Shown here: piece by piece, positions 1 through 64,000 of the stretch
Position numbering within the stretch: the stretch's first letter is position 1
Layout: every line of letters begins with the position of its first letter
NCBI RefSeq assembly: GCF_024599795.1
Contig: NZ_CP102246.1
Span: 1,488,001 to 1,552,000 of the forward strand
DNA length: 64,000 bases
Source: Enterobacter cloacae complex sp. R_G8
GTDB lineage: Bacteria; Pseudomonadota; Gammaproteobacteria; Enterobacterales; Enterobacteriaceae
Direction: 5' to 3'
Notes under the pieces: generated by a model
What the model was told of the DNA's origin: nothing
The model's input: only the letters and a program-made list of their open reading frames with translations
Databases searched by the model: none
Position numbers and translations under genes: made by a program

Positions 1-1
1 T

Positions 2-487
2 CAGGCGGATTCCGCGCGCGGCGCGTCTCTGTCTTATGAAAATACCGTAAGCGCAATTCGTGCCGATCAGCCACAAACGCTGACGGCTGCGGAGAAATTT
101 GCCGCTGACAATAAAAACACCTACGGTGCGCTGGCCGCGCTGGAAGTGGCTCAGCAGTACATTGATAAGAACGAACTGGATAAAGCGGCTGCCCAGCTGT
201 CGCAGGGGCTTGCGGCCGCCAGCGATGACAACCTGAAAGCGGTTATCAATCTGCGCCTGGCCCGTATCCAGGTTCAGCAGAAAAAAGCTGACGAAGCGCT
301 GAAAACGCTCGATACCATCAAAGGCGAAGGTTTTGCTGCCATTGTTGCCGATCTGCGCGGTGAAGCACTGCTGAGCAAAGGTGATAAAGCGGGCGCGCGT
401 AAAGCGTGGCAAGCTGGTGTGGATAGCAAAGCGTCACCTGCGCTGAGCGAAATGATGCAGATGAAAATAAATAATTTGTCCGTCTGA
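2..487 (+). CDS. yfgM: YfgM, periplasmic TPR chaperone/SecYEG ancillary protein (5' truncated)
   Basis: The open frame enters from the window edge and ends with TGA. The 161 residues seen match the periplasmic part of E. coli YfgM, including the 'NKNTYGAL' segment, TPR-like helices and the ending 'MMQMKINNLSV'. The family has a cytoplasmic tail and one N-terminal membrane helix; both lie upstream of the window. YfgM associates with PpiD and the SecYEG translocon and takes part in periplasmic chaperone traffic (family knowledge). The bamB start codon follows 10 bases after the stop, as in the usual yfgM-bamB operon. The internal GTG at 146 is not the start, because the homologous sequence continues upstream of it. 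Confidence 0.96.
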   Translation, partial: QADSARGASLSYENTVSAIRADQPQTLTAAEKFAADNKNTYGALAALEVAQQYIDKNELDKAAAQLSQGLAAASDDNLKAVINLRLARIQVQQKKADEALKTLDTIKGEGFAAIVADLRGEALLSKGDKAGARKAWQAGVDSKASPALSEMMQMKINNLSV

Positions 488-497
488 GAGGGACCCG

Positions 498-1676
498 ATG
501 CAATTGCGTAAATTACTTCTGCCAGGACTGCTTTCTGTTACGTTATTGAGTGGCTGTTCACTGTTCAGTGGCGAAGAAGACGTTGTGAAAATGTCCCCGC
601 TGCCGACTGTTGAAAACCAGTTTACCCCGTCAACCGCGTGGAGCACCTCCGTCGGTGATGGAATTGGTGATTTCTACTCCAACCTGCATCCGGCTTTTGC
701 TGACAGTGTTATCTATGCGGCTGACCGCAAAGGTACCGTAAAAGCGCTTAATGCCGATGACGGGAAAGAAGTGTGGTCCATTAACCTGGCGGAGAAAGAC
801 GGCTGGTTCTCCCGTAAACCTGCACTGCTTTCTGGCGGCCTGACCGTTGCCGGTGGCCACGTGTATGTGGGTAGCGAAAAAGCACAGGTCTATGCCCTGA
901 ACACAAGCGATGGTTCTGTTGCCTGGCAAACGACGGTTGCCGGTGAGTCTCTGTCTCGTCCGGTGGTGAGCGACGGCCTGGTGCTGATCCACACCAGCAA
1001 TGGCCAGCTGCAGGCGTTGAATGAAGCCGATGGTCTGGTGAAATGGACCGTAAACCTGGATATGCCATCACTCTCCCTGCGCGGTGAATCTGCCCCGGCG
1101 ACAGCCTTTGGTGCAGCCATTGTGGGGGGGGATAACGGTCGCGTGAGCGCGGTACTGATGCAGCAAGGTCAGATGATCTGGCAGCAGCGTATCTCTCAGG
1201 CGACGGGGTCAACTGAAATCGACCGTCTGAACGACGTCGACACGACGCCTGTTATCGTCAACGGTGTGGTTTATGCGCTGGCGTACAACGGCAACCTGAC
1301 CGCGCTGGATCTGCGCAGTGGCCAGATCATGTGGAAACGTGAACTGGGCTCAGTGAATGATTTCATTGTTGATGGTAACCGTATCTATATGGTTGACCAG
1401 AACGACCGTCTGCTGGCGCTGAGCACCGATGGCGGCGTGACGCTGTGGACGCAAAGCGATCTGCTGCACCGTCTGTTGACCGCTCCGGCACTGTACAACG
1501 GTAGCCTGGTGGTGGGAGATAGCGAAGGCTATATGCACTGGATCGATCCGGAGACGGGTCGCTTTACTGCGCAGCAAAAAGTCGACGGCTCTGGCTTCCT
1601 CACCGACCCGGTTGTGGCTGACGGCAAACTGCTGATTCAGGCAAAAGACGGCACGCTGTACGCGATCACGCGTTAA
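498..1676 (+). CDS. bamB: BamB, outer-membrane assembly lipoprotein
   Basis: This 392-residue protein is the BamB (YfgL) lipoprotein of the BAM complex that inserts beta-barrel proteins into the outer membrane. A lipoprotein signal peptide ends in a 'LLSGC' lipobox with the lipidated Cys at residue 20, and the next residue is Ser, which favours outer-membrane sorting. The rest is an eight-bladed beta-propeller of PQQ-like repeats, visible as recurring 'ADGK/TDGG...W' segments, that docks on BamA. The length equals the E. coli protein. It is cotranscribed with yfgM and closed by the terminator just downstream. Confidence 0.98.
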   Translation: MQLRKLLLPGLLSVTLLSGCSLFSGEEDVVKMSPLPTVENQFTPSTAWSTSVGDGIGDFYSNLHPAFADSVIYAADRKGTVKALNADDGKEVWSINLAEKDGWFSRKPALLSGGLTVAGGHVYVGSEKAQVYALNTSDGSVAWQTTVAGESLSRPVVSDGLVLIHTSNGQLQALNEADGLVKWTVNLDMPSLSLRGESAPATAFGAAIVGGDNGRVSAVLMQQGQMIWQQRISQATGSTEIDRLNDVDTTPVIVNGVVYALAYNGNLTALDLRSGQIMWKRELGSVNDFIVDGNRIYMVDQNDRLLALSTDGGVTLWTQSDLLHRLLTAPALYNGSLVVGDSEGYMHWIDPETGRFTAQQKVDGSGFLTDPVVADGKLLIQAKDGTLYAITR

Positions 1677-1700
1677 TTACCCGGCGGTTGTAGTATACTA

Positions 1701-1735
1701 AACGGCTCCTGTTCACTCAGGAGCCGTTTTGACAT
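1701..1735 (+). terminator. Rho-independent terminator after bamB
   Basis: A perfect 11-bp stem, AACGGCTCCTG at 1701-1711 pairing with CAGGAGCCGTT at 1718-1728, encloses a 6-base loop and runs into a T stretch. It closes the yfgM-bamB transcript. A potential TTG start for der at 1729 lies on the 3' arm, which argues against that start. Confidence 0.85.
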
Positions 1736-1788
1736 TTTTAAAAACGCCGCGAAAGCGACGTTATTTTGAATTTTATGAGGCTTCAAAC

Positions 1789-3264
1789 ATGGTACCTGTG
1801 GTCGCGCTTGTCGGGCGCCCTAACGTTGGAAAATCCACTCTTTTTAACCGTTTAACACGCACCCGTGATGCGCTGGTTGCGGATTTCCCGGGGCTGACGC
1901 GTGACCGTAAGTACGGTCGTGCAGAGGTGGAAGGACGCGAGTTCATCTGTATCGATACCGGTGGTATTGACGGGACAGAAGACGGCGTTGAAACCCGCAT
2001 GGCGGAACAGTCTCTGCTGGCCATCGAAGAGGCAGACGTGGTGCTGTTCATGGTGGATGCCCGTGCAGGCCTGATGCCTGCGGATTCCGCCATCGCAAAA
2101 CATCTGCGTTCGCGCGAAAAACCGACCTTCCTGGTGGCGAATAAAACTGACGGTATCGATGCCGATCAGGCGATCGCTGATTTCTGGTCTTTAGGTCTGG
2201 GTGACATCTACCCAATCGCCGCATCGCATGGCCGCGGTGTGACCAGCCTGCTGGAAACCGTTCTGCTGCCGTGGGTTGACGAAGTGAACCCGCCGGAAGA
2301 GGTGGACGAAGACGCTGAATACTGGGCGCAGTTCGAAGACGGTGAAGAAGGCGAAGAAGAAGAGCCTGAAGAGGCATTCAACCCGCAGGACCTGCCGATT
2401 AAACTGGCCATTGTGGGGCGTCCAAACGTAGGTAAGTCTACGCTTACTAACCGTATTCTGGGTGAAGAGCGCGTGGTGGTATACGACATGCCGGGCACCA
2501 CCCGCGACAGCATCTACATCCCGATGCAGCGTGATGAGCGTGAGTATGTGCTCATCGACACCGCGGGTGTTCGTAAGCGCGGAAAAATCACCGATGTGGT
2601 GGAGAAATTCTCCGTCATCAAAACTCTGCAGGCGATTGAAGATGCCAACGTTGTGCTGCTGGTTATCGACGCGCGTGAAGGTATCTCCGATCAGGACCTG
2701 TCGCTGCTTGGCTTTATCCTCAATAGTGGGCGCTCACTGGTTATCGTCGTGAACAAGTGGGATGGCCTGAGCAATGAAGTTCGTGAGCAGGTGAAAGAGA
2801 CGCTGGACTTCCGTCTGGGCTTCATCGATTTTGCTCGCGTGCACTTTATCTCTGCGCTGCACGGCAGCGGTGTGGGTAACCTCTTCGACTCCGTGCGTGA
2901 AGCGTATGACAGCTCCACCCGTCGTCAGAGCACCGCCATGCTGACCCGCATTATGAACATGGCAGCAGAAGACCATCAGCCGCCGCTGGTACGTGGCCGT
3001 CGCGTGAAGCTGAAATATGCCCACGCCGGTGGTTATAACCCGCCAATCGTGGTGATTCACGGCAACCAGGTGAAAGACCTGCCGGACTCCTACAAGCGTT
3101 ATCTGATGAACTACTTCCGTAAATCGCTGGACGTGATGGGCACCCCTATCCGTATTCAGTTCAAGGAAGGGGATAACCCGTTTGCCAACAAGCGCAACAC
3201 CCTGACGCCAAACCAGATGCGTAAGCGTAAGCGTTTGATTAAGCACATTAAGAAAAGCAAATAA
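1789..3264 (+). CDS. der: Der (EngA), double-GTPase ribosome biogenesis factor
   Basis: Der is an essential GTPase with two tandem G domains and a C-terminal KH-like domain, needed for 50S subunit maturation. Both G domains show the P-loop 'GRPNVGKST' (near residue 9 and residue 210), the DTAG/DTGG switch-II motifs and the NKTD/NKWD guanine-specificity motifs. An acidic linker with many Glu residues joins them. The C-terminus is strongly basic ('[14 protein letters not shown]'), as expected for rRNA binding. The ATG at 1789 was chosen because it gives the family N-terminus '[11 protein letters not shown]' and has an AGG ribosome-binding site; the product is 491 residues. Confidence 0.98.
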
Positions 3265-3280
3265 GCGTTGCCGATCTCAC

Positions 3281-3309
3281 AAAAACCCGCGCCTGTCGCG
3301 GGTTTTTTT
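3281..3309 (+). terminator. Rho-independent terminator after der
   Basis: CCCGCG pairs with CGCGGG around a short CCTGT loop, preceded by an A run and followed by seven T, which is a classical intrinsic terminator 16 bases after the der stop. The A run upstream means the hairpin could also work on the opposite strand. Confidence 0.88.
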
Positions 3310-3337
3310 CACCCATACAAAACGCCTGCCTTCCCTG

Positions 3338-3353
3338 TGTGATGTCAATCACT
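3338..3353. promoter_or_regulatory. Candidate CRP-cAMP site upstream of the POT transporter
   Basis: TGTGATGTCAATCACT matches the CRP consensus TGTGA-N6-TCACA at nine of ten defined positions. It lies about 210 bp before the peptide-transporter start codon in a 250-bp intergenic region that otherwise holds only AT-rich, promoter-like sequence. Control of the transporter by carbon supply is an inference. Confidence 0.55.
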
Positions 3354-3561
3354 ATTCGTTTTTAACCATGTTTAAATCTAAGAAAGTAGACAATCGTCGA
3401 ATTTTCATCTTAAAGTCCAGGGTCTGGTACTAGACAAAACTAGCGCCTGGTTATCAAATGGTTAACTAACTTTTCGCCGCATGTAAAAAATCGGTCAGAT
3501 ACGTAACTGGCCGGCGTACGCGCGGTGCTTTCAGCACAACGACATACCTTTTGGGAGAATT

Positions 3562-5106
3562 ATGCAATCCTCTGTTAATCAAAAAGAAAGCCGAACGTTC
3601 TTCGGCCATCCTTATCCGCTCGGTTCACTGTTTTTCACCGAGATGTGGGAGCGTTTCTCATTTTACGGCATTCGTCCGTTACTGATCCTCTTCATGGCCG
3701 CTACCGTCTATGACGGCGGCATGGGGCTGGCGCGTGAAAACGCCTCTGCGATTGTCGGTATCTTCGCCGGTACCATGTACCTGGCCGCGCTGCCGGGTGG
3801 CTGGCTGGCCGATAACTGGCTCGGCCAGCAGAGAGCCGTCTGGTACGGTTCGATTCTGATTGCGCTCGGCCACCTGTCGATTGCGCTTTCGGCCATCATG
3901 GGCGACAACCTGTTCTTTATCGGCCTGATGTTTATCGTGCTGGGATCGGGCCTGTTCAAGACCTGTATCTCCGTGATGGTGGGCACCTTGTATAAAAAAG
4001 GCGATGCGCGTCGTGACGGCGGTTTCTCGCTGTTCTATATGGGCATCAATATGGGCTCATTCATTGCACCGCTAATTTCTGGCTGGTTGATTAAAACCCA
4101 CGGCTGGCACTGGGGCTTTGGTATTGGCGGCATCGGGATGCTGGTGGCGCTGATTATCTTCCGCGTGTTTGCCGTGCCGTCGATGAAACGCTACGACAGC
4201 GAAGTTGGCCTCGATTCCACCTGGAACAGCCCGGTGGTAAAACGCAAGGGCGTGGGCGCCTGGCTGCTGGCGCTGGCGGTAGGGGTGGCGGTTCTCGTCA
4301 CGCTGATCGCCCAGGGTGTTATTGTGATTAACCCGGTCGCGGTAGCCAGCGTGCTGGTCTATGTCATCGCGGCGTCCGTTGCGCTCTACTTTATTTACCT
4401 GTTCATCTTCGCGGGGTTGACGCGTAAAGAGCGCGCCAGGCTGCTGGTCTGCTTTATCCTGCTGGTTTCCGCTGCGTTCTTCTGGTCGGCGTTTGAACAG
4501 AAACCCACCTCCTTTAACCTGTTTGCCAACGACTACACCAATCGCATGATCGGTGATTTCGAAATTCCGGCCGTGTGGTTCCAGTCGATCAACGCCCTGT
4601 TCATCATTCTGCTGGCACCGGTATTCAGCTGGGCGTGGCCGAAGCTTGCCACCATGAATATTCGTCCGAGCAGTATCACCAAGTTTGTTATCGGCATTCT
4701 CTGTGCGGCGGCGGGCTTTGGCCTGATGATGCTGGCAGCGCAGAATGTGCTTAACAACGGCGGGGCCGGGGTTTCTCCGTTCTGGCTGGTGGGCAGTATT
4801 CTGATGCTGACGCTGGGTGAGCTTTGCCTGAGCCCGATTGGCCTGGCGACCATGACGCTGCTGGCGCCAGAAAGAATGCGTGGTCAGATGATGGGACTCT
4901 GGTTCTGCGCGAGTGCGCTGGGTAACCTGGCCGCCGGTCTGATTGGCGGCCACGTGAAGGCCGACCAGCTGGATATGCTGCCGGATCTCTTCGCGCGTTG
5001 CTCCATTGCACTGCTGATTTGTGCTGCAGTCCTGATCGTTCTCATTGTGCCGGTTCGTCGCATGCTGGAAAATGCCCGGACGAAACCTGCCACTGAGGCG
5101 GTATAA
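3562..5106 (+). CDS. POT/PTR-family proton-coupled di/tripeptide transporter
   Basis: A 514-residue, strongly hydrophobic protein with about 12-14 membrane helices. The proton-coupled oligopeptide transporter signature 'ExxERFSFYG' is at residues 21-30, and the PTR2-type segment 'FYMGINMGSFIAPLISG' is near residue 160. The family imports di- and tripeptides with protons. It resembles DtpA-DtpD of E. coli, but I cannot assign it to one subgroup, and it is not found between der and yfgJ in E. coli. A GGGAG ribosome-binding site precedes the ATG. Upstream are a candidate CRP site and about 250 bp of leader. It lies near a metalloprotease operon, which may be coincidence or may reflect peptide use. 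Confidence 0.9.
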   Translation: MQSSVNQKESRTFFGHPYPLGSLFFTEMWERFSFYGIRPLLILFMAATVYDGGMGLARENASAIVGIFAGTMYLAALPGGWLADNWLGQQRAVWYGSILIALGHLSIALSAIMGDNLFFIGLMFIVLGSGLFKTCISVMVGTLYKKGDARRDGGFSLFYMGINMGSFIAPLISGWLIKTHGWHWGFGIGGIGMLVALIIFRVFAVPSMKRYDSEVGLDSTWNSPVVKRKGVGAWLLALAVGVAVLVTLIAQGVIVINPVAVASVLVYVIAASVALYFIYLFIFAGLTRKERARLLVCFILLVSAAFFWSAFEQKPTSFNLFANDYTNRMIGDFEIPAVWFQSINALFIILLAPVFSWAWPKLATMNIRPSSITKFVIGILCAAAGFGLMMLAAQNVLNNGGAGVSPFWLVGSILMLTLGELCLSPIGLATMTLLAPERMRGQMMGLWFCASALGNLAAGLIGGHVKADQLDMLPDLFARCSIALLICAAVLIVLIVPVRRMLENARTKPATEAV

Positions 5107-5112
5107 TCGATC

Positions 5113-5139
5113 TGCCGGGGCGACCACGACGCCCCGGCA
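5113..5139 (+). other. Strong GC hairpin between the POT transporter gene and yfgJ
   Basis: TGCCGGGGCG pairs perfectly with CGCCCCGGCA around a 7-base loop. No T run follows, and the yfgJ ribosome-binding site starts about 10 bases later. It may stabilise the upstream mRNA or act as a weak or Rho-assisted terminator; its role is inferred. Confidence 0.5.
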
Positions 5140-5158
5140 ACAAACTTAAGGAGTTAAC

Positions 5159-5380
5159 ATGTCGATCGCCTGTCCAACCTGCCATGCCGAGCTGGAGCCG
5201 CAAAACGGCGTGGCCCACTGCGACAATTGTCATAAAGATATCGCGCTCGAAGCCCGCTGCCCGGAGTGCCATCAGCCACTCCAGGTGTTAAAAGCCTGCG
5301 GCGCGGTGGATTACTTCTGCCAGAACGGCCACGGCCTGATCTCTAAAAAACGCGTGGAGTTTGTCCCTCTCGGGGCTTAA
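5159..5380 (+). CDS. yfgJ: YfgJ, small double zinc-ribbon protein
   Basis: A 73-residue protein with four Cys-x2-Cys-like pairs (CPTC, CDNC, CPEC, and a final C...C with nearby His), consistent with two zinc ribbons. It matches the E. coli YfgJ (DUF1407-type) family, which has no firmly known function. A strong AAGGAG ribosome-binding site stands 6 bases before the ATG. Its stop codon overlaps the stop of the convergent emfourin gene by four bases (TTAA), so there is no room for a terminator between them. Confidence 0.93.
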   Translation: MSIACPTCHAELEPQNGVAHCDNCHKDIALEARCPECHQPLQVLKACGAVDYFCQNGHGLISKKRVEFVPLGA

Positions 5381-5727
5381 TCACCCACGCAGCCTTCGCC
5401 TTTCTGCCAGAGATCGATCAGCGACTCGGGAGCTTCCTGCTCCGGAACTAGCACAATAATATCGGTGTACTGCGCCTCGTTGTGCCGGGTCCAGAAGATC
5501 TGAATACGGAAATAACGCTGATCGCCGCTCCCCGGCGACGAGGCCTGACTAGGCGGTTGTCCACGTGGAATGGCCTGCTCCAGTATGCTTACCACGCGCT
5601 GACGCTGCGCCTCGTTGAGGGATGAGAGCGTGATAGTGCGCTGCCCGCTCAGCTTGGGAATAAAAGCGACGCCGCCTTCGCGGGCCAGCTCAACCACGGC
5701 GTCATCCGTCAGTTCCGGTACCTGCAT
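5377..5727 (-). CDS. Emfourin, proteinaceous inhibitor of the M4 protease
   Basis: A 116-residue protein without a signal peptide, which I assign to the emfourin (protealysin inhibitor) family from its size, its sequence ('PKLSGQRTITLSSL', 'RYFRIQIFWT') and its position. Emfourins bind and inhibit protealysin-like M4 peptidases with high affinity (Serratia model). Its ATG is directly adjacent to the protease stop codon with no intervening base, so the two are translationally linked. The lack of a signal on both proteins fits a cytoplasmic safety role for the inhibitor. Confidence 0.85.
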   Translation of the reverse strand: MQVPELTDDAVVELAREGGVAFIPKLSGQRTITLSSLNEAQRQRVVSILEQAIPRGQPPSQASSPGSGDQRYFRIQIFWTRHNEAQYTDIIVLVPEQEAPESLIDLWQKGEGCVGD

Positions 5728-6747
5728 TTACAGCACTCCCACCTGTTCCCAGGCTTGTTTTATCGCCGTCCCAACGTCGCCACCGGAGCGTTTCTCGCCG
5801 TGGGCTATCGTCAGTCTGGCGAAGGCTTCAAAATCCGCATCCTGCGCCAGATTGCGATCGCAAACTGTGTCGTACCAGGCATAACCTGCTTTTTCCCAGG
5901 CGTAGCCACCAATGGCCGTCGCGGCCAGATAAAACGCCCGGTTGGGAATACCAGAATTCAGGTGAACGCCGCCGTTATCTTCACGCGTTTTGATGAAATC
6001 CTTCATGTGCGCCGGCTGCGGATCTTTACCGAGCAGGGGATCGTTATAGGCGGTACCCGGTTCCGACATGGAGCGCAACCCTTTACCGTTAATCCCTTTA
6101 GCCAGCAGCCCTTCACCAATCAGCCAGTCTGCTTTATCGGCGGTTTGCTTCAGACGGTACTGTTTAACCAGCGAGCCAAACACATCTGACAGCGACTCGT
6201 TCAGCGCGCCTGACTGCTCAAAATAGATAAGCCCGGCTTCGGTCTCGGTGACGCCGTGGCTGAGTTCATGCGCCACAACGTCGATGGCAATGGTAAAACG
6301 GTTAAATATTTCCCCGTCGCCATCGCCAAAGACCATCTGCTGGCCGTTCCAGAAGGCGTTCTGATATTCCCGGCCATAATGCACGGTGCCGGTCAAAATA
6401 AGCCCTTTATTATCGAGCGAATCGCGTTGATATTCTTTCCAGAAGAAATCATGGGTAATACCCAAGTACTCGTAGGCCTCATCCACCGCAACATCCCCGT
6501 TGGACGGCTGGCCTTCATAGCGCACCTGGGTGCCCGGCAGCTCCTGGGTCTGTTTCGCATCGTAAATATCACGCTCCAGCTGTCCGGCTTTATTGACGTG
6601 TGGCGCGGCGGGTTTGCCGGGCATATGGGCCATCAGCGTCTGGACATGGGTTAAGGTCTGGCGGGCACAGCGCTGCTGCGGCTCTGAACCGCTTTCGATA
6701 ATACGACGAAGAATATAAGGGGGAATAACGCTCTGAAGATGTGGCAT
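5728..6747 (-). CDS. Protealysin-like M4 (thermolysin-family) metalloprotease precursor
   Basis: A 339-residue zinc metalloprotease. The HExxH motif is HELSH at residues 160-164, and the third zinc ligand is the Glu in 'NESLSD' at 184. The short N-terminal propeptide of about 50 residues carries the 'IPPYILRRI' segment typical of protealysin-type precursors, unlike the long FTP/PepSY propeptides of thermolysin. There is no Sec signal peptide, also as in protealysin. The C-terminal peptidase_M4_C part includes the 'DNGGVHLNSGIPN' segment with the conserved Asn-Ser-Gly and nearby catalytic His. In Serratia such enzymes cleave host actin and aid invasion; that role here is inference. A GGAGAG ribosome-binding site precedes the ATG. 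Confidence 0.95.
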   Translation of the reverse strand: MPHLQSVIPPYILRRIIESGSEPQQRCARQTLTHVQTLMAHMPGKPAAPHVNKAGQLERDIYDAKQTQELPGTQVRYEGQPSNGDVAVDEAYEYLGITHDFFWKEYQRDSLDNKGLILTGTVHYGREYQNAFWNGQQMVFGDGDGEIFNRFTIAIDVVAHELSHGVTETEAGLIYFEQSGALNESLSDVFGSLVKQYRLKQTADKADWLIGEGLLAKGINGKGLRSMSEPGTAYNDPLLGKDPQPAHMKDFIKTREDNGGVHLNSGIPNRAFYLAATAIGGYAWEKAGYAWYDTVCDRNLAQDADFEAFARLTIAHGEKRSGGDVGTAIKQAWEQVGVL

Positions 6748-6805
6748 GCTGCTCTCCTTATTAAAAAAGGGAATAGCAGCAGTATAGTAAGTAACCGGCG
6801 AAGAA

Positions 6806-8179
6806 TTATCCGCTTTTGCGCTGACGGGGCTTTTTCACCGGTTTAATTGATTTCACTTCGCTTTCCACCCAGCCGTCTGACAGACGCGTCGTCAGCATGT
6901 CACCGGCATTCACCTGTTTGGTTTGCTTCAGTACTTTGCCGTCAGTGGCGGTGGTTACGCTATACCCGCGCGCCAGGGTGGAAAGTGGACTAACCGCTTC
7001 AAGATGGGTCACCGCATTGCCAAAGCGTTCGCGGGTGGTGCTAAGTCGTGCCCGTACAGTTTCTGCCAGACGATACTCCAGCTGCTGAATGCGCGTTTGC
7101 GCACGGTAAATTTTCGGCTGCGGGTTTTGCTGGTTCAGGCGCTGCGTCACGCGCTGCTGACGCGTCATCACGCGCTTGAGCTGATTATCCAGCGCGACGT
7201 TCATGCGCTGGCGCAGACGCTCCAGCACGGTCTGCTGACGCGCAAGGCGAAGCTGTGGATGCTGCTGCTGCAGGCGGTGATGAAGCTGGGTAAAGCGGCG
7301 GGTACGATTCGCGAGGAAGTAGTCCATCGCCATCTCCAGACGCTGCTGGCCGTTCTGCAACTGACGCAGCAGCTCCAGCTGATTGCGGCTCACCACTTCC
7401 GCCGCTGCGGACGGCGTAGGTGCGCGTAAATCCGCAACGAAATCGGCTATCGTCACATCCGTTTCATGCCCGACCGCGCTCACTACGGGAATAACGCTGG
7501 CGAAAATCGCCCGCGCCACGCGCTCGTCGTTAAAGCTCCACAAATCTTCCAGCGAGCCGCCGCCACGCCCAACGATTAATACGTCGCACTCCTGCCGCGC
7601 GTTCGCCAGCGCAATGGCACGCACAATCTGGCCTGGCGCATCGTCACCCTGAACAGCGGTCGGGTAGATGATAACGGGCAGGGAAGGATCGCGACGCTTG
7701 AGGACATGCAAAATATCGTGCAGCGCGGCACCGGTTTTCGAGGTGATTACACCAACGCAGTGAGCGGGTGAGGGCAGGGGCTTTTTATACTGCTGATCGA
7801 ACAACCCCTCTTGCGAGAGCGCGGCTTTTAGCTGTTCATACTTCTGCTGAAGTAAGCCTTCGCCCGCAGGTTGCATGCTCTCGACGATAATCTGGTAGTC
7901 GCCGCGCGGTTCATAGAGCGTGATATTGGCGCGCACCAGCACCTGCTGACCATGCTGAGGACGAAACGTCACGCGACGGTTGCTGTTACGGAACATGGCG
8001 CAGCGCACCTGGGCGGTGTCGTCTTTTAACGTAAAGTACCAGTGGCCGGAGGCTGGCTGCGTGAAGTTAGAGATCTCACCGCTGATCCAGACCTGCCCCA
8101 TTTCCAGCTCAAGCAGCAAACGCACCGTCTGATTCAGGCGGCTGACAGTATAAATTGAGGGGGATTGAGAGGATAACAT
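6806..8179 (-). CDS. xseA: XseA, exodeoxyribonuclease VII large subunit
   Basis: A 457-residue large subunit of exonuclease VII, which digests single-stranded DNA with XseB. In order it has an OB-fold (about residues 5-100, '[10 protein letters not shown]'), the catalytic core with '[14 protein letters not shown]', '[21 protein letters not shown]' and '[18 protein letters not shown]', then a long coiled-coil rich in Arg, Gln and Leu, and a small C-terminal domain ending in a basic tail. The length and start agree with the E. coli protein. It is divergent from guaB, with about 160 bp between the starts. Confidence 0.98.
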
Positions 8180-8271
8180 GTGAGCGGGATCAAATTCTAA
8201 ATCAGCAAGTTATTCAGTCGATAGTAACCTGCTGAGAGGGGAGTGCAAGGTTTTTTTATAAAAAAGTGTGG

Positions 8272-8297
8272 ATGCAATCGGTTACGCTCTGTATAAT
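8272..8297 (+). promoter_or_regulatory. guaBA promoter with PurR box
   Basis: ATGCAATCGGTTACGC at 8272-8287 matches the PurR operator consensus ACGCAAACGTTTNCNT at most positions and is the arrangement known for E. coli guaB. A perfect -10 element TATAAT follows at 8292-8297, so repressor binding would block RNA polymerase. The -35 element is poorly conserved. Repression by PurR with hypoxanthine or guanine is established for this operon in E. coli. Confidence 0.82.
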
Positions 8298-8338
8298 GCC
8301 ACGGCAATATTTAACCACCCAGGTCAGAGATATTGCCC

Positions 8339-9805
8339 ATGCTACGTATCGCTAAAGAAGCACTGACGTTTGACGACGTCCTCCTCGTTCCCGCTCATTC
8401 CACCGTTCTGCCGAATACTGCCGATCTCAGCACGCAGTTGACGAAAACCATTCGCCTGAACATTCCTATGCTCTCTGCGGCAATGGACACCGTGACTGAA
8501 GCGCGCCTGGCAATTGCCCTGGCACAGGAAGGTGGCATTGGCTTTATTCACAAAAACATGTCTATCGAGCGTCAGGCGGAAGAAGTTCGCCGCGTGAAGA
8601 AGCATGAATCCGGCATCGTATCCGATCCACAGACCGTTCTGCCTACCACCACCCTGCACGAAGTGAAAGCCCTGACCGAACGTAACGGCTTCGCCGGTTA
8701 CCCGGTGGTGACTGAAGAAAACGAGCTGGTGGGTATCATCACTGGCCGTGACGTGCGTTTCGTGACCGACCTGAACCAGCCGGTTAGCGTATATATGACG
8801 CCAAAAGAGCGTCTGGTGACCGTGCGTGAAGGTGAAGCGCGTGATGTCGTGTTCGCAAAAATGCACGAAAAACGCGTTGAGAAAGCGCTGGTTGTGGATG
8901 CGAACTTCCATCTGCGCGGTATGATCACCGTTAAAGATTTCCAGAAAGCAGAACGTAAACCTAACGCCTGTAAAGACGAGCATGGCCGTCTGCGCGTTGG
9001 CGCTGCAGTTGGCGCAGGTGCCGGTAACGAAGAGCGTGTTGATGCGCTGGTTGCCGCAGGCGTTGACGTACTGCTGATTGACTCCTCCCACGGCCACTCC
9101 GAAGGCGTTCTGCAACGTATTCGCGACACCCGTGCGAAATATCCTGATCTGCAGATCATCGGCGGTAACGTGGCGACGGGCGCAGGTGCTCGCGCGCTGG
9201 CTGACGCAGGTTGCAGCGCGGTGAAAGTGGGTATCGGCCCAGGCTCTATCTGTACAACCCGTATCGTGACCGGCGTAGGTGTTCCGCAGATCACTGCGGT
9301 TTCCGACGCTGTTGAAGCGCTGGAAGGCACCGGTATTCCGGTCATCGCAGACGGCGGTATCCGCTTCTCTGGCGACATCGCTAAAGCGATCGCCGCAGGT
9401 GCTTCTGCGGTGATGGTTGGCTCCATGCTGGCAGGGACTGAAGAATCCCCGGGTGAAATCGAACTCTACCAGGGCCGTTCTTACAAATCTTACCGCGGTA
9501 TGGGCTCTCTGGGCGCGATGTCCAAAGGTTCTTCTGACCGTTACTTCCAGACCGATAACGCTGCTGACAAACTGGTGCCGGAAGGTATCGAAGGGCGCGT
9601 TGCCTACAAAGGCCGTCTGAAAGAGATCATTCACCAGCAGATGGGCGGTCTGCGCTCCTGTATGGGTCTGACCGGCTGTGGTACCATTGACCTGCTGCGT
9701 ACTAAAGCGGAATTCGTACGCATCAGCGGTGCGGGTATCCAGGAGAGCCACGTTCACGACGTGACGATCACCAAAGAGTCCCCGAACTACCGTCTGGGCT
9801 CCTGA
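8339..9805 (+). CDS. guaB: GuaB, IMP dehydrogenase
   Basis: GuaB oxidises IMP to XMP with NAD+, the committed step to GMP. The 488-residue protein has the (beta/alpha)8 barrel interrupted by a tandem CBS (Bateman) module at about residues 93-205. The catalytic Cys lies in '[13 protein letters not shown]' (Cys305 in E. coli numbering), and the flap Arg-Tyr region 'GRVAYKGRL' is present. The ATG at 8339 gives the family N-terminus 'MLRIAKEAL'; a TTG six bases upstream is in frame but lacks support. It is the first gene of guaBA. Confidence 0.98.
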
Positions 9806-9814
9806 TAAGTTTCC

Positions 9815-9845
9815 GCGCCCGGCTCATGCCGGGCGCTCTGTTTTT
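9815..9845 (+). terminator. Intercistronic hairpin in guaB-guaA
   Basis: GCGCCCGGC pairs perfectly with GCCGGGCGC around a TCAT loop and is followed by TCTGTTTTTG. It sits in the 67-bp gap between guaB and guaA and looks like a partial terminator or attenuator, which could set a lower guaA level from the shared promoter. Its efficiency cannot be judged by reading. Confidence 0.6.
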
Positions 9846-9872
9846 GTTTCACTTGCCTCGGAATTAGCGTCA

Positions 9873-11450
9873 ATGACGGAAAACATTCATAAACATCGCA
9901 TTCTCATCCTGGACTTTGGTTCTCAGTACACTCAGCTGGTGGCGCGTCGCGTGCGTGAACTGGGCGTTTACTGTGAACTGTGGGCGTGGGATGTCACGGA
10001 AGCACAGATTCGCGAATTCAATCCAAGCGGCATCATCCTCTCCGGCGGCCCGGAAAGCACCACCGAAGATAACAGCCCGCGCGCACCACAGTACGTGTTC
10101 GAAGCGGGTGTACCGGTGTTCGGCGTTTGCTACGGTATGCAGACCATGGCAATGCAGCTGGGCGGCCACGTTGAAGGCTCTAACGAGCGTGAGTTTGGCT
10201 ACGCACAGGTCGAAGTGGTGAACGACAGCGCGCTGGTGCGCGGTATCGAAGACTCCCTGACTGCAGACGGCAAACCGCTGCTGGACGTGTGGATGAGCCA
10301 CGGCGATAAAGTGACCGCTATCCCGTCCGACTTCGTGACCGTTGCCAGCACCGAAAGCTGCCCGTTCGCGATTATGGCGAACGAAGAGAAACGCTTCTAC
10401 GGCGTGCAGTTCCACCCGGAAGTGACTCACACCCGTCAGGGGATGCGCATGCTGGAGCGCTTCGTGCGCGATATCTGCCAGTGTGAAGCCCTGTGGACAC
10501 CGGCTAAAATCATCGACGACGCCGTTGAGCGTATCCGTCAGCAGGTTGGCGATGACAAAGTCATTCTCGGCCTGTCCGGTGGCGTAGACTCCTCCGTAAC
10601 CGCGATGCTGCTGCACCGCGCTATCGGTAAAAACCTGACCTGCGTATTCGTGGACAACGGTCTGCTGCGTCTGAATGAAGCCAAGCAGGTCATGGACATG
10701 TTCGGCGACCACTTCGGTCTGAACATCGTTCACGTGGAAGGCGAACAGCGCTTCCTGGACGCGCTGAAAGGCGAGAACGATCCGGAAGCCAAACGTAAGA
10801 TCATTGGCCGCGTCTTCGTGGAAGTGTTCGACGAAGAAGCGCTGAAGCTGGACGACGTAAAATGGCTGGCGCAGGGCACCATCTACCCTGACGTGATCGA
10901 ATCTGCGGCCTCCGCCACCGGTAAAGCACACGTCATCAAATCTCACCACAACGTGGGCGGCCTGCCGAAAGAGATGAAGATGGGTCTGGTTGAACCGCTG
11001 CGTGAGCTGTTCAAAGACGAAGTGCGTAAGATCGGTCTGGAACTGGGTCTGCCGTACGACATGCTCTACCGTCACCCGTTCCCGGGTCCGGGTCTGGGCG
11101 TGCGCGTGCTGGGCGAAGTGAAGAAAGAGTACTGCGACCTGCTGCGTCGCGCGGATGCTATCTTCATCGAAGAGCTGCACAAAGCTGACCTGTATAACAA
11201 AGTGAGCCAGGCGTTCACCGTGTTCCTGCCGGTTCGCTCCGTTGGCGTGATGGGCGATGGCCGCAAGTACGACTGGGTTGTTTCCCTGCGTGCGGTGGAA
11301 ACCATCGACTTCATGACCGCGCACTGGGCGCACCTGCCGTATGACTTCTTAGGCCGTGTGTCTAACCGCATCATCAACGAAGTGAACGGTATTTCCCGCG
11401 TGGTGTATGACATCAGCGGTAAGCCACCGGCTACGATTGAGTGGGAATAA
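9873..11450 (+). CDS. guaA: GuaA, glutamine-hydrolysing GMP synthase
   Basis: GuaA aminates XMP to GMP with ATP and glutamine. The 525-residue protein begins with a class I glutamine amidotransferase domain (nucleophile Cys86 in 'GVCYGMQ', His-Glu of the triad in 'QFHPEVTHT' near 181-183). The ATP pyrophosphatase domain follows, with P-loop 'SGGVDSS' near residue 235, and then the dimerisation domain ending 'KPPATIEWE'. Length and order are standard. It is the second gene of guaBA, with a weak ribosome-binding site as in E. coli, and a terminator follows 20 bases after the stop. Confidence 0.98.
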
Positions 11451-11470
11451 TCCCGCTCTGAGTTAACATC

Positions 11471-11503
11471 AAAACCCTCTGCCTGTGCAGGGGGTTTTTT
11501 ATT
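11471..11503 (+). terminator. Rho-independent terminator after guaA
   Basis: CCCTCTGC pairs with GCAGGGGG (one G-U pair) around CTGT, with flanking A and T runs (AAAA before, TTTTTT after). It lies between guaA and the convergent iol regulator and could serve both strands. Confidence 0.87.
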
Positions 11504-11506
11504 TCC

Positions 11507-12337
11507 TTACTTACCTTCACCCAACCTATACGCCAGCGCCACCACCAGCGACTGCACCAGACACAGCGTTGCCGACTGAGATCGAAACGCATCCACCTGC
11601 GCCTCTTTCACCACAAAGCAGAGATCGCTAAACGTCGCCAGTGGGCTAATCTGGCTGTCCGTAATCACAATCTGCCGCGCGCCGACGCTGGCGGCAGTTT
11701 CGCTAACCATCACCGTCTCTTCCGCGTACGGCGAGAAGCTGATCGACACCACGATGTCTCGCGCCTTAATGCGGCTGATCTGCTCACGCAGCATGCCGCC
11801 CATGCCGTCGAGCAGAATCGGGCGGCACTCCAGGTGGCTTAAAGCATAGGTGAGATAAGCAGCGACGCTAAAGGAGCGGCGCAGTCCGGCGATGTAGATG
11901 GTGTCCGCGTCGGCCAGCAGCTGCACGGCGCGCTCCAGCATCTCCGGTTCGGCGCGAGCGGCCAGCTGTTGCAGGGCCTGTGCGTTCGAGCGGGCGAACT
12001 CCTGCAGGATATCGAGCGGCGTTTCCGGCACGGCTTCGCTCTCCATTTCGCGGAACAGCCGCGCACGATCGCTGTAGCTGGCGGTCTCCTCCACCAGGTT
12101 CATACGAAACAGCTGTTTCATCTCGTTGAAGCCGGTGAAGTCAAAGGCATTGGCAAAACGGATCAGCGTCGAGGGCGGCACATCGGCACGCTCGGCAATG
12201 ACCGCAACCGTATCAAACGCCACACTGTTCGTATTATCCAGTACATAGCGGGAGACCTGCTGCAGCCTCTTGCTCAGGCTATCGTAGCGATCGCGGATTT
12301 GCTGCTGCAGTTCGTTCAGGCTGGTTGCTGTCGTCAT
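11507..12337 (-). CDS. iolR: RpiR-family regulator of inositol catabolism (IolR-like)
   Basis: A 276-residue regulator with an N-terminal RpiR helix-turn-helix (about residues 5-80, 'VAVIAERADVPPSTLIRFANAFDFTGFNEMKQ') and a C-terminal SIS sugar-phosphate-binding domain (about 125-265, 'YIAGLRRSFSVAAYLTYAL', 'VVSISFSPYAEE'). It is divergent from iolA, so control of the inositol genes is strongly suggested; Salmonella IolR is also RpiR-type and is a repressor. The ATG at 12337 has a GGGGGA ribosome-binding site; the in-frame ATG at 12439 would add 34 residues without domain support. The inducer is probably a phosphorylated inositol intermediate (inference). Confidence 0.88.
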   Translation of the reverse strand: MTTATSLNELQQQIRDRYDSLSKRLQQVSRYVLDNTNSVAFDTVAVIAERADVPPSTLIRFANAFDFTGFNEMKQLFRMNLVEETASYSDRARLFREMESEAVPETPLDILQEFARSNAQALQQLAARAEPEMLERAVQLLADADTIYIAGLRRSFSVAAYLTYALSHLECRPILLDGMGGMLREQISRIKARDIVVSISFSPYAEETVMVSETAASVGARQIVITDSQISPLATFSDLCFVVKEAQVDAFRSQSATLCLVQSLVVALAYRLGEGK

Positions 12338-12418
12338 GTTATCCCCCAAATACAGTCTAATGATTCTAAACGCAAAACCGCGTCTTTTAAATGTTGGCCA
12401 TCCATCTGGCAGCAAAAA

Positions 12419-12434
12419 TGAAACAGAAACTTCA
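12419..12434. promoter_or_regulatory. Candidate IolR operator 1
   Basis: TGAAACAGAAACTTCA fits an imperfect dyad TGAAA-N6-TTTCA with one mismatch in the right arm. It lies 82 bp upstream of the iolR start. Two further 16-bp sites of the same form occur upstream of iolA and iolG, which is the main support. Confidence 0.4.
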
Positions 12435-12551
12435 CTCATTTCATCGCCTGAAAATCCTTAATAGCGCACGCTGCGTCAGTGTTGTTGGCTGTTAACATAA
12501 AAATCCATCTTTGATCACAATAATCATCATTTATTTTATTTCAACTTAAAA

Positions 12552-12567
12552 TGGAATATTTGTTTCA
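12552..12567. promoter_or_regulatory. Candidate IolR operator 2, upstream of iolA
   Basis: TGGAATATTTGTTTCA has the form TGRAA-N6-TTTCA and lies 62 bp before the iolA ATG. The surrounding 20 bp match the region before iolG at 15 of 20 positions, although the genes themselves are unrelated. Confidence 0.5.
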
Positions 12568-12629
12568 TATATAGTGTTCAGTACACAGTGTTCAGGTAAC
12601 AGTCACGTATCAACAGCGAGAGGTTAAGG

Positions 12630-14135
12630 ATGGAGACGGTAGCGAATTTTATTCACGGCGAATGTGTCACCGGTTCAGGCCAGCGCGTTCAGGCGATCTT
12701 CAACCCGGCCACTGGCGAGCAGATCCGCCAGGTGGTGATGAGTACGGCCCAGGAAACGGAGCAGGCGATTGCCGCCGCGCAGCAGGCGTTCCCGGCGTGG
12801 GCACGTCATGCTCCGCTTAAGCGCGCGCGCGTGATGTTCCGCTTCAAAGCGCTGCTGGAAGAGAATATGGAACGGCTGGCCCGTCTTATCAGTGAAGAGC
12901 ACGGCAAAGTCTTCTCCGACGCGGTAGGCGAGCTGACCCGTGGCCTGGAAGTGGTGGAGTTCGCCTGTGGCATTCCGCATCTGCAAAAGGGTGAACACTC
13001 TGCCAACGTGGGCACCGGTGTGGACAGCCACTCGCTGATGCAGCCGCTCGGCGTCTGCGTCGGGATCACGCCGTTTAACTTCCCGGCAATGGTGCCGATG
13101 TGGATGTTCCCGATTGCGCTGGCAACCGGCAATACCTTCGTGCTGAAACCGTCAGAAAAAGATCCCTCTCTGGCGCTCGCGCTGGCAAAACTGCTGAAAG
13201 AGGCCGGCCTGCCGGACGGCGTGTTTAACGTGGTGCAGGGGGATAAAGAATCCGTTGATGTGCTCCTGACCGACCCGCGCGTGCAGGCCGTGAGCTTTGT
13301 TGGCTCCACGCCGATTGCGGAATACATCTACCAGACCGCGTCCGCCCACGGCAAACGCTGTCAGGCGCTGGGTGGGGCGAAAAACCACTGCATTCTGATG
13401 CCGGATGCCGACATGGAGATGGCGACCAACGCCATCATGGGCGCGGCCTACGGCGCGGCGGGGGAACGCTGTATGGCGCTTTCAGTGGTACTGGCGGTGG
13501 GCGATAACACCGCCGATGACCTCTGCGCCCGTCTGGAAAAACAGATTGCCGCGCTGCGTGTTGGGCCAGGGCTGGACCAGACGCCAGAAAACGAAATGGG
13601 GCCGCTTATCTCCTCCGCGCACCGCAGCAAGGTGCTGGGCTATATCGACAGCGGGGAAGCGCAGGGAGCGAAACTGCGCGTGGACGGCCGCGGCTTTAGC
13701 GTGCAGGGTCACGAGAAGGGCTATTTTGTCGGGCCGACGCTGTTCGATAATGTCACCCCGGAGATGACCATCTATAAGGAAGAAATTTTCGGCCCGGTGC
13801 TTTCTGTGGTGCGCGTAGCAGATTACGCCAGCGCGGTGGATCTGATTAACCGCCATGAATATGGTAATGGTTCAGCCATTTTCACCCGCGACGGCGGCTG
13901 CGCGCGCCGCTTCTGCGAAGAGGTGCAGGCGGGCATGGTGGGGGTTAATGTGCCGATCCCGGTGCCGATGGCGTTCCACAGTTTCGGCGGCTGGAAGCGC
14001 TCGATTTTTGGCGCGCTCAACGTTCACGGTAACGACGGCGTGCGGTTCTACACCCGAATGAAAACCGTCACCGCACGCTGGCCGGAAATGCAGCAGGAGA
14101 CAGGCGCTGCGTTCTCCATGCCGACGCTGGGCTGA
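12630..14135 (+). CDS. iolA: IolA, CoA-acylating methylmalonate-semialdehyde dehydrogenase
   Basis: IolA oxidises malonate semialdehyde to acetyl-CoA (or methylmalonate semialdehyde to propionyl-CoA), the last step of inositol catabolism. The 501-residue ALDH-superfamily protein has its nucleophile at Cys281 in '[11 protein letters not shown]'. The general-base Glu of ordinary aldehyde dehydrogenases is replaced by Asn in '[14 protein letters not shown]', a hallmark of this CoA-dependent subfamily. It is first in the iol transcript; the roughly 290-bp divergent region upstream holds candidate IolR sites and AT-rich promoter sequence. Confidence 0.96.
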
Positions 14136-14146
14136 CAGGAGGTTTT

Positions 14147-16072
14147 ATGCAAACCGAACGTATGACCATGGCCCAGGCGCTGGTCCGGTTCCTTAATCAA
14201 CAGTACGTCAGCATTGATGGCATTGAAACGCCCTTCGTGGAGGGTGTGGCGACCATTTTTGGTCATGGCAACGTGCTGGGCATCGGCCAGGCGCTGGAAC
14301 AAGATCCGGGCCATCTGCAGGTAATGCAGGGCTGTAATGAGCAGGGCATCGCCCACATGGCGACGGGATTCGCCAAACAGCATCGCCGTCAGCGCATTTT
14401 CGCCGTGACCTCCTCCGTCGGGCCGGGCGCCGCCAATATGATCACCGCGGCGGCGACCGCCACGGCGAACCGTATTCCGTTGCTGCTGCTGCCGGGGGAT
14501 ATCTACGCCAGCCGCCAGCCGGACCCGGTGCTGCAGCAGATCGAGCAGTACCACGATCTCAGTATCAGCACCAACGACTGCTTCCGCCCGGTCTCCCGCT
14601 ACTGGGACCGCATCAATCGCCCGGAGCAGTTAATGAGCGCGATGTTAAATGCGATGCGAACGCTCACTGACCCCGCAGATACCGGTGCAGTAACCCTTTG
14701 CCTGCCGCAGGACGTGCAGGGCGAAGCCTGGGATTACCCGCTGAGCTTCTTCGCGCGTCGCGTGCATCACATCGAGCGTCGACCGCCCGATCCGCAGCGT
14801 CTGGCGCAGGCGCAGGCGTTAGTTGCGCGCAAACGCCGTCCGCTGGTGGTGTGCGGCGGTGGCGTACGCTACTCCGGCGCGCATGAGGCGTTGCGCGAAT
14901 TTGTCGAGACGCTACAGCTGCCGTTTGCCGAAACCCAGGCCGGAAAAGGGGCGCTGGTAAGTGACCACCCACTTAATATGGGTGGCGTGGGCGTGACGGG
15001 CGGAATGGCCGCCAACCAGCTTGCGCCGCAGGCCGATTTAGTGATTGGCGTAGGGACACGTCTTACCGATTTTACTACCGGCTCCAAGGCGCTCTTCTCC
15101 CACCCGGATGTCGAATTTCTGCTGCTCAACGTGGCCGAGTTTGACGCCCTGAAGCTCGACGCCACCGCGCTGATTGCCGATGCCCGGACCGGACTGCAGG
15201 CCTTAACCCACTCGCTCAGGGAGTATCGCAGCGGCTGGGGAGAGGAGATTGCGCAGGCGAAAGCCGCCTGGCACGACGAGTGCCGCCGTCTCTGGGATCG
15301 CCAGTGGCGCCCGGATGAGGCACCGGAAGTGGCGGGCCATCTTGATGCCCAGCTGACGGAATATGGCGAGACGCTCAACACCCGCCTGACCCAGACGCGG
15401 GTGCTGGGGCTGATTAATCAGCATGTTGAAGATAACGCCATCGTGGTGGGCGCAGCCGGTTCGCTGCCGGGAGATTTACAGCGCCTCTGGCAGGTCAAAA
15501 CGCCTGATACCTATCATCTGGAGTACGGTTACTCCTGCATGGGTTACGAGATTGCGGCGGCGCTTGGCGCGAAGCTTGCCCGACCCGGGCAACCGGTTTA
15601 CGCCATGGTGGGGGATGGCTCCTACATGATGCTGCACTCCGAGCTGCAAACCGCGGTGCAGGAGGGCATTAAAATCACCGTTCTGCTGTTTGATAACGCC
15701 AGTTTTGGCTGCATTAATAACCTGCAGATGGGGCATGGAATGGGAAGCTTCGGCACGGAAAACCGCCACCGTAACCCGCAGACCGGGCAGCTTGACGGGC
15801 CGCTGGTGAAGGTCGATTTCGCACAAAACGCGGAAAGCTACGGCTGTCGCGCGTGGCGGGTAGATGATGAGCAAAGCCTGCTGGCGGCGCTGGAGGCGTC
15901 CCGCGCCCATCCAGGCCCGACGCTGTTGGACATCAAAGTGCTGCCGAAAACCATGACCCACGATTACGCCTCATGGTGGCGAACCGGCGATGCGCAGGTA
16001 GCGGCGTCTCCTGCCGTGCGCGAAGCCGCAGCGCAGACGCAGGCGCAGGTGAAAAAAGCACGTCAGTATTAA
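14147..16072 (+). CDS. iolD: IolD, 3D-(3,5/4)-trihydroxycyclohexane-1,2-dione hydrolase
   Basis: IolD is the thiamine-diphosphate enzyme that opens the ring in inositol breakdown, giving 5-deoxy-glucuronate. The 641-residue protein has the three-part layout of the acetolactate-synthase family: N-terminal PYR domain with the catalytic Glu region ('[17 protein letters not shown]'), a central domain, and a C-terminal PP domain with the ThDP/Mg motif '[29 protein letters not shown]' (GDG...N). An excellent AGGAGG ribosome-binding site stands 5 bases before the ATG, 11 bases after iolA. Confidence 0.96.
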
Positions 16073-16115
16073 GATTTCCCGCCGTAACGAAATTTTCATT
16101 TCATTTTCCTGTTTT

Positions 16116-16205
16116 CCCTCACCCTAACCCTCTCCCACCGGGAGAGGGGACGGAACGGTACGATTTTTACTCCCTCTCCCACGGGGAGAGGGCTGGGGTG
16201 AGGGG
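16116..16205. repeat. Composite palindromic repeat, family A (long copy)
   Basis: Two hairpin units face each other: CCCTCTCCC-ACCG-GGGAGAGGG on the left and CCCTCTCCC-ACGG-GGAGAGGG on the right, with outer arms CCCTCACCC and GGGTGAGGG pairing across the element. The whole resembles a BIME made of two inverted units around a 20-bp core. Shorter copies occur at 51042-51078 and 58840-58862. It follows iolD and may end or protect its mRNA. Confidence 0.85.
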
Positions 16206-16226
16206 AAGTGGTCCTCTCTTTCATGT

Positions 16227-16242
16227 TGTGAGATTGATAACA
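16227..16242. promoter_or_regulatory. Candidate CRP site upstream of iolG
   Basis: TGTGAGATTGATAACA matches TGTGA-N6-TCACA at nine of ten positions. It lies about 130 bp before the iolG start, between the repeat element and the candidate IolR operator, as expected for a carbon-catabolite-controlled promoter. Confidence 0.5.
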
Positions 16243-16311
16243 AAATTTATCTCATTCATCTCAAAAGTGTTAACCCGCACTCAAAAACATAATTTTCACT
16301 ATTTATAAAAA

Positions 16312-16327
16312 TGAAATAAATGTTTTA
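16312..16327. promoter_or_regulatory. Candidate IolR operator 3, upstream of iolG
   Basis: TGAAATAAATGTTTTA has the form TGAAA-N6-TTTYA and lies 47 bp before the iolG ATG. It is closely similar to the site before iolA, suggesting that iolG and the genes after it have their own IolR-controlled promoter. Confidence 0.5.
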
Positions 16328-16374
16328 TTTAAAGGGTCGTTAGTTCACAGCATTCACCAACACCGGGAGCCGTT

Positions 16375-17361
16375 ATGTTTAACATTGCTTTACTGGGCGC
16401 TGGCCGAATTGGCCAGGTACATGCAGCTAACATCGCCAGCCACAGCGCGACCACGCTCTGGTCCGTGGTTGACCCGAATCAGGAATTTGCCACCCGTCTC
16501 GCCACGCAGTATCAGGCCCGCCAGCAGAGCCTGGTTGAGGCGATGACCGACCCAGACGTTCATGCCGTGCTGATCGCCTCGGCGACCGATACCCATGCGG
16601 ACCTGATTGAAATGGCCGCCCGTCATGGCAAAGCCATCTTCTGTGAAAAACCGGTACACCTCGACCTCGCCCGCGTGCGTGACTGCCTGAAAGTGGTCAA
16701 AGAGTACGACGTGCCGCTGTTCATCGGCTTTAACCGTCGCTTTGACCCGCAGTTCCGCCGCGTGAAAACCGATGCGCAGGCCGGGCGTATCGGCAAACCG
16801 GAATCGCTGCTGATCATCTCCCGCGATCCGTCTCCACCACCGGCGGAGTATGTCCGCGTCTCTGGCGGCATGTTCCGCGATATGACCATTCACGATTTTG
16901 ATATGGCGCGCTTCATCATGGGTGAAGAGCCGGTGTCAGTGTATGCCCAGGGCAGTAACCTGGTGGATCCGGCGATTGGCGAGGCGGGGGACATCGACAC
17001 CGCATTTATCGTTCTGAAATATGCCTCCGGCGCAATGGCGACCATCGTCAACAGCCGCCGCTCCTCGTATGGCTACGACCAGCGCCTGGAGCTGCACGGC
17101 TCTGAAGGGCTGCTCTGCGCGGGCAATATTCTTGAAAATCAGGTGCAGCACTACGGCAAACAGGGTTGCACCAGCGCGCTGCCGGAACACTTCTTCCTGC
17201 AGCGCTACAAATCCGCTTACGCCGCGGAATGGGAACACTTTGTTGCGGTATTGCGCGGCGAAGCGGTGCCTGACTGCAGCGGCGATGATGGTGAACGTGC
17301 GCTGTACCTCGCGGATAAAGCGCTGGAGTCGCTGCGTAGCCAGCGCGAGATCGTCCTCTAA
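16375..17361 (+). CDS. iolG: IolG, inositol 2-dehydrogenase
   Basis: A 328-residue Gfo/Idh/MocA oxidoreductase that oxidises myo-inositol to scyllo-inosose, the first catabolic step. The N-terminal Rossmann fold has 'GAGRIGQVHA' at residues 8-17, and the family Glu-Lys-Pro motif is 'FCEKPVHLDL' near residue 96. The C-terminal substrate domain includes 'MTIHDFDMARFIMGEEP' with the catalytic Asp and His. It starts the second half of the cluster with its own upstream region and is followed closely by the importer genes. Confidence 0.94.
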   Translation: MFNIALLGAGRIGQVHAANIASHSATTLWSVVDPNQEFATRLATQYQARQQSLVEAMTDPDVHAVLIASATDTHADLIEMAARHGKAIFCEKPVHLDLARVRDCLKVVKEYDVPLFIGFNRRFDPQFRRVKTDAQAGRIGKPESLLIISRDPSPPPAEYVRVSGGMFRDMTIHDFDMARFIMGEEPVSVYAQGSNLVDPAIGEAGDIDTAFIVLKYASGAMATIVNSRRSSYGYDQRLELHGSEGLLCAGNILENQVQHYGKQGCTSALPEHFFLQRYKSAYAAEWEHFVAVLRGEAVPDCSGDDGERALYLADKALESLRSQREIVL

Positions 17362-17392
17362 ACACAACCACCCTACACAGAGAGACATAATA

Positions 17393-18322
17393 ATGAAAAA
17401 GCTGATCTTAGCCGCCCTCATCGCCATGACGTCCGGGGCCGCCCTCGCCGAAAACGAGCAAATTGTTTTCAGTACGCCAAACCTGGCGATGCCGTTTGAA
17501 GTGCACATGCAGCGCACGGCGGTGAAAGCCGCAAAAGAGATGGGCGTAAAGTTGCAGGTGCTGGACGGGCAGGGCAGTTCACCAAAACAGGTGGCTGACC
17601 TGGAAAACGCCATCACCCGTGGAGCGCAGGGGTTCATCGTCTCCCCGAACGACGTGAACGCGGTCTCCAGCGCGGTGGATGAAATTCAGGATGCGAAGCT
17701 GCCGGTGGTCACGCTCGACCGCTCCGTCGACAGCCAGAAGAAAGTGCCGCACTTTGGCGCCAACAACTATAAAGGCGGCCAGGCGATTGGCGACTTCGTG
17801 AAAAGCAAATTCCCCGACGGGGCAGAGATCATTCTGCTCACCGGTCAGCCGGGCTCCTCTTCCAACATCGAACGCACCAAAGGGATCCGCGACAGCCTGA
17901 AAGCGGGTGGCGATAAATACAAGATCGTCGCCGATCAGACCGGCAACTGGATGCGTTCTGAAGGGATGCGCATTGTAGAAAGCGTTCTGCCGTCACTGCC
18001 GAAACGCCCGCAGGTGATCCTCTCCGCCAACGACGATATGGCGCTGGGCGCGATTGAAGCCCTGCAGAGCCAGGGCGTGAAGCCCGGTGAAATCCTGGTG
18101 ACCGGCTTTGATGCGGTTCCTGAAGCGCTGGCCCGCGTGCGTGACGGCTGGCTGGCGGTGACTGCGGATCAGCGCCCGGGCTTTGCGGTGCAAACGGCAA
18201 TGAGCCAGCTGGTGGCCAACGTGCGTGAGAAGAAAGCCATCACTGGCGCGGACTACCCGCCAACGCTTATCACCAAAGAGAACCTGCAGCAGGCTGAGCG
18301 TATCGGTGAGGCCGGTAACTAA
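17393..18322 (+). CDS. Sugar/inositol ABC importer, periplasmic binding protein
   Basis: A 309-residue class B (RbsB/peripla_BP_4 type) binding protein with a clear signal peptide, a basic 'MKK' start, a hydrophobic core and cleavage after 'AALA'. The mature protein has 'LDRSVDSQ' and 'SANDDMALGAIEALQSQG', typical of ribose/inositol binders. With an adjacent ATPase and permease inside an iol cluster, its ligand is most likely myo-inositol; this is inferred from context. The ATG at 17393 lies 32 bases after iolG, and upstream in-frame sequence is an out-of-frame reading of iolG. Confidence 0.9.
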   Translation: MKKLILAALIAMTSGAALAENEQIVFSTPNLAMPFEVHMQRTAVKAAKEMGVKLQVLDGQGSSPKQVADLENAITRGAQGFIVSPNDVNAVSSAVDEIQDAKLPVVTLDRSVDSQKKVPHFGANNYKGGQAIGDFVKSKFPDGAEIILLTGQPGSSSNIERTKGIRDSLKAGGDKYKIVADQTGNWMRSEGMRIVESVLPSLPKRPQVILSANDDMALGAIEALQSQGVKPGEILVTGFDAVPEALARVRDGWLAVTADQRPGFAVQTAMSQLVANVREKKAITGADYPPTLITKENLQQAERIGEAGN

Positions 18323-18330
18323 CATGTCCC

Positions 18331-18349
18331 GAGCCGCCTTTGGCGGCTC
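18331..18349 (+). other. Intercistronic stem-loop after the binding-protein gene
   Basis: GAGCCGCC pairs perfectly with GGCGGCTC around a TTT loop, 9 bases after the binding-protein stop, and no T run follows. Such hairpins after binding-protein genes protect the upstream mRNA from 3' exonucleases, giving more binding protein than membrane components. That function is inferred from other ABC operons. Confidence 0.65.
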
Positions 18350-18370
18350 ATCATGAGGAGGAGCAGACTG

Positions 18371-19918
18371 ATGTCGCAACCCTTACTGAAAGTGACCGAG
18401 CTGGCGAAAAGCTTTTCCGGCGTCTGGGCGCTGAGCAATGCCCAGTTGACCGTCGGGCCGGGAGAAATCCACGCCCTGCTGGGGGAAAACGGGGCGGGAA
18501 AATCCACGCTGCTGAAGGCGCTTGCGGGCGCGCAGCCGCAAACGCGCGGGGAGATCTGGTTCAACGGCGAAACGCTGCCGGTAGATGACTCCCCGGTGGA
18601 ACGACAGAACAAGGGCATTATTACCATCTATCAGGAATTTAACCTGCTGCCCAACATGACCGTCGCGGAAAACATGTTCCTGGGGCGCGAGCCGCGCAAG
18701 CGGAACCTGATCGTCGATGAAAAAGCGGTAAACCAGGAGGCGCAGGTCATTCTCGATTACCTGCAGCTGAACGTTGCGCCGACCACGCCTGTCGCCCGCC
18801 TGAGCGTCGCCCAGCAGCAGATGGTGGAGATCGCCCGGGCGCTGACCCTCAACGCCCGCTTAATCATTATGGACGAACCTTCCGCCGCGCTGAGCGACAG
18901 CGAGGTGGAAAGCCTGCACCGCGTGGTGCGGGAGCTTAAAAACCGCGGCGTGAGCATTATCTATGTAACACATCGCCTGCATGAAGTTTTCCAGCTCTGC
19001 GACCGTTTCACCGTTTTTCAGGATGGCCGTTTCACCGGCACCGGCGCGGTGGCAGAAACGAACGTAGAGCAGCTGATCCGCCTGATGGTCGGGCGCGACG
19101 TGGCGTTTAACCGCCGTCCCGCCAGCGAAACCCATCATGAGGATAAACCCATCCGTCTGGCCGTGAAGGGGCTGAGCCGCGAAAAGCCGCCGCTGGATCC
19201 GCACGGTATTGCCCTGCATGACATCAGCTTCCATGTCCACGCGGGTGAGGTGCTGGGTATCGCCGGACTGGTGGGTGCAGGACGCACCGAAGTGGCCCGC
19301 TGCCTGTTTGGCGCAGACGCCTTTACTTCTGGCAGCTTTGAGCTGGACGGCGTGCCGTACCAGCCGCGCGACCCGCTGTATGCCCTCGATCAGGGCGTGG
19401 CGCTGGTGCCGGAAGATCGCAAAAAAGAGGGGGCGGTGCTGGGGCTGTCGATTCGCGACAACCTGTCGCTCTCCTGCCTTTCGTCACTGCTGCACTGGCG
19501 CTGGTTCGTCAATACCCGCAAAGAAGACGATCTGATTGAGTCCTACCGCCAGGCGCTGCAGATCAAAATGGTCAACAGCGCGCAGGAGGTGCGCAAGCTC
19601 TCCGGCGGTAACCAGCAAAAAGTGATCCTCGCGCGCTGCATGGCGCTCAACCCGCGGGTGCTGATCGTCGATGAGCCAACGCGTGGCATCGACGTGGGGA
19701 CCAAATCAGAAGTGCACCAGGTGCTGTTTGACATGGCGAAAAAGGGCGTGGCGGTGATTGTGATCTCCTCCGATCTGCCTGAAGTGATGGCGGTGTCCGA
19801 CCGGATCATCACCCTGAGCGAAGGCCGGGTCACCGGCGAGATCCACGGCGATGATGCCAACGAAGAGCGGCTGATGACGATGATGGCCATCAACCACAAC
19901 GCCCTGAACGCGGCATAA
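18371..19918 (+). CDS. Sugar/inositol ABC importer, tandem ATPase (RbsA type)
   Basis: A 515-residue protein with two ABC domains. The first has an intact Walker A 'GENGAGKST' and Walker B 'LIIMDEPSAAL'; its signature is the variant 'LSVAQQQ'. The second has a degenerate Walker A 'GLVGAGRTE', a good signature 'LSGGNQQK' and 'LIVDEPTRGID', exactly the asymmetry of RbsA/MglA. The ATG at 18371 was chosen because a GAGGAGGAG ribosome-binding site lies just before it; the ATG at 18353 would bury that site inside the gene. Confidence 0.93.
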   Translation: MSQPLLKVTELAKSFSGVWALSNAQLTVGPGEIHALLGENGAGKSTLLKALAGAQPQTRGEIWFNGETLPVDDSPVERQNKGIITIYQEFNLLPNMTVAENMFLGREPRKRNLIVDEKAVNQEAQVILDYLQLNVAPTTPVARLSVAQQQMVEIARALTLNARLIIMDEPSAALSDSEVESLHRVVRELKNRGVSIIYVTHRLHEVFQLCDRFTVFQDGRFTGTGAVAETNVEQLIRLMVGRDVAFNRRPASETHHEDKPIRLAVKGLSREKPPLDPHGIALHDISFHVHAGEVLGIAGLVGAGRTEVARCLFGADAFTSGSFELDGVPYQPRDPLYALDQGVALVPEDRKKEGAVLGLSIRDNLSLSCLSSLLHWRWFVNTRKEDDLIESYRQALQIKMVNSAQEVRKLSGGNQQKVILARCMALNPRVLIVDEPTRGIDVGTKSEVHQVLFDMAKKGVAVIVISSDLPEVMAVSDRIITLSEGRVTGEIHGDDANEERLMTMMAINHNALNAA

Positions 19919-19929
19919 CGGAGTTTCTC

Positions 19930-20958
19930 ATGACGCAGATGATTTCTAAAACGCAGGCCCCGGTCAAACGCGCCGGACGCATCGATCCCATTGCCTTCTT
20001 CGAGCGCTTTGGGGTGCTGATTTTCATGATCCTGCTGCTGATCTTCTTCCAGTCGCAGAACAGCAATTTTTTCTCTGAACGCAACATTTTCAACATCCTG
20101 ACCGAAGTCTCCATCTACGGGATCATGGCCGTGGGGATGACCTTCGTCATCCTGACCGCCGGGATCGACCTCTCCGTCGGATCCATTCTGGCGGTGTGCG
20201 CCATGACCGCGGCGTACGTGATTAAAGGCGACAACTTTACCACCGTCGACCCGAACGCCTGGGGCGGCATGAGCTGGCTGATAGGGCTGGGGATTTGTCT
20301 GGCGATGGGCACGGCGATTGGCTTCCTGCACGGCCTGGGCGTCACCCGCCTGCGCCTGCCGCCGTTCATCGTCACCCTCGGGGGGATGACCATCTGGCGC
20401 GGCCTGACCCTGGTGATTAACGACGGCGCGCCAATCGCCGGTTTCGATCAGGGCTACCGCTGGTGGGGGCGCGGCGAGCTGCTCGGTATCTCCATTCCGA
20501 TCTGGATCTTCGCCATCGTTGCCATTGGCGGTTATCTGGCGCTGCACAAAACCCGCTGGGGGCGCTTCGTCTACGCCATCGGCGGCAACCCGGAGGCGGC
20601 GCGACTGGCGGGGGTGAACGTCAAGCGTGTGCTGGTCAGCGTCTATGTGCTGATTGGCTGTCTGGCGGGGCTGGCGGGCTTCATCCTGAGCGCGCGTCTG
20701 GGGAGCGCCGAGGCGGTGGCCGGGATCTCCTTTGAGCTGCGCGTCATTGCCTCGGTGGTGATTGGCGGCACCTCGCTGATGGGCGGCTACGGACGCATCG
20801 GCGGCACCATTATCGGCTCCATCATTATGGGCATTCTGATTAACGGCCTGGTGCTGATGAACGTCTCGGCTTACTACCAGCAGATTATCACCGGGTTAAT
20901 TATCGTTCTGGCGGTGGCGTTTGACACCTACGCCAAGAGCCGTCGCGGCGCACTGTGA
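19930..20958 (+). CDS. Sugar/inositol ABC importer, permease (RbsC type)
   Basis: A 342-residue integral membrane protein of the BPD_transp_2 family with about 8-10 helices. Family features include 'TAGIDLSVGSILAV' near residue 80 and 'AIGGNPEAARLAGVNVKR' near residue 217, the cytoplasmic coupling segment. It follows the ATPase by 11 bases and ends inside the ribosome-binding region of the next gene. Inositol as substrate is inferred from the cluster. Confidence 0.93.
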   Translation: MTQMISKTQAPVKRAGRIDPIAFFERFGVLIFMILLLIFFQSQNSNFFSERNIFNILTEVSIYGIMAVGMTFVILTAGIDLSVGSILAVCAMTAAYVIKGDNFTTVDPNAWGGMSWLIGLGICLAMGTAIGFLHGLGVTRLRLPPFIVTLGGMTIWRGLTLVINDGAPIAGFDQGYRWWGRGELLGISIPIWIFAIVAIGGYLALHKTRWGRFVYAIGGNPEAARLAGVNVKRVLVSVYVLIGCLAGLAGFILSARLGSAEAVAGISFELRVIASVVIGGTSLMGGYGRIGGTIIGSIIMGILINGLVLMNVSAYYQQIITGLIIVLAVAFDTYAKSRRGAL

Positions 20959-20966
20959 GGATCACG

Positions 20967-22100
20967 ATGAAAGAGGTTCGTATTGGATTGATTGGCACCG
21001 GGTATATCGGCAAGGCGCATGCCATCGCCTATGCCCAGGCCCCGACGGTGTTCAACCTGCGCGGCAAGCTGGTGCGTGAGATGGTGGCCGAGGTGAACCC
21101 GACGCTGGCGGCAGAGCGCGCGCAGGCGTTTGGCTTTAACCGGTCAACCGGAGACTGGCGGGCGCTGGTGGCCGACCCGGCCATTGATGTGGTGGATATT
21201 TGCTCGCCCAACCATCTGCATAAAGAGATGGCGCTGGAGGCGATCCGTCACGGCAAGCACGTTTACTCGGAAAAACCGCTGGCGCTGAACGCCCCCGATG
21301 CGCGTGAGATGGTGGAGGCCGCGAAGCGGGCAGGGGTGAAAACCCTGGTGGGGTTCAACTACATGAAAAACCCGACGGCGCAGCTGGCGAAAGAGATTAT
21401 CGCCCGCGGCGAAATAGGCGAGGTGATCCACTTCTACGGCACCCACAACGAAGACTATATGGCTGACCCGCTTTCGCCCATTCACTGGCACTGCTTCAAA
21501 GAGACTGCCGGGCTGGGGGCGCTGGGCGATCTGGCGGCGCATATCGTCAATATGGCGCAGTACCTGGTGGGGGAGATTGAGCAGGTTTGCGGCGACCTGA
21601 AGATTGTGGTCCCGGCACGTCCGGCAAAGGCCGGGTCGTCGGAGATGATTGCCGTCGAAAACGAGGATCAGGCCCACGCGATGGTACGTTTCGCGGGCGG
21701 GGCGCAGGGTGTGATTGAAACCTCCCGCGTCGCCTGCGGCCGCAAGATGGGGCTGTCGTATGTGATCACCGGGACGAAGGGCGCCATTAGCTTCACTCAG
21801 GAGCGCATGGCCGAGCTGAAGCTCTATCTGCATGACGATCCGGTCAACCGTCAGGGGTTCCGCACGCTGCTGGTCGGCCCGGCACACCCGGACTACGGCG
21901 CGTTCTGTATGGGGGCAGGCCACGGTATTGGCTTTAACGATCAAAAAACGGTGGAAGTGCGTGACCTGGTGGATGGCATTGCCGCCGACGCACCGATGTG
22001 GCCGGACTTTGAAGAGGGCTGGAAGGTCTCGCGCGTGCTGGACGCGATCGCACTCTCACACCAGCAAGGCCGCTGGCTGAACGTGAATGATATTGTCTGA
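20967..22100 (+). CDS. Second Gfo/Idh/MocA dehydrogenase of the inositol cluster
   Basis: A 377-residue NAD(P)-dependent oxidoreductase with the Rossmann motif 'GLIGTGYIGKAHA', the Glu-Lys-Pro motif 'YSEKPLALNAPDAREM', and 'GLGALGDLAAHIVNMAQYL' carrying the catalytic Asp and His. It is longer than and clearly different from IolG. In other enterobacterial iol clusters a second dehydrogenase (IolG2/IolW-like) acts on scyllo- or another inositol isomer; that is the likely role but is not proven. The ATG at 20967 has a GTGAGG ribosome-binding site that overlaps the permease stop region; the GTG at 20955 is less likely. Confidence 0.85.
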   Translation: MKEVRIGLIGTGYIGKAHAIAYAQAPTVFNLRGKLVREMVAEVNPTLAAERAQAFGFNRSTGDWRALVADPAIDVVDICSPNHLHKEMALEAIRHGKHVYSEKPLALNAPDAREMVEAAKRAGVKTLVGFNYMKNPTAQLAKEIIARGEIGEVIHFYGTHNEDYMADPLSPIHWHCFKETAGLGALGDLAAHIVNMAQYLVGEIEQVCGDLKIVVPARPAKAGSSEMIAVENEDQAHAMVRFAGGAQGVIETSRVACGRKMGLSYVITGTKGAISFTQERMAELKLYLHDDPVNRQGFRTLLVGPAHPDYGAFCMGAGHGIGFNDQKTVEVRDLVDGIAADAPMWPDFEEGWKVSRVLDAIALSHQQGRWLNVNDIV

Positions 22101-22112
22101 AGAGGTATCAAC

Positions 22113-24017
22113 GTGGAAAAGCAGTTTGATGTGATATGCATGGGCCGCGTGGCGGTAGACCTCTACAGTCAGCAGATTGGTGCGCGGCTGGAGGATGTGT
22201 CGAGCTTTGCCAAATATCTCGGCGGCTCGTCCGGCAACGTGGCGTACGGCACGGCGCGCCAGGGGCTGCGTTCGTCGATGCTGGCGCGCGTGGGCGACGA
22301 GCATATGGGCCGGTTCCTGCGCGAAGAGCTAAATCAGGTGGGCTGTGATACCAGCCATCTGATCACCGATAAAACACGCCTCACGGCGCTGGTGCTACTC
22401 GGCATTAAAGACCGGGACACCTTTCCTCTGATTTTTTATCGCGATAACTGCGCGGATATGGCCATTACGGCCAGCGATGTGGACGAAAACTACATCGCCT
22501 CCGCACGGTGTCTTGCCATCACCGGGACTCACCTTTCTCATCCCCAGACCCGCGAGGCGGTGCTGACGGCGCTGGGTTACGCCCGCCGTCACGGCGTACG
22601 CACGGTGCTGGACATTGATTACCGCCCGGTGCTGTGGGGGCTGACCTCCTTAGGCGACGGCGAAACACGCTTTATCGCGGCCGATCAGGTCACCCGCGAG
22701 CTGCAGGAGGTGCTGCACCTCTTCGACGTCATTGTCGGCACCGAGGAGGAGTTCCACATTGCGGGCGGCAGCACCGACACCCTGCAGGCGCTGGCGCAGG
22801 TGCGTGCCGTGAGCCAGGCCACGCTGGTCTGCAAACGCGGCGCGCTTGGCTGTTCGGTCTATACCGGTGCCATTCCGGCCCGTCTGGATGACGGCCTGAC
22901 GGTGACCGGCGTGCGCGTGGAGGTGCTGAACGTCCTCGGCGCGGGGGACGCGTTTATGTCCGGCCTGCTGCGCGGCTACCTGAACGATGAAGGCTGGGAA
23001 CAGGCATGTCGCTATGCCAACGCCTGCGGCGCGCTGGTGGTTTCGCGCCACGGCTGCGCCCCGGCAATGCCGAGCAAAACTGAGCTGGATGACTATCTCT
23101 CGCGCGCCGCACTCGTTCCACGCCCGGATCTCGACCCGCGTCTGAACCATCTGCACCGGGTCACCACCCGTCGCCGCGAATGGCCGGAGCTGTGCGTAAT
23201 GGCGTTCGATCACCGCAGCCAGCTTGAAGATATGGCGCTGCAGTGCGGGGCGTCGCTCAAACGTATTCCGGCGCTCAAGCAGCTGATCCTGCAGGCCAGC
23301 CGCGAGGCGGCGAGCCGTGCCGGGCTGGCAGGCAAAGCGGGTCTGCTGTGTGACGGTACGTTTGGTCAGGACGCGCTTAACGCCATTACCGGCGAAGGGT
23401 GGTGGATCGGGCGGCCCATTGAGCTGCCGGGCTCCCGTCCGCTGGAGATGGAGCACGGCAACATCGGCACCCAGCTTATCAGCTGGCCGCAGGAGCACGT
23501 GGTGAAGTGCCTGGTCTTTTTCCACCCGGAAGACGCCCACGGCCTGCGCCTGGAGCAGGAGCAGAAAATTGCCGAGGTCTACCACGCCTGCTGCCAGTCC
23601 GGGCATGAGCTGCTGCTGGAGGTGATATTGCCCGCCAGCATGCCGCGCAGCGATGAACTTTATCTGCGCGCTATCTCCCGCTTTTACAACCTGGGTATTT
23701 ACCCGGACTGGTGGAAATTGCCGCCGCTGACATCCGATGGCTGGACGGCACTGAGCGAGATTATCCGGCGTCGGGATCCGCACTGCCGTGGGGTGGTGAT
23801 CCTTGGGCTGGATGCGCCTGCCGAGCAGCTGCGTGCCGGGTTTAACGCCGCGGCAGGGCACGAACTGGTGAAAGGATTTGCCGTGGGGCGCACGCTGTTT
23901 GGCGAAGCTTCCCGCGCATGGCTGAAACACGATATCGACGATGCGCAGCTGGTGGCGCGCATCCGGGACAATTACCTGCAGCTTATCGCCTGGTGGCGCG
24001 AGCGCGGACACGCATAA
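22113..24017 (+). CDS. iolC: IolC fused to DUF2090: 5-dehydro-2-deoxygluconokinase plus aldolase
   Basis: A 634-residue two-domain enzyme. Residues 1 to about 325 are a PfkB-family kinase ('GGSSGNVAYG', and the anion-hole/base motif 'GAGDAF' near 277) that phosphorylates 2-deoxy-5-keto-gluconate. Residues from about 335 to the end are a DUF2090 domain ('CVMAFDHRSQLEDMA', 'LCDGTFGQDAL', 'KCLVFFHPED'), an aldolase-like barrel that can replace IolJ and split the phosphorylated product. No separate iolJ gene is present in the cluster, which supports this. The start is GTG with an AGAGGT ribosome-binding site. Confidence 0.93.
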   Translation: MEKQFDVICMGRVAVDLYSQQIGARLEDVSSFAKYLGGSSGNVAYGTARQGLRSSMLARVGDEHMGRFLREELNQVGCDTSHLITDKTRLTALVLLGIKDRDTFPLIFYRDNCADMAITASDVDENYIASARCLAITGTHLSHPQTREAVLTALGYARRHGVRTVLDIDYRPVLWGLTSLGDGETRFIAADQVTRELQEVLHLFDVIVGTEEEFHIAGGSTDTLQALAQVRAVSQATLVCKRGALGCSVYTGAIPARLDDGLTVTGVRVEVLNVLGAGDAFMSGLLRGYLNDEGWEQACRYANACGALVVSRHGCAPAMPSKTELDDYLSRAALVPRPDLDPRLNHLHRVTTRRREWPELCVMAFDHRSQLEDMALQCGASLKRIPALKQLILQASREAASRAGLAGKAGLLCDGTFGQDALNAITGEGWWIGRPIELPGSRPLEMEHGNIGTQLISWPQEHVVKCLVFFHPEDAHGLRLEQEQKIAEVYHACCQSGHELLLEVILPASMPRSDELYLRAISRFYNLGIYPDWWKLPPLTSDGWTALSEIIRRRDPHCRGVVILGLDAPAEQLRAGFNAAAGHELVKGFAVGRTLFGEASRAWLKHDIDDAQLVARIRDNYLQLIAWWRERGHA

Positions 24018-24028
24018 TGGAGACGACA

Positions 24029-24919
24029 ATGAGTGTGCAATTAGGCATTAACCCGCTGACATGGACTAACGACGATCTGCCTTCCCTTGGTGCCGAAACG
24101 CCGCTGGAGACCTGTCTGAGCGAGGGGAAAGAGGCCGGTTTTGCCGGTTTCGAACTGGGCAACAAATTCCCGCGTGAAGCGCGCCTGCTTGGCCCCATTT
24201 TGCAGCGCCACGATCTGCAGCTGGTCTCTGGCTGGTACTCCGGTCGCCTGCTGGAGCGCAGCGTGGAAGAGGAGATTGCTGCCGTGCAGTCCCACCTGAC
24301 GCTGCTGCGTGAGCTGGGGGCTAAAGTGCTGGTATTTGCGGAGGTGAGCGGCTGCATTCACGGCGAGCAGCAGACGCCGGTGCATCTGCGCCCGCGCTTC
24401 CCGCTGGCACGCTGGAAGGAGTATGGCGAGAAGCTCACGGAATTTGCCCTCTACACCCAGCAGCAGGGCGTGCAAATTGCCTATCACCACCATATGGGGA
24501 CGGTAATTGAGTCCGCCGACGACGTGGACAACCTGATGACCCATACCGGCGAAGAGGTCGGGTTGCTGCTGGACACCGGTCACCTGACCTTTGCCGGGGC
24601 CGACCCGCTGGCGGTGGCGCAGCGCTGGGCGTCGCGCATCAACCACGTTCACTGCAAAGACGTGCGTGCCGACGTGCTGGCGGATGTCAAAAACCGCAAA
24701 ACCAGCTTCCTCGATGCGGTGCTGAGCGGCGTATTTACCGTGCCGGGCGACGGTTGCGTGGATTATCCGCCGATCATGCAGCTGCTGAAAGCGCAGGATT
24801 ATCACGGCTGGCTGGTGGTGGAGGCGGAGCAGGATCCGGCGATTGCCCATCCGCTGACCTATGCCCGTCTGGGGTATAACAACCTGAGCCGCCTGGCGCG
24901 CGACGCCGGGCTTATCTGA
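24029..24919 (+). CDS. iolE: IolE, myo-inosose-2 dehydratase
   Basis: IolE dehydrates scyllo-inosose to the trihydroxycyclohexanedione used by IolD. The 296-residue protein is a TIM barrel of the xylose-isomerase-like family with metal-binding clusters 'AYHHHMGTVIES', 'LLLDTGHLTFAG', 'INHVHCKDV' and 'VVEAEQDP'. The ATG at 24029 gives 'MSVQLGINPLTW', the usual N-terminus, with a GGAGACGA ribosome-binding site. Twelve bases separate it from iolC. Confidence 0.95.
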   Translation: MSVQLGINPLTWTNDDLPSLGAETPLETCLSEGKEAGFAGFELGNKFPREARLLGPILQRHDLQLVSGWYSGRLLERSVEEEIAAVQSHLTLLRELGAKVLVFAEVSGCIHGEQQTPVHLRPRFPLARWKEYGEKLTEFALYTQQQGVQIAYHHHMGTVIESADDVDNLMTHTGEEVGLLLDTGHLTFAGADPLAVAQRWASRINHVHCKDVRADVLADVKNRKTSFLDAVLSGVFTVPGDGCVDYPPIMQLLKAQDYHGWLVVEAEQDPAIAHPLTYARLGYNNLSRLARDAGLI

Positions 24920-24928
24920 GGAGGTGAC

Positions 24929-25753
24929 ATGTCACGTCTGTTATCACGCTGGCAACAGCCGAACGCTGAGGGGCGGACCCAGTCCGTCACGCCGGAACGC
25001 GCCGGGTGGGGATATGTTGGCTTTGAGGCCTATGAGCTGCAGGAGGGGCAGCAGCTGACGCTGCCGGCGGTCAGCGAAGAGCGCTGTCTGGTGCTGGTGG
25101 CCGGGCGCGCATCCATCAGCACGCCTTCCGCGCAGTTTAACGATATTGGCGAGCGGATGAGCCCGTTCGAGCGCATCAAGCCGTGGGCGGTGTACGTTAC
25201 CCCGCAGGAGACGGTGCAGGTGAAGGCGCTCACGAAGCTGGAACTGGCGGTTTGCGCCGCTCCGGGTAAAGGTAGCTGGCCGACGCGGTTGATTGCACCG
25301 CAGGATATCGACGCTGAAGCGCGCGGCAAAGGCCATAACCAGCGCTACGTACACAACATTCTGCCGGAAGACAAACCGGCTGACAGCCTGCTGGTGGTGG
25401 AGGTCTGGACCAACGAAGGCTGCACCAGCTCGTACCCGAGTCATAAGCACGACACGGATAATCCGCCCCAGGAGACGTATCTGGAGGAGACCTATTACCA
25501 TCGCCTCAACCCGGAGCAGGGGTTCTGCATGCAGCGGGTCTACACTGACGACAGAACGCTGGATGAATGCATGGCGGTCTACAACCGTGATGTGGTGATG
25601 GTGCCGAAGGGCTACCACCCGGTGGCAACCATGGCGGGGTATGACAGCTACTACCTCAACGTAATGGCCGGGCCGGTGCGCAAATGGATGTTCACGTGGG
25701 AAGAGGACCACGCGTGGATTAACCGGGATTATCCCGCAGAGAGTGGGGGCTGA
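24929..25753 (+). CDS. iolB: IolB, 5-deoxy-glucuronate isomerase
   Basis: IolB isomerises 5-deoxy-glucuronate to 2-deoxy-5-keto-gluconate, the IolC substrate. The 274-residue bicupin protein has metal-site segments 'YPSHKHDTDNPPQETYLEETYYHRLNP' (two His, Glu) and 'VPKGYHPV' (His). A GAGGAGGTGA ribosome-binding site lies in front of the ATG. It is the last gene of the cluster and a palindromic repeat follows within 20 bases. Confidence 0.95.
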   Translation: MSRLLSRWQQPNAEGRTQSVTPERAGWGYVGFEAYELQEGQQLTLPAVSEERCLVLVAGRASISTPSAQFNDIGERMSPFERIKPWAVYVTPQETVQVKALTKLELAVCAAPGKGSWPTRLIAPQDIDAEARGKGHNQRYVHNILPEDKPADSLLVVEVWTNEGCTSSYPSHKHDTDNPPQETYLEETYYHRLNPEQGFCMQRVYTDDRTLDECMAVYNRDVVMVPKGYHPVATMAGYDSYYLNVMAGPVRKWMFTWEEDHAWINRDYPAESGG

Positions 25754-25767
25754 AGCGGCCTTTCTTG

Positions 25768-25832
25768 TCGGGTGGCGCTGCGCTTACCCGACCTGCGAAA
25801 CCGTAGGCTCGCGCAAGCACAGCGCCGCTGGC
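25768..25832. repeat. REP/BIME-like repeat, family B
   Basis: TCGGGTGGCGCTGCGCTTACCCGA forms a hairpin, followed by a second, more degenerate inverted unit (AGCGCCGCTGGC). The family also appears at 35884, 40179, 43209 and 51121. It lies between the convergent iolB and hydrolase genes and may act as a transcription end for both. Confidence 0.75.
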
Positions 25833-25842
25833 CGAATTGTCT

Positions 25843-26586
25843 TCAGTGCATCTGCCTCGCCTGCTCAATCGTGCGCGCAATGGCTTCCGGCTGGCTCACC
25901 ATCGACACGTGGCTTGCCGCGACCTCGGTGGTGTTCGCATGGATGGCCTTCGCCATCGCGCGTTCAAGCTCAGGATTGATCATCCGGTCGTTCTTGCTTA
26001 CCACATACCAGCTCGGTTTAGCGTGCCACGCCGCGCGAGTGATCTTTTCACCAAACGCATCGCCCTTTATTGGCCCCTGTGTGGCGTCGATAATCTGTTG
26101 TTCACCCGGTTTCACATCCGGTGCGAAGTCCTTACTGACCGACGCAGGCGGCAGGTATAAAAAGCCGTCCGCGGTTTTCGCGATACCCGCGCTCCCCGGG
26201 GGCGCCGGGTAGCTATTCGCCAGCTCTGCCGTTGACTGGCCGGCGTCCGGCGCGAACGCCGCCACATACACCAGCGATTTCACCCGCGCATCGTTGCCGG
26301 CCTCGCTAATCACGGTGCCGCCCCAGGAGTGACCTACCAGTACTACGTCCCCGTGTGCGCGGGCGATGGCGCGCCGGGTGGCCGCTACGTCATCTTTCAG
26401 CGACGTGAGCGGCAGCTGAACGGCGATAACCTCGGTGTGGCGTTTCTGTAAAAGGGAAATCACCTTGTTCCAGCTGCTGCCGTCGGCAAAGGCGCCATGC
26501 ACCAGCACCACGCTGGTTTCACTCTGCGCAAAGGCGCTGGCCGACATCGCCAGCAGACCCGCCGTCAGTATCGATACTGTTTTCAT
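25843..26586 (-). CDS. Secreted alpha/beta hydrolase
   Basis: A 247-residue alpha/beta-hydrolase-fold protein with a signal peptide (residues 1-20, cleavage after 'AFA'). The oxyanion segment is 'VLVHGAFADGSSW', the nucleophile Ser87 sits in 'GHSWGG', and the acid and base are probably the Asp in 'KNDRMI' and His in 'ASHVSM'. It resembles esterase/haloperoxidase-like proteins of the AB_hydrolase_6 group; the substrate is unknown. It is last in an apparent operon with the DUF6130 and MFS genes. Confidence 0.82.
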   Translation of the reverse strand: MKTVSILTAGLLAMSASAFAQSETSVVLVHGAFADGSSWNKVISLLQKRHTEVIAVQLPLTSLKDDVAATRRAIARAHGDVVLVGHSWGGTVISEAGNDARVKSLVYVAAFAPDAGQSTAELANSYPAPPGSAGIAKTADGFLYLPPASVSKDFAPDVKPGEQQIIDATQGPIKGDAFGEKITRAAWHAKPSWYVVSKNDRMINPELERAMAKAIHANTTEVAASHVSMVSQPEAIARTIEQARQMH

Positions 26587-26597
26587 CTTCAGGCTCC

Positions 26598-27062
26598 TCA
26601 GAAATGGTGGACCGGCGCATGCGGCGGCACGATGAACTCAAGGGTTTTATGGTCGAGAGGCTTATGTGTCGGGTCGGCCAGGATAATGGTCACCTTGTGT
26701 TTTCCGGCGGGCAGTCCCACCAGAATCACCGGCTCACCGCTGGTGTCCGCCCAGTGCCAGGATGCGTCATCCACCACAACGTGAATATGGCCGATGCGCG
26801 GAGTGACTTTCAGTGCGTCGGGTCCAAAGACAGGTTCAATGCGCAGGTTTTCAACACGGTACTGAATAAAGACGGCACCCTTACTCAGCGGGCCTGCCAG
26901 CGGTGGATCGACAATCAGCCTGGCGGGCGGCTGGGGCTGCTCAAGCGGGGCAACGGCAGCCGGACCGTTGACGTCGGCGGCGCTGAGATTATCCAGTGGT
27001 GCCCCCCAAGAGCTGACCGATGCCACGGCCAGGGCCGGGAGCAATAAATATCGGCGAATCAT
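26598..27062 (-). CDS. DUF6130-like exported protein of unknown function
   Basis: A 154-residue protein with an N-terminal signal peptide (cleavage near 'SSWGA'). The mature part has a Pro/Ala-rich stretch and a beta-sandwich-like domain with the His-rich segments 'IGHIHVVVDDASWHWAD' and 'PPHAPVHHF' at the C-terminus; the His could bind metal. I assign the family from pattern memory and know no function. It lies 11 bases upstream of the hydrolase gene on the same strand, so the two are probably cotranscribed. Confidence 0.7.
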   Translation of the reverse strand: MIRRYLLLPALAVASVSSWGAPLDNLSAADVNGPAAVAPLEQPQPPARLIVDPPLAGPLSKGAVFIQYRVENLRIEPVFGPDALKVTPRIGHIHVVVDDASWHWADTSGEPVILVGLPAGKHKVTIILADPTHKPLDHKTLEFIVPPHAPVHHF

Positions 27063-27111
27063 CTGTGTCTCCTTATCGGTTCATAGTGATAACGAACACA
27101 GAAGACCATTT

Positions 27112-28341
27112 TTATGTATCAGAGATGTTTGCTGCGGGCGGCTTTTTGTACCGGCTTGTCTGCGGGGCGTTCTCGATACAGTGTGATACATTCTGCGTGC
27201 CCGAACGGCGCACAATGGCGATCGCCAGCCCGGCAATTACAAGCGTTAACCCGGTAGAAACCCACATAGCACCCGCGATCCCCAGCGTTTTGTTAAGCCA
27301 TGCGTATGCAAACGGCGACGCTGCTGCCATCAGTTGTGCGGGGATCAGAAGCAAACCAGTGCGCCGGGCATAGCTTTCAGCGCTGAACAGCGCCAGCGGT
27401 AGCGTGGCTTTGACGATTGTCACCAGCCCGTTGATGGCGCCATAGCCCAGCACAAATCCGGCAGCACACCAGGCATACAGGGTACTGCTTAGCCCAAGAA
27501 GAAAGCAGAGCGGCATCGCGAGGGCGGTAAAGCGCGTAAGGGAGAGTGGGGTTGAGCGGGCTCCCGCCATGACCTCGATTGCGCGCGCCCCCGTCTGGCC
27601 GAGTCCCCACAGCATGCCGAGGGCGATCGGCAGGCCGACGCTGGCGATAAACTCCGGCAGGTGGGTGGATGTGCCGTTAGAGACGAACGTAATGAGGGCG
27701 ATAAACGTTGCGTAAAGCCAGCCGTTATGCCGTTCACCGGCCGGGATGGGGGCACTTACGCTGCGGGTAATCGCCAGACGCTGTTGGGGGAGGGTTCGAA
27801 TGCATACCGCGCTCAGCAGTCCAAAAAGAGCGTAAATTTGCAGCGCATGCTGCCAGCTCATCACCTTCAACAGCGTGTCTCCCAGCGGCCAAAAAACAGC
27901 AGACGCCAGCCCACCTGCCAGCGTAATGCGTGAGATCGTTTTTCGCGCCTGCTGTCCATACAGGTTTACCAGCGCGGCGAATAGCGCATCGTAGAGCGAC
28001 AGGCGCATCCCGATACCGGTCACCAGCCAGGCGCTGTACCAGCCGAAAAGGGTTTGGGTGTATGCCATCCCCGCGCAGCTTACGGCGATCAGCAGCGTTC
28101 CACTCATCACCACGTTTTGCCCGCCAAAGCGTGCCAGCAGACGGGCGACAAAAGGGGAGACGGCGGCCATCACCAGCATCGCCAGCGTCAGGCCGAGATA
28201 GAGCTGGGGCGATGTCCATCCCCTGTCGGCGATAATGGCGAGGGCAAAAGTGCCGGGCATATAAAAAGAGATCCCCCAGTTGATAAGTTGATTACATCCG
28301 GCGGTGAGGGCGAGGCGGCGGGGAAGTGCAGGTGTTTCCAT
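27112..28341 (-). CDS. MFS transporter
   Basis: A 409-residue major-facilitator protein with about 12 membrane helices ('GCNQLINWGISFYMPGTFAL' in helix 1, an Arg-rich loop after helix 2 'FVARLLARFGGQN'). The subfamily and substrate cannot be told from the sequence alone. It is divergent from a LysR gene and is followed by the DUF6130 and hydrolase genes 49 and 11 bases apart, so efflux or uptake of a LysR ligand is plausible. Confidence 0.82.
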   Translation of the reverse strand: METPALPRRLALTAGCNQLINWGISFYMPGTFALAIIADRGWTSPQLYLGLTLAMLVMAAVSPFVARLLARFGGQNVVMSGTLLIAVSCAGMAYTQTLFGWYSAWLVTGIGMRLSLYDALFAALVNLYGQQARKTISRITLAGGLASAVFWPLGDTLLKVMSWQHALQIYALFGLLSAVCIRTLPQQRLAITRSVSAPIPAGERHNGWLYATFIALITFVSNGTSTHLPEFIASVGLPIALGMLWGLGQTGARAIEVMAGARSTPLSLTRFTALAMPLCFLLGLSSTLYAWCAAGFVLGYGAINGLVTIVKATLPLALFSAESYARRTGLLLIPAQLMAAASPFAYAWLNKTLGIAGAMWVSTGLTLVIAGLAIAIVRRSGTQNVSHCIENAPQTSRYKKPPAANISDT

Positions 28342-28352
28342 GATTTTTCATT

Positions 28353-28381
28353 CCGTTATTCAGTTGTCCTGAGCATAACGG
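28353..28381. promoter_or_regulatory. Candidate LysR operator in the MFS-LysR divergent region
   Basis: CCGTTAT at 28353-28359 and ATAACGG at 28375-28381 are perfect inverted repeats 15 bp apart, with an inner CAG...CTG dyad. The site sits in the middle of the 97-bp gap between the divergent starts, where a LysR-type regulator would be expected to bind. Confidence 0.5.
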
Positions 28382-28438
28382 GCGCGGTATTGTGCTGGCA
28401 GTGCCGTATCTTTATGACCCGTATAAGAGAAACTTTGC

Positions 28439-29329
28439 ATGACGACGCTCAATCTGGGACATCTTGCGACCTTCCGTCTGGTGATCCAGCGCGGCAGTTT
28501 TTCGGCTGCAGCGGATCTGCTCGGTATTTCCCAGCCTGCCGTTAGTCTGCAAATACGTCAGCTGGAACAGTTTCTGCAAGCGCGGCTGGTAGAACGAACC
28601 GGGCGCGGCATCAAGGCTACACCTGCCGGACAGGCTCTGCTGCTCCACGAAGAGCGTATTCAGCAGGCGGTAGATGAAGCGGTTCGTTCCGTGAGTGAGT
28701 TCAGTCACGACGTGAGCGGCACTGTGACGCTTGGCACTGGCGCAACGGCCTGTATCCATCTTTTACCACCGTTGTTGCAGCAGTTACGCAGCGACTACCC
28801 GCTCCTGAAAGTGGGGGTAACCACGGGCAACACCCTCGACATTGTCAGGGCGATAGAAGAAAACCGTCTCGATTTGGGGCTGGTGACCCTGCCGGTCAGT
28901 GGTAAAAGTCTGGACGTCATGACGGTGATGGACGAAGAGTTTGTTTTTATTGCCTCGCTTATGCAGCAGGAGCGATTTTCGCGTTTAACCCCTGAGGCGT
29001 TGCACCTTCAGCCGCTGATTGCCTTTGAATCCGGCAGTGGCACCCGCGCGCTGATAGATGGCTGGTTTGCGGCATGTGGGTTAGCGATTGCGCCGGTGAT
29101 GCAGCTTGGCAGCATTGAGGCCATCAAACGGATGGTTCGCGCGGGGTTGGGTTATAGCATTGTACCGCGAATGGCGGTTGAACATGCCGCTGACCGCGAA
29201 GGGCTAAGCGTCATGTCGCTTGAACCCTTATTGCAGCGGCAGCTGGCTGTTGTGATGCGTCAGGATAAGATCCTCAGCAAAGGGATCGCGGCCATTATTC
29301 GGATAATACAAAACCCACCGGCGGATTAG
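28439..29329 (+). CDS. LysR-family transcriptional regulator
   Basis: A 296-residue LysR-type regulator. The N-terminal winged helix-turn-helix (residues 5-64) has 'FSAAADLLGISQPAVSLQIRQLEQFL', and the substrate-binding domain (about 93-290) has 'VTLGTGATACIHLLPPLLQQL' and 'LDLGLVTLPV', resembling the CysB/CbbR-like fold. The effector is unknown. Divergent arrangement with the MFS operon suggests that it controls that operon. Its stop overlaps the convergent yfgG stop by four bases. Confidence 0.88.
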   Translation: MTTLNLGHLATFRLVIQRGSFSAAADLLGISQPAVSLQIRQLEQFLQARLVERTGRGIKATPAGQALLLHEERIQQAVDEAVRSVSEFSHDVSGTVTLGTGATACIHLLPPLLQQLRSDYPLLKVGVTTGNTLDIVRAIEENRLDLGLVTLPVSGKSLDVMTVMDEEFVFIASLMQQERFSRLTPEALHLQPLIAFESGSGTRALIDGWFAACGLAIAPVMQLGSIEAIKRMVRAGLGYSIVPRMAVEHAADREGLSVMSLEPLLQRQLAVVMRQDKILSKGIAAIIRIIQNPPAD

Positions 29330-29514
29330 CGATCGGCAGTATCGACGTTCAGGCTGGTTTGCTGCGACTGGAGTTTGTCCTGATGGTGATACCAGGCACC
29401 AATGGAGGAATAAACGAAGCGGCCAAAGAAAAACAGGAAGCTGATAAGCAATATGATGCGGGTCATTCGAGTGTTAAATCGATGTCGTTTTCGCATACGT
29501 GTGGCCTGACTCAC
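29326..29514 (-). CDS. yfgG: YfgG, small inner-membrane protein
   Basis: A 62-residue protein with an N-terminal basic segment ('RMRKRHRFNTRMTR') and one membrane helix ('IILLISFLFFFGRFVY'). It matches E. coli YfgG, which has been linked to nickel/cobalt tolerance. The GTG at 29514 gives the family start 'SQAT.MRKRHRFN' and has an AGGA ribosome-binding site; an in-frame ATG at 29532 would add six residues but has poor spacing to a ribosome-binding site. Confidence 0.82.
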   Translation of the reverse strand: MSQATRMRKRHRFNTRMTRIILLISFLFFFGRFVYSSIGAWYHHQDKLQSQQTSLNVDTADR

Positions 29515-29718
29515 TGTGTTTTTCCTGGACATACCCTTTTGGGCGACGCGGATATTAAGGCACAGCGGGAAGGGTGGGTCAATTCTGCAATGTGTAAATA
29601 ACCGTCAACATATACATTAACCGATGTTATTAAAAATAATAATTGCATTTACGATATTGATAACACGAAGAAAATTAACCGGAAAAAACGGAATAAAGGA
29701 AACTTTGAATTAATTAGT

Positions 29719-29732
29719 TTGATTTAAGTCAA
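29719..29732. promoter_or_regulatory. Candidate FNR box upstream of pdeF
   Basis: TTGATTTAAGTCAA matches the FNR consensus TTGAT-N4-ATCAA with one mismatch. It lies 133 bp before the pdeF ATG in a 332-bp, AT-rich intergenic region that shows no other gene. The E. coli homologue yfgF is reported to be an anaerobically expressed, FNR-activated phosphodiesterase, so this site is probably functional. Confidence 0.65.
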
Positions 29733-29864
29733 CGGATTCCGCGTAGTGGTATTTAAAATCCCTCCTCCACACTGTTTGCCCCGGATGTTAGCGGGCAGCA
29801 CGTACGTCAGGTCGGATGCCTGTCTTCATTTTCCCTCTGGAGAAAGGGGTTTAACCGGGCATCT

Positions 29865-32105
29865 ATGAACACTATCGCTTTCCTGAAACAGAATAAAGAC
29901 CGCTGGTGGGCGCTGCCGCTTATTTTACCGGTGGTGTTGCTCCCCGTGCTGAGCGCGGCCAATACCCTGACGCAACTGGGCGACGGCATTGTGGCACTCT
30001 ATTATCTGCCGCTGTTTTTCCTGCTCACGTTAATGCTGTTTTTCGGCGCCGCCGCCATTCCCGGAATGGTGTTATCGCTGTTTCTTCGCTACTACGCGTC
30101 AGTTGGGCTGTTTGAAACCATCGCCGCGGTTTTCCATTTTATCATTCCTTTAGTGCTGAGCTGGGGCGGTTATCGCGTCTTTGCTCCCAGACGTAATATG
30201 ACGGCTTACGGGGATGTGCGGCTGATGGCGCTGCGCATTTTCTGGCAAGTCTTTTGCCCTGCCACGCTGTTTCTGGTGCTGTTTCAGTTTGCGGTATATC
30301 TTGGCGTGTACGAGAGTCGCCAGAGCCTGGCGGGACTCAATCCCCTTAATATTCGCACCCTGGTTAACTATCAGGCGCTGCTGGTGAGTGGGCTGACGGG
30401 CGTACCGCTGAGCTACCTGCTGATCCGACTGATTCGCCATCCGCGTTATTTCCGGGCACTGATTTCTCAGATCCGCGCACAGATAGACAAAAAGGTGACG
30501 GTCACCGAGTTTCTGCTCTGGTTTCTCGTCCTTGGCGGGCTGCTGTTACTGCTGCTGATGCCGATGAATGAAAATAGCTCTATTTTCACCACCAACTACA
30601 CCCTGTCGCTCCTGATGCCGGTGATGCTCTGGGGGGCAATGCGCTTTGGTTACAGGCTGACGTCGCTTATCTGGACGCCGGTCCTGCTGGTGTCTATTCA
30701 CTATTATTACCGCTATATTCCTGTGAACCAGGGATATGACATTCAACTGGCGATCACCTCTTCCAGCTATCTGGTCTTCTCGTTTGTGGTGATTTATATG
30801 TCGATGCTGGCGACTCGCCAGCGCGCCGTGAATAAGCGCGCCAGCAGACTGGCGCTTCTTGACCCGGTCGTACATATGCCCAACCTGCGGGCGTTGTCAC
30901 GGGAACTGGCTAAAAAACCGTGGTCGGCGCTCTGTTTACTGCGCATTCCTGAACTGGAGGTGCTGGGGCGAAACTACGGTGTGTTACTGCGTATTTTATA
31001 CAAGCAGCAGCTGGCGCAATGGATTAACGGTACGCTCCAGCCCAACGAGCGCGTCTATCACCTGACCGGCTGTGACCTGGCCGTACGGCTGAACGCGGAA
31101 TCACACCAGCAGCGCATTGATACGCTTGACGAGCACATTAAACAGTTCCGCTTTGTCTGGGATGGCATGCCGCTGCAGCCGCAGGTGGGGGTAAGTTACT
31201 GCTACGTGCGTTCACCGGTGAATCATCTCTATCTGGTGTTAGGAGAGCTGGGGGAGATTGCCGATCTGTCGCTCTCCACTAACCATCCGGAAAATCTTCA
31301 GCAGCGTGGTGCAGTCCATCTGCAGCGCAGCCTGAAGGATAAAGTCGCGATGATGAGTCGCCTGCAAAAGGCGCTCGACAACAACGAATTCACCCTGCTG
31401 GCGCAGCCCGTTCGCGGCCTGCGTGGCGATCGCTATCATGAAGTGCTGCTGCGGATGCCGGATGCGGACGGCGCGTTACTTACTCCCGATCGGTTCCTGC
31501 CCGTCGCTCAGGAGTTTGGCCTGTCGTCGCGGGTCGATTTGTGGGTGCTGGAGCGCACGCTACGCTTCCTGGCCGAACACCGTGACAGGCTGCCCGGCCA
31601 GCGCTTTGCCATTAATCTTGCCCCCTCAACCGTCTGTCGCGTGCAGTTCCCGCTGGAGGTGAGTCGACTCCTGACCACCTACGCCGTGGAGCCGTGGCAG
31701 TTGATCTTTGAGGTGACCGAGTGCAGCACCTTCGGCAGCGCGGAGCAGGCGATGCAGACCCTGAGGCAGCTACAAAAAATGGGCGTACGCATTGCGATTG
31801 ATGATTTTGGTACCGGCTATGCGAGCTATGCGCGGCTGAAAAGCGTGGATGCGGACATCCTCAAGATTGACGGCAGCTTTATTCGCAATATCGTCAGCAA
31901 CAGCCTGGATTACCAGATTGTGGCCTCTATTTGCCATTTAGCGCGAATGAAAAAGATGCTGGTGGTTGCGGAATATGTGGAAACTGAAGAGATACGTAGC
32001 GCGGTGCACGCGCTTGGCATCGATTATGTGCAGGGCTATCTGATAGGTCGGCCGGTGGCACTCGAATCACTGCTGGAGGCAGAGGCGTCCGTAGCGGACG
32101 CCTGA
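29865..32105 (+). CDS. pdeF: PdeF (YfgF), membrane-bound cyclic-di-GMP phosphodiesterase
   Basis: A 746-residue protein with an N-terminal MASE1-type membrane sensor (about residues 15-315, eight or so helices), a degenerate GGDEF domain (about 330-470) and an EAL domain (about 485-740). The GGDEF site reads 'GCDLA', so cyclase activity is not expected. The EAL site looks complete: 'EVLLRM' near residue 526, 'INLAPS', 'EVTECS', 'DDFGTG', 'LKIDGSF' and 'VAEYVE'. It hydrolyses c-di-GMP and links to surface and motility control. It is convergent with ppx. Confidence 0.95.
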   Translation: MNTIAFLKQNKDRWWALPLILPVVLLPVLSAANTLTQLGDGIVALYYLPLFFLLTLMLFFGAAAIPGMVLSLFLRYYASVGLFETIAAVFHFIIPLVLSWGGYRVFAPRRNMTAYGDVRLMALRIFWQVFCPATLFLVLFQFAVYLGVYESRQSLAGLNPLNIRTLVNYQALLVSGLTGVPLSYLLIRLIRHPRYFRALISQIRAQIDKKVTVTEFLLWFLVLGGLLLLLLMPMNENSSIFTTNYTLSLLMPVMLWGAMRFGYRLTSLIWTPVLLVSIHYYYRYIPVNQGYDIQLAITSSSYLVFSFVVIYMSMLATRQRAVNKRASRLALLDPVVHMPNLRALSRELAKKPWSALCLLRIPELEVLGRNYGVLLRILYKQQLAQWINGTLQPNERVYHLTGCDLAVRLNAESHQQRIDTLDEHIKQFRFVWDGMPLQPQVGVSYCYVRSPVNHLYLVLGELGEIADLSLSTNHPENLQQRGAVHLQRSLKDKVAMMSRLQKALDNNEFTLLAQPVRGLRGDRYHEVLLRMPDADGALLTPDRFLPVAQEFGLSSRVDLWVLERTLRFLAEHRDRLPGQRFAINLAPSTVCRVQFPLEVSRLLTTYAVEPWQLIFEVTECSTFGSAEQAMQTLRQLQKMGVRIAIDDFGTGYASYARLKSVDADILKIDGSFIRNIVSNSLDYQIVASICHLARMKKMLVVAEYVETEEIRSAVHALGIDYVQGYLIGRPVALESLLEAEASVADA

Positions 32106-32109
32106 GCCG

Positions 32110-33648
32110 TTACGCCGCGACGTCGGCGCTCTCTTCTTCGATTTTGAGCAGCCAGCCGGTGACCGCTTCCCAGTACTGCTGCTCTTTTTCCAGATCCAGC
32201 AGAACCAGCGCATTCTGGCTAAACCAGTCGTGCGGGAAGCTCAGCGTCCAGTGATGGTCATCCGTTTTGAGTTTCAGCGTGGGCGGCGTGGTGGTGGCCT
32301 GACGCTGGTTATTCAGCAGCACGCCCAGACGCAGCAGCTGGATCAGCGGCAGGAACTGCTTTTTCTTGAACAGCGTGAAGCGCGGCAGATCGTCGAGCTT
32401 AATGGCTTTGCGGTGATAGCGCACCAGTGTGGCCATCATGGTTTGCTGCTCCTGGTTGAAGCCCGGCAAATCGCTGTTTTGCAGAATATAGGCGGAATGG
32501 CGGTGCATGCCGCTGTGGTTGATGTTCAGCCCCACTTCGTGCAGCATCGCGGCCCATTTCAGCAGGGCGGCAAGCTGCGGATGAGCAAGCTTCGGATTTT
32601 GCTCCTGCCACTGATCGTACATCTGTACGGTCGTTTCCAGCACCCGCTTCGCCTGTTCGCGGTCGATGTTGTACTGGTTTGCCAGGCTTTGCGCGGTGCG
32701 GCTGCGAATATCCTGATGGCGGAAGCGGCCTTCCATCTCATACAGTACGCCTTCACGCAGCGCACCGTCAGAGAGACGCAGCTCCTTGATGGCCAGCGCA
32801 TCAAATACGCCGCACAGGATAGCCAGCCCCGGTACAAACACCGCTTTTCGCTCGTCGGAAAGACCCGGCAGGCTTAAGGCGTCGAAACTTTTATGTTTCA
32901 GCACCTCTTCAGTCAGCAACGTCAGGCGCTCGGGGGTGATAAAACCGTCTTTTTCACCCATCGCCAGCAGCACTTCATGGGCCGCTTTGATGGTCCCCGA
33001 CGCCCCCAGCGCGACGTTCCAGCCCTGGATCCGGTACTGCCAGGCCAGATTTTCCAGCTTTTGAACGGCGGCCATGCGCGCCCGCTGGAAGTTTTCCCGG
33101 GAGATCGCGCCGCCCGGGAAATACATCTGCGCAAAACTGACGCAGCCCATACGGCGGCTCTCCACCAGACGCGGTTCAAAGTCTTCGCCAATGACCAGCT
33201 CTGTGGAGCCGCCGCCGATATCAATCACCAGCTTGCGGCCTTTTTCCGGCTGCGTGTGCTCAACGCCCATAAAAATCAGACGCGCCTCTTCGTTACCGGA
33301 GATGATCTCAATGGGGTAGGGGATCACTTTTTCCGCACGCTTGAGGAATTCAGGGGCATTCAGCGCCTGGCGCAGGGTATGCGTGCCCACAATGCAGACG
33401 CTGGAAGGCGAGAAGCCCTGCAGGCGTTCAGCAAACAGCGACAGGCAGTTTAAGCCGCGCTCCATCGCCTCTTCGCTGAGCATGCTGCGTTCATCAAGAC
33501 CATCTGCCAGGTGTACGCGCTGCTTCAGACGACCGATGATCTGCAGCGCGCCATCCACCTCACGGGCGATGACCATGTGGAAACTGTTAGAACCAAGATC
33601 GACCGCGGCGAATTCCTGAGGTCGTGGGGTCTTATCATTTATCGGCAT
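32110..33648 (-). CDS. ppx: Ppx, exopolyphosphatase
   Basis: Ppx removes terminal phosphates from polyphosphate and also hydrolyses pppGpp. The 512-residue protein has the actin-like N-terminal half with '[14 protein letters not shown]' at residues 14-27 and '[14 protein letters not shown]' near 140-153, including the catalytic Glu region '[10 protein letters not shown]'. The C-terminal HD-like half has '[23 protein letters not shown]'. It follows ppk with a 3-base gap, the usual ppk-ppx operon. Confidence 0.98.
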
Positions 33649-33651
33649 AGG

Positions 33652-35712
33652 TTAATCGGGTTGCTCGAGTGATTTGATATAGTCGTAAATCGCCAGTTGT
33701 GACCGCACTTTGCGGCGGTTGCCGCGCGGTACATAGCGGTTACTGAGTTCTTTGTCGATATAGCGTGCTTTCACCGTGTCGCTGAACAGAATCTCGATAA
33801 TGTCGAGGATCTGCTGTTTCAGACGCGGATCCAGCAGCGGCGCCGCGACTTCAATTCGGTAGTCAATATTGCGTGTCATCCAGTCCGCAGAAGAGAGATA
33901 GACCTGTTTATCTCCCGCATTATCGAAAATATAGACGCGATCGTGCTCAAGGTAGCGGTCAACAATGCTGATGACGCGAATATTGTCGCTGATGCCTTCC
34001 AGTTCAGGGATCAGGGAACACATGCCGCGGATCAGCAGATTGACCGGAACGCCAGAGCTGGACGCGGCATACAGTCTGTCCACCAGTCCTTTGTCGACCA
34101 GATTGTTGAGCTTCAGCGTGATGCCGGAGGACAACCCTTTCTGGGCGTTGGCGATCTCTTTGTCGATCATATCGTACAGCAGGCGGCGCGAGTTCTGCGG
34201 TGACACCAGCAGATAATCGAAGCTCACCGGGCGGTACGGGTTCTCAATAAAGTTGAACACCCGGCGCACCTCGTTGGTGATGCGCGCGTCGGCGGTCAGC
34301 AGCGAGTAGTCGGTATAAATTCGTGCGGTTTTCTCGTTAAAGTTCCCGGTACCGATGTGGGCATAGCGCACCACGTCGTCACCCTCTTTACGGGAGATCA
34401 GGAACAGCTTGGCGTGAATTTTCAGGCCAGGCGCAGAGAAGATGACGTGCACGCCCGCTTCGGTCAGGCGGCGCGCCCAGTGAATGTTGGCCTCTTCGTC
34501 GAAACGTGCCTGCAGCTCAACCACCACGGTCACTTTTTTGCCGTTGTGCGCGGCGTGGATCATCGCGTCGATGATGCGGGAGTCTTTGGCCACGCGGTAG
34601 ATATTGATTTTGATTGCCAGCACGCTCGGGTCAAAGGAGGCCTGACGCAGCAGCTCCAGCACGTGTTCAAACGTGTGGTACGGATAGTAGAGCAGGACGT
34701 CGCGTTCGCGGATGGCGTCGAAACCGTTACGGAACTTATCGAACCACAGGTGGCGCAGGCGCGGCAGCGGTTTGTTCACCAGATTGGCTTTGCCGACGTT
34801 CGGGAAGCCAATAAAGTCTTTAAAGTTATGGTAACGACCGCCCGGCACGATGGAGTCATAGCGCGAGATAGTCAGCTTGTCGCGCAGCATTTCCACCATC
34901 GCGTCTGGCATATCACGCTGATAGACAAAGCGCACCGGTTCGGCCGTCAGACGCTGCTTGAGGCTGGAGGACATCAGCTCCATCAGGCTGGCTTCCATCT
35001 CATGCACCAGGTCATATTCGGCGTCACGGGTCATCTTCATCGAATAGGCGTTCAACGCATCGTAATCGAAGAAGCCTTTGAAGATATCGTCCAGGCAGTA
35101 ACGCAGGATGTTATCCAGCAGGATCATCGGCTTGCGTCTGCGCGGGGTTTCCGGCGGCAGGTTCACAAAGCGTGGCACCTTGTCGGACGGGATCTCCAGC
35201 AGCGCGTAACGGATGGATTCACCGCGAATAATTTCCACCGCCAGGTAGGTGTAGTCATCTTTCAGGAACTGCACCAGATCGGTTTCGCGGTTGATCAGAA
35301 TAGGGGTGATGTGCTGACGCAGATACTGTTTAAAGTAGTGGCGCAGCCAGTTTTGTTGGTTAACGGAGAGCTGACGTTCGTTAATCAGGAAGATTTGATT
35401 GCGTGCCATCTCCAGCAGCAACTCGTTATACAGGCCGTCAAATTCCTGATCGGCTTTCAACACGCGGGACTGAATTTTGCCTAACAGATGGCGCGAGTGA
35501 GAGTTTAAGCCCTGCTCTTCGCTGATGATGATCCGCCGTTTCAGTTCGGCAAAGCGAACCTTGTAGAACTCATCAAGGTTGTTGGAATAAATGCCCAAAA
35601 AGCGCATGCGCTCGATAAGCGGGTTGCTTTTGTCTGCCGCTTCCTGGAGTACGCGTTCGTTGAATGCTAACCAGCTTAGCTCTTTCTCGATATATAACTT
35701 TTCCTGACCCAT
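33652..35712 (-). CDS. ppk: Ppk1, polyphosphate kinase
   Basis: Ppk makes polyphosphate reversibly from ATP. The 686-residue protein has the four expected parts: N domain ('[18 protein letters not shown]'), head, and two phospholipase-D-like C domains. The autophosphorylated His is in '[11 protein letters not shown]', and the second conserved His is in 'LEHDRVYIF'. Length and start match the E. coli enzyme within two residues. Upstream lies a 205-bp region with a possible PhoB site. Confidence 0.98.
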
Positions 35713-35798
35713 TACAGCTCACACTCCAGTTCAATCACAGGACGTGGTAAATCCGTCTCGTCCTTATTATGGCGAGCATTTCCACGATATGTCCAACA

Positions 35799-35818
35799 GT
35801 GCCAGAAAAGTATGACAG
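35799..35818 (-). promoter_or_regulatory. Possible PhoB box upstream of ppk
   Basis: Read on the minus strand, CTGTCAT is followed six bases later by CTGGCAC. These resemble two pho-box half-sites, but the period is 13 rather than 11 bp. E. coli ppk is reported to be PhoB-dependent, so this is worth noting; the match is weak. Confidence 0.3.
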
Positions 35819-35883
35819 TTATTTTTTTTGTTGAGGATTTTAGAGGGTTGGAGAAGAGGCGTGTCTGAGACTGCGGTGAGGAA

Positions 35884-35909
35884 GTCGGGTAAACGCAGCG
35901 CCACCCGAC
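35884..35909. repeat. REP-like palindrome, family B
   Basis: GTCGGGT...ACCCGAC ends enclose GCAGCGCC-type core sequence, a short copy of the family-B repeat. It lies just after the purN stop codon, on the downstream side. Confidence 0.7.
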
Positions 35910-35917
35910 ATCACACG

Positions 35918-37596
<1,679 letters not shown>

Positions 37597-37641
37597 TCAA
37601 GTCCCCACGCGATTGCATAGCTAGTAAGAAAAATCGGCGCA

Positions 37642-37670
37642 ATTCTAACAGTCCAGGCAAACGTTTGCGA
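37642..37670 (-). promoter_or_regulatory. purMN promoter with PurR operator
   Basis: AGGCAAACGTTTGCGA at 37655-37670 contains the near-perfect palindrome GCAAACGTTTGC of the PurR box. On the minus strand a -10-like TAGAAT (37647-37642) lies just downstream, so the operator covers the -35 region. Purine-mediated repression of purMN is established in E. coli. Confidence 0.85.
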
Positions 37671-37745
37671 GCCTATTCTCGGCGCGAGGATCTTTTTTTC
37701 TGTGACACCTCAGGTGGCGCGCAAACTTGACTCCGTTCACGAAAA

Positions 37746-37759
37746 TGAAACCGGTTTCG
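37746..37759. promoter_or_regulatory. Upstream AscG/LacI-type operator of the ROK-GH1 operon
   Basis: TGAAACCGGTTTCG holds the 12-bp palindrome GAAACCGGTTTC. It matches the AscG consensus TGAAACCGGTTTCA except at the last base. Its centre lies 57 bp from that of the downstream operator, which would allow looping or cooperative repression. Confidence 0.75.
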
Positions 37760-37795
37760 GCGATCTGCTTGCAAGCGGTTTAGCGAATGAACATC

Positions 37796-37823
37796 ATGAA
37801 ACTGAAACCGGTTTCAGTTTCAT
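37796..37823. promoter_or_regulatory. Downstream AscG/LacI-type operator (28-bp perfect palindrome)
   Basis: The core TGAAACCGGTTTCA at 37803-37816 is extended on both sides (ATGAAAC... and ...GTTTCAT) to a perfect 28-bp dyad centred between 37809 and 37810. It abuts the AGGAGGG ribosome-binding site of the ROK gene, so bound repressor would block transcription start or elongation. No LacI-family gene is in this window, so the repressor acts in trans. Confidence 0.8.
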
Positions 37824-37841
37824 TCAGGAGGGATGAACGTC

Positions 37842-40176
<2,335 letters not shown>

Positions 40177-40178
40177 TT

Positions 40179-40246
40179 GCCCGGTGGCGCTGCGCTTACC
40201 GGGCCTACGGGATTTGTAGGCCGGGCAAGCGTTAGCGCCACCCGGC
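40179..40246. repeat. BIME (two inverted family-B REP units)
   Basis: GCCCGGTGGCGCTGCGCTTACCGGGC is followed by an inverted second unit ending in GCGCCACCCGGC, with the short core CCTACGGGATTTGTAGG between them. This is the best-preserved copy of the family in the window and lies just after the GH1 stop. Confidence 0.9.
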
Positions 40247-40262
40247 AGAACCCCGCATCCAA

Positions 40263-40288
40263 GCCGGAGTCTCGCCTCCGGTTTTTTG
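40263..40288 (+). terminator. Rho-independent terminator after the ROK-GH1 operon
   Basis: CCGGAG pairs with CTCCGG around TCTCGC, followed by six T. It ends the beta-glucoside operon before the upp promoter. Confidence 0.82.
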
Positions 40289-40353
40289 TCTCTAAATCAC
40301 TTTGCTTGATATACGTCAAGCAAGATGGGTATGGCCTAATCCGAAAAAAGCGG

Positions 40354-40359
40354 TATAAT
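40354..40359 (+). promoter_or_regulatory. -10 element of the upp promoter
   Basis: A perfect TATAAT lies 42 bp before the upp ATG. No good -35 hexamer is seen at the usual spacing, so only the -10 is marked. Confidence 0.6.
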
Positions 40360-40401
40360 CCCGCGATTTTTTTGCGGACGCCACCTCAGAGGAGAAAGAG
40401 A

Positions 40402-41028
40402 ATGAAGATTGTGGAAGTGAAACACCCACTCGTTAAACACAAGTTGGGCCTGATGCGTGAGCATGACATCAGCACGAAGCGTTTTCGCGAACTGGCATCT
40501 GAAGTCGGCAGCCTGCTGACCTACGAAGCGACCTCTGACCTCGAAACGGAAAAAGTGACCATCGAAGGCTGGAACGGCCCGGTGCAGGTTGAGCAGATCA
40601 AAGGTAAGAAAATTACCGTGGTGCCGATCCTGCGTGCCGGTCTCGGCATGATGGAAGGCGTGCTGGAACACGTACCGAGCGCGCGCATCAGCGTGGTGGG
40701 GATCTACCGTAATGAAGAGACCCTGGAGCCGGTTCCGTACTTCCAGAAGCTGGTGTCTAACATCGACGAGCGTATGGCGCTGGTGGTTGACCCGATGCTG
40801 GCGACCGGCGGCTCAATGATTGCCACCATCGACCTGCTGAAAAAAGCAGGCTGCAGCAGCATCAAAGTGCTGGTGCTGGTTGCGGCACCGGAAGGGATCG
40901 CGGCGCTGGAAAAAGCACACCCGGATGTGGAGCTGTACACCGCGTCTGTCGACCAGGGGCTCAACGAGCACGGGTACATTATCCCGGGGCTGGGCGATGC
41001 CGGCGATAAGATCTTTGGTACGAAATAA
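40402..41028 (+). CDS. upp: Upp, uracil phosphoribosyltransferase
   Basis: Upp salvages uracil to UMP with PRPP. The 208-residue protein has the PRPP loop region '[11 protein letters not shown]' and the uracil-binding '[19 protein letters not shown]' at the C-terminus. The ATG at 40402 gives the family N-terminus '[11 protein letters not shown]' with a GGAGAAAGAG ribosome-binding site; upstream in-frame residues come from the intergenic repeat and terminator. Confidence 0.98.
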
Positions 41029-41044
41029 TCGAATAACGATAAAT

Positions 41045-41073
41045 AAGCCGACTTTGAGAGTCGGCTTTTTTTT
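41045..41073 (+). terminator. Intercistronic terminator between upp and uraA
   Basis: AAGCCGACT pairs perfectly with AGTCGGCTT around TTGAG and is followed by a run of T. It lies in the upp-uraA gap and would lower uraA expression relative to upp if read-through occurs. Confidence 0.85.
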
Positions 41074-41114
41074 GAATAAAACACACATAACTAACCATCT
41101 CAGAGGAAAACACT

Positions 41115-42404
41115 ATGACGCGCCGTGCTATCGGGGTGAGTGAAAGACCGCCGCTTTTACAGACTATCCCGCTTAGTTTGCAGCACCTGTTCGCTATGTT
41201 TGGCGCAACCGTGCTGGTGCCAATCCTGTTTCACATTAACCCGGCTACCGTGTTGCTGTTCAATGGTATCGGGACGCTGCTGTACCTCTTTATCTGTAAA
41301 GGCAAAATCCCGGCGTATCTGGGGTCGAGCTTTGCTTTTATCTCGCCGGTGTTGCTGCTGCTACCCCTGGGGTATGAAGTGGCGCTGGGCGGCTTTATCA
41401 TGTGCGGCGTGCTGTTCTGCCTGGTCTCTTTCATTGTGAAGAAGGCCGGTACCGGCTGGCTGGACGTGATGTTCCCACCTGCGGCGATGGGGGCCATCGT
41501 TGCCGTCATCGGTCTGGAGCTGGCAGGCGTGGCGGCGAATATGGCTGGTCTGCTGCCTGCTGATGGGCAGTCGCCGGACTCCAAAACCATCATCATCTCA
41601 CTGGTGACGCTGGGCGTGACGGTATTTGGCTCCGTGCTGTTCCGCGGTTTTATGGCGATTATCCCGATCCTGATCGGCGTGCTGGCGGGTTATGCACTCT
41701 CCTTCGTGATGGGCGTTGTCGATACCACCCCAATCGCTCAGGCGCACTGGTTTGCCCTGCCAACCTTCTATACGCCACGCTTTGAATGGTTTGCCATCTT
41801 CACTATTCTGCCTGCCGCGCTGGTGGTTATCGCTGAACACGTTGGCCACCTTGTGGTGACGGCGAACATCGTCAAACGTGACCTGATCCGCGACCCGGGT
41901 CTGCACCGCTCGATGTTTGCAAACGGCTTCTCGACGATCATCTCCGGTTTCTTTGGCTCAACGCCAAACACCACTTACGGTGAGAATATTGGCGTCATGG
42001 CGATCACCCGCGTTTACAGTACCTGGGTTATCGGCGGCGCGGCCATCATCGCAATCCTGCTCTCCTGCGTGGGTAAACTGGCAGCAGCGATCCAGATCAT
42101 CCCGGTTCCGGTGATGGGCGGCGTGTCTCTGCTGCTGTACGGCGTAATTGGCGCATCCGGTATTCGCGTGCTGATTGAGTCCAAAGTGGACTACAGCAAA
42201 GCGCAGAACCTGATCCTGACTTCCGTTATCCTGATCATCGGTGTGAGCGGCGCGAAGGTTCACATCGGCGCGGCCGAGCTGAAAGGCATGGCGCTGGCGA
42301 CCATCGTTGGTGTGGGCCTGAGCCTGATTTTCAAGCTGATTTCCGTGATCCGTCCGGAAGAGGTGGTACTGGACGCCGACGAAAGCGAAAAAGCGTCACA
42401 CTGA
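41115..42404 (+). CDS. uraA: UraA, uracil:proton symporter
   Basis: A 429-residue nucleobase-ascorbate transporter family protein with about 14 membrane segments. Family features include 'QHLFAMFGATVLVPIL' near the start, 'AEHVGHLVVT' with the proton-linked Glu and His, and 'NTTYGENIGVMAITRVYS', the NCS2 signature. It imports uracil, the substrate of Upp encoded just upstream. An AGAGGAAAA ribosome-binding site precedes the ATG. Confidence 0.97.
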   Translation: MTRRAIGVSERPPLLQTIPLSLQHLFAMFGATVLVPILFHINPATVLLFNGIGTLLYLFICKGKIPAYLGSSFAFISPVLLLLPLGYEVALGGFIMCGVLFCLVSFIVKKAGTGWLDVMFPPAAMGAIVAVIGLELAGVAANMAGLLPADGQSPDSKTIIISLVTLGVTVFGSVLFRGFMAIIPILIGVLAGYALSFVMGVVDTTPIAQAHWFALPTFYTPRFEWFAIFTILPAALVVIAEHVGHLVVTANIVKRDLIRDPGLHRSMFANGFSTIISGFFGSTPNTTYGENIGVMAITRVYSTWVIGGAAIIAILLSCVGKLAAAIQIIPVPVMGGVSLLLYGVIGASGIRVLIESKVDYSKAQNLILTSVILIIGVSGAKVHIGAAELKGMALATIVGVGLSLIFKLISVIRPEEVVLDADESEKASH

Positions 42405-42498
42405 TCGTAAAGCCGGGTGAGGGATCGCCCGGTTCTCTCCTGGCAGGTTCCGTGCTAAACTCCGTTCCGATTTTATGTAAGATCTGGTTGAGGTACTT

Positions 42499-43200
42499 CT
42501 GAACGGACCGGCACAGCTCTCTCTGCCACTCTATCTCCCTGACGACGAAACTTTCGCGAGTTTCTGGCCGGGTGATAACCCCTCTTTACTGGCTGCACTC
42601 CAGAATGTGCTGCGCCAGGATCACAGCGGATACATCTATATCTGGTCACGCGAAGGCGCGGGGCGCAGTCACCTGTTGCATGCCGCCTGTGCGGAGCTTT
42701 CTGCGCGGGGGGATGCGGTAGGCTATGTACCGCTGGATAAACGTACCTGGTTTGTGCCTGACGTGCTGGAGGGAATGGAACATCTCTCCCTGGTCTGCAT
42801 CGATAATATCGAATGCGTGGCGGGGGATGAGCCATGGGAAATGGCGATCTTTAACCTCTATAACCGTATCCTGGAATCGGGCAAAACCCGGCTGCTGATC
42901 ACCGGCGATCGTCCGCCGCGCCAGCTTAATCTGGGGCTGCCGGATCTTGCTTCCCGTCTCGACTGGGGGCAAATTTACAAGCTGCAGCCGCTGTCAGATG
43001 AAGACAAACTCCAGGCGTTGCAGTTGCGCGCCAGACTGCGCGGATTTGAACTGCCGGAAGACGTGGGGCGTTTCCTGCTCAAGCGTCTGGATCGGGAGAT
43101 GCGCACGCTGTTTGACACGCTCGATCAGCTCGATCGCGCCTCCATTACTGCCCAGCGTAAGCTCACCATTCCGTTTGTGAAAGATATTCTGAAGCTTTGA
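42499..43200 (+). CDS. hda: Hda, DnaA inactivator, initiated at CTG
   Basis: Hda with the beta clamp stimulates ATP hydrolysis by DnaA (RIDA), preventing over-initiation of replication. Read from the CTG at 42499 the protein is 233 residues, exactly the E. coli length, and starts with the clamp-binding motif 'QLSLPL'. No ATG or GTG upstream of the motif fits; the first in-frame GTG (42607) would remove it. The AAA+ part has Walker A-like 'GREGAGRSH', sensor and Box VII-like segments. A TTGAGGT ribosome-binding site precedes the CTG. E. coli hda also uses CTG. Confidence 0.93.
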
Positions 43201-43208
43201 GGTTGTTT

Positions 43209-43234
43209 GCCCGGTGGCGCAGCCGCCACCCGGC
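43209..43234. repeat. REP-like palindrome, family B
   Basis: GCCCGGTGGCG-CAGC-CGCCACCCGGC is a compact hairpin lying between the convergent hda and M17 aminopeptidase stop codons. It may act as a boundary or transcription end for both. Confidence 0.78.
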
Positions 43235-44655
43235 TAGAGATCTCCCATCAAGTGCTCCACCAGCAGCGGAATCGGCCTCCCTGAGGCCACGCTTCTGCCA
43301 CCCTCACGCCACAGCGCTGTACCGCTAATGTCCAGATGCGCCCACGGGATTGTCGGCGGGCAGAAGTGATGCAGCAGCCACGCTGCCGAGGCGCTGATTG
43401 CCGCATTGTTGGGCGGCGTATTGCAGAGATCGGCGATGGCGCTGTCAGTCTGCTTTTTCAGCCGCGCATTCAGCGGCAGGGACCATACTTCATCTCCACT
43501 CTGTTTTCCTGCCTGCGTCAGCGCCTGGCGCAGCGGTTCATCCTGGGTCATCAACCCGCTCAGTTCATATCCCAGCGCTTTGACCACCGCACCCGTCAGC
43601 GTTGCCATATCGATAATATAGCGCGCCTGCGGATGGCGCTGGCTGGCCCAGGCGATAGCGTCTGCCAGCACCAGCCGGCCTTCTGCATCGGTATTGTTGA
43701 TTTCAACCGTGGTGCCGTTGCAGGCTCTGGCTACCGTGCCAGGCTGCATGGCGTCCGGGCCGATGGCGTTTTCTGCCAGCGCCAGCACGCCCATGAGGCG
43801 CACGGGGAGCGCCAGCTCTGCAACGGTCAGCATCAGCCCCAGCACATTCGCCGCGCCGCACATGTCATATTTCATGGTGTACATGCCCGCGCCGTCTTTG
43901 AGCCACAGGCCGCCGGTATCGAAGGTAATGCCTTTACCTACATAGCAGCGCACCGGGCCGTCAGAAACACCGTCATAGTGAATAGCCAGCAGTCGTGGCG
44001 GGCAGGAGGCGCCTTTGCCAACGGCGTGAAGCAGCCCCAGACCCTGTTCAACGATCTGCTTGTCATCCAGCACGTCACAGCGCAGGGCAGGGAAAGCCGC
44101 GCACAGCGTCTGCGCCTCCTGCACCATAAACTGCGGCGTGCAGCGGTCGGAGGGGATATCGGCCAGACGGCGTGCGGCGACCATTCCACGGCTAATGGCG
44201 AGCTGCTGGCGGAAGATAACGTCCAGCCGCGCCTGCTGTTCTGGCAGGCAGAGGGCGGTAACGTGCTCAACGCGCAAAGTGACATCGTCCGCTTTCTTCA
44301 GCTGCAGATCGCTAAGCCTGTGCGACTGATTAAAAAGAAAACGCAGGAGCTGTTGCAGCACAACGTCGTCAATGTGGGTGACATCCAGCACTACGTCGGT
44401 GCTGACGGGCGTCGCCAGCAGCGGGCGGAGGGCGGTGAGTAATCCTTCAGTCAGCCCGTCATGCCAGAGTGCATCCGGCACCAGGGTGATGCGTGCAAAG
44501 GGCGCACAGCCAAATCGGGTGTCGGCAACGGCGTCCTGTCCGCGCATTTCCGCAATCAGCGGAGTGTCCGGCAGCAGCGGGCACGCGCTGCGGGCGATGA
44601 GATGGCTGTGTGGAGTTGCCTCTGAAAGGTCCGTTATTAGCTGATACGTCATCAT
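43234..44655 (-). CDS. M17 leucyl aminopeptidase family protein
   Basis: A 473-residue M17 aminopeptidase. The two-zinc site is complete: Lys241 and Asp246 in 'GKGITFDTGG', Asp264 in 'MKYDMCGAAN', and Asp323/Glu325 in the signature 'NTDAEGRL'. The catalytic Lys253 and Arg327 are also present. It differs from housekeeping PepA and PepB in its divergent N-terminal domain. It is the last gene of the operon with PTS EIIC and glycosylasparaginase, starting 2 bases after the upstream stop with a GGAGTA ribosome-binding site. A role in trimming peptides linked to the imported substrate is inferred. Confidence 0.9.
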   Translation of the reverse strand: MMTYQLITDLSEATPHSHLIARSACPLLPDTPLIAEMRGQDAVADTRFGCAPFARITLVPDALWHDGLTEGLLTALRPLLATPVSTDVVLDVTHIDDVVLQQLLRFLFNQSHRLSDLQLKKADDVTLRVEHVTALCLPEQQARLDVIFRQQLAISRGMVAARRLADIPSDRCTPQFMVQEAQTLCAAFPALRCDVLDDKQIVEQGLGLLHAVGKGASCPPRLLAIHYDGVSDGPVRCYVGKGITFDTGGLWLKDGAGMYTMKYDMCGAANVLGLMLTVAELALPVRLMGVLALAENAIGPDAMQPGTVARACNGTTVEINNTDAEGRLVLADAIAWASQRHPQARYIIDMATLTGAVVKALGYELSGLMTQDEPLRQALTQAGKQSGDEVWSLPLNARLKKQTDSAIADLCNTPPNNAAISASAAWLLHHFCPPTIPWAHLDISGTALWREGGRSVASGRPIPLLVEHLMGDL

Positions 44656-44657
44656 TA

Positions 44658-45611
44658 TTACTCCTCAATCGGGGCGCGGATCCGTGCGGCATAGGCCTGC
44701 ATCCATTCATCATCCACCGCCTGATAGTGCGTTTTTTCCCGCAGGCGTTCGGCGCGAAACACGGTCAGCGGCTGGCGCGCGGTCGCCACCACAAACGAGA
44801 ATGTTTTGATGTTGGTGGCGGCGCCAAATTCACCTTTGTTATTCATGCATACCACGGAGAGATCGCCCGCGCGGCCAAAACGCGACATCAGCTTGTCTTC
44901 CAGCTCGAACACCACGGAATCTGCCGCCTGCTGCGGAGACATCCCCTGCGCCATGCGGCGAACAATTTCGTAGCTGGTGCAGCCTTTCATCAGATCTTCG
45001 CCCACGCCCGTGGCGGTGGCGGCGCCAGTTTCACTGTCGCAGTAGAAGCCGGAGCCGATGATCGGTGAATCGCCAAGGCGGCCGCGCTTTTTCATAAACA
45101 GGCCGCTGGTGGAGGTGGCCACGCTCATGGATCCCTGTTTGTCGAGACCGATAATCCCGACGGTGTCATGACCATCGTAGGGGCTTAAGCCTTTATCCAG
45201 CGTCTCCCGGCAGCGCTTGCGGTAGTGCTGCATGGCCCGGTCGGTGAGCATCGTTTTGTCGGCAAAACCCTGGCTCAATGCCCACTCCCGCGCGCCCTGG
45301 CCGACCAGCAGGCTGTTATAGCGCTGGCGGCTTAACGCCTGCGCCACGCGCACCGGGTTGGCGATATCCACCAGATTTCCCACGGCGCCAAAGGCCAGCG
45401 TGTCGCCATCCATGTAGGCGGCGTCCAGTTCCACCTCGCCATTTTCGGTTGGTAGCCCGCCGTAGCCGACCGATTTATAGAACGGAAAGTCCTCGACGGC
45501 GGCAACGGCATCCACGACCGCGGCAGCCACCGGTTTTCCTGCTGCCAGCGCAGAGGCCGACTCGGTGACGCCTTCAAGCGCCATTCGCCAGGTGGCGATA
45601 ATTCCCCACAT
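44658..45611 (-). CDS. Glycosylasparaginase/isoaspartyl-peptidase-family Ntn hydrolase
   Basis: A 317-residue Ntn hydrolase of the asparaginase_2 family. The autocleavage site and nucleophile are Thr150 in 'YDGHDTVGIIGLD', so alpha and beta chains of about 149 and 168 residues are expected. Substrate-binding 'GRLGDSPIIGSGFYCD' and 'ATATGVGEDLMK' are present. The HDTVG nucleophile context is that of N4-(beta-N-acetylglucosaminyl)-L-asparaginase rather than plant-type asparaginase. It has no signal peptide, unlike secreted relatives. The gene lies 3 bases after the PTS EIIC gene, so the substrate is probably imported. Confidence in the family is high, in the exact substrate moderate. Confidence 0.88.
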   Translation of the reverse strand: MWGIIATWRMALEGVTESASALAAGKPVAAAVVDAVAAVEDFPFYKSVGYGGLPTENGEVELDAAYMDGDTLAFGAVGNLVDIANPVRVAQALSRQRYNSLLVGQGAREWALSQGFADKTMLTDRAMQHYRKRCRETLDKGLSPYDGHDTVGIIGLDKQGSMSVATSTSGLFMKKRGRLGDSPIIGSGFYCDSETGAATATGVGEDLMKGCTSYEIVRRMAQGMSPQQAADSVVFELEDKLMSRFGRAGDLSVVCMNNKGEFGAATNIKTFSFVVATARQPLTVFRAERLREKTHYQAVDDEWMQAYAARIRAPIEE

Positions 45612-45614
45612 GCT

Positions 45615-46934
45615 TTACTCCTGTTTTGCAAGGGTGGTGTCGGTTTGCGTCACGGTGGCAATCTCCGCGGTGCGGTACTGTTTATCCACGATACGCATGA
45701 AAGGCAGATACAGCATGGCGCCAATCAGCAGGTTGATAAGCTGCATGATGCTGCCGCTGAGATGCCCGGTGACGATAAAACCGCTGATAACAGGCGGCAG
45801 CGTCCAGGGGATAAACACCCCGGTGGTGACGGCGACCGCACCAATTTTCATTGCCACGTACTGCACGGTGACCAGCACCAGCGGCACCAGATTGAACGGA
45901 ATGAGCATGATCGGGTTCATGATCACCGGCAGGCCGAACAGAATAGGCTCGTTGATGTTAAACACCGAGGCTCCCGCGCCCAGGCGTGCCACTTCGCGCA
46001 TGTTTTTACTGCGGGTGAAAATCAGCATCGCAATCACCAGCGACAGCGTGGCCCCTGCGCCGCCCATCCAGATCATGTCAAAAAACTGTTCGGTGATAAT
46101 GTGCGGCGGCGTGGCGCCGGCCTGAATAGCGGCGATGTTATCGGTCTGGTTCTCCATCCACAGCGGGCGAATAATGCCGTTGATCATCGAACCGGAGTTA
46201 ATGCCCACAGACCACAGAATGGTGATGCTGAATACGGTCATCAGCGCGCCAAAATAGGAGGTACCGTAGTGGCGAACCGGGGTTGCCACCACCTCGTAAA
46301 TAAACTGGTGGATGGTGTTGTAATGGGTGTTTTCAAAGCCGATGCGGATAACCAGCACCAGGATCATCACCAGCAGGGCAGGGATCAGCGCCGCGAACGA
46401 CTCCTGCACCGCAGGCGGTACGCCATCCGGCATTCTGATAACCAGTTTTTTGCGCTTCAGCCAGCAGAACAGCTCCGTCCACAGCAGAGAACCAATCATC
46501 GCCACAAACAGACCCTTACTGCCAATCCACTCTACCGGCATGACGGTGATGCCGCCATTTTCTGCCACTTTGATAAAAGGAGTCAGGATCAGAAAGGCGA
46601 CCAGCGCCAGGATGCCGCAGGAGATACGGTCTTCGCCATAGTGTTCAGCCAGGCGGTAGGCGACCAGGAAGCTGATAAACAACGACATGGTCGAGAACAC
46701 CGCGTTGAACGGGATTTCGATAATCGCACTCCAGCTTTCCCCAAACGCCTGAGACATAAACTGCTGATAGGTTTGATTGGGGAAGGAGGAGATCACCAGC
46801 AGGATGGAGCCAACGATGATAAACGGCATGAATGAAACGTAGGCACCGCGAATGGCACCAAGATGACGCTGCTGGGCCGTTTTGGCCGCCAGCGGCATTA
46901 GTTTTGCTTCAAGAAATCCCAGAACATTGTTCAT
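45615..46934 (-). CDS. PTS EIIC component, lactose/cellobiose (CelB) type
   Basis: A 439-residue membrane protein of the PTS EIIC lactose/cellobiose family, with about 10 helices, 'FMPFIIVGSILLVISSFP' in helix 1, and the family segment 'VFNINEPILFGLPVIMNPIMLIPF' containing the sugar-binding Asn-Glu. No EIIA or EIIB gene is next to it, so it must borrow these from another locus. It is first in an operon with the glycosylasparaginase and M17 genes, which hints at a glycosyl-amino-acid substrate. A candidate CRP site lies upstream. Confidence 0.92.
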   Translation of the reverse strand: MNNVLGFLEAKLMPLAAKTAQQRHLGAIRGAYVSFMPFIIVGSILLVISSFPNQTYQQFMSQAFGESWSAIIEIPFNAVFSTMSLFISFLVAYRLAEHYGEDRISCGILALVAFLILTPFIKVAENGGITVMPVEWIGSKGLFVAMIGSLLWTELFCWLKRKKLVIRMPDGVPPAVQESFAALIPALLVMILVLVIRIGFENTHYNTIHQFIYEVVATPVRHYGTSYFGALMTVFSITILWSVGINSGSMINGIIRPLWMENQTDNIAAIQAGATPPHIITEQFFDMIWMGGAGATLSLVIAMLIFTRSKNMREVARLGAGASVFNINEPILFGLPVIMNPIMLIPFNLVPLVLVTVQYVAMKIGAVAVTTGVFIPWTLPPVISGFIVTGHLSGSIMQLINLLIGAMLYLPFMRIVDKQYRTAEIATVTQTDTTLAKQE

Positions 46935-47010
46935 TGTGAACTCCGTACAAGATTGAGAGGTGTTGTTTGTGTTATCTGTGGGGATTATCAGTGAAGCGCG
47001 GCGAGCGAAA

Positions 47011-47026
47011 GGTGAAATCGGTCACA
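47011..47026. promoter_or_regulatory. Candidate CRP site in the PTS/regulator divergent region
   Basis: GGTGAAATCGGTCACA matches TGTGA-N6-TCACA at nine of ten positions. It lies about 77 bp upstream of the EIIC start, midway in the 147-bp divergent gap, a normal position for CRP activation of a PTS operon. Confidence 0.55.
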
Positions 47027-47048
47027 AAGCAATCGCTGATGCATGATA

Positions 47049-47062
47049 AATCTCATAAGATT
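47049..47062. promoter_or_regulatory. Small perfect dyad upstream of the transposase-like regulator
   Basis: AATCT-CATA-AGATT is a perfect inverted repeat 20 bp before the regulator start codon. It could be an autoregulatory operator; there is no other support. Confidence 0.3.
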
Positions 47063-47081
47063 AGTTTCAGGAATTGTTGCG

Positions 47082-47906
47082 ATGGAAATCAAACTGCACG
47101 CCAATGCGACCACGACGCCGCGCATCCGCCGCTATCTTCAACAGTCGGATAAGAGCGACAGAGAGCTGGCCGTCGAGCTGGGCATTTCAGTCACTACCGT
47201 CAGACGCTGGCGTAATCGAGACCAGGTGTCGGATAACCATACGACGCCGAAAGTGATACACAAAGCGATGAGACAAGAGCAGATTGCGCTGGTGAATGCC
47301 CTGCGTGATATCCTGGGGGCACCGCTGGATGAACTGCTGTTGATGGTCAACGACGTACTCGGAATCGCCGTATCCCGCGCTACCCTGAACCGCTATCTCA
47401 AACCGGCCGCAGCAAAGCAAAAAGGGGCCCCCTTGCAGGGAAAAAAGGCGCTGAAAGCGGGCATCAGGCCACATATGCTGGAACTTCATCATTTGCCGTT
47501 GTCGCTGCATATGGACGACGGTGGAGAGCAACATCTGCTGTGGGCGCGAGAGCCGGTGAGCGGCTGGTGCTATGCCAGGCTTTATGCGGGACTGTCGCCT
47601 CAACGACTGAATACCTGGACGCAGGAGGTGCTGGCGGCATGTCCGGCTGCTATACAATCTATTGAGACTTTTGGTTTTGAGGCGATGCTGGCTGTTAACG
47701 ACATTACGGTGAAGGCACATCAACGTACCTGCAGTGCACTTCAGGTGATGGTGCCCTTACGCGATATTATTCCGCGAGTGAATGTTGAACCGCCGGGTGT
47801 GTTATTGATGACCTTGTGCGAGTTTTACAACCGGGGTAAGGCGCAGAAAAAGCTGGGGGAAAGTACGCCGCAGGCCTTTCTGGAAGGGCTGCGGCGCGAG
47901 GTTTAA
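47082..47906 (+). CDS. IS481-transposase-like helix-turn-helix protein, probably domesticated regulator
   Basis: A 274-residue protein built like a short IS481-family transposase. Residues 10-52 form the helix-turn-helix ('RELAVELGISVTTVRRWRNRDQVSDN'), followed by 'PLDELLLMVNDVLGIAVSRATLNRYL', which matches the linker of such transposases. The retroviral-integrase-like core is shortened. An Asp remains at 145 ('LHMDD'), but the 'TDNG' Asp is replaced by 'IETFG' near 195, and the Glu region is missing. The C-terminal 'EFYNRGKAQKKLGESTPQAFL' keeps the 'YN...LG..TP' transposase tail. It is divergent from the PTS operon, so a regulatory role is likely. No IS ends were seen. Confidence 0.72.
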   Translation: MEIKLHANATTTPRIRRYLQQSDKSDRELAVELGISVTTVRRWRNRDQVSDNHTTPKVIHKAMRQEQIALVNALRDILGAPLDELLLMVNDVLGIAVSRATLNRYLKPAAAKQKGAPLQGKKALKAGIRPHMLELHHLPLSLHMDDGGEQHLLWAREPVSGWCYARLYAGLSPQRLNTWTQEVLAACPAAIQSIETFGFEAMLAVNDITVKAHQRTCSALQVMVPLRDIIPRVNVEPPGVLLMTLCEFYNRGKAQKKLGESTPQAFLEGLRREV

Positions 47907-48259
47907 AGAATGTCGAGCACCTCTTCCGGTGGGCGTCCAATGCGCGCCTTGCCGTTTGCCACCACAATCGGGCGTTCAATCAGCTTCGGATTATCAACCA
48001 TCGCCTGCACGAGCTCAGCTTCAGTGAGACGCGTGTCGTCCAGGTTAAGTGACTTATACAGATCCTCTTTCTGGCGCATCAACTCCCGTGCACTGCCCAT
48101 GCCCAGCATATGCAGGAGCTGGCGGATCGTCTGCGCGTCAGGCGGTGTCTCCAGATACAGCACCACCTCAGGCTCTACGCCGTTGGATTTCAGCAGGCTG
48201 AGGGTGTCGCGGCTCTTGGAGCAGCGAGGGTTATGGTAGATTTTTACCGCGTCAGTCAT
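47903..48259 (-). CDS. yfgD: YfgD, ArsC-family arsenate-reductase-like protein
   Basis: A 118-residue thioredoxin-fold protein of the ArsC family with the active-site Cys in 'YHNPRCSKSRDTL' (Cys13) and the Arg-containing 'IERPIVVANGKARIGRPPE'. It closely matches E. coli YfgD, which precedes hda in that genome. Whether it reduces arsenate is not established; there is no arsR or arsB nearby. Its stop overlaps the stop of the convergent transposase-like gene by four bases. The bepA stop codon lies 14 bases upstream of its ATG on the same strand. Confidence 0.95.
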   Translation of the reverse strand: MTDAVKIYHNPRCSKSRDTLSLLKSNGVEPEVVLYLETPPDAQTIRQLLHMLGMGSARELMRQKEDLYKSLNLDDTRLTEAELVQAMVDNPKLIERPIVVANGKARIGRPPEEVLDIL

Positions 48260-48273
48260 ATTTTCTTCCTTTT

Positions 48274-49737
48274 TTACATCTTTTCGTACGGCTTGAAGCG
48301 CTGCTGTAGTGCGCGCAGCTGATCGATACGCGCATCGTAACGGGCCTGTTGCAGGCTGCCTAGTTTGACCTGCGAACTGGCGCTGCTGAGCATCGAAATG
48401 GCCTGATCCAGACGCCCTACCAGGGCAAAACCTTCGGCGCGTGCCGCCAGCTCCTGATCGCGGTTACCCAGCTGGGCTTCTGCCTGTGCGAGCAGATCCC
48501 AGCCGTTTTGATCGTCTTTATTGTCGAAGGTGTAGCGGTTCAGAATGGTGGCCGCTTCACCCGGCTGGCCGCCCTGCAGATAAGCGTTTGCCAGGTTAAG
48601 CTGCAGCACCGGGTTGGTCCGCTCCTCTTTGGCACCTTTCAGGCGGTTAATCGCATCGGCAGGTCTCTTCTGCCCCAGATCGATATCGGTCGACAGATCG
48701 AGATACCACGGGTTATTCGGGTCGGCGGCCAGCAGCGGTTGCAGGGCTTTGCGCGCCTCGTCGTATTTGCTGGCTTCCATCGCCTGCAGCGCACGGCCGT
48801 ATTGCGCCGCGTTCTTCTCGCGCACGTTGCCTTTTGCCAGGGCATCCAGCAGGTCGCTGGTGAGCTGGTTACGCCCGGAATTGTACATGCCCAGCGTTCT
48901 CACTTTCGCCATGTAGAAATCCTGTGAGGATTGCACCACCACCGGACGCATCTGATTAGCACGGTTACGCGCATCCGACAGACGGCTTTCCGGTAACGGG
49001 TGTGTGAGCAGGATTTCGGGTGGACGTGACGAGTAGCGTGCCTGATCGAGCAGTTTTTCCAGGAAGCTTGGCATGGCCTGCGGGTCAAAGCCCGAGCGCT
49101 GCAGTACCTGGATGCCAATGCGGTCCGCTTCCTGTTCGTTTTGCTGGGTAAAACTGATCATCCCCTGGCGCGTGCCTGCCAGCGTGCCGGTTAATGCAGC
49201 CATCCCGGCCTGCGGGCTGGCCATCGCCAGCAGAATAGAGCCCAGCGCCCCCACCCAGGTCAGGGGCGCGTTGCGTTTCTGGTCTTCCATCGCACGGGCC
49301 AGATGGCGCTGGGTCACGTGGGAAATTTCGTGCGCCATCACTGACGCCAGCTGGCTTTCGTTATCGGAGTAACGGAATAACGCCGAATGCAGCACCACGT
49401 TACCGCCAAAGAAGGCGAAGGCGTTGATTTCGTCGTTATTGATTAAATAGAAGTGGAAGGGGGTTTTTACCGAGTTGGCGTGCGAGACCAGGCGCATCCC
49501 GAGACCATTAATGTACTGCACCAGCAATGGGTCATTGATCAGCGGAGCACTGCCGCGCAGCTGGCGAACGTAGTAATCACCCATCTGCATCTCCTGACCA
49601 ATGGAGAGCGTGCTTCCTGCTGTGGTGCCCATGTCCGGCAATGAATCGGACGAGTCAGCGAAAGCTGGCAACACCTGACCGACCGTTACGGCGGCAATCA
49701 GTGTCGCGACCACTGTTTTTTTCAACTGCCTGAACAT
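48274..49737 (-). CDS. bepA: BepA (YfgC), periplasmic metalloprotease/chaperone of outer-membrane assembly
   Basis: BepA degrades or helps mature stalled outer-membrane proteins such as LptD. The 487-residue protein has a signal peptide (cleavage after 'VLPAFA'), an M48 peptidase domain with HExxH as '[11 protein letters not shown]' and the third ligand in 'NEQEADRIG', and four or so C-terminal TPR repeats (about residues 310-480). The ATG at 49737 gives the E. coli length and signal peptide; a further 48 in-frame residues upstream lack homology. Confidence 0.97.
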
Positions 49738-49958
49738 AACCACTGTCCTGTATTTTGGATGTGCTAATTTGACCGATGAACCCGCATATCGTTCATCTCC
49801 ACTGCCCTGCGAGTGTAGCCGTGTTACGGCATGAAGAAAATCCCATTCATCAGGCTTTTGCGGATTGTGACAGGGATACAAAAAGCGAAAGTCTTTTTTG
49901 TGACAGTTCGATACAATTCACATTCTGACTCCCGTCATTCGATTCAGGGAAGGGTTGT

Positions 49959-51023
49959 ATGCTCGAAATGTTAATGCAGTGGTACCGGCGTCGGTTTAGC
50001 GACCCGGAGGCCATTGCTTTGCTGGTTATTCTGGTTGCCGGATTCGGTATTCTGTTCTTCTTCAGTGGCCTTCTGGCGCCACTGCTGGTAGCGATTGTGC
50101 TGGCCTATTTGCTGGAATGGCCAACCGCGCGACTGGAAAATATCGGCTGCTCCCGACGCTGGGCGACCAGCATTGTGCTGGTGCTGTTTGTCGGCATTCT
50201 GCTGTTGATGGCTTTTGTGGTCATGCCCGTCGCCTGGCAACAGGGGATCTACCTGATCCGCGATATGCCCGGTATGCTGAACAAGCTTTCTGATTTCGCT
50301 GCCACGCTGCCGCGTCGTTATCCTGCGTTAATGGATGCCGGGATCATCGATGCGATGGCTGAAAATATGCGCGCCCGCATCATGACCATGGGCGACTCGG
50401 TGGTCAAATACTCGCTGGCGTCACTGGTTGGGCTGCTCACACTCGCCGTCTACCTGGTGCTGGTGCCATTGATGGTGTTCTTCCTGGTGAAGGACAAAGA
50501 TCAGATGCTCAACGCCGTGCGGCGTATTCTGCCGCGTAATCGCGGGCTGGCCGGGCAGGTGTGGGAAGAGATGAACCAGCAGATCACCAACTACATTCGC
50601 GGCAAGGTGCTGGAGATGATTGTGGTTGGGGTCGCGACGTGGATTGGCTTCCTGATCTTCGGGCTGAATTATTCACTGCTGCTGGCGGTGCTGGTGGGGT
50701 TATCGGTCCTTATTCCGTATATTGGCGCGTTTGTGGTCACCATCCCGGTGGTGGGCGTCGCGCTGTTCCAGTTTGGCCTGGGCACCGAGTTCTGGAGCTG
50801 CTTCGCCGTGTACCTGATTATTCAGGCGCTGGATGGCAACCTGCTGGTGCCGGTGCTGTTCTCAGAAGCGGTAAATCTGCATCCGCTGGTCATTATTCTG
50901 TCGGTGGTGATTTTCGGCGGGCTGTGGGGATTCTGGGGCGTGTTCTTTGCCATTCCGCTGGCGACGCTGATTAAAGCTGTCGTCCACGCGTGGCCGGATG
51001 TGCCGGCGGTGGAAGAGAAGTAG
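49959..51023 (+). CDS. perM: PerM, AI-2E-family inner-membrane permease
   Basis: A 354-residue protein with about eight membrane helices in the AI-2 exporter-like (UPF0118) family. It matches E. coli PerM closely through 'LLAPLLVAIVLAYLLEWP', 'VGLSVLIPYIGAFVVTIPVVGVALFQFG' and 'GGLWGFWGVFFAIPLATLIKAV'. The substrate is uncertain. It is divergent from bepA, with 221 bp between starts. An AGGGAAGGG ribosome-binding site precedes the ATG. Confidence 0.96.
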   Translation: MLEMLMQWYRRRFSDPEAIALLVILVAGFGILFFFSGLLAPLLVAIVLAYLLEWPTARLENIGCSRRWATSIVLVLFVGILLLMAFVVMPVAWQQGIYLIRDMPGMLNKLSDFAATLPRRYPALMDAGIIDAMAENMRARIMTMGDSVVKYSLASLVGLLTLAVYLVLVPLMVFFLVKDKDQMLNAVRRILPRNRGLAGQVWEEMNQQITNYIRGKVLEMIVVGVATWIGFLIFGLNYSLLLAVLVGLSVLIPYIGAFVVTIPVVGVALFQFGLGTEFWSCFAVYLIIQALDGNLLVPVLFSEAVNLHPLVIILSVVIFGGLWGFWGVFFAIPLATLIKAVVHAWPDVPAVEEK

Positions 51024-51041
51024 TTTTTGTGCGGCCTGATG

Positions 51042-51078
51042 CTCTCACCCCGGCCCTCTCCCACGGGGAGAGGGGGAG
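51042..51078. repeat. Family-A palindromic repeat (single unit)
   Basis: CTCTCACCCCGGCCCTCTCCC pairs with GGGGAGAGGGGGAG around a short loop. It is a single-hairpin version of the element at 16116-16205, placed just after perM. Confidence 0.78.
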
Positions 51079-51084
51079 ACACTA

Positions 51085-51109
51085 AAAACGGCAACCAGGT
51101 TGCCGTTTT
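51085..51109. terminator. Bidirectional terminator between perM and bcp
   Basis: AAAACGGCAAC pairs perfectly with GTTGCCGTTTT around CAG. With A on one side and T on the other it suits both the perM transcript and the convergent gcvR-bcp transcript. Confidence 0.85.
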
Positions 51110-51120
51110 GCATTTATCTT

Positions 51121-51152
51121 GTAGGTCGGGTAAGGCGAAGCCGCCACCCGAC
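51121..51152. repeat. REP-like palindrome, family B
   Basis: GTCGGGT...ACCCGAC ends with a GGCGAAGCCGCC centre. It lies 9 bases beyond the bcp stop codon and directly after the terminator, so three hairpins fill the perM-bcp gap. Confidence 0.72.
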
Positions 51153-51160
51153 ACTCACTT

Positions 51161-51631
51161 TCAGGCACTTTGTTTCAGCCAGTTCAACACCACGTCGTGG
51201 TGGTTGCTGGTTTTGAAGTCGTCAAAGACATGTTCCACTTTACCGTCAGCGTCAATCAGGAAACTGATGCGGTGAATGCCGTCATAGGTTTTGCCCATAA
51301 ACGTCTTCTCGCCCCAGACGCCGAACTGCTCACAGACCTGATGATCTTCGTCGGAAAGCAGCGTGAAGTTCAGCAGCTCTTTTTCAGCAAATCGTGACAG
51401 CTTTTCTGGCTTATCGGTGCTGATACCCAGCACTTCTACGCCGGCTTTTTTCAACTCGTCCATGTTGTCGCGTAAGCCGCAGGCCTGTACGGTGCAGCCC
51501 GGGGTCATGGCTTTCGGGTAGAAATAGACCAGAACACGCTGTCCCTGGAAGTCGGTCAAATTTACTTGCTCACCATCCTGATCCGGTAAGCTAAATTTCG
51601 GTGCGATGTCACCGGCTTTCAGTGGGTTCAT
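51161..51631 (-). CDS. bcp: Bcp, thioredoxin-dependent thiol peroxidase
   Basis: A 156-residue peroxiredoxin with the peroxidatic Cys in 'PKAMTPGCTVQACGLRD' (Cys46) and the second Cys five residues later, as in E. coli Bcp. It reduces peroxides with thioredoxin. The ATG shares a base with the gcvR stop (TAATG), so it is translationally coupled to gcvR. Confidence 0.97.
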   Translation of the reverse strand: MNPLKAGDIAPKFSLPDQDGEQVNLTDFQGQRVLVYFYPKAMTPGCTVQACGLRDNMDELKKAGVEVLGISTDKPEKLSRFAEKELLNFTLLSDEDHQVCEQFGVWGEKTFMGKTYDGIHRISFLIDADGKVEHVFDDFKTSNHHDVVLNWLKQSA

Positions 51632-52200
51632 TACTCAACTCCATCCTGTTCATGCTGCGAATAATTTACGACGCTTATACTGCCTTGCGCGTGTAATTCT
51701 GTACAGAGGGCTTTGAACGCTTGCTCGATATTTGACGCATCCTGTGATGCAGGACTGTGGGCGGTGATTTGAATAAAGAGGGTAGGAACGGCACTCTCAT
51801 CAGCCGGTTGTGTGCGGGAAACCAGCTCGGCAATGTTCATCTGATGGCTGTCAAACAGCGCGGTAAAACGCTCGATCAGATGAGGGGAATCAGGAACTTC
51901 AACCTGTACCCAGACGGTGGCAGGCATGGCCGGACGCGGACGCGCGTTGGTGCGTTTCATCACGATCAGTAAATCCAGCTCCGCGCCTTTCAGCGGCAGG
52001 GTGGATTCGATAAGCGTGATGGCGTTCCATGTCCCGGACAGCAGCATAATAAACGTGAACTCTTCGCCCAGCATCGCCAGACGGCTGTCCTCGATATTAC
52101 AGCCGCAGCTGCTCACGTGGCGGGTAATGGTGTTCACGATACCCGGCCTGTCAGCACCCAGCGCAGTGATAACCAGGTAATGTTGTGATGAGGTTGTCAA
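51631..52200 (-). CDS. gcvR: GcvR, glycine-cleavage system regulator
   Basis: A 189-residue protein with two ACT domains (residues 8-80 'LVITALGADRPGIVNTITRHVSSCGCNIEDSRLAMLG' and about 95-175). GcvR binds GcvA and glycine to repress the gcv operon. The start is TTG at 52200, giving the family N-terminus 'MTTSSQHYLVITALG' with an AGGA ribosome-binding site; no ATG fits. It is divergent from dapA. Confidence 0.95.
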   Translation of the reverse strand: MTTSSQHYLVITALGADRPGIVNTITRHVSSCGCNIEDSRLAMLGEEFTFIMLLSGTWNAITLIESTLPLKGAELDLLIVMKRTNARPRPAMPATVWVQVEVPDSPHLIERFTALFDSHQMNIAELVSRTQPADESAVPTLFIQITAHSPASQDASNIEQAFKALCTELHAQGSISVVNYSQHEQDGVE

Positions 52201-52345
52201 ACCTGTTCTTCCTTTGCTTGGTTAAGTCTTCCTAAGGAAAGCATAAAAAAAACATGCATACAACCGCCTGAGGGCCTCAGGTCGCTTGCTTTTATTACAG
52301 TTCCAAACGTACCATTGAGGCTCTTGTTCGCACAGAGGATGGCTC

Positions 52346-53224
52346 ATGTTCACGGGAAGTATTGTCGCGCTTGTAACACCGATGGATGAAAAAGGTAATG
52401 TCTGCCGGTCAAGCATGAAGAAGCTGATTGATTACCATGTCGCCAATGGAACCTCGGCGATCGTTTCGGTAGGGACTACCGGTGAATCTGCAACGCTGAG
52501 CCACGAAGAGCACGGCGATGTGGTGATGTTGACCCTCGAACTGGCTGACGGACGTATTCCGGTCATCGCGGGAACAGGCGCGAATGCAACCGCGGAAGCG
52601 ATCAGCCTGACCCAACGTTTTAACGACAGCGGCGTTGTTGGCTGTCTGACGGTCACCCCTTATTATAACCGTCCTACTCAGGAAGGTTTGTTCCAGCATT
52701 TCAAAGCCATCGCTGAACATACTGACTTGCCACAAATTCTGTATAATGTGCCGTCCCGTACTGGCTGCGATATGCTGCCGGAAACCGTTGGTCGTCTCTC
52801 GAAAGTAAAAAATATTATCGGGATTAAAGAGGCGACAGGGAACTTAAGCCGCGTTCATCAGATCAAAGAGCTGGTTTCAGACGACTTTATCCTGTTGAGC
52901 GGTGACGATGCGACCGCGCTGGACTTTATGCAGCTCGGTGGTCATGGCGTGATCTCCGTAACGTCGAACGTTGCGGCCCGCGATATGGCGGAAATGTGCA
53001 AGCTGGCGGCGGCAGGTCACTTTGATGAAGCCCGTCTCATTAATAAACGTCTGATGCCGTTGCACAATAAATTATTTGTCGAACCCAATCCGATCCCGGT
53101 GAAATGGGCATGTAAGGAGTTGGGACTTGTAGCAACCGATACGCTGCGTCTGCCAATGACACCGATTACCGACCACGGTCGTGAAATCGTCACTGCAGCG
53201 CTGAAGCATGCCGGTTTGCTGTAA
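52346..53224 (+). CDS. dapA: DapA, 4-hydroxy-tetrahydrodipicolinate synthase
   Basis: DapA joins pyruvate and aspartate semialdehyde at the start of lysine and diaminopimelate synthesis. The 292-residue TIM barrel has Thr44-Thr45 in 'VGTTGES', Tyr133 in 'LYNVPSRTG' and the Schiff-base Lys161 in 'IGIKEATG'. No lysine riboswitch is seen in the 145-bp gap to gcvR. bamC follows after 16 bases. Confidence 0.98.
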
Positions 53225-53240
53225 AGTTTAGGGAGATTTG

Positions 53241-54275
53241 ATGGCTTATTCAGTACAGAAGTCGCGCCTGGCGAAGGTTGCGAGTGTTTCGCTTGTTATG
53301 CTGCTCGCTGCCTGTAGTTCAGACTCGCGCTACAAGCGCCAGGTGAGCGGTGATGAATCCTATCTGGATGCGACCCCGCTTGCTGAACTTCATGCACCGG
53401 CTGGCATGATCCTGCCGATTCAGAACGGCGATTATAATATCCCCGTGACCAACGGCAGCGGCCCGGTGGGCAAAGCGCTTGATATTCGTCCGCCAGCACA
53501 GCCTCTGGCGCTGGTGAGCGGGGCGCGTACCCAGTTTACCGGTGATACCGCGTCTCTGATGGTGGAAAGCGCACGTGGCAGCACGCTGTGGCCACAGGTG
53601 GTGAGCGTTATTCAGTCGAAGAACTACACGATTGATAAACGCGATGACGCCAGCCAGACGTTAACCACCGACTGGATCGAGTGGAACCGTCTGGATGAAG
53701 ACCAGCAGTACCGTGGTCGTTATCAAGTCTCCGTTAAACCGCAGGGCTATCAGCAGGCGGTTACCGTTAAGCTGTTGAACCTGGAGCAGGCGGGTAAACC
53801 GGTTGCGGATGCCGCCGCCATGCAGCGTTACAGCACTGAAATGCTGAACGTGATTGCTGCGGGCCTGGATAAAAACGCCACCGACGCCGCTAACGCCTCA
53901 CAGAGCCGTAACGGTGTGACGTTTGATGTCCAGAGCGGCGCGGATGATACCGGCCTGCCGATGCTGGTTGTTCGTGCACCGTTTAACCAGACCTGGCAGC
54001 GTCTGCCAGCGACGCTGGAAAAAGTGGGCATGAAAGTGACCGACAGCACGCGTTCAACCGGTAGCATGACGGCAACCTATAAGCCGCTGTCCGACAGCGC
54101 ATGGCAGGAGCTGGGCGCACGCGATCCACAGCTTGCTTCCGGCGACTACAAGATTCAGATAGGCGACCTCGATAACCGCAGTAGCCTGCAGTTTATCGAT
54201 CCGAAAGGTCACACGCTGACCCAGTCGCAGAACGATGCGCTGGTCGCGGTCTTCCAGGCTGCATTCAGCAAATAA
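53241..54275 (+). CDS. bamC: BamC, outer-membrane assembly lipoprotein
   Basis: A 344-residue lipoprotein of the BAM complex with the lipobox 'LLAAC' and lipidated Cys25 followed by Ser. An unstructured stretch that binds BamD ('[14 protein letters not shown]') is followed by two helix-grip domains. The ATG at 53241 has a GGGAG ribosome-binding site; the in-frame TTG one codon earlier is not needed. dapA-bamC is the usual operon. Confidence 0.97.
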
Positions 54276-54279
54276 ATAC

Positions 54280-54306
54280 GAGGGCTGGTAAATCCAGCCC
54301 TTTTTA
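54280..54306 (+). terminator. Rho-independent terminator after bamC
   Basis: GGGCTGG pairs with CCAGCCC around TAAAT, followed by TTTTTATTTT. It separates dapA-bamC from the purC promoter immediately downstream. Confidence 0.87.
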
Positions 54307-54316
54307 TTTTCGTGCT

Positions 54317-54340
54317 ACGCAAACGTGTGCGTGGCATAAT
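54317..54340 (+). promoter_or_regulatory. purC promoter with PurR box
   Basis: ACGCAAACGTGTGCGT at 54317-54332 is a near-ideal PurR operator, and a -10-like CATAAT follows at 54335-54340, 45 bp before the purC ATG. The arrangement is that of E. coli purC, where PurR repression is established. Confidence 0.87.
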
Positions 54341-54384
54341 ATCCCCAGTTTTGAACACAAATCATCACACCAGGAGTAATCAAG

Positions 54385-55098
54385 ATGCAGAAGCAAGCTG
54401 AGTTGTATCGTGGCAAAGCGAAGACCGTATACAGCACGGAAAACCCGGATCTGTTGGTGCTCGAGTTCCGCAATGATACGTCAGCAGGGGATGGCGCACG
54501 CATTGAGCAGTTCGATCGTAAAGGCATGGTGAACAACAAGTTCAACCACTTCATTATGACCAAACTGGCCGAAGCGGGTATCCCGACTCAGATGGAAGCG
54601 TTGCTGTCCGATACGGAATGTCTGGTGAAAAAACTGGATATGGTTCCGGTTGAGTGCGTCATTCGTAACCGTGCCGCGGGCTCCCTGGTGAAGCGTCTGG
54701 GCATTGAGGAAGGTATCGAGCTGAATCCACCGCTGTTCGATCTGTTCCTGAAAAACGACGCCATGCACGATCCGATGGTCAATGACTCCTACTGCGAAAC
54801 CTTCGGCTGGGTGAATAAAGAGAACCTGGCGCGCATGAAAGAGCTGACCTACAAAGCCAACGATGTGCTGAAAAAACTGTTTGATGATGCTGGCCTGATC
54901 CTCGTCGACTTCAAGCTGGAGTTTGGTCTGTTCAAAGGCGAAGTGGTACTGGGCGACGAGTTCTCACCGGACGGCAGCCGTCTGTGGGACAAAGAAACGC
55001 TGGATAAAATGGATAAAGACCGTTTCCGTCAGAGCCTGGGTGGCCTGATTGAAGCGTACGAAGCCGTTGCTCACCGTTTAGGCGTTAAGCTCGACTAA
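54385..55098 (+). CDS. purC: PurC, SAICAR synthase
   Basis: PurC joins CAIR and aspartate in purine synthesis. The 237-residue protein shows '[12 protein letters not shown]' with the ATP-binding Lys, '[16 protein letters not shown]', 'LVDFKLEFG' and '[14 protein letters not shown]'. Length and start equal the E. coli enzyme. A CAGGAG ribosome-binding site is 8 bases from the ATG. Confidence 0.98.
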
Positions 55099-55107
55099 CT
55101 CCCTCAT

Positions 55108-55140
55108 CGCCAAAGGATGTTCATATCCTTTGGCGTCTTA
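55108..55140 (+). terminator. Hairpin terminator after purC
   Basis: CGCCAAAGGAT pairs perfectly with ATCCTTTGGCG around a 6-base loop, 10 bases after the purC stop. The T run is weak (TCTTACCTTT), so termination may be partial. Confidence 0.7.
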
Positions 55141-55217
55141 CCTTTGTTTCCTATGGTAATCTTGCCGTTAACCGCCTACGATCATAGCTATTATTAATGG
55201 AATAGTTCGAGGTAGTT

Positions 55218-56087
55218 ATGCGCTGGCAAGGGCGTCGTGAAAGTGACAATGTAGAAGACAGACGTGGTGATAGCGGTGGCGGCCCTTCCATGGGTGGCCC
55301 CGGCTTCCGTTTACCCAGCGGAAAAGGCGGAATCATTCTGCTGATTGTGGTGCTGGTTGCGGGTTATTACGGAGTCGATCTCACCGGGTTAATGACCGGT
55401 CAGCCGCTGCAGCAACAGCAGCAATCTCAGCGCTCCATCAACCCAAATGAAGATGAAGCGGCCAAATTTACCTCCGTTATTCTCGCGACCACTGAAGACA
55501 CGTGGAGCCAGCAGTTTGAGAAAATGGGGCGCAGCTACCAGCCGCCGAAGCTGGTGATGTACCGTGGTGCGACCCGCACCGGCTGCGGCACCGGACAGTC
55601 GGTGATGGGGCCGTTCTACTGCCCGGCAGACAGCACCGTCTATATCGATCTCTCTTTTTATGATGACATGAAACGCAAACTCGGTGCCGACGGTGATTTT
55701 GCTCAGGGCTACGTGATTGCGCATGAAGTGGGGCATCACGTGCAAAAATTGCTGGGCATTGAACCTAAGGTTCGCCAGCTTCAGCAAAACGCCTCGCAGG
55801 CGGAGGTCAATCGCCTTTCCGTGCGCATGGAGCTGCAGGCGGACTGCTTCGCGGGCGTCTGGGGTAACAGCATGCAGAAGCAGGGCGTGCTGGAGTCTGG
55901 CGACCTGGAAGAGGCGTTAAATGCCGCTGAGGCCATCGGTGACGACCGTCTCCAGCAGCAGAGCCAGGGCCGTGTGGTGCCGGACAGCTTCACTCACGGG
56001 ACGTCAGAACAACGTTACACCTGGTTTAAACGCGGTTTTGACAGCGGTGACCCGGCGCAGTGCAACACCTTCGGTAAAGCCATGTAA
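55218..56087 (+). CDS. ypfJ: YpfJ, membrane-anchored neutral zinc metallopeptidase
   Basis: A 289-residue protein of the YpfJ/zinc metallopeptidase family. It has a Gly-rich cytoplasmic N-terminus, one membrane helix (about residues 37-55), a Gln/Ser linker, then the peptidase domain with HExxH as '[15 protein letters not shown]' and the later '[12 protein letters not shown]', which provides the third ligand. The physiological target is unknown. Its TAA shares a base with the tmcA ATG (TAATG). Confidence 0.95.
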
Positions 56088-58060
56088 TGGTGGCGTTTGA
56101 CCAACTGATTAGCCAGCTTGAGCGCACCGGCCAGCGTCGGCTGGTGGTGCTCAGCGGTGATGCGCCGTGGTCCCTGGCGCAGGCCGGGGCACTGCGTGAT
56201 ACGCTTTCCGGGGATTGGGTGTGGCTGGATGAAAACCCTTCCCGGGAGACAGGCGGGCTGCTGGGGCGCGAGTTCCGGCACGCTGTTTTTGATGCCCGCG
56301 CCGGGTTTGATGTCTCAGCCTTTGCCGCCCTGAGCGGAACGCTGCGTGCCGGGAGCCTGCTGGTGCTGTTGGCTCCCCCGCTTGCGGTGTGGGCAGACAC
56401 GCCCGACCGCGATTCCCTGCGCTGGAGCGACAGCGCAGAACCCATTCCCACGCCGAATTTCATTCGCCACTTTTGCCAGATGATTACCCGCGACGCCGAT
56501 GCAATCGTCTGGCAGCAAAACCAGCCGTTAACCCTTCCTCCGTTTCCTGATGCCCCTGACTGGCAACCCGCTAACGGCGCGCCCCAGCGCGAGCAGGAGG
56601 AGATCCTGCAGGCACTTCGTGCAATGCCGAAAGGCGTTGCGGCTGTTACCGCCCCGCGCGGGCGGGGAAAGTCGGCGCTTGCCGGCATGCTGCTGAACAG
56701 CATTGAGGGCAGAGCAGTTGTCACCGCACCGGCAAAGGGGGCAACGGAGGTCATCGCACGGTTTGCGGGTGAACATTTTCACTTTATGGCACCGGATGCG
56801 CTGCTGGCCTCCTCACACCATGCCGACTGGCTGATTGTCGATGAGGCGGCGGCCATACCCGGCCCTGTGCTGGAGAAGCTGGTTGCGCGCTTTCCACGGG
56901 CACTGTTAACCACGACGGTACAAGGGTATGAAGGAACCGGAAGAGGGTTTTTGCTTAAATTCTGCGCGCAGTTCAGCGCCCTGCAGCGTTATACCTTATC
57001 CACCCCCGTTCGCTGGGCTGTGGGATGTCCGCTTGAGCGGGTAGTCGCCAGCGCACTGCTGTTTGACGACACGCTCATCGACCAGCAGCCGAAAGGAGAG
57101 GTGCAACTGACCTCTCTGGCCCCCGATGCATGGGAGCACACGCCTGCACTCGCCGCGAGTGTCTACGAGCTGCTTTGTGCGGCCCATTACCGTACCTCGC
57201 CGCTGGATCTGCGCCGTATGATGGACGCCCCCGGTCAGCACGTTGCCGTCGCGCAAACGGATCCGGTCATCGCGGGCGCGTTGTGGCTGGTAGACGAAGG
57301 CGGGTTAAGCCCGGCGCTAAGTCGCGCAGTATGGGCGGGTTTTCGCCGTCCGCGCGGTAACCTTGTCGCGCAGTCTCTGGCCGCGCATGGCGGCACGCCT
57401 CTGGCAGCAACGCTGAAAGGTCGACGGGTCACGCGCATCGCTGTTCACCCTCACCGGCAACGGGAAGGGATCGGCCGGGCGCTTATCCGCGAGGCCTGCG
57501 GGGAGGATTATCTCTCGGTAAGTTTTGGCTTTACCGACGCGCTGTGGCATTTCTGGCAGCGGTGCGGCTTTGTGCTGGTACGGATGGGCAGCCACCGCGA
57601 AGCCAGCAGCGGCTGCTATACCGCAATGGCGTTATTGCCGCAAAGTGAGGCGGGGCATCGTCTGTGTGAACAGGCCCGGCTGCGCCTGCATCGCGATGCG
57701 CGTGTCTTATCATTGTGGAATGGCGAAAAGATCCCGGTGGCAGATGAGTGGGAAGCTACCCTTAATAGTGACGACTGGCTGGAGCTGGCAGGCTTTGCCT
57801 TTGCACACCGGCCCTTTGCTACGTCCGTTGCCGCGTTGACGCGTTTGCTGCTCGCCGTGGATCTGCCGCTTCCGGCCCTGCGCGGTAAAATTGAGGCGCG
57901 AAGAGAGGACGCCGCGCTCAGTGCTGAGCTGTCGCTCACCGGGCGAAAAGCGGTGCTGGCAAGATTACGCGCTGAAACGGCGCAGGCCCTTGAATGTCTT
58001 GATAATGCACGCAGCCAGCAGCTCAAAAGCGACATATTGCAATGGCAATTTTTTCAATGA
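56087..58060 (+). CDS. tmcA: TmcA, tRNA(Met) cytidine acetyltransferase
   Basis: TmcA makes N4-acetylcytidine at the wobble position of elongator tRNA-Met with ATP and acetyl-CoA. The 657-residue protein has an N-terminal domain, a helicase-like ATPase with Walker A 'APRGRGKSALAG' (near residue 190) and Walker B 'LIVDEAAAIP', and a GNAT domain ('IAVHPHRQREGIGRALI' near 450). The start overlaps the ypfJ stop. It is slightly shorter than the E. coli protein (about 671). Confidence 0.96.
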   Translation: MVAFDQLISQLERTGQRRLVVLSGDAPWSLAQAGALRDTLSGDWVWLDENPSRETGGLLGREFRHAVFDARAGFDVSAFAALSGTLRAGSLLVLLAPPLAVWADTPDRDSLRWSDSAEPIPTPNFIRHFCQMITRDADAIVWQQNQPLTLPPFPDAPDWQPANGAPQREQEEILQALRAMPKGVAAVTAPRGRGKSALAGMLLNSIEGRAVVTAPAKGATEVIARFAGEHFHFMAPDALLASSHHADWLIVDEAAAIPGPVLEKLVARFPRALLTTTVQGYEGTGRGFLLKFCAQFSALQRYTLSTPVRWAVGCPLERVVASALLFDDTLIDQQPKGEVQLTSLAPDAWEHTPALAASVYELLCAAHYRTSPLDLRRMMDAPGQHVAVAQTDPVIAGALWLVDEGGLSPALSRAVWAGFRRPRGNLVAQSLAAHGGTPLAATLKGRRVTRIAVHPHRQREGIGRALIREACGEDYLSVSFGFTDALWHFWQRCGFVLVRMGSHREASSGCYTAMALLPQSEAGHRLCEQARLRLHRDARVLSLWNGEKIPVADEWEATLNSDDWLELAGFAFAHRPFATSVAALTRLLLAVDLPLPALRGKIEARREDAALSAELSLTGRKAVLARLRAETAQALECLDNARSQQLKSDILQWQFFQ

Positions 58061-58133
58061 CTTCTTCAGTAAAGTGGCATGGTCATTCCCCCCGCAAGGC
58101 GTAGAATCCAGGTCATCAATTAAGGAGACCGCC

Positions 58134-58829
58134 ATGAAACACGATCATTTTGTTGTTCAAAGCCCCGACAAACCGGCTAAACAGTTACTGCTGCTGTTTC
58201 ATGGCGTTGGCGATAACGCCGTCAATATGGGAGAGATAGGTCGCTGGTTTGCACCTGTTTTTCCTGAGGCGCTGATTGTCAGTATCGGCGGCGTGGAGCC
58301 GTGTGGCCCTGACGGACGGCAGTGGTTCTCCGTTCAGGGCGTGACGGAAGAGAACCGTCAGGCGCGCATTGATGCCATTATGCCGGTCTTTATCGAAACC
58401 GTGCGTTACTGGCAGCAGCAGAGCGGCGTTGGTGCCGACGCGACCGCGCTGATTGGCTTTTCACAGGGGTCAATCATGTCGCTGGAGAGCGTGAAAGCAG
58501 AGCCGGGTCTGGCTTCGCGCGTGATTGCCTTTAACGGCCGTTTCGCGACGCTGCCGACGAGCGCAACCACGCAGACGACGATCCACTTGATCCACGGTGG
58601 CGAAGACCGGGTGATTGAGCTTTCGCACGCCGTAGCGGCACAGGAAGCCCTGATCCGGGAAGGCGGGGATGTGACGCTGGATATTGTTGACGATCTTGGC
58701 CACGCGATTGACGATCGCAGCATGCAGTTTGCGCTTGACCATCTGCGTTATACCGTACCGAAGCACTACTTTGATGAAGCGCTCAGCGGGGGTAAGCCGG
58801 ACGATGATGATATTGTTGAATTTTTATGA
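58134..58829 (+). CDS. ypfH: YpfH, cytoplasmic esterase
   Basis: A 231-residue alpha/beta hydrolase of the carboxylesterase/phospholipase (Abhydrolase_2) family. The oxyanion segment is 'LLLLFHGVGDNAVN', the nucleophile Ser is in 'LIGFSQGSIMS', and the acid and base are the Asp in 'HGGEDRVI' and His in 'DLGHAIDD'. It matches E. coli YpfH. The AAGGAGACC ribosome-binding site fixes the ATG at 58134; the upstream in-frame reading runs through tmcA. Confidence 0.95.
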   Translation: MKHDHFVVQSPDKPAKQLLLLFHGVGDNAVNMGEIGRWFAPVFPEALIVSIGGVEPCGPDGRQWFSVQGVTEENRQARIDAIMPVFIETVRYWQQQSGVGADATALIGFSQGSIMSLESVKAEPGLASRVIAFNGRFATLPTSATTQTTIHLIHGGEDRVIELSHAVAAQEALIREGGDVTLDIVDDLGHAIDDRSMQFALDHLRYTVPKHYFDEALSGGKPDDDDIVEFL

Positions 58830-58839
58830 GTGAAACATT

Positions 58840-58862
58840 CCCTCTCCCCAACGGGGAGAGGG
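58840..58862. repeat. Family-A palindrome between ypfH and ypfN
   Basis: CCCTCTCCCC pairs with GGGGAGAGGG around AAC, a perfect 10-bp stem. It lies between convergent genes, 11 bases after ypfH and 9 bases after the ypfN stop, and may serve as a shared transcription end. Confidence 0.78.
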
Positions 58863-58870
58863 AGTGCGAA

Positions 58871-59068
58871 TTACTTCTTCTGGTCTTTCTTCGGCCAGTC
58901 GTCGTCGTCATCCCACTTGTCGTTAAAATCACGATGAGGCGGAAGATCCGGCTTGTTGGCGAGGAATTTTTTATGGTCAACGCGCTTAAGATCTTTAATC
59001 ACGTTAAGCAATACGCCTACCAGAAACACTAACACCAGAATCCACCAGTACTTTGCAAGCCAATCCAT
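58871..59068 (-). CDS. ypfN: YpfN, small membrane protein (UPF0370)
   Basis: A 65-residue protein with one N-terminal membrane helix ('[18 protein letters not shown]') and a charged tail rich in Lys and Asp ('[16 protein letters not shown]'). It matches E. coli YpfN, of unknown function. It is the last gene of the yffB-dapE-ypfN group. Confidence 0.95.
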
Positions 59069-59092
59069 TCGCTATTCCTCTCAGAGCGCTCG

Positions 59093-60220
59093 TCAGGCGA
59101 CGATTTGCTCCATAATACGTTGATACATACGGGCCAGCAGTTGCAAATCTGCGGCATTGACGCACTCATTGATTTTATGAATGGTCGCGTTCACTGGTCC
59201 CAGTTCGACAACCTGAGCTCCCATGCGGGCGATAAAGCGTCCGTCTGAGGTGCCACCCGTCGTCAGCAGTTGTGGCTTAATTTCATTATAGTGCTCGATG
59301 GCGTTCACCACCGCATCCACCAGTTTACCGCGCTGCGTCAGGAACGGCTGGCCGGAAAGCCACCAGTCCACGGTGTAACGCAGCTGATATTTTTCCAGCA
59401 GGGCGATAACGCGCGCTTTGATCATCTCATCGGTCAGTTCCGTGCTGAAACGGAAGTTAAACTGAACGAAGAAATCCCCCGGGATCACGTTGTTGCTGCC
59501 GGTTCCGGCCTTCACGTTCGCAATCTGCATGCTGGTTGGCGGGAAGAACTCATTGCCTTTGTCCCACTCAATGCTCACCAGTTCACTCAGCATTGGCGCT
59601 GCGCGGTGAACAGGGTTATCGGCCAGATGCGGGTACGCCACGTGTCCCTGTACGCCATGAAGGGTCAGGTTACAGGTTAACGAGCCGCGGCGGCCATTTT
59701 TCACCACATCGCCCACCACCTCGGTACTGGACGGCTCGCCGACCAGACAGTAGTCCAGACGCTCGTTGCGGGCCATCAGGGCCTCAACCACCTTGACGGT
59801 GCCGTTATGGGCGCTGGCTTCTTCATCAGAGGTAATGAGAAACGCGAGACGGTTTTTATGGTTTGGGTGCTGGGCGACAAAGCGCTCTGCCGCCACAACC
59901 ATTGCCGCCAGGGAGCCTTTCATGTCTGCGGCGCCGCGGCCAAAAAGCATGCCATCGCGGATGGTGGGTTCAAACGGAGGGTTGATCCAGCGGTCCGCAT
60001 CCCCTGCGGGAACCACGTCGGTATGCCCGGCAAAGGCCAGCGTTTCGCCCTGGCCACGCCACGCCCAGAAATTCTGGGTGTCGCCAAAATCCATACGCTC
60101 CACAGTAAAACCGATGGCACGCAGGCGCTCAATCATTAATGCCTGACAACCTGCGTCGTCCGGGCTAAGGGAAGGACGGCGAATAAGCTGCTGAGTCAGC
60201 TCAATGACCGGGCATGACAT
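59093..60220 (-). CDS. dapE: DapE, succinyl-diaminopimelate desuccinylase
   Basis: DapE releases LL-diaminopimelate from its succinyl form in lysine and cell-wall synthesis. The 375-residue M20-family enzyme has zinc ligands in '[12 protein letters not shown]' (His, Asp), '[11 protein letters not shown]' (catalytic Glu and ligand), and the C-terminal His in 'NATIHKINE'. It lies 10 bases downstream of yffB, as in E. coli. Confidence 0.98.
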
Positions 60221-60230
60221 AAACTACACC

Positions 60231-60581
60231 TCAACGAAAAAAGTCGGAATAAAGGGTTTCACTGAAACCCAGCAGCATAGGCTGCCCGGGCGCGCAGAGC
60301 AATGGGCGTTTGATGATTGCTGGCATTTCAAGCATCAGATTTGCTGCGCTGTTGGCATCCTTGATGCTGGCGCGCAGGGATTCGTCCAGCTTGCGCCAGG
60401 TCGTGCCGCGGGTGTTCAGCAGCGCTTCCCACCCCAGTTCGTTAATGGCGGTATGCAGAAATTCTGCATCAAGCCCATCGGCACGGTAATCGTGGAAGCG
60501 GTACTCGACATTGTTAGCTTCAAGCCAGCGGCGGGCTTTTTTGATCGTGTCACAATTTTTAATGCCGTACATGACAACCAT
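60231..60581 (-). CDS. yffB: YffB, Spx/ArsC-family thioredoxin-fold protein
   Basis: A 116-residue ArsC/Spx-like protein with Cys in '[17 protein letters not shown]' and 'IKRPLLC' (the cis-Pro region). E. coli YffB binds glutathione, but its arsenate-reductase residues are incomplete and its function is uncertain. The ATG at 60581 gives the family N-terminus and has an AAGGATT ribosome-binding site; an earlier start at 60608 lacks homology. It heads the yffB-dapE-ypfN operon. Confidence 0.94.
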
Positions 60582-60913
60582 GTTGAATCCTTTTGTTCTT
60601 ATGACCATTAAATGTTCAGTAAATTCGAAGATATATCCTTAAGCGGAATATAACACATTCAGAAACGCTCTGGATTAACACCTCTTGTTAATTCAACTCA
60701 CACCTGTACGCTGAATATTCTTTCATCATTTAAGCATAGATGTCCATCAGGTATAAATGCCTGTAAACTCAGCGGGTAAAATAAAACTCACCCGTGGGTA
60801 GGGTTATTTCAAAATATTGCTGGCCGTCACACAAAATTTAAGGTTCTCCGTTCATATTTATCATAAATCCAGCGCGCAGACGGGGTACAATCACAGCAAT
60901 CGGTTAAATTGTC

Positions 60914-60942
60914 TTCACAATGATGATACGTTTTCGTAGAAT
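60914..60942 (+). promoter_or_regulatory. Sigma-70 promoter of ypfM
   Basis: TTCACA (-35) and TAGAAT (-10) are separated by exactly 17 bp, each one mismatch from consensus, and lie 25 bp before the ypfM start codon. The rest of the 386-bp gap between yffB and ypfM is AT-rich and shows no gene on either strand that I can support. Confidence 0.7.
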
Positions 60943-60967
60943 GCGCATAATAATAAGAGAGGTTGTT

Positions 60968-61027
60968 ATGATTGAACGTGAACTGGGGAACTGGAAAGAT
61001 TTTATCGAAGGCATGCTTCGTAAATGA
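60968..61027 (+). CDS. ypfM: YpfM, 19-residue small protein
   Basis: A 19-codon open frame from ATG to TGA encodes a short amphipathic peptide beginning 'MIERELGNWKDF' and ending 'GMLRK'. This matches the E. coli small protein YpfM, found at the same place between yffB and acrD. AGAGAGG acts as ribosome-binding site, and a good sigma-70 promoter lies upstream and a terminator downstream, so it is a self-contained transcription unit. It is too short for most gene finders. Its function is unknown. Confidence 0.9.
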   Translation: MIERELGNWKDFIEGMLRK

Positions 61028-61094
61028 CATTCAGTAAGAATTGCAAGAGCACTTAAATAAGTAAAATAACCATAGTGTGAATTAATCGCACAGT

Positions 61095-61126
61095 AAAAAG
61101 GCGGCCTACTGAGCCGCCTTTTTTAT
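61095..61126. terminator. Bidirectional terminator between ypfM and acrD
   Basis: AAAGGCGGC pairs with GCCGCCTTT around a 7-base loop, with A on the left and TTTTATTTT on the right. It ends ypfM on the plus strand and acrD on the minus strand. Confidence 0.87.
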
Positions 61127-61136
61127 TTTCACTATC

Positions 61137-64000
61137 TTATTCAGGCCGTTCCTTGAGCGGGAAGCGGCGACGCACCAGCACGAAGAACAGCGGCACAAAA
61201 TAAATGGCCAGGATCGTGGCTGAAATCATTCCTCCCATGACGCCTGTACCTACCGCATGCTGGCTGCTGGAGCCTGCACCTGAGCTGGTTGCCATCGGTA
61301 ACACCCCGAAGACAAAAGCCAGCGAGGTCATCAGGATCGGACGCAAGCGCTGACGGCAGGCATGCAGCGTGGAAGCCATCAGCTCATGGCCTTTGGCATT
61401 CATCTCGTTGGCAAACTCAACAATCAGGATGGCGTTTTTCGCCGACAACCCAATCACGGTGAGCAGCCCCACCTGGAAGTAAACGTCGTTCTCCAGACCG
61501 CGCATCCAGGTGGCGAGCAGCGCGCCGATCACGCCAAGCGGCACCACCAGCATGACCGAGAACGGGACTGACCAGCTTTCATACAGCGCCGCGAGACAGA
61601 GGAAGACCACCAGTAGCGACAGCGCGTAAAGTGCGGGAGCCTGCGCCCCGGAGAGCCGCTCCTGATAAGACATGGCCGTCCACTGCAGACCAAAGCCAGC
61701 GGGCAGCTGTTGCACCAGCTTTTCCATGGTGTCCATCGCCGTACCGGTACTGACGCCCGGCGCGGCTTCACCGACGATCTCAACGGCGGAATAGCCGTTA
61801 TAGCGCTCCAGACGCGGAGAACCGCTCTCCCAGTGCGAGGAGGCGAAGGCGGAGAACGGCACCATGCCGCCCGCATTGTTGCGGACATACCAGCGGTTAA
61901 TATCGTCTGGCAGCATGCGGTATGGCGCGGCGGATTGCACATACACTTTTTTAACGCGACCGCGATCCATAAAGTCATTCACATAGCTTGAACCCCACGC
62001 CGTTTGCAGGGTGTCGTTGATGTCGTCGATGGAAACGCCCAGCGCCTGCGCCTTACGCTGATCAATATCCACCTGCAGTTGCGGGCTGTCATCCAGACCA
62101 TTGTGACGAACGCGGGTCAGCCCCGGATCTTTACCGGCCAGCTCTAACAGCTTGTCGCGTGCCGCCATCAGCGCAGCGTGGCCCGCACCGGCATGGTCCT
62201 GCAACTCCATGTCAAACCCGGCAGAACTGCCGAGACCGCTGATGGCCGGTGGGCTGCTGGCAAAAACGCGAGCCTCTTTGATACGGGAGAAGGCTTTGGT
62301 CGCGCGTTCGATAATGGCAAACGAGGTACCCGTTTTCGTATCGCGCGCGTCCCAGTCTTTCAGGCGCACAAACATACGCGCAACGTTCTGCCCGTTCCCG
62401 CCCGGGCCGGAGCCGACGGTGGAGAAGACCGACACCACGTTATCTTTCTCTTTGGTGAAGAAGTACTGCTCCACCTTCTGAACTACCTTCAGCGTTTGCT
62501 GCTGCGTTGACCCGCTCGGGAGCTGCACTGAAGTGATGAACATCCCCCGGTCTTCCTGCGGCAGGAAAGAGGTAGGCAGATGCAGGAACAGCCACACCAT
62601 ACCGCCCAGCAGCACAACGTAAATCATCATCCAGCGCAGGCTGCGGTGCAGCACTTTGCCGACGGCGGATTCATAACGCGCGGCATTGCGGTTGAACATG
62701 CGGTTAAACCAGCCAAAGAAGCCTTTCTGACCGTGCTGTTCCCCTTTGTGCAGCGGTTTGAGGAGGGTGGCGCAGAGGGCTGGCGTGAGGATCAGGGCCA
62801 CCAGCACCGACAACACCATTGCGGAGACGATGGTGATTGAGAACTGACGATAAATGGCACCGGTTGTGCCGCCAAAAAACGCCATCGGGATAAAGACCGC
62901 CGAGAGCACCATCGCGATGCCAACTAACGCCCCCTGAATTTGTCCCATCGATTTACGCGTGGCCTGACGCGGGGAAAGCCCTTCCTCGCTCATGATGCGC
63001 TCGACGTTTTCGACCACCACGATGGCATCGTCCACCAGCAGGCCAATCGCCAGCACCATCGCAAACATCGTCAGGGTGTTGATGCTGTAACCAAACGCGT
63101 AAAGCACGGCGAAGGTACCCAGCAGCACCACCGGAACGGCAATGGTCGGGATCAGCGTTGCGCGGAAGTTTTGCAGGAACAGGTACATGACCAGGAAGAC
63201 CAGCGCGATCGCTTCCAGCAGCGTTTTCACCACATCTTCAATAGAGGCTTTAACGAAGGAGGTGGTTTCGTAGGCGACTTTGTATTCCAGCCCGTGGGGA
63301 AAATAGTGCGACAGCTCATCCAGACGATCCAGCACCAGCTGCGCGGTGGCCATTTCATTGGCACCCGAGGCCAGTTTAACCCCCAGACCGGAGGCCGGAT
63401 TACCGTTAAAGCGGCTGAGATAATCATATTTCTCAGCCCCCATTTCCACCGTGGCAACGTCGCCCAGGCGGACCTCTGAGCCATCCTGATTGACCCTCAG
63501 GGTAATGTTGCGAAACTGCTCCGGGGTCTGAAGCAACGACTGTGAGTTAATGGTGGCATTCAACGCTTGCTTATCGACGGAAGGCGTTCCCCCCAGTTGC
63601 CCCACGGCAATCTGGGCATTCTGGGATTTAATGGCATCCGTCACGTCGGTGGCCGTCATCTGGAAGCTGTTCAGCTTGTTCGGATCAAGCCAGATACGCA
63701 TGGAATACTGAGAGCCGTAAGCGTCGATATCACCGACGCCGTTAATACGGCTGAGGGGATCCTGAATATTACTGGCGACGTAGTCGGCAATGTCCTGCTT
63801 ATCCATGGAGCCGTCGGTGGAGACAAACGCAATAGTCAGGATGTTGGTATCACCGGTTTTACGCACGGTAACCCCCTGATTCTGCACCGCCTGAGGCAGT
63901 TTACGCATCGCCGACTGCAGCTGGTTTTGCACCTGTTGCACGGCTTCGTCCGGGTCCGTACCGGCGGTAAAGCTCAGGGTGACGGTCGCCTGGCCGGTGG
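61137..64000 (-). CDS. acrD: AcrD, RND aminoglycoside/anionic-drug efflux pump (5' truncated)
   Basis: About 954 C-terminal residues of an RND (HAE1) inner-membrane pump; the N-terminus lies beyond the window. Visible are the PN and PC porter domains, transmembrane segments 2-12, the proton-relay Asp-Asp in '[19 protein letters not shown]', and the ending '[12 protein letters not shown]'. The sequence follows AcrD rather than AcrB: 'KDQALG'-type loops are absent and the tail and position next to ypfM match acrD. It works with AcrA and TolC. The open frame continues upstream past the internal ATG at 63941 ('[21 protein letters not shown]'). Confidence 0.97.

Follow-up and report, generated by a model that had tools for sequence, protein, structure and literature searches.

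The window, a 64,000-nucleotide stretch of the genome of Enterobacter cloacae complex sp. R_G8, carries three genes on one strand separated by gaps of only 3 and 2 bases, with a divergent gene and a CRP-like site beside them (Table 1). The original prediction described a tight operon encoding a cellobiose-type PTS EIIC, an Ntn hydrolase with the HDTVG nucleophile motif and a complete M17 aminopeptidase. This description was correct in its coordinates and in the three identities: the proteins matched Pfam PTS_EIIC, Asparaginase_2 and Peptidase_M17 far above the cut-offs, the nucleophile motif was found in the hydrolase and all M17 motifs were found in the window protein. The span of that prediction also includes the divergent gene, which was left undescribed there and which appears to be part of the operon's system.

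Table 1. Features of the putative glycosyl-asparagine operon and its divergent neighbor (positions in the window)
Feature	Position	Strand	Remarks
PTS EIIC, lactose/cellobiose family	45615..46934	-	439 aa; TIGR00410, 3QNQ match, Asn at His250 column
Glycosylasparaginase-family Ntn hydrolase, probably cytoplasmic	44658..45611	-	317 aa; Asparaginase_2, solved relatives, residues
M17 aminopeptidase, possibly glycopeptide-trimming	43234..44655	-	473 aa; Peptidase_M17, aligned motif stretches
HTH and integrase-fold protein, divergent, probable regulator	47043..47906	+	conserved start codon, ATG at 47082
CRP-like site, divergent promoter region	47011..47026		core conserved at 46 of the 47 related loci

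The linkage of the EIIC, hydrolase and M17 genes proved to be kept in other genomes, a check that the original prediction had itself named as able to refute it. A search of genome contigs revealed the linkage in all 47 close loci. It is also present in 9 of 10 more distant loci and in 22 of 22 further loci, some of which share species with the 47, and on these counts we rejected a gene order arisen by chance. Among 295 genomes surveyed, the linkage was found in 32 of the 33 that bear the hydrolase. One genome (G264) has a hydrolase paralogue, 47% identical, next to genes for a NagB-like protein and an EIICB of the glucose family. In Firmicutes, a Lac-type EIIC was present at 19 and an M20 peptidase at 25 of 33 hydrolase loci, and many of these hydrolase relatives adjoin Lac-type PTS and dipeptidase genes, as in the ega locus of Enterococcus faecalis. 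No match to the operon's key gene was obtained in a DNA search of 5,426 Escherichia coli genomes, and a scan of viral contigs with the G264 paralogue as query gave no lead.

The Ntn hydrolase was closer to solved glycosylasparaginases (1P4K, 1.7e-54) than to isoaspartyl peptidases (about 1e-33). In the alignment its Trp8, Asp149-Thr150, Arg178, Asp181, Thr201, Gly202 and Gly204 coincide with the residues of the Elizabethkingia enzyme. The autocleavage Asp and the Thr nucleophile were kept in 57 of 57 Enterobacterales and 33 of 33 Firmicutes rows, and the GHDTV motif in all 57 of the former. Trp11, Arg180, Asp183, Thr203, Gly204 and Gly206 (Elizabethkingia numbering) were invariant wherever the aligned sequence has a residue, one Firmicutes sequence being truncated at Trp11. 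Thr203 is a key residue of glycosylasparaginases; the other five are listed in PMC13204146. On the other hand, where the Elizabethkingia enzyme has Phe13, Glu48, Arg49 and Gln254, the window hydrolase has Met, Tyr, Lys and Ser, indicating that its sugar side is different. These residues were not taken as defining the family, and Gln254 is described as not highly conserved in PMC13204146. The putative lack of a signal peptide was judged by eye, and a crude hydropathy scan showed an apolar stretch within the first 40 residues of the hydrolase.

The hydrolase could instead be an isoaspartyl peptidase/asparaginase that recycles damaged peptides together with the M17 enzyme, the EIIC being unrelated. 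Both enzyme types share a Pfam family, and some database entries are labelled isoaspartyl peptidase/L-asparaginase. However, the hydrolase scored 115.5 bits against the IaaA-type model PRK10226, far below its cut-off of 567, and the genome encodes a separate IaaA-like protein elsewhere, 36% identical, with Tyr in place of Trp11 and Gly, not Asp, before the nucleophilic Thr. The conserved linkage to the EIIC also speaks against this explanation, which we consider very improbable; from the PRK10226 score, the closer glycosylasparaginase structures and the residues we rejected isoaspartyl peptidase identity. From its alignment and scores, the hydrolase is a member of the glycosylasparaginase family (EC 3.5.1.26) with predicted activity on GlcNAc-Asn, in line with the original prediction.

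The EIIC scored 436.5 bits against TIGR00410 (lactose/cellobiose family; cut-off 236) and matched 3QNQ, the solved chitobiose EIIC of Bacillus cereus, at 2.8e-110. In 3QNQ, His250 and Glu334 take part in phosphorylation of the sugar. Glu334 was retained in every EIIC row, and His250 was replaced by Asn in the window EIIC, in 56 of 56 Enterobacterales rows and in 16 of 16 hydrolase-linked Firmicutes rows. Two EIICs without a nearby hydrolase also carry Asn at this column, one (L213) in a cluster that resembles ega and contains GrdB-like and M42 genes, the other (L218) in an unrelated setting. A single origin of the change was rejected when row L211 was included (p 0.0015) and not when it was omitted (p 0.22), in tests on a 54-row tree less 9 and 12 long or unsure rows, respectively, with Enterobacterales represented by 15 rows and the group defined after the first tree had been seen. 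If the proposed function is correct, the His250-to-Asn change would be a sequence mark for glyco-amino-acid transporters.

The operon of the window encodes neither EIIB nor EIIA. Providencia (L047) has both genes inside the operon, 3' of the M17 gene, as do 4 of the 32 operon genomes, indicating that the EIIC is part of a PTS. The R_G8 genome has an orphan, unlinked EIIB-EIIA pair beside rpoC. Using a cut-off of 78% identity, chosen by us and such that a laxer one would add more hydrolase-less genomes, the EIIA of this pair was detected in all 28 operon genomes lacking an in-operon EIIA and in none of the 4 that have one, G264 having been excluded before counting because its hydrolase is 47% identical and its cluster is of another kind. 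In these four, which a laxer cut-off would still leave out, the best match was 59% identical (G287) and the other three gave no match at 1e-28. A Fisher test on this distribution, which ignored genome kinship, compared 27 genomes with 4; the contig of G074 stops about 200 bases past the M17 gene, and a downstream EIIA is possible there. In the 30 loci viewed, of which 15 belong to the 28 operon genomes, the orphan EIIA has an EIIB gene next to it; elsewhere the EIIA alone was tested. The pair is not dedicated to the operon, since its EIIA is also present in 38 of 262 hydrolase-less genomes, the R_G8 genome has three other Lac-type EIICs, none with an adjoining EIIA, and another EIIC adjoins the pair in 2 of the 30 viewed loci, including one from an operon genome. 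From its genomic distribution, the pair beside rpoC probably supplies the missing partners of the EIIC, non-exclusively.

We regard it as doubtful, if conceivable, that the EIIC acts without phosphorylation or with chb or another EIIA/EIIB, the orphan pair serving other EIICs. The loss of His250, the non-exclusive orphan pair and the presence of chb and another complete PTS set in the genome are consistent with such an arrangement, whereas the in-operon EIIB and EIIA genes of L047 and L161-L164, the complementary distribution of orphan and in-operon EIIA and the retention of Glu334 argue against it.

The M17 protein matched the Peptidase_M17 domain with 344 bits, reached no NCBIfam equivalog cut-off and could be aligned to solved M17 enzymes over the stretches GKGITFDTGG, DMCGAA and NTDAEGR. 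The motifs were complete in 54 of 56 orthologues, the exceptions being L040, which looks truncated, and L047. A putative role is that it possibly trims glycopeptides. A pepV mutant of Lactobacillus casei grew like the wild type on its glyco-amino acid, according to PMC6960285.

In all 32 operon genomes the divergent gene had a single match, which adjoins the operon. On this basis we rejected a passing insertion sequence, and the pattern suggests that the HTH and integrase-fold protein is probably the regulator of the operon. It scored 41.1 bits against the NCBIfam IS481 model (cut-off 224), and fold comparison identified an integrase-type RNase H (retroviral-integrase) fold, the matches listed covering residues 123-274 and barely the N-terminal part. 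No conserved DDE triad was visible by eye in the alignments, and the protein looks like a retired transposition enzyme. Few integrase-fold proteins are, to our knowledge, known as catabolic regulators in bacteria, and the literature matches listed included no bacterial IS481-derived regulator; the divergent protein would, if our reading is right, be an integrase-fold protein turned catabolic regulator. The predicted candidate CRP site was found as GGTGA-N6-TCACA, with its center about 84 bp upstream of the EIIC start in the window. The conserved core is TGTGA-N6-TCA, and over the aligned rows the center is 83-98 bp upstream of that start (84 bp in 33 of 47 rows); a search in Providencia did not find a CRP-like site.

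These results support the original interpretation of a glycosyl-asparagine/glycopeptide operon as largely right. We propose, with a probability of roughly 0.78, that the operon serves the catabolism of glycosyl-asparagine; the likeliest substrate is GlcNAc-Asn of digested N-glycoproteins, and glyco-dipeptides may be used too. Together with an EIIB and an EIIA from another locus, probably the rpoC-adjacent pair, the EIIC would import the substrate and phosphorylate the sugar at C6, and the M17 enzyme would strip neighboring amino acids when a peptide is imported. Since import would be by a PTS, the hydrolase would act on a phosphorylated substrate: this self-cleaving enzyme would split the amide to aspartate and 1-amino-GlcNAc-6-P, the latter giving GlcNAc-6-P and ammonia. 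NagA and NagB, whose genes are both present in the genome, would then convert the sugar to fructose-6-P, and transcription would be controlled by the divergent protein and CRP. 1-Amino-GlcNAc is not metabolizable and is unstable at acidic pH, as stated in PMC6960285; such a pH may be absent from the Enterobacter cytoplasm. More tentatively, a glyco-amino-acid PTS marked by Asn for His250 could yield 6-phospho-GlcNAc-Asn for a phospho-glycosylasparaginase, under the control of a transposase- or integrase-derived, probably catalytically dead DNA-binding protein turned dedicated regulator. The original prediction did not mention the phosphorylated substrate, the missing EIIA and EIIB and where they are probably encoded, the regulator that is probably dedicated to the operon, or the ega and alf-2 precedents. 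If the proposal holds, many species of Enterobacter, Lelliottia, Kluyvera, Citrobacter and the Klebsiella oxytoca group can obtain carbon and nitrogen from the core stub of N-glycoproteins.

The same logic of import and cleavage would apply to another Asn-linked sugar, such as glucosyl-Asn, chitobiosyl-Asn or a bacterial-type glycan. This substrate assignment agrees with the divergent sugar-side residues of the hydrolase, with the grouping of the enterobacterial EIICs with the B. cereus chitobiose EIIC (SH-aLRT of only 92) and with the G264 variant, where no nagA was recognized alongside the NagB-like protein. We consider it unlikely, as AsnA2 of L. casei is active on GlcNAc-Asn according to PMC6960285, and GlcNAc-Asn use is named in the title, as cited, of Combret et al. 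2024, the primary source for E. faecalis ega. GlcNAc-Asn is the substrate that we prefer.

Among known systems, the Salmonella fra locus serves fructose-asparagine use with its own enzymes and transporter. As the precedent originally suggested, it shares with the window operon the use of a sugar-asparagine compound and differs in substrate, enzymes and transporter, and closer precedents exist. The ega locus, as described in PMC11160706, pairs a glycosylasparaginase with a peptidase and with the EIIC and EIIB of a lactose/cellobiose PTS. Both loci place a glycosylasparaginase beside a Lac-type EIIC and include a peptidase, but ega has, according to that text, an in-locus EIIB, a dipeptidase, a GntR regulator and an oxidoreductase pseudogene, whereas the window operon has an M17 enzyme, an integrase-fold neighbor and no EIIB or EIIA. 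No EIIB or GntR gene was present among the six genes scanned at the window locus, and with these and the dipeptidase missing the operon is ega-like in working and was not classed as an ega-type member. The alf-2 locus of L. casei likewise serves the use of a glyco-amino acid and combines permease and peptidase genes with that of a glycosylasparaginase, which lacks a signal peptide, as the window hydrolase seems to; but it uses an MFS permease with a fucosidase, a decarboxylase and a sugar kinase and has no PTS (PMC6960285). The secreted Elizabethkingia enzyme (1P4K, 4R4Y) shares family, nucleophile and Asn-binding residues with the window hydrolase and differs at positions 13, 48, 49 and 254 and in having a signal peptide (PMC13204146). 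No enterobacterial version of a PTS-glycosylasparaginase locus was among the literature matches listed, and the word "asparaginase" is absent from the main text, as far as available, of the pan-genome paper PMC12361417. Earlier examples of such glycosylasparaginase loci are ega of E. faecalis, with a PTS, and alf-2 of L. casei, with an MFS permease; new here are the probable unlinked source of EIIB and EIIA, the His250-to-Asn change in hydrolase-linked EIICs and the integrase-fold probable regulator.

The original prediction placed genes for a PTS EIIC, an Ntn hydrolase and an M17 aminopeptidase in one tight operon, and this layout was confirmed: the three genes lie at the predicted coordinates, all on the minus strand, with gaps of 3 and 2 bases. 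The operon is flanked by hda on one side and an arsC-family gene on the other, and shares its upstream region with a divergent gene encoding a probable regulator. The R_G8 genome is a single contig of 4.95 Mb. Two genes in a row ahead of upp and uraA, identified by eye from their translations, encode proteins of the ROK and GH1 beta-glucosidase types.

Features of the window and of fetched loci (L numbers)
Feature	Location	Strand
M17 aminopeptidase	window 43234-44655	-
Ntn hydrolase (glycosylasparaginase family)	window 44658-45611	-
PTS EIIC	window 45615-46934	-
Divergent gene (HTH, integrase fold)	window 47043-47906	+
ROK-type protein and GH1-type beta-glucosidase	window 37833-40176	+
CutC-family protein	L050:8028-8660	
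GrdB-like protein	L050:5425-5946	
GrdB-like protein, second PTS cluster	L227:5417-5944	
Glycosylasparaginase paralogue cluster of genome G264	L167:4936-9223	

The expected linkage of the three genes across Enterobacterales was also borne out. A hydrolase search of the contig database was examined for the best 80 of 208 loci, among which the EIIC, hydrolase, M17 and divergent genes occurred together in 47 (L003-L048 and L064), all titled Enterobacterales save L048; identity of the window hydrolase to Enterobacter and Lelliottia proteins reached 97-98%. Among 295 genomes of the family the hydrolase was detected in 33 at E 1e-50, and 32 of these (that of the window, 9 and 22 more), partly of the same species as the 47 loci, carried the operon, the exception being G264. 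No blastn match to the hydrolase gene was obtained in 5,426 E. coli genomes. In one Trabulsiella odontotermitis locus (L040) the M17 and divergent genes are apparently truncated, and EIIC and hydrolase align over their full length. L048 bears a Chryseobacterium sp. title, yet its operon sits in an Enterobacterial uraA-hda setting, suggesting that the assembly is mixed or mislabelled.

The nearest solved relatives of the hydrolase are the Elizabethkingia glycosylasparaginases (1.7e-54), followed by isoaspartyl peptidases (about 1e-33). The Asp-Thr cleavage site, together with Trp11, Thr170, Arg180, Asp183, Thr203, Gly204 and Gly206 (Elizabethkingia numbering), is conserved in 57/57 rows from Enterobacterales and in the 33 from Firmicutes, of which one is truncated at Trp11; the IaaA-like paralogue of R_G8 has Tyr in the Trp11 column. 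The Glu48-Arg49 columns hold Tyr-Lys in 56/57 Enterobacterales and 33/33 Firmicutes rows, and window residues 175-176 are basic in most rows, a combination that would suit a phosphorylated sugar substrate.

The EIIC scores above the lactose/cellobiose family cut-off, and sequence comparison found one solved relative, 3QNQ, a chitobiose EIIC from B. cereus. The column of 3QNQ His250 is Asn in the window EIIC, and, among hydrolase-linked EIICs, in 56/56 from Enterobacterales and 16/16 from Firmicutes, the latter count leaving out three more that end at contig ends; 5/5 other EIICs of R_G8 have His. As a control, 12 genomes (11 Firmicutes and Providencia) were searched, and 30 of 74 matches were taken as loci, giving 29 usable proteins. 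Twelve were hydrolase-linked genes already counted, all with Asn; ten of these were recognised by a hydrolase no more than 1.5 kb away, and L204 and L205 by their coordinates. The other 17, lacking a hydrolase within that distance, had His in 15 cases and Asn in 2.

Neither EIIA nor EIIB was found within the window operon. Both follow M17 in Providencia (L047) and in genomes G126, G228, G171 and G287; after M17 in G019 and G250 EIIB was found and EIIA was not, and in G071, G192 and G267 neither was found. R_G8 has three Lac-type EIIAs, those of chb, of a beta-glucoside set and of an orphan EIIB-EIIA pair. Judged by eye, the neighbours of this pair are rpoC and a diguanylate cyclase gene, one on either side, and the 14 kb inspected around it contain no EIIC. 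By hand count, orthologues of the orphan EIIA (at least 78% identity) occur in 67/295 genomes, including 28/28 operon genomes without an in-operon EIIA (among them G074, whose downstream side is not visible) and 0/4 of those with one; EIIB adjoins it in 30/30 loci viewed. However, exclusive pairing with the operon is countered by the presence of this EIIA in 38/262 genomes lacking the hydrolase, by three other R_G8 EIICs without an adjacent EIIA, and by L136 (from operon genome G262) and L137, where the pair adjoins a different EIIC.

Thirty-three of the best 80 of 208 loci were from Firmicutes (L049-L082 minus L064); several end at contig ends, L052-L055 are near-copies from one strain, and neighbour families were named through one representative per cluster. 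A Lac-type EIIC lies inside 19 of these loci, an M20 peptidase in 25, M42 peptidases in 4 and an aspartase/fumarase-type lyase in 6. Since three peptidase families (M17, M20 and M42) adjoin the same hydrolase, peptide trimming is suggested to matter to these loci; as a counterpoint, an L. casei pepV mutant is reported to have shown no defect on 6'FN-Asn (PMC6960285). A CutC-family protein, linked to the glycosylasparaginase in 22/33 loci, might handle the 1-amino-sugar product. A half-length protein resembling GrdB (glycine reductase component B family) occurs in 17/33, and also in a second PTS cluster without hydrolase (L227). A third transport variant is the G264 cluster. Besides a 47% glycosylasparaginase paralogue it contains a glucose-family EIICB, a convergent LacI-type regulator and a protein resembling NagB, whose 154.8 bits fall short of the nagB cut-off (236.9).

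AsnA2 of L. casei is reported to be active on GlcNAc-Asn, with aspartate and 1-amino-GlcNAc, the latter unstable at acidic pH, as proposed products (PMC6960285). In the near-neutral Enterobacter cytoplasm, decay of the amino sugar may need help. No published description of the Enterobacterial operon appeared among the literature matches listed, a search with subscription journals mostly outside it. In the E. faecalis ega locus the glycosylasparaginase EgaG is encoded together with lactose/cellobiose PTS EIIB and EIIC, a dipeptidase and a GntR regulator, alongside an oxidoreductase pseudogene (PMC11160706). By analogy the Enterobacterial operon would work like ega, but it lacks the gene-content features of that locus, and we therefore call it a new variant.
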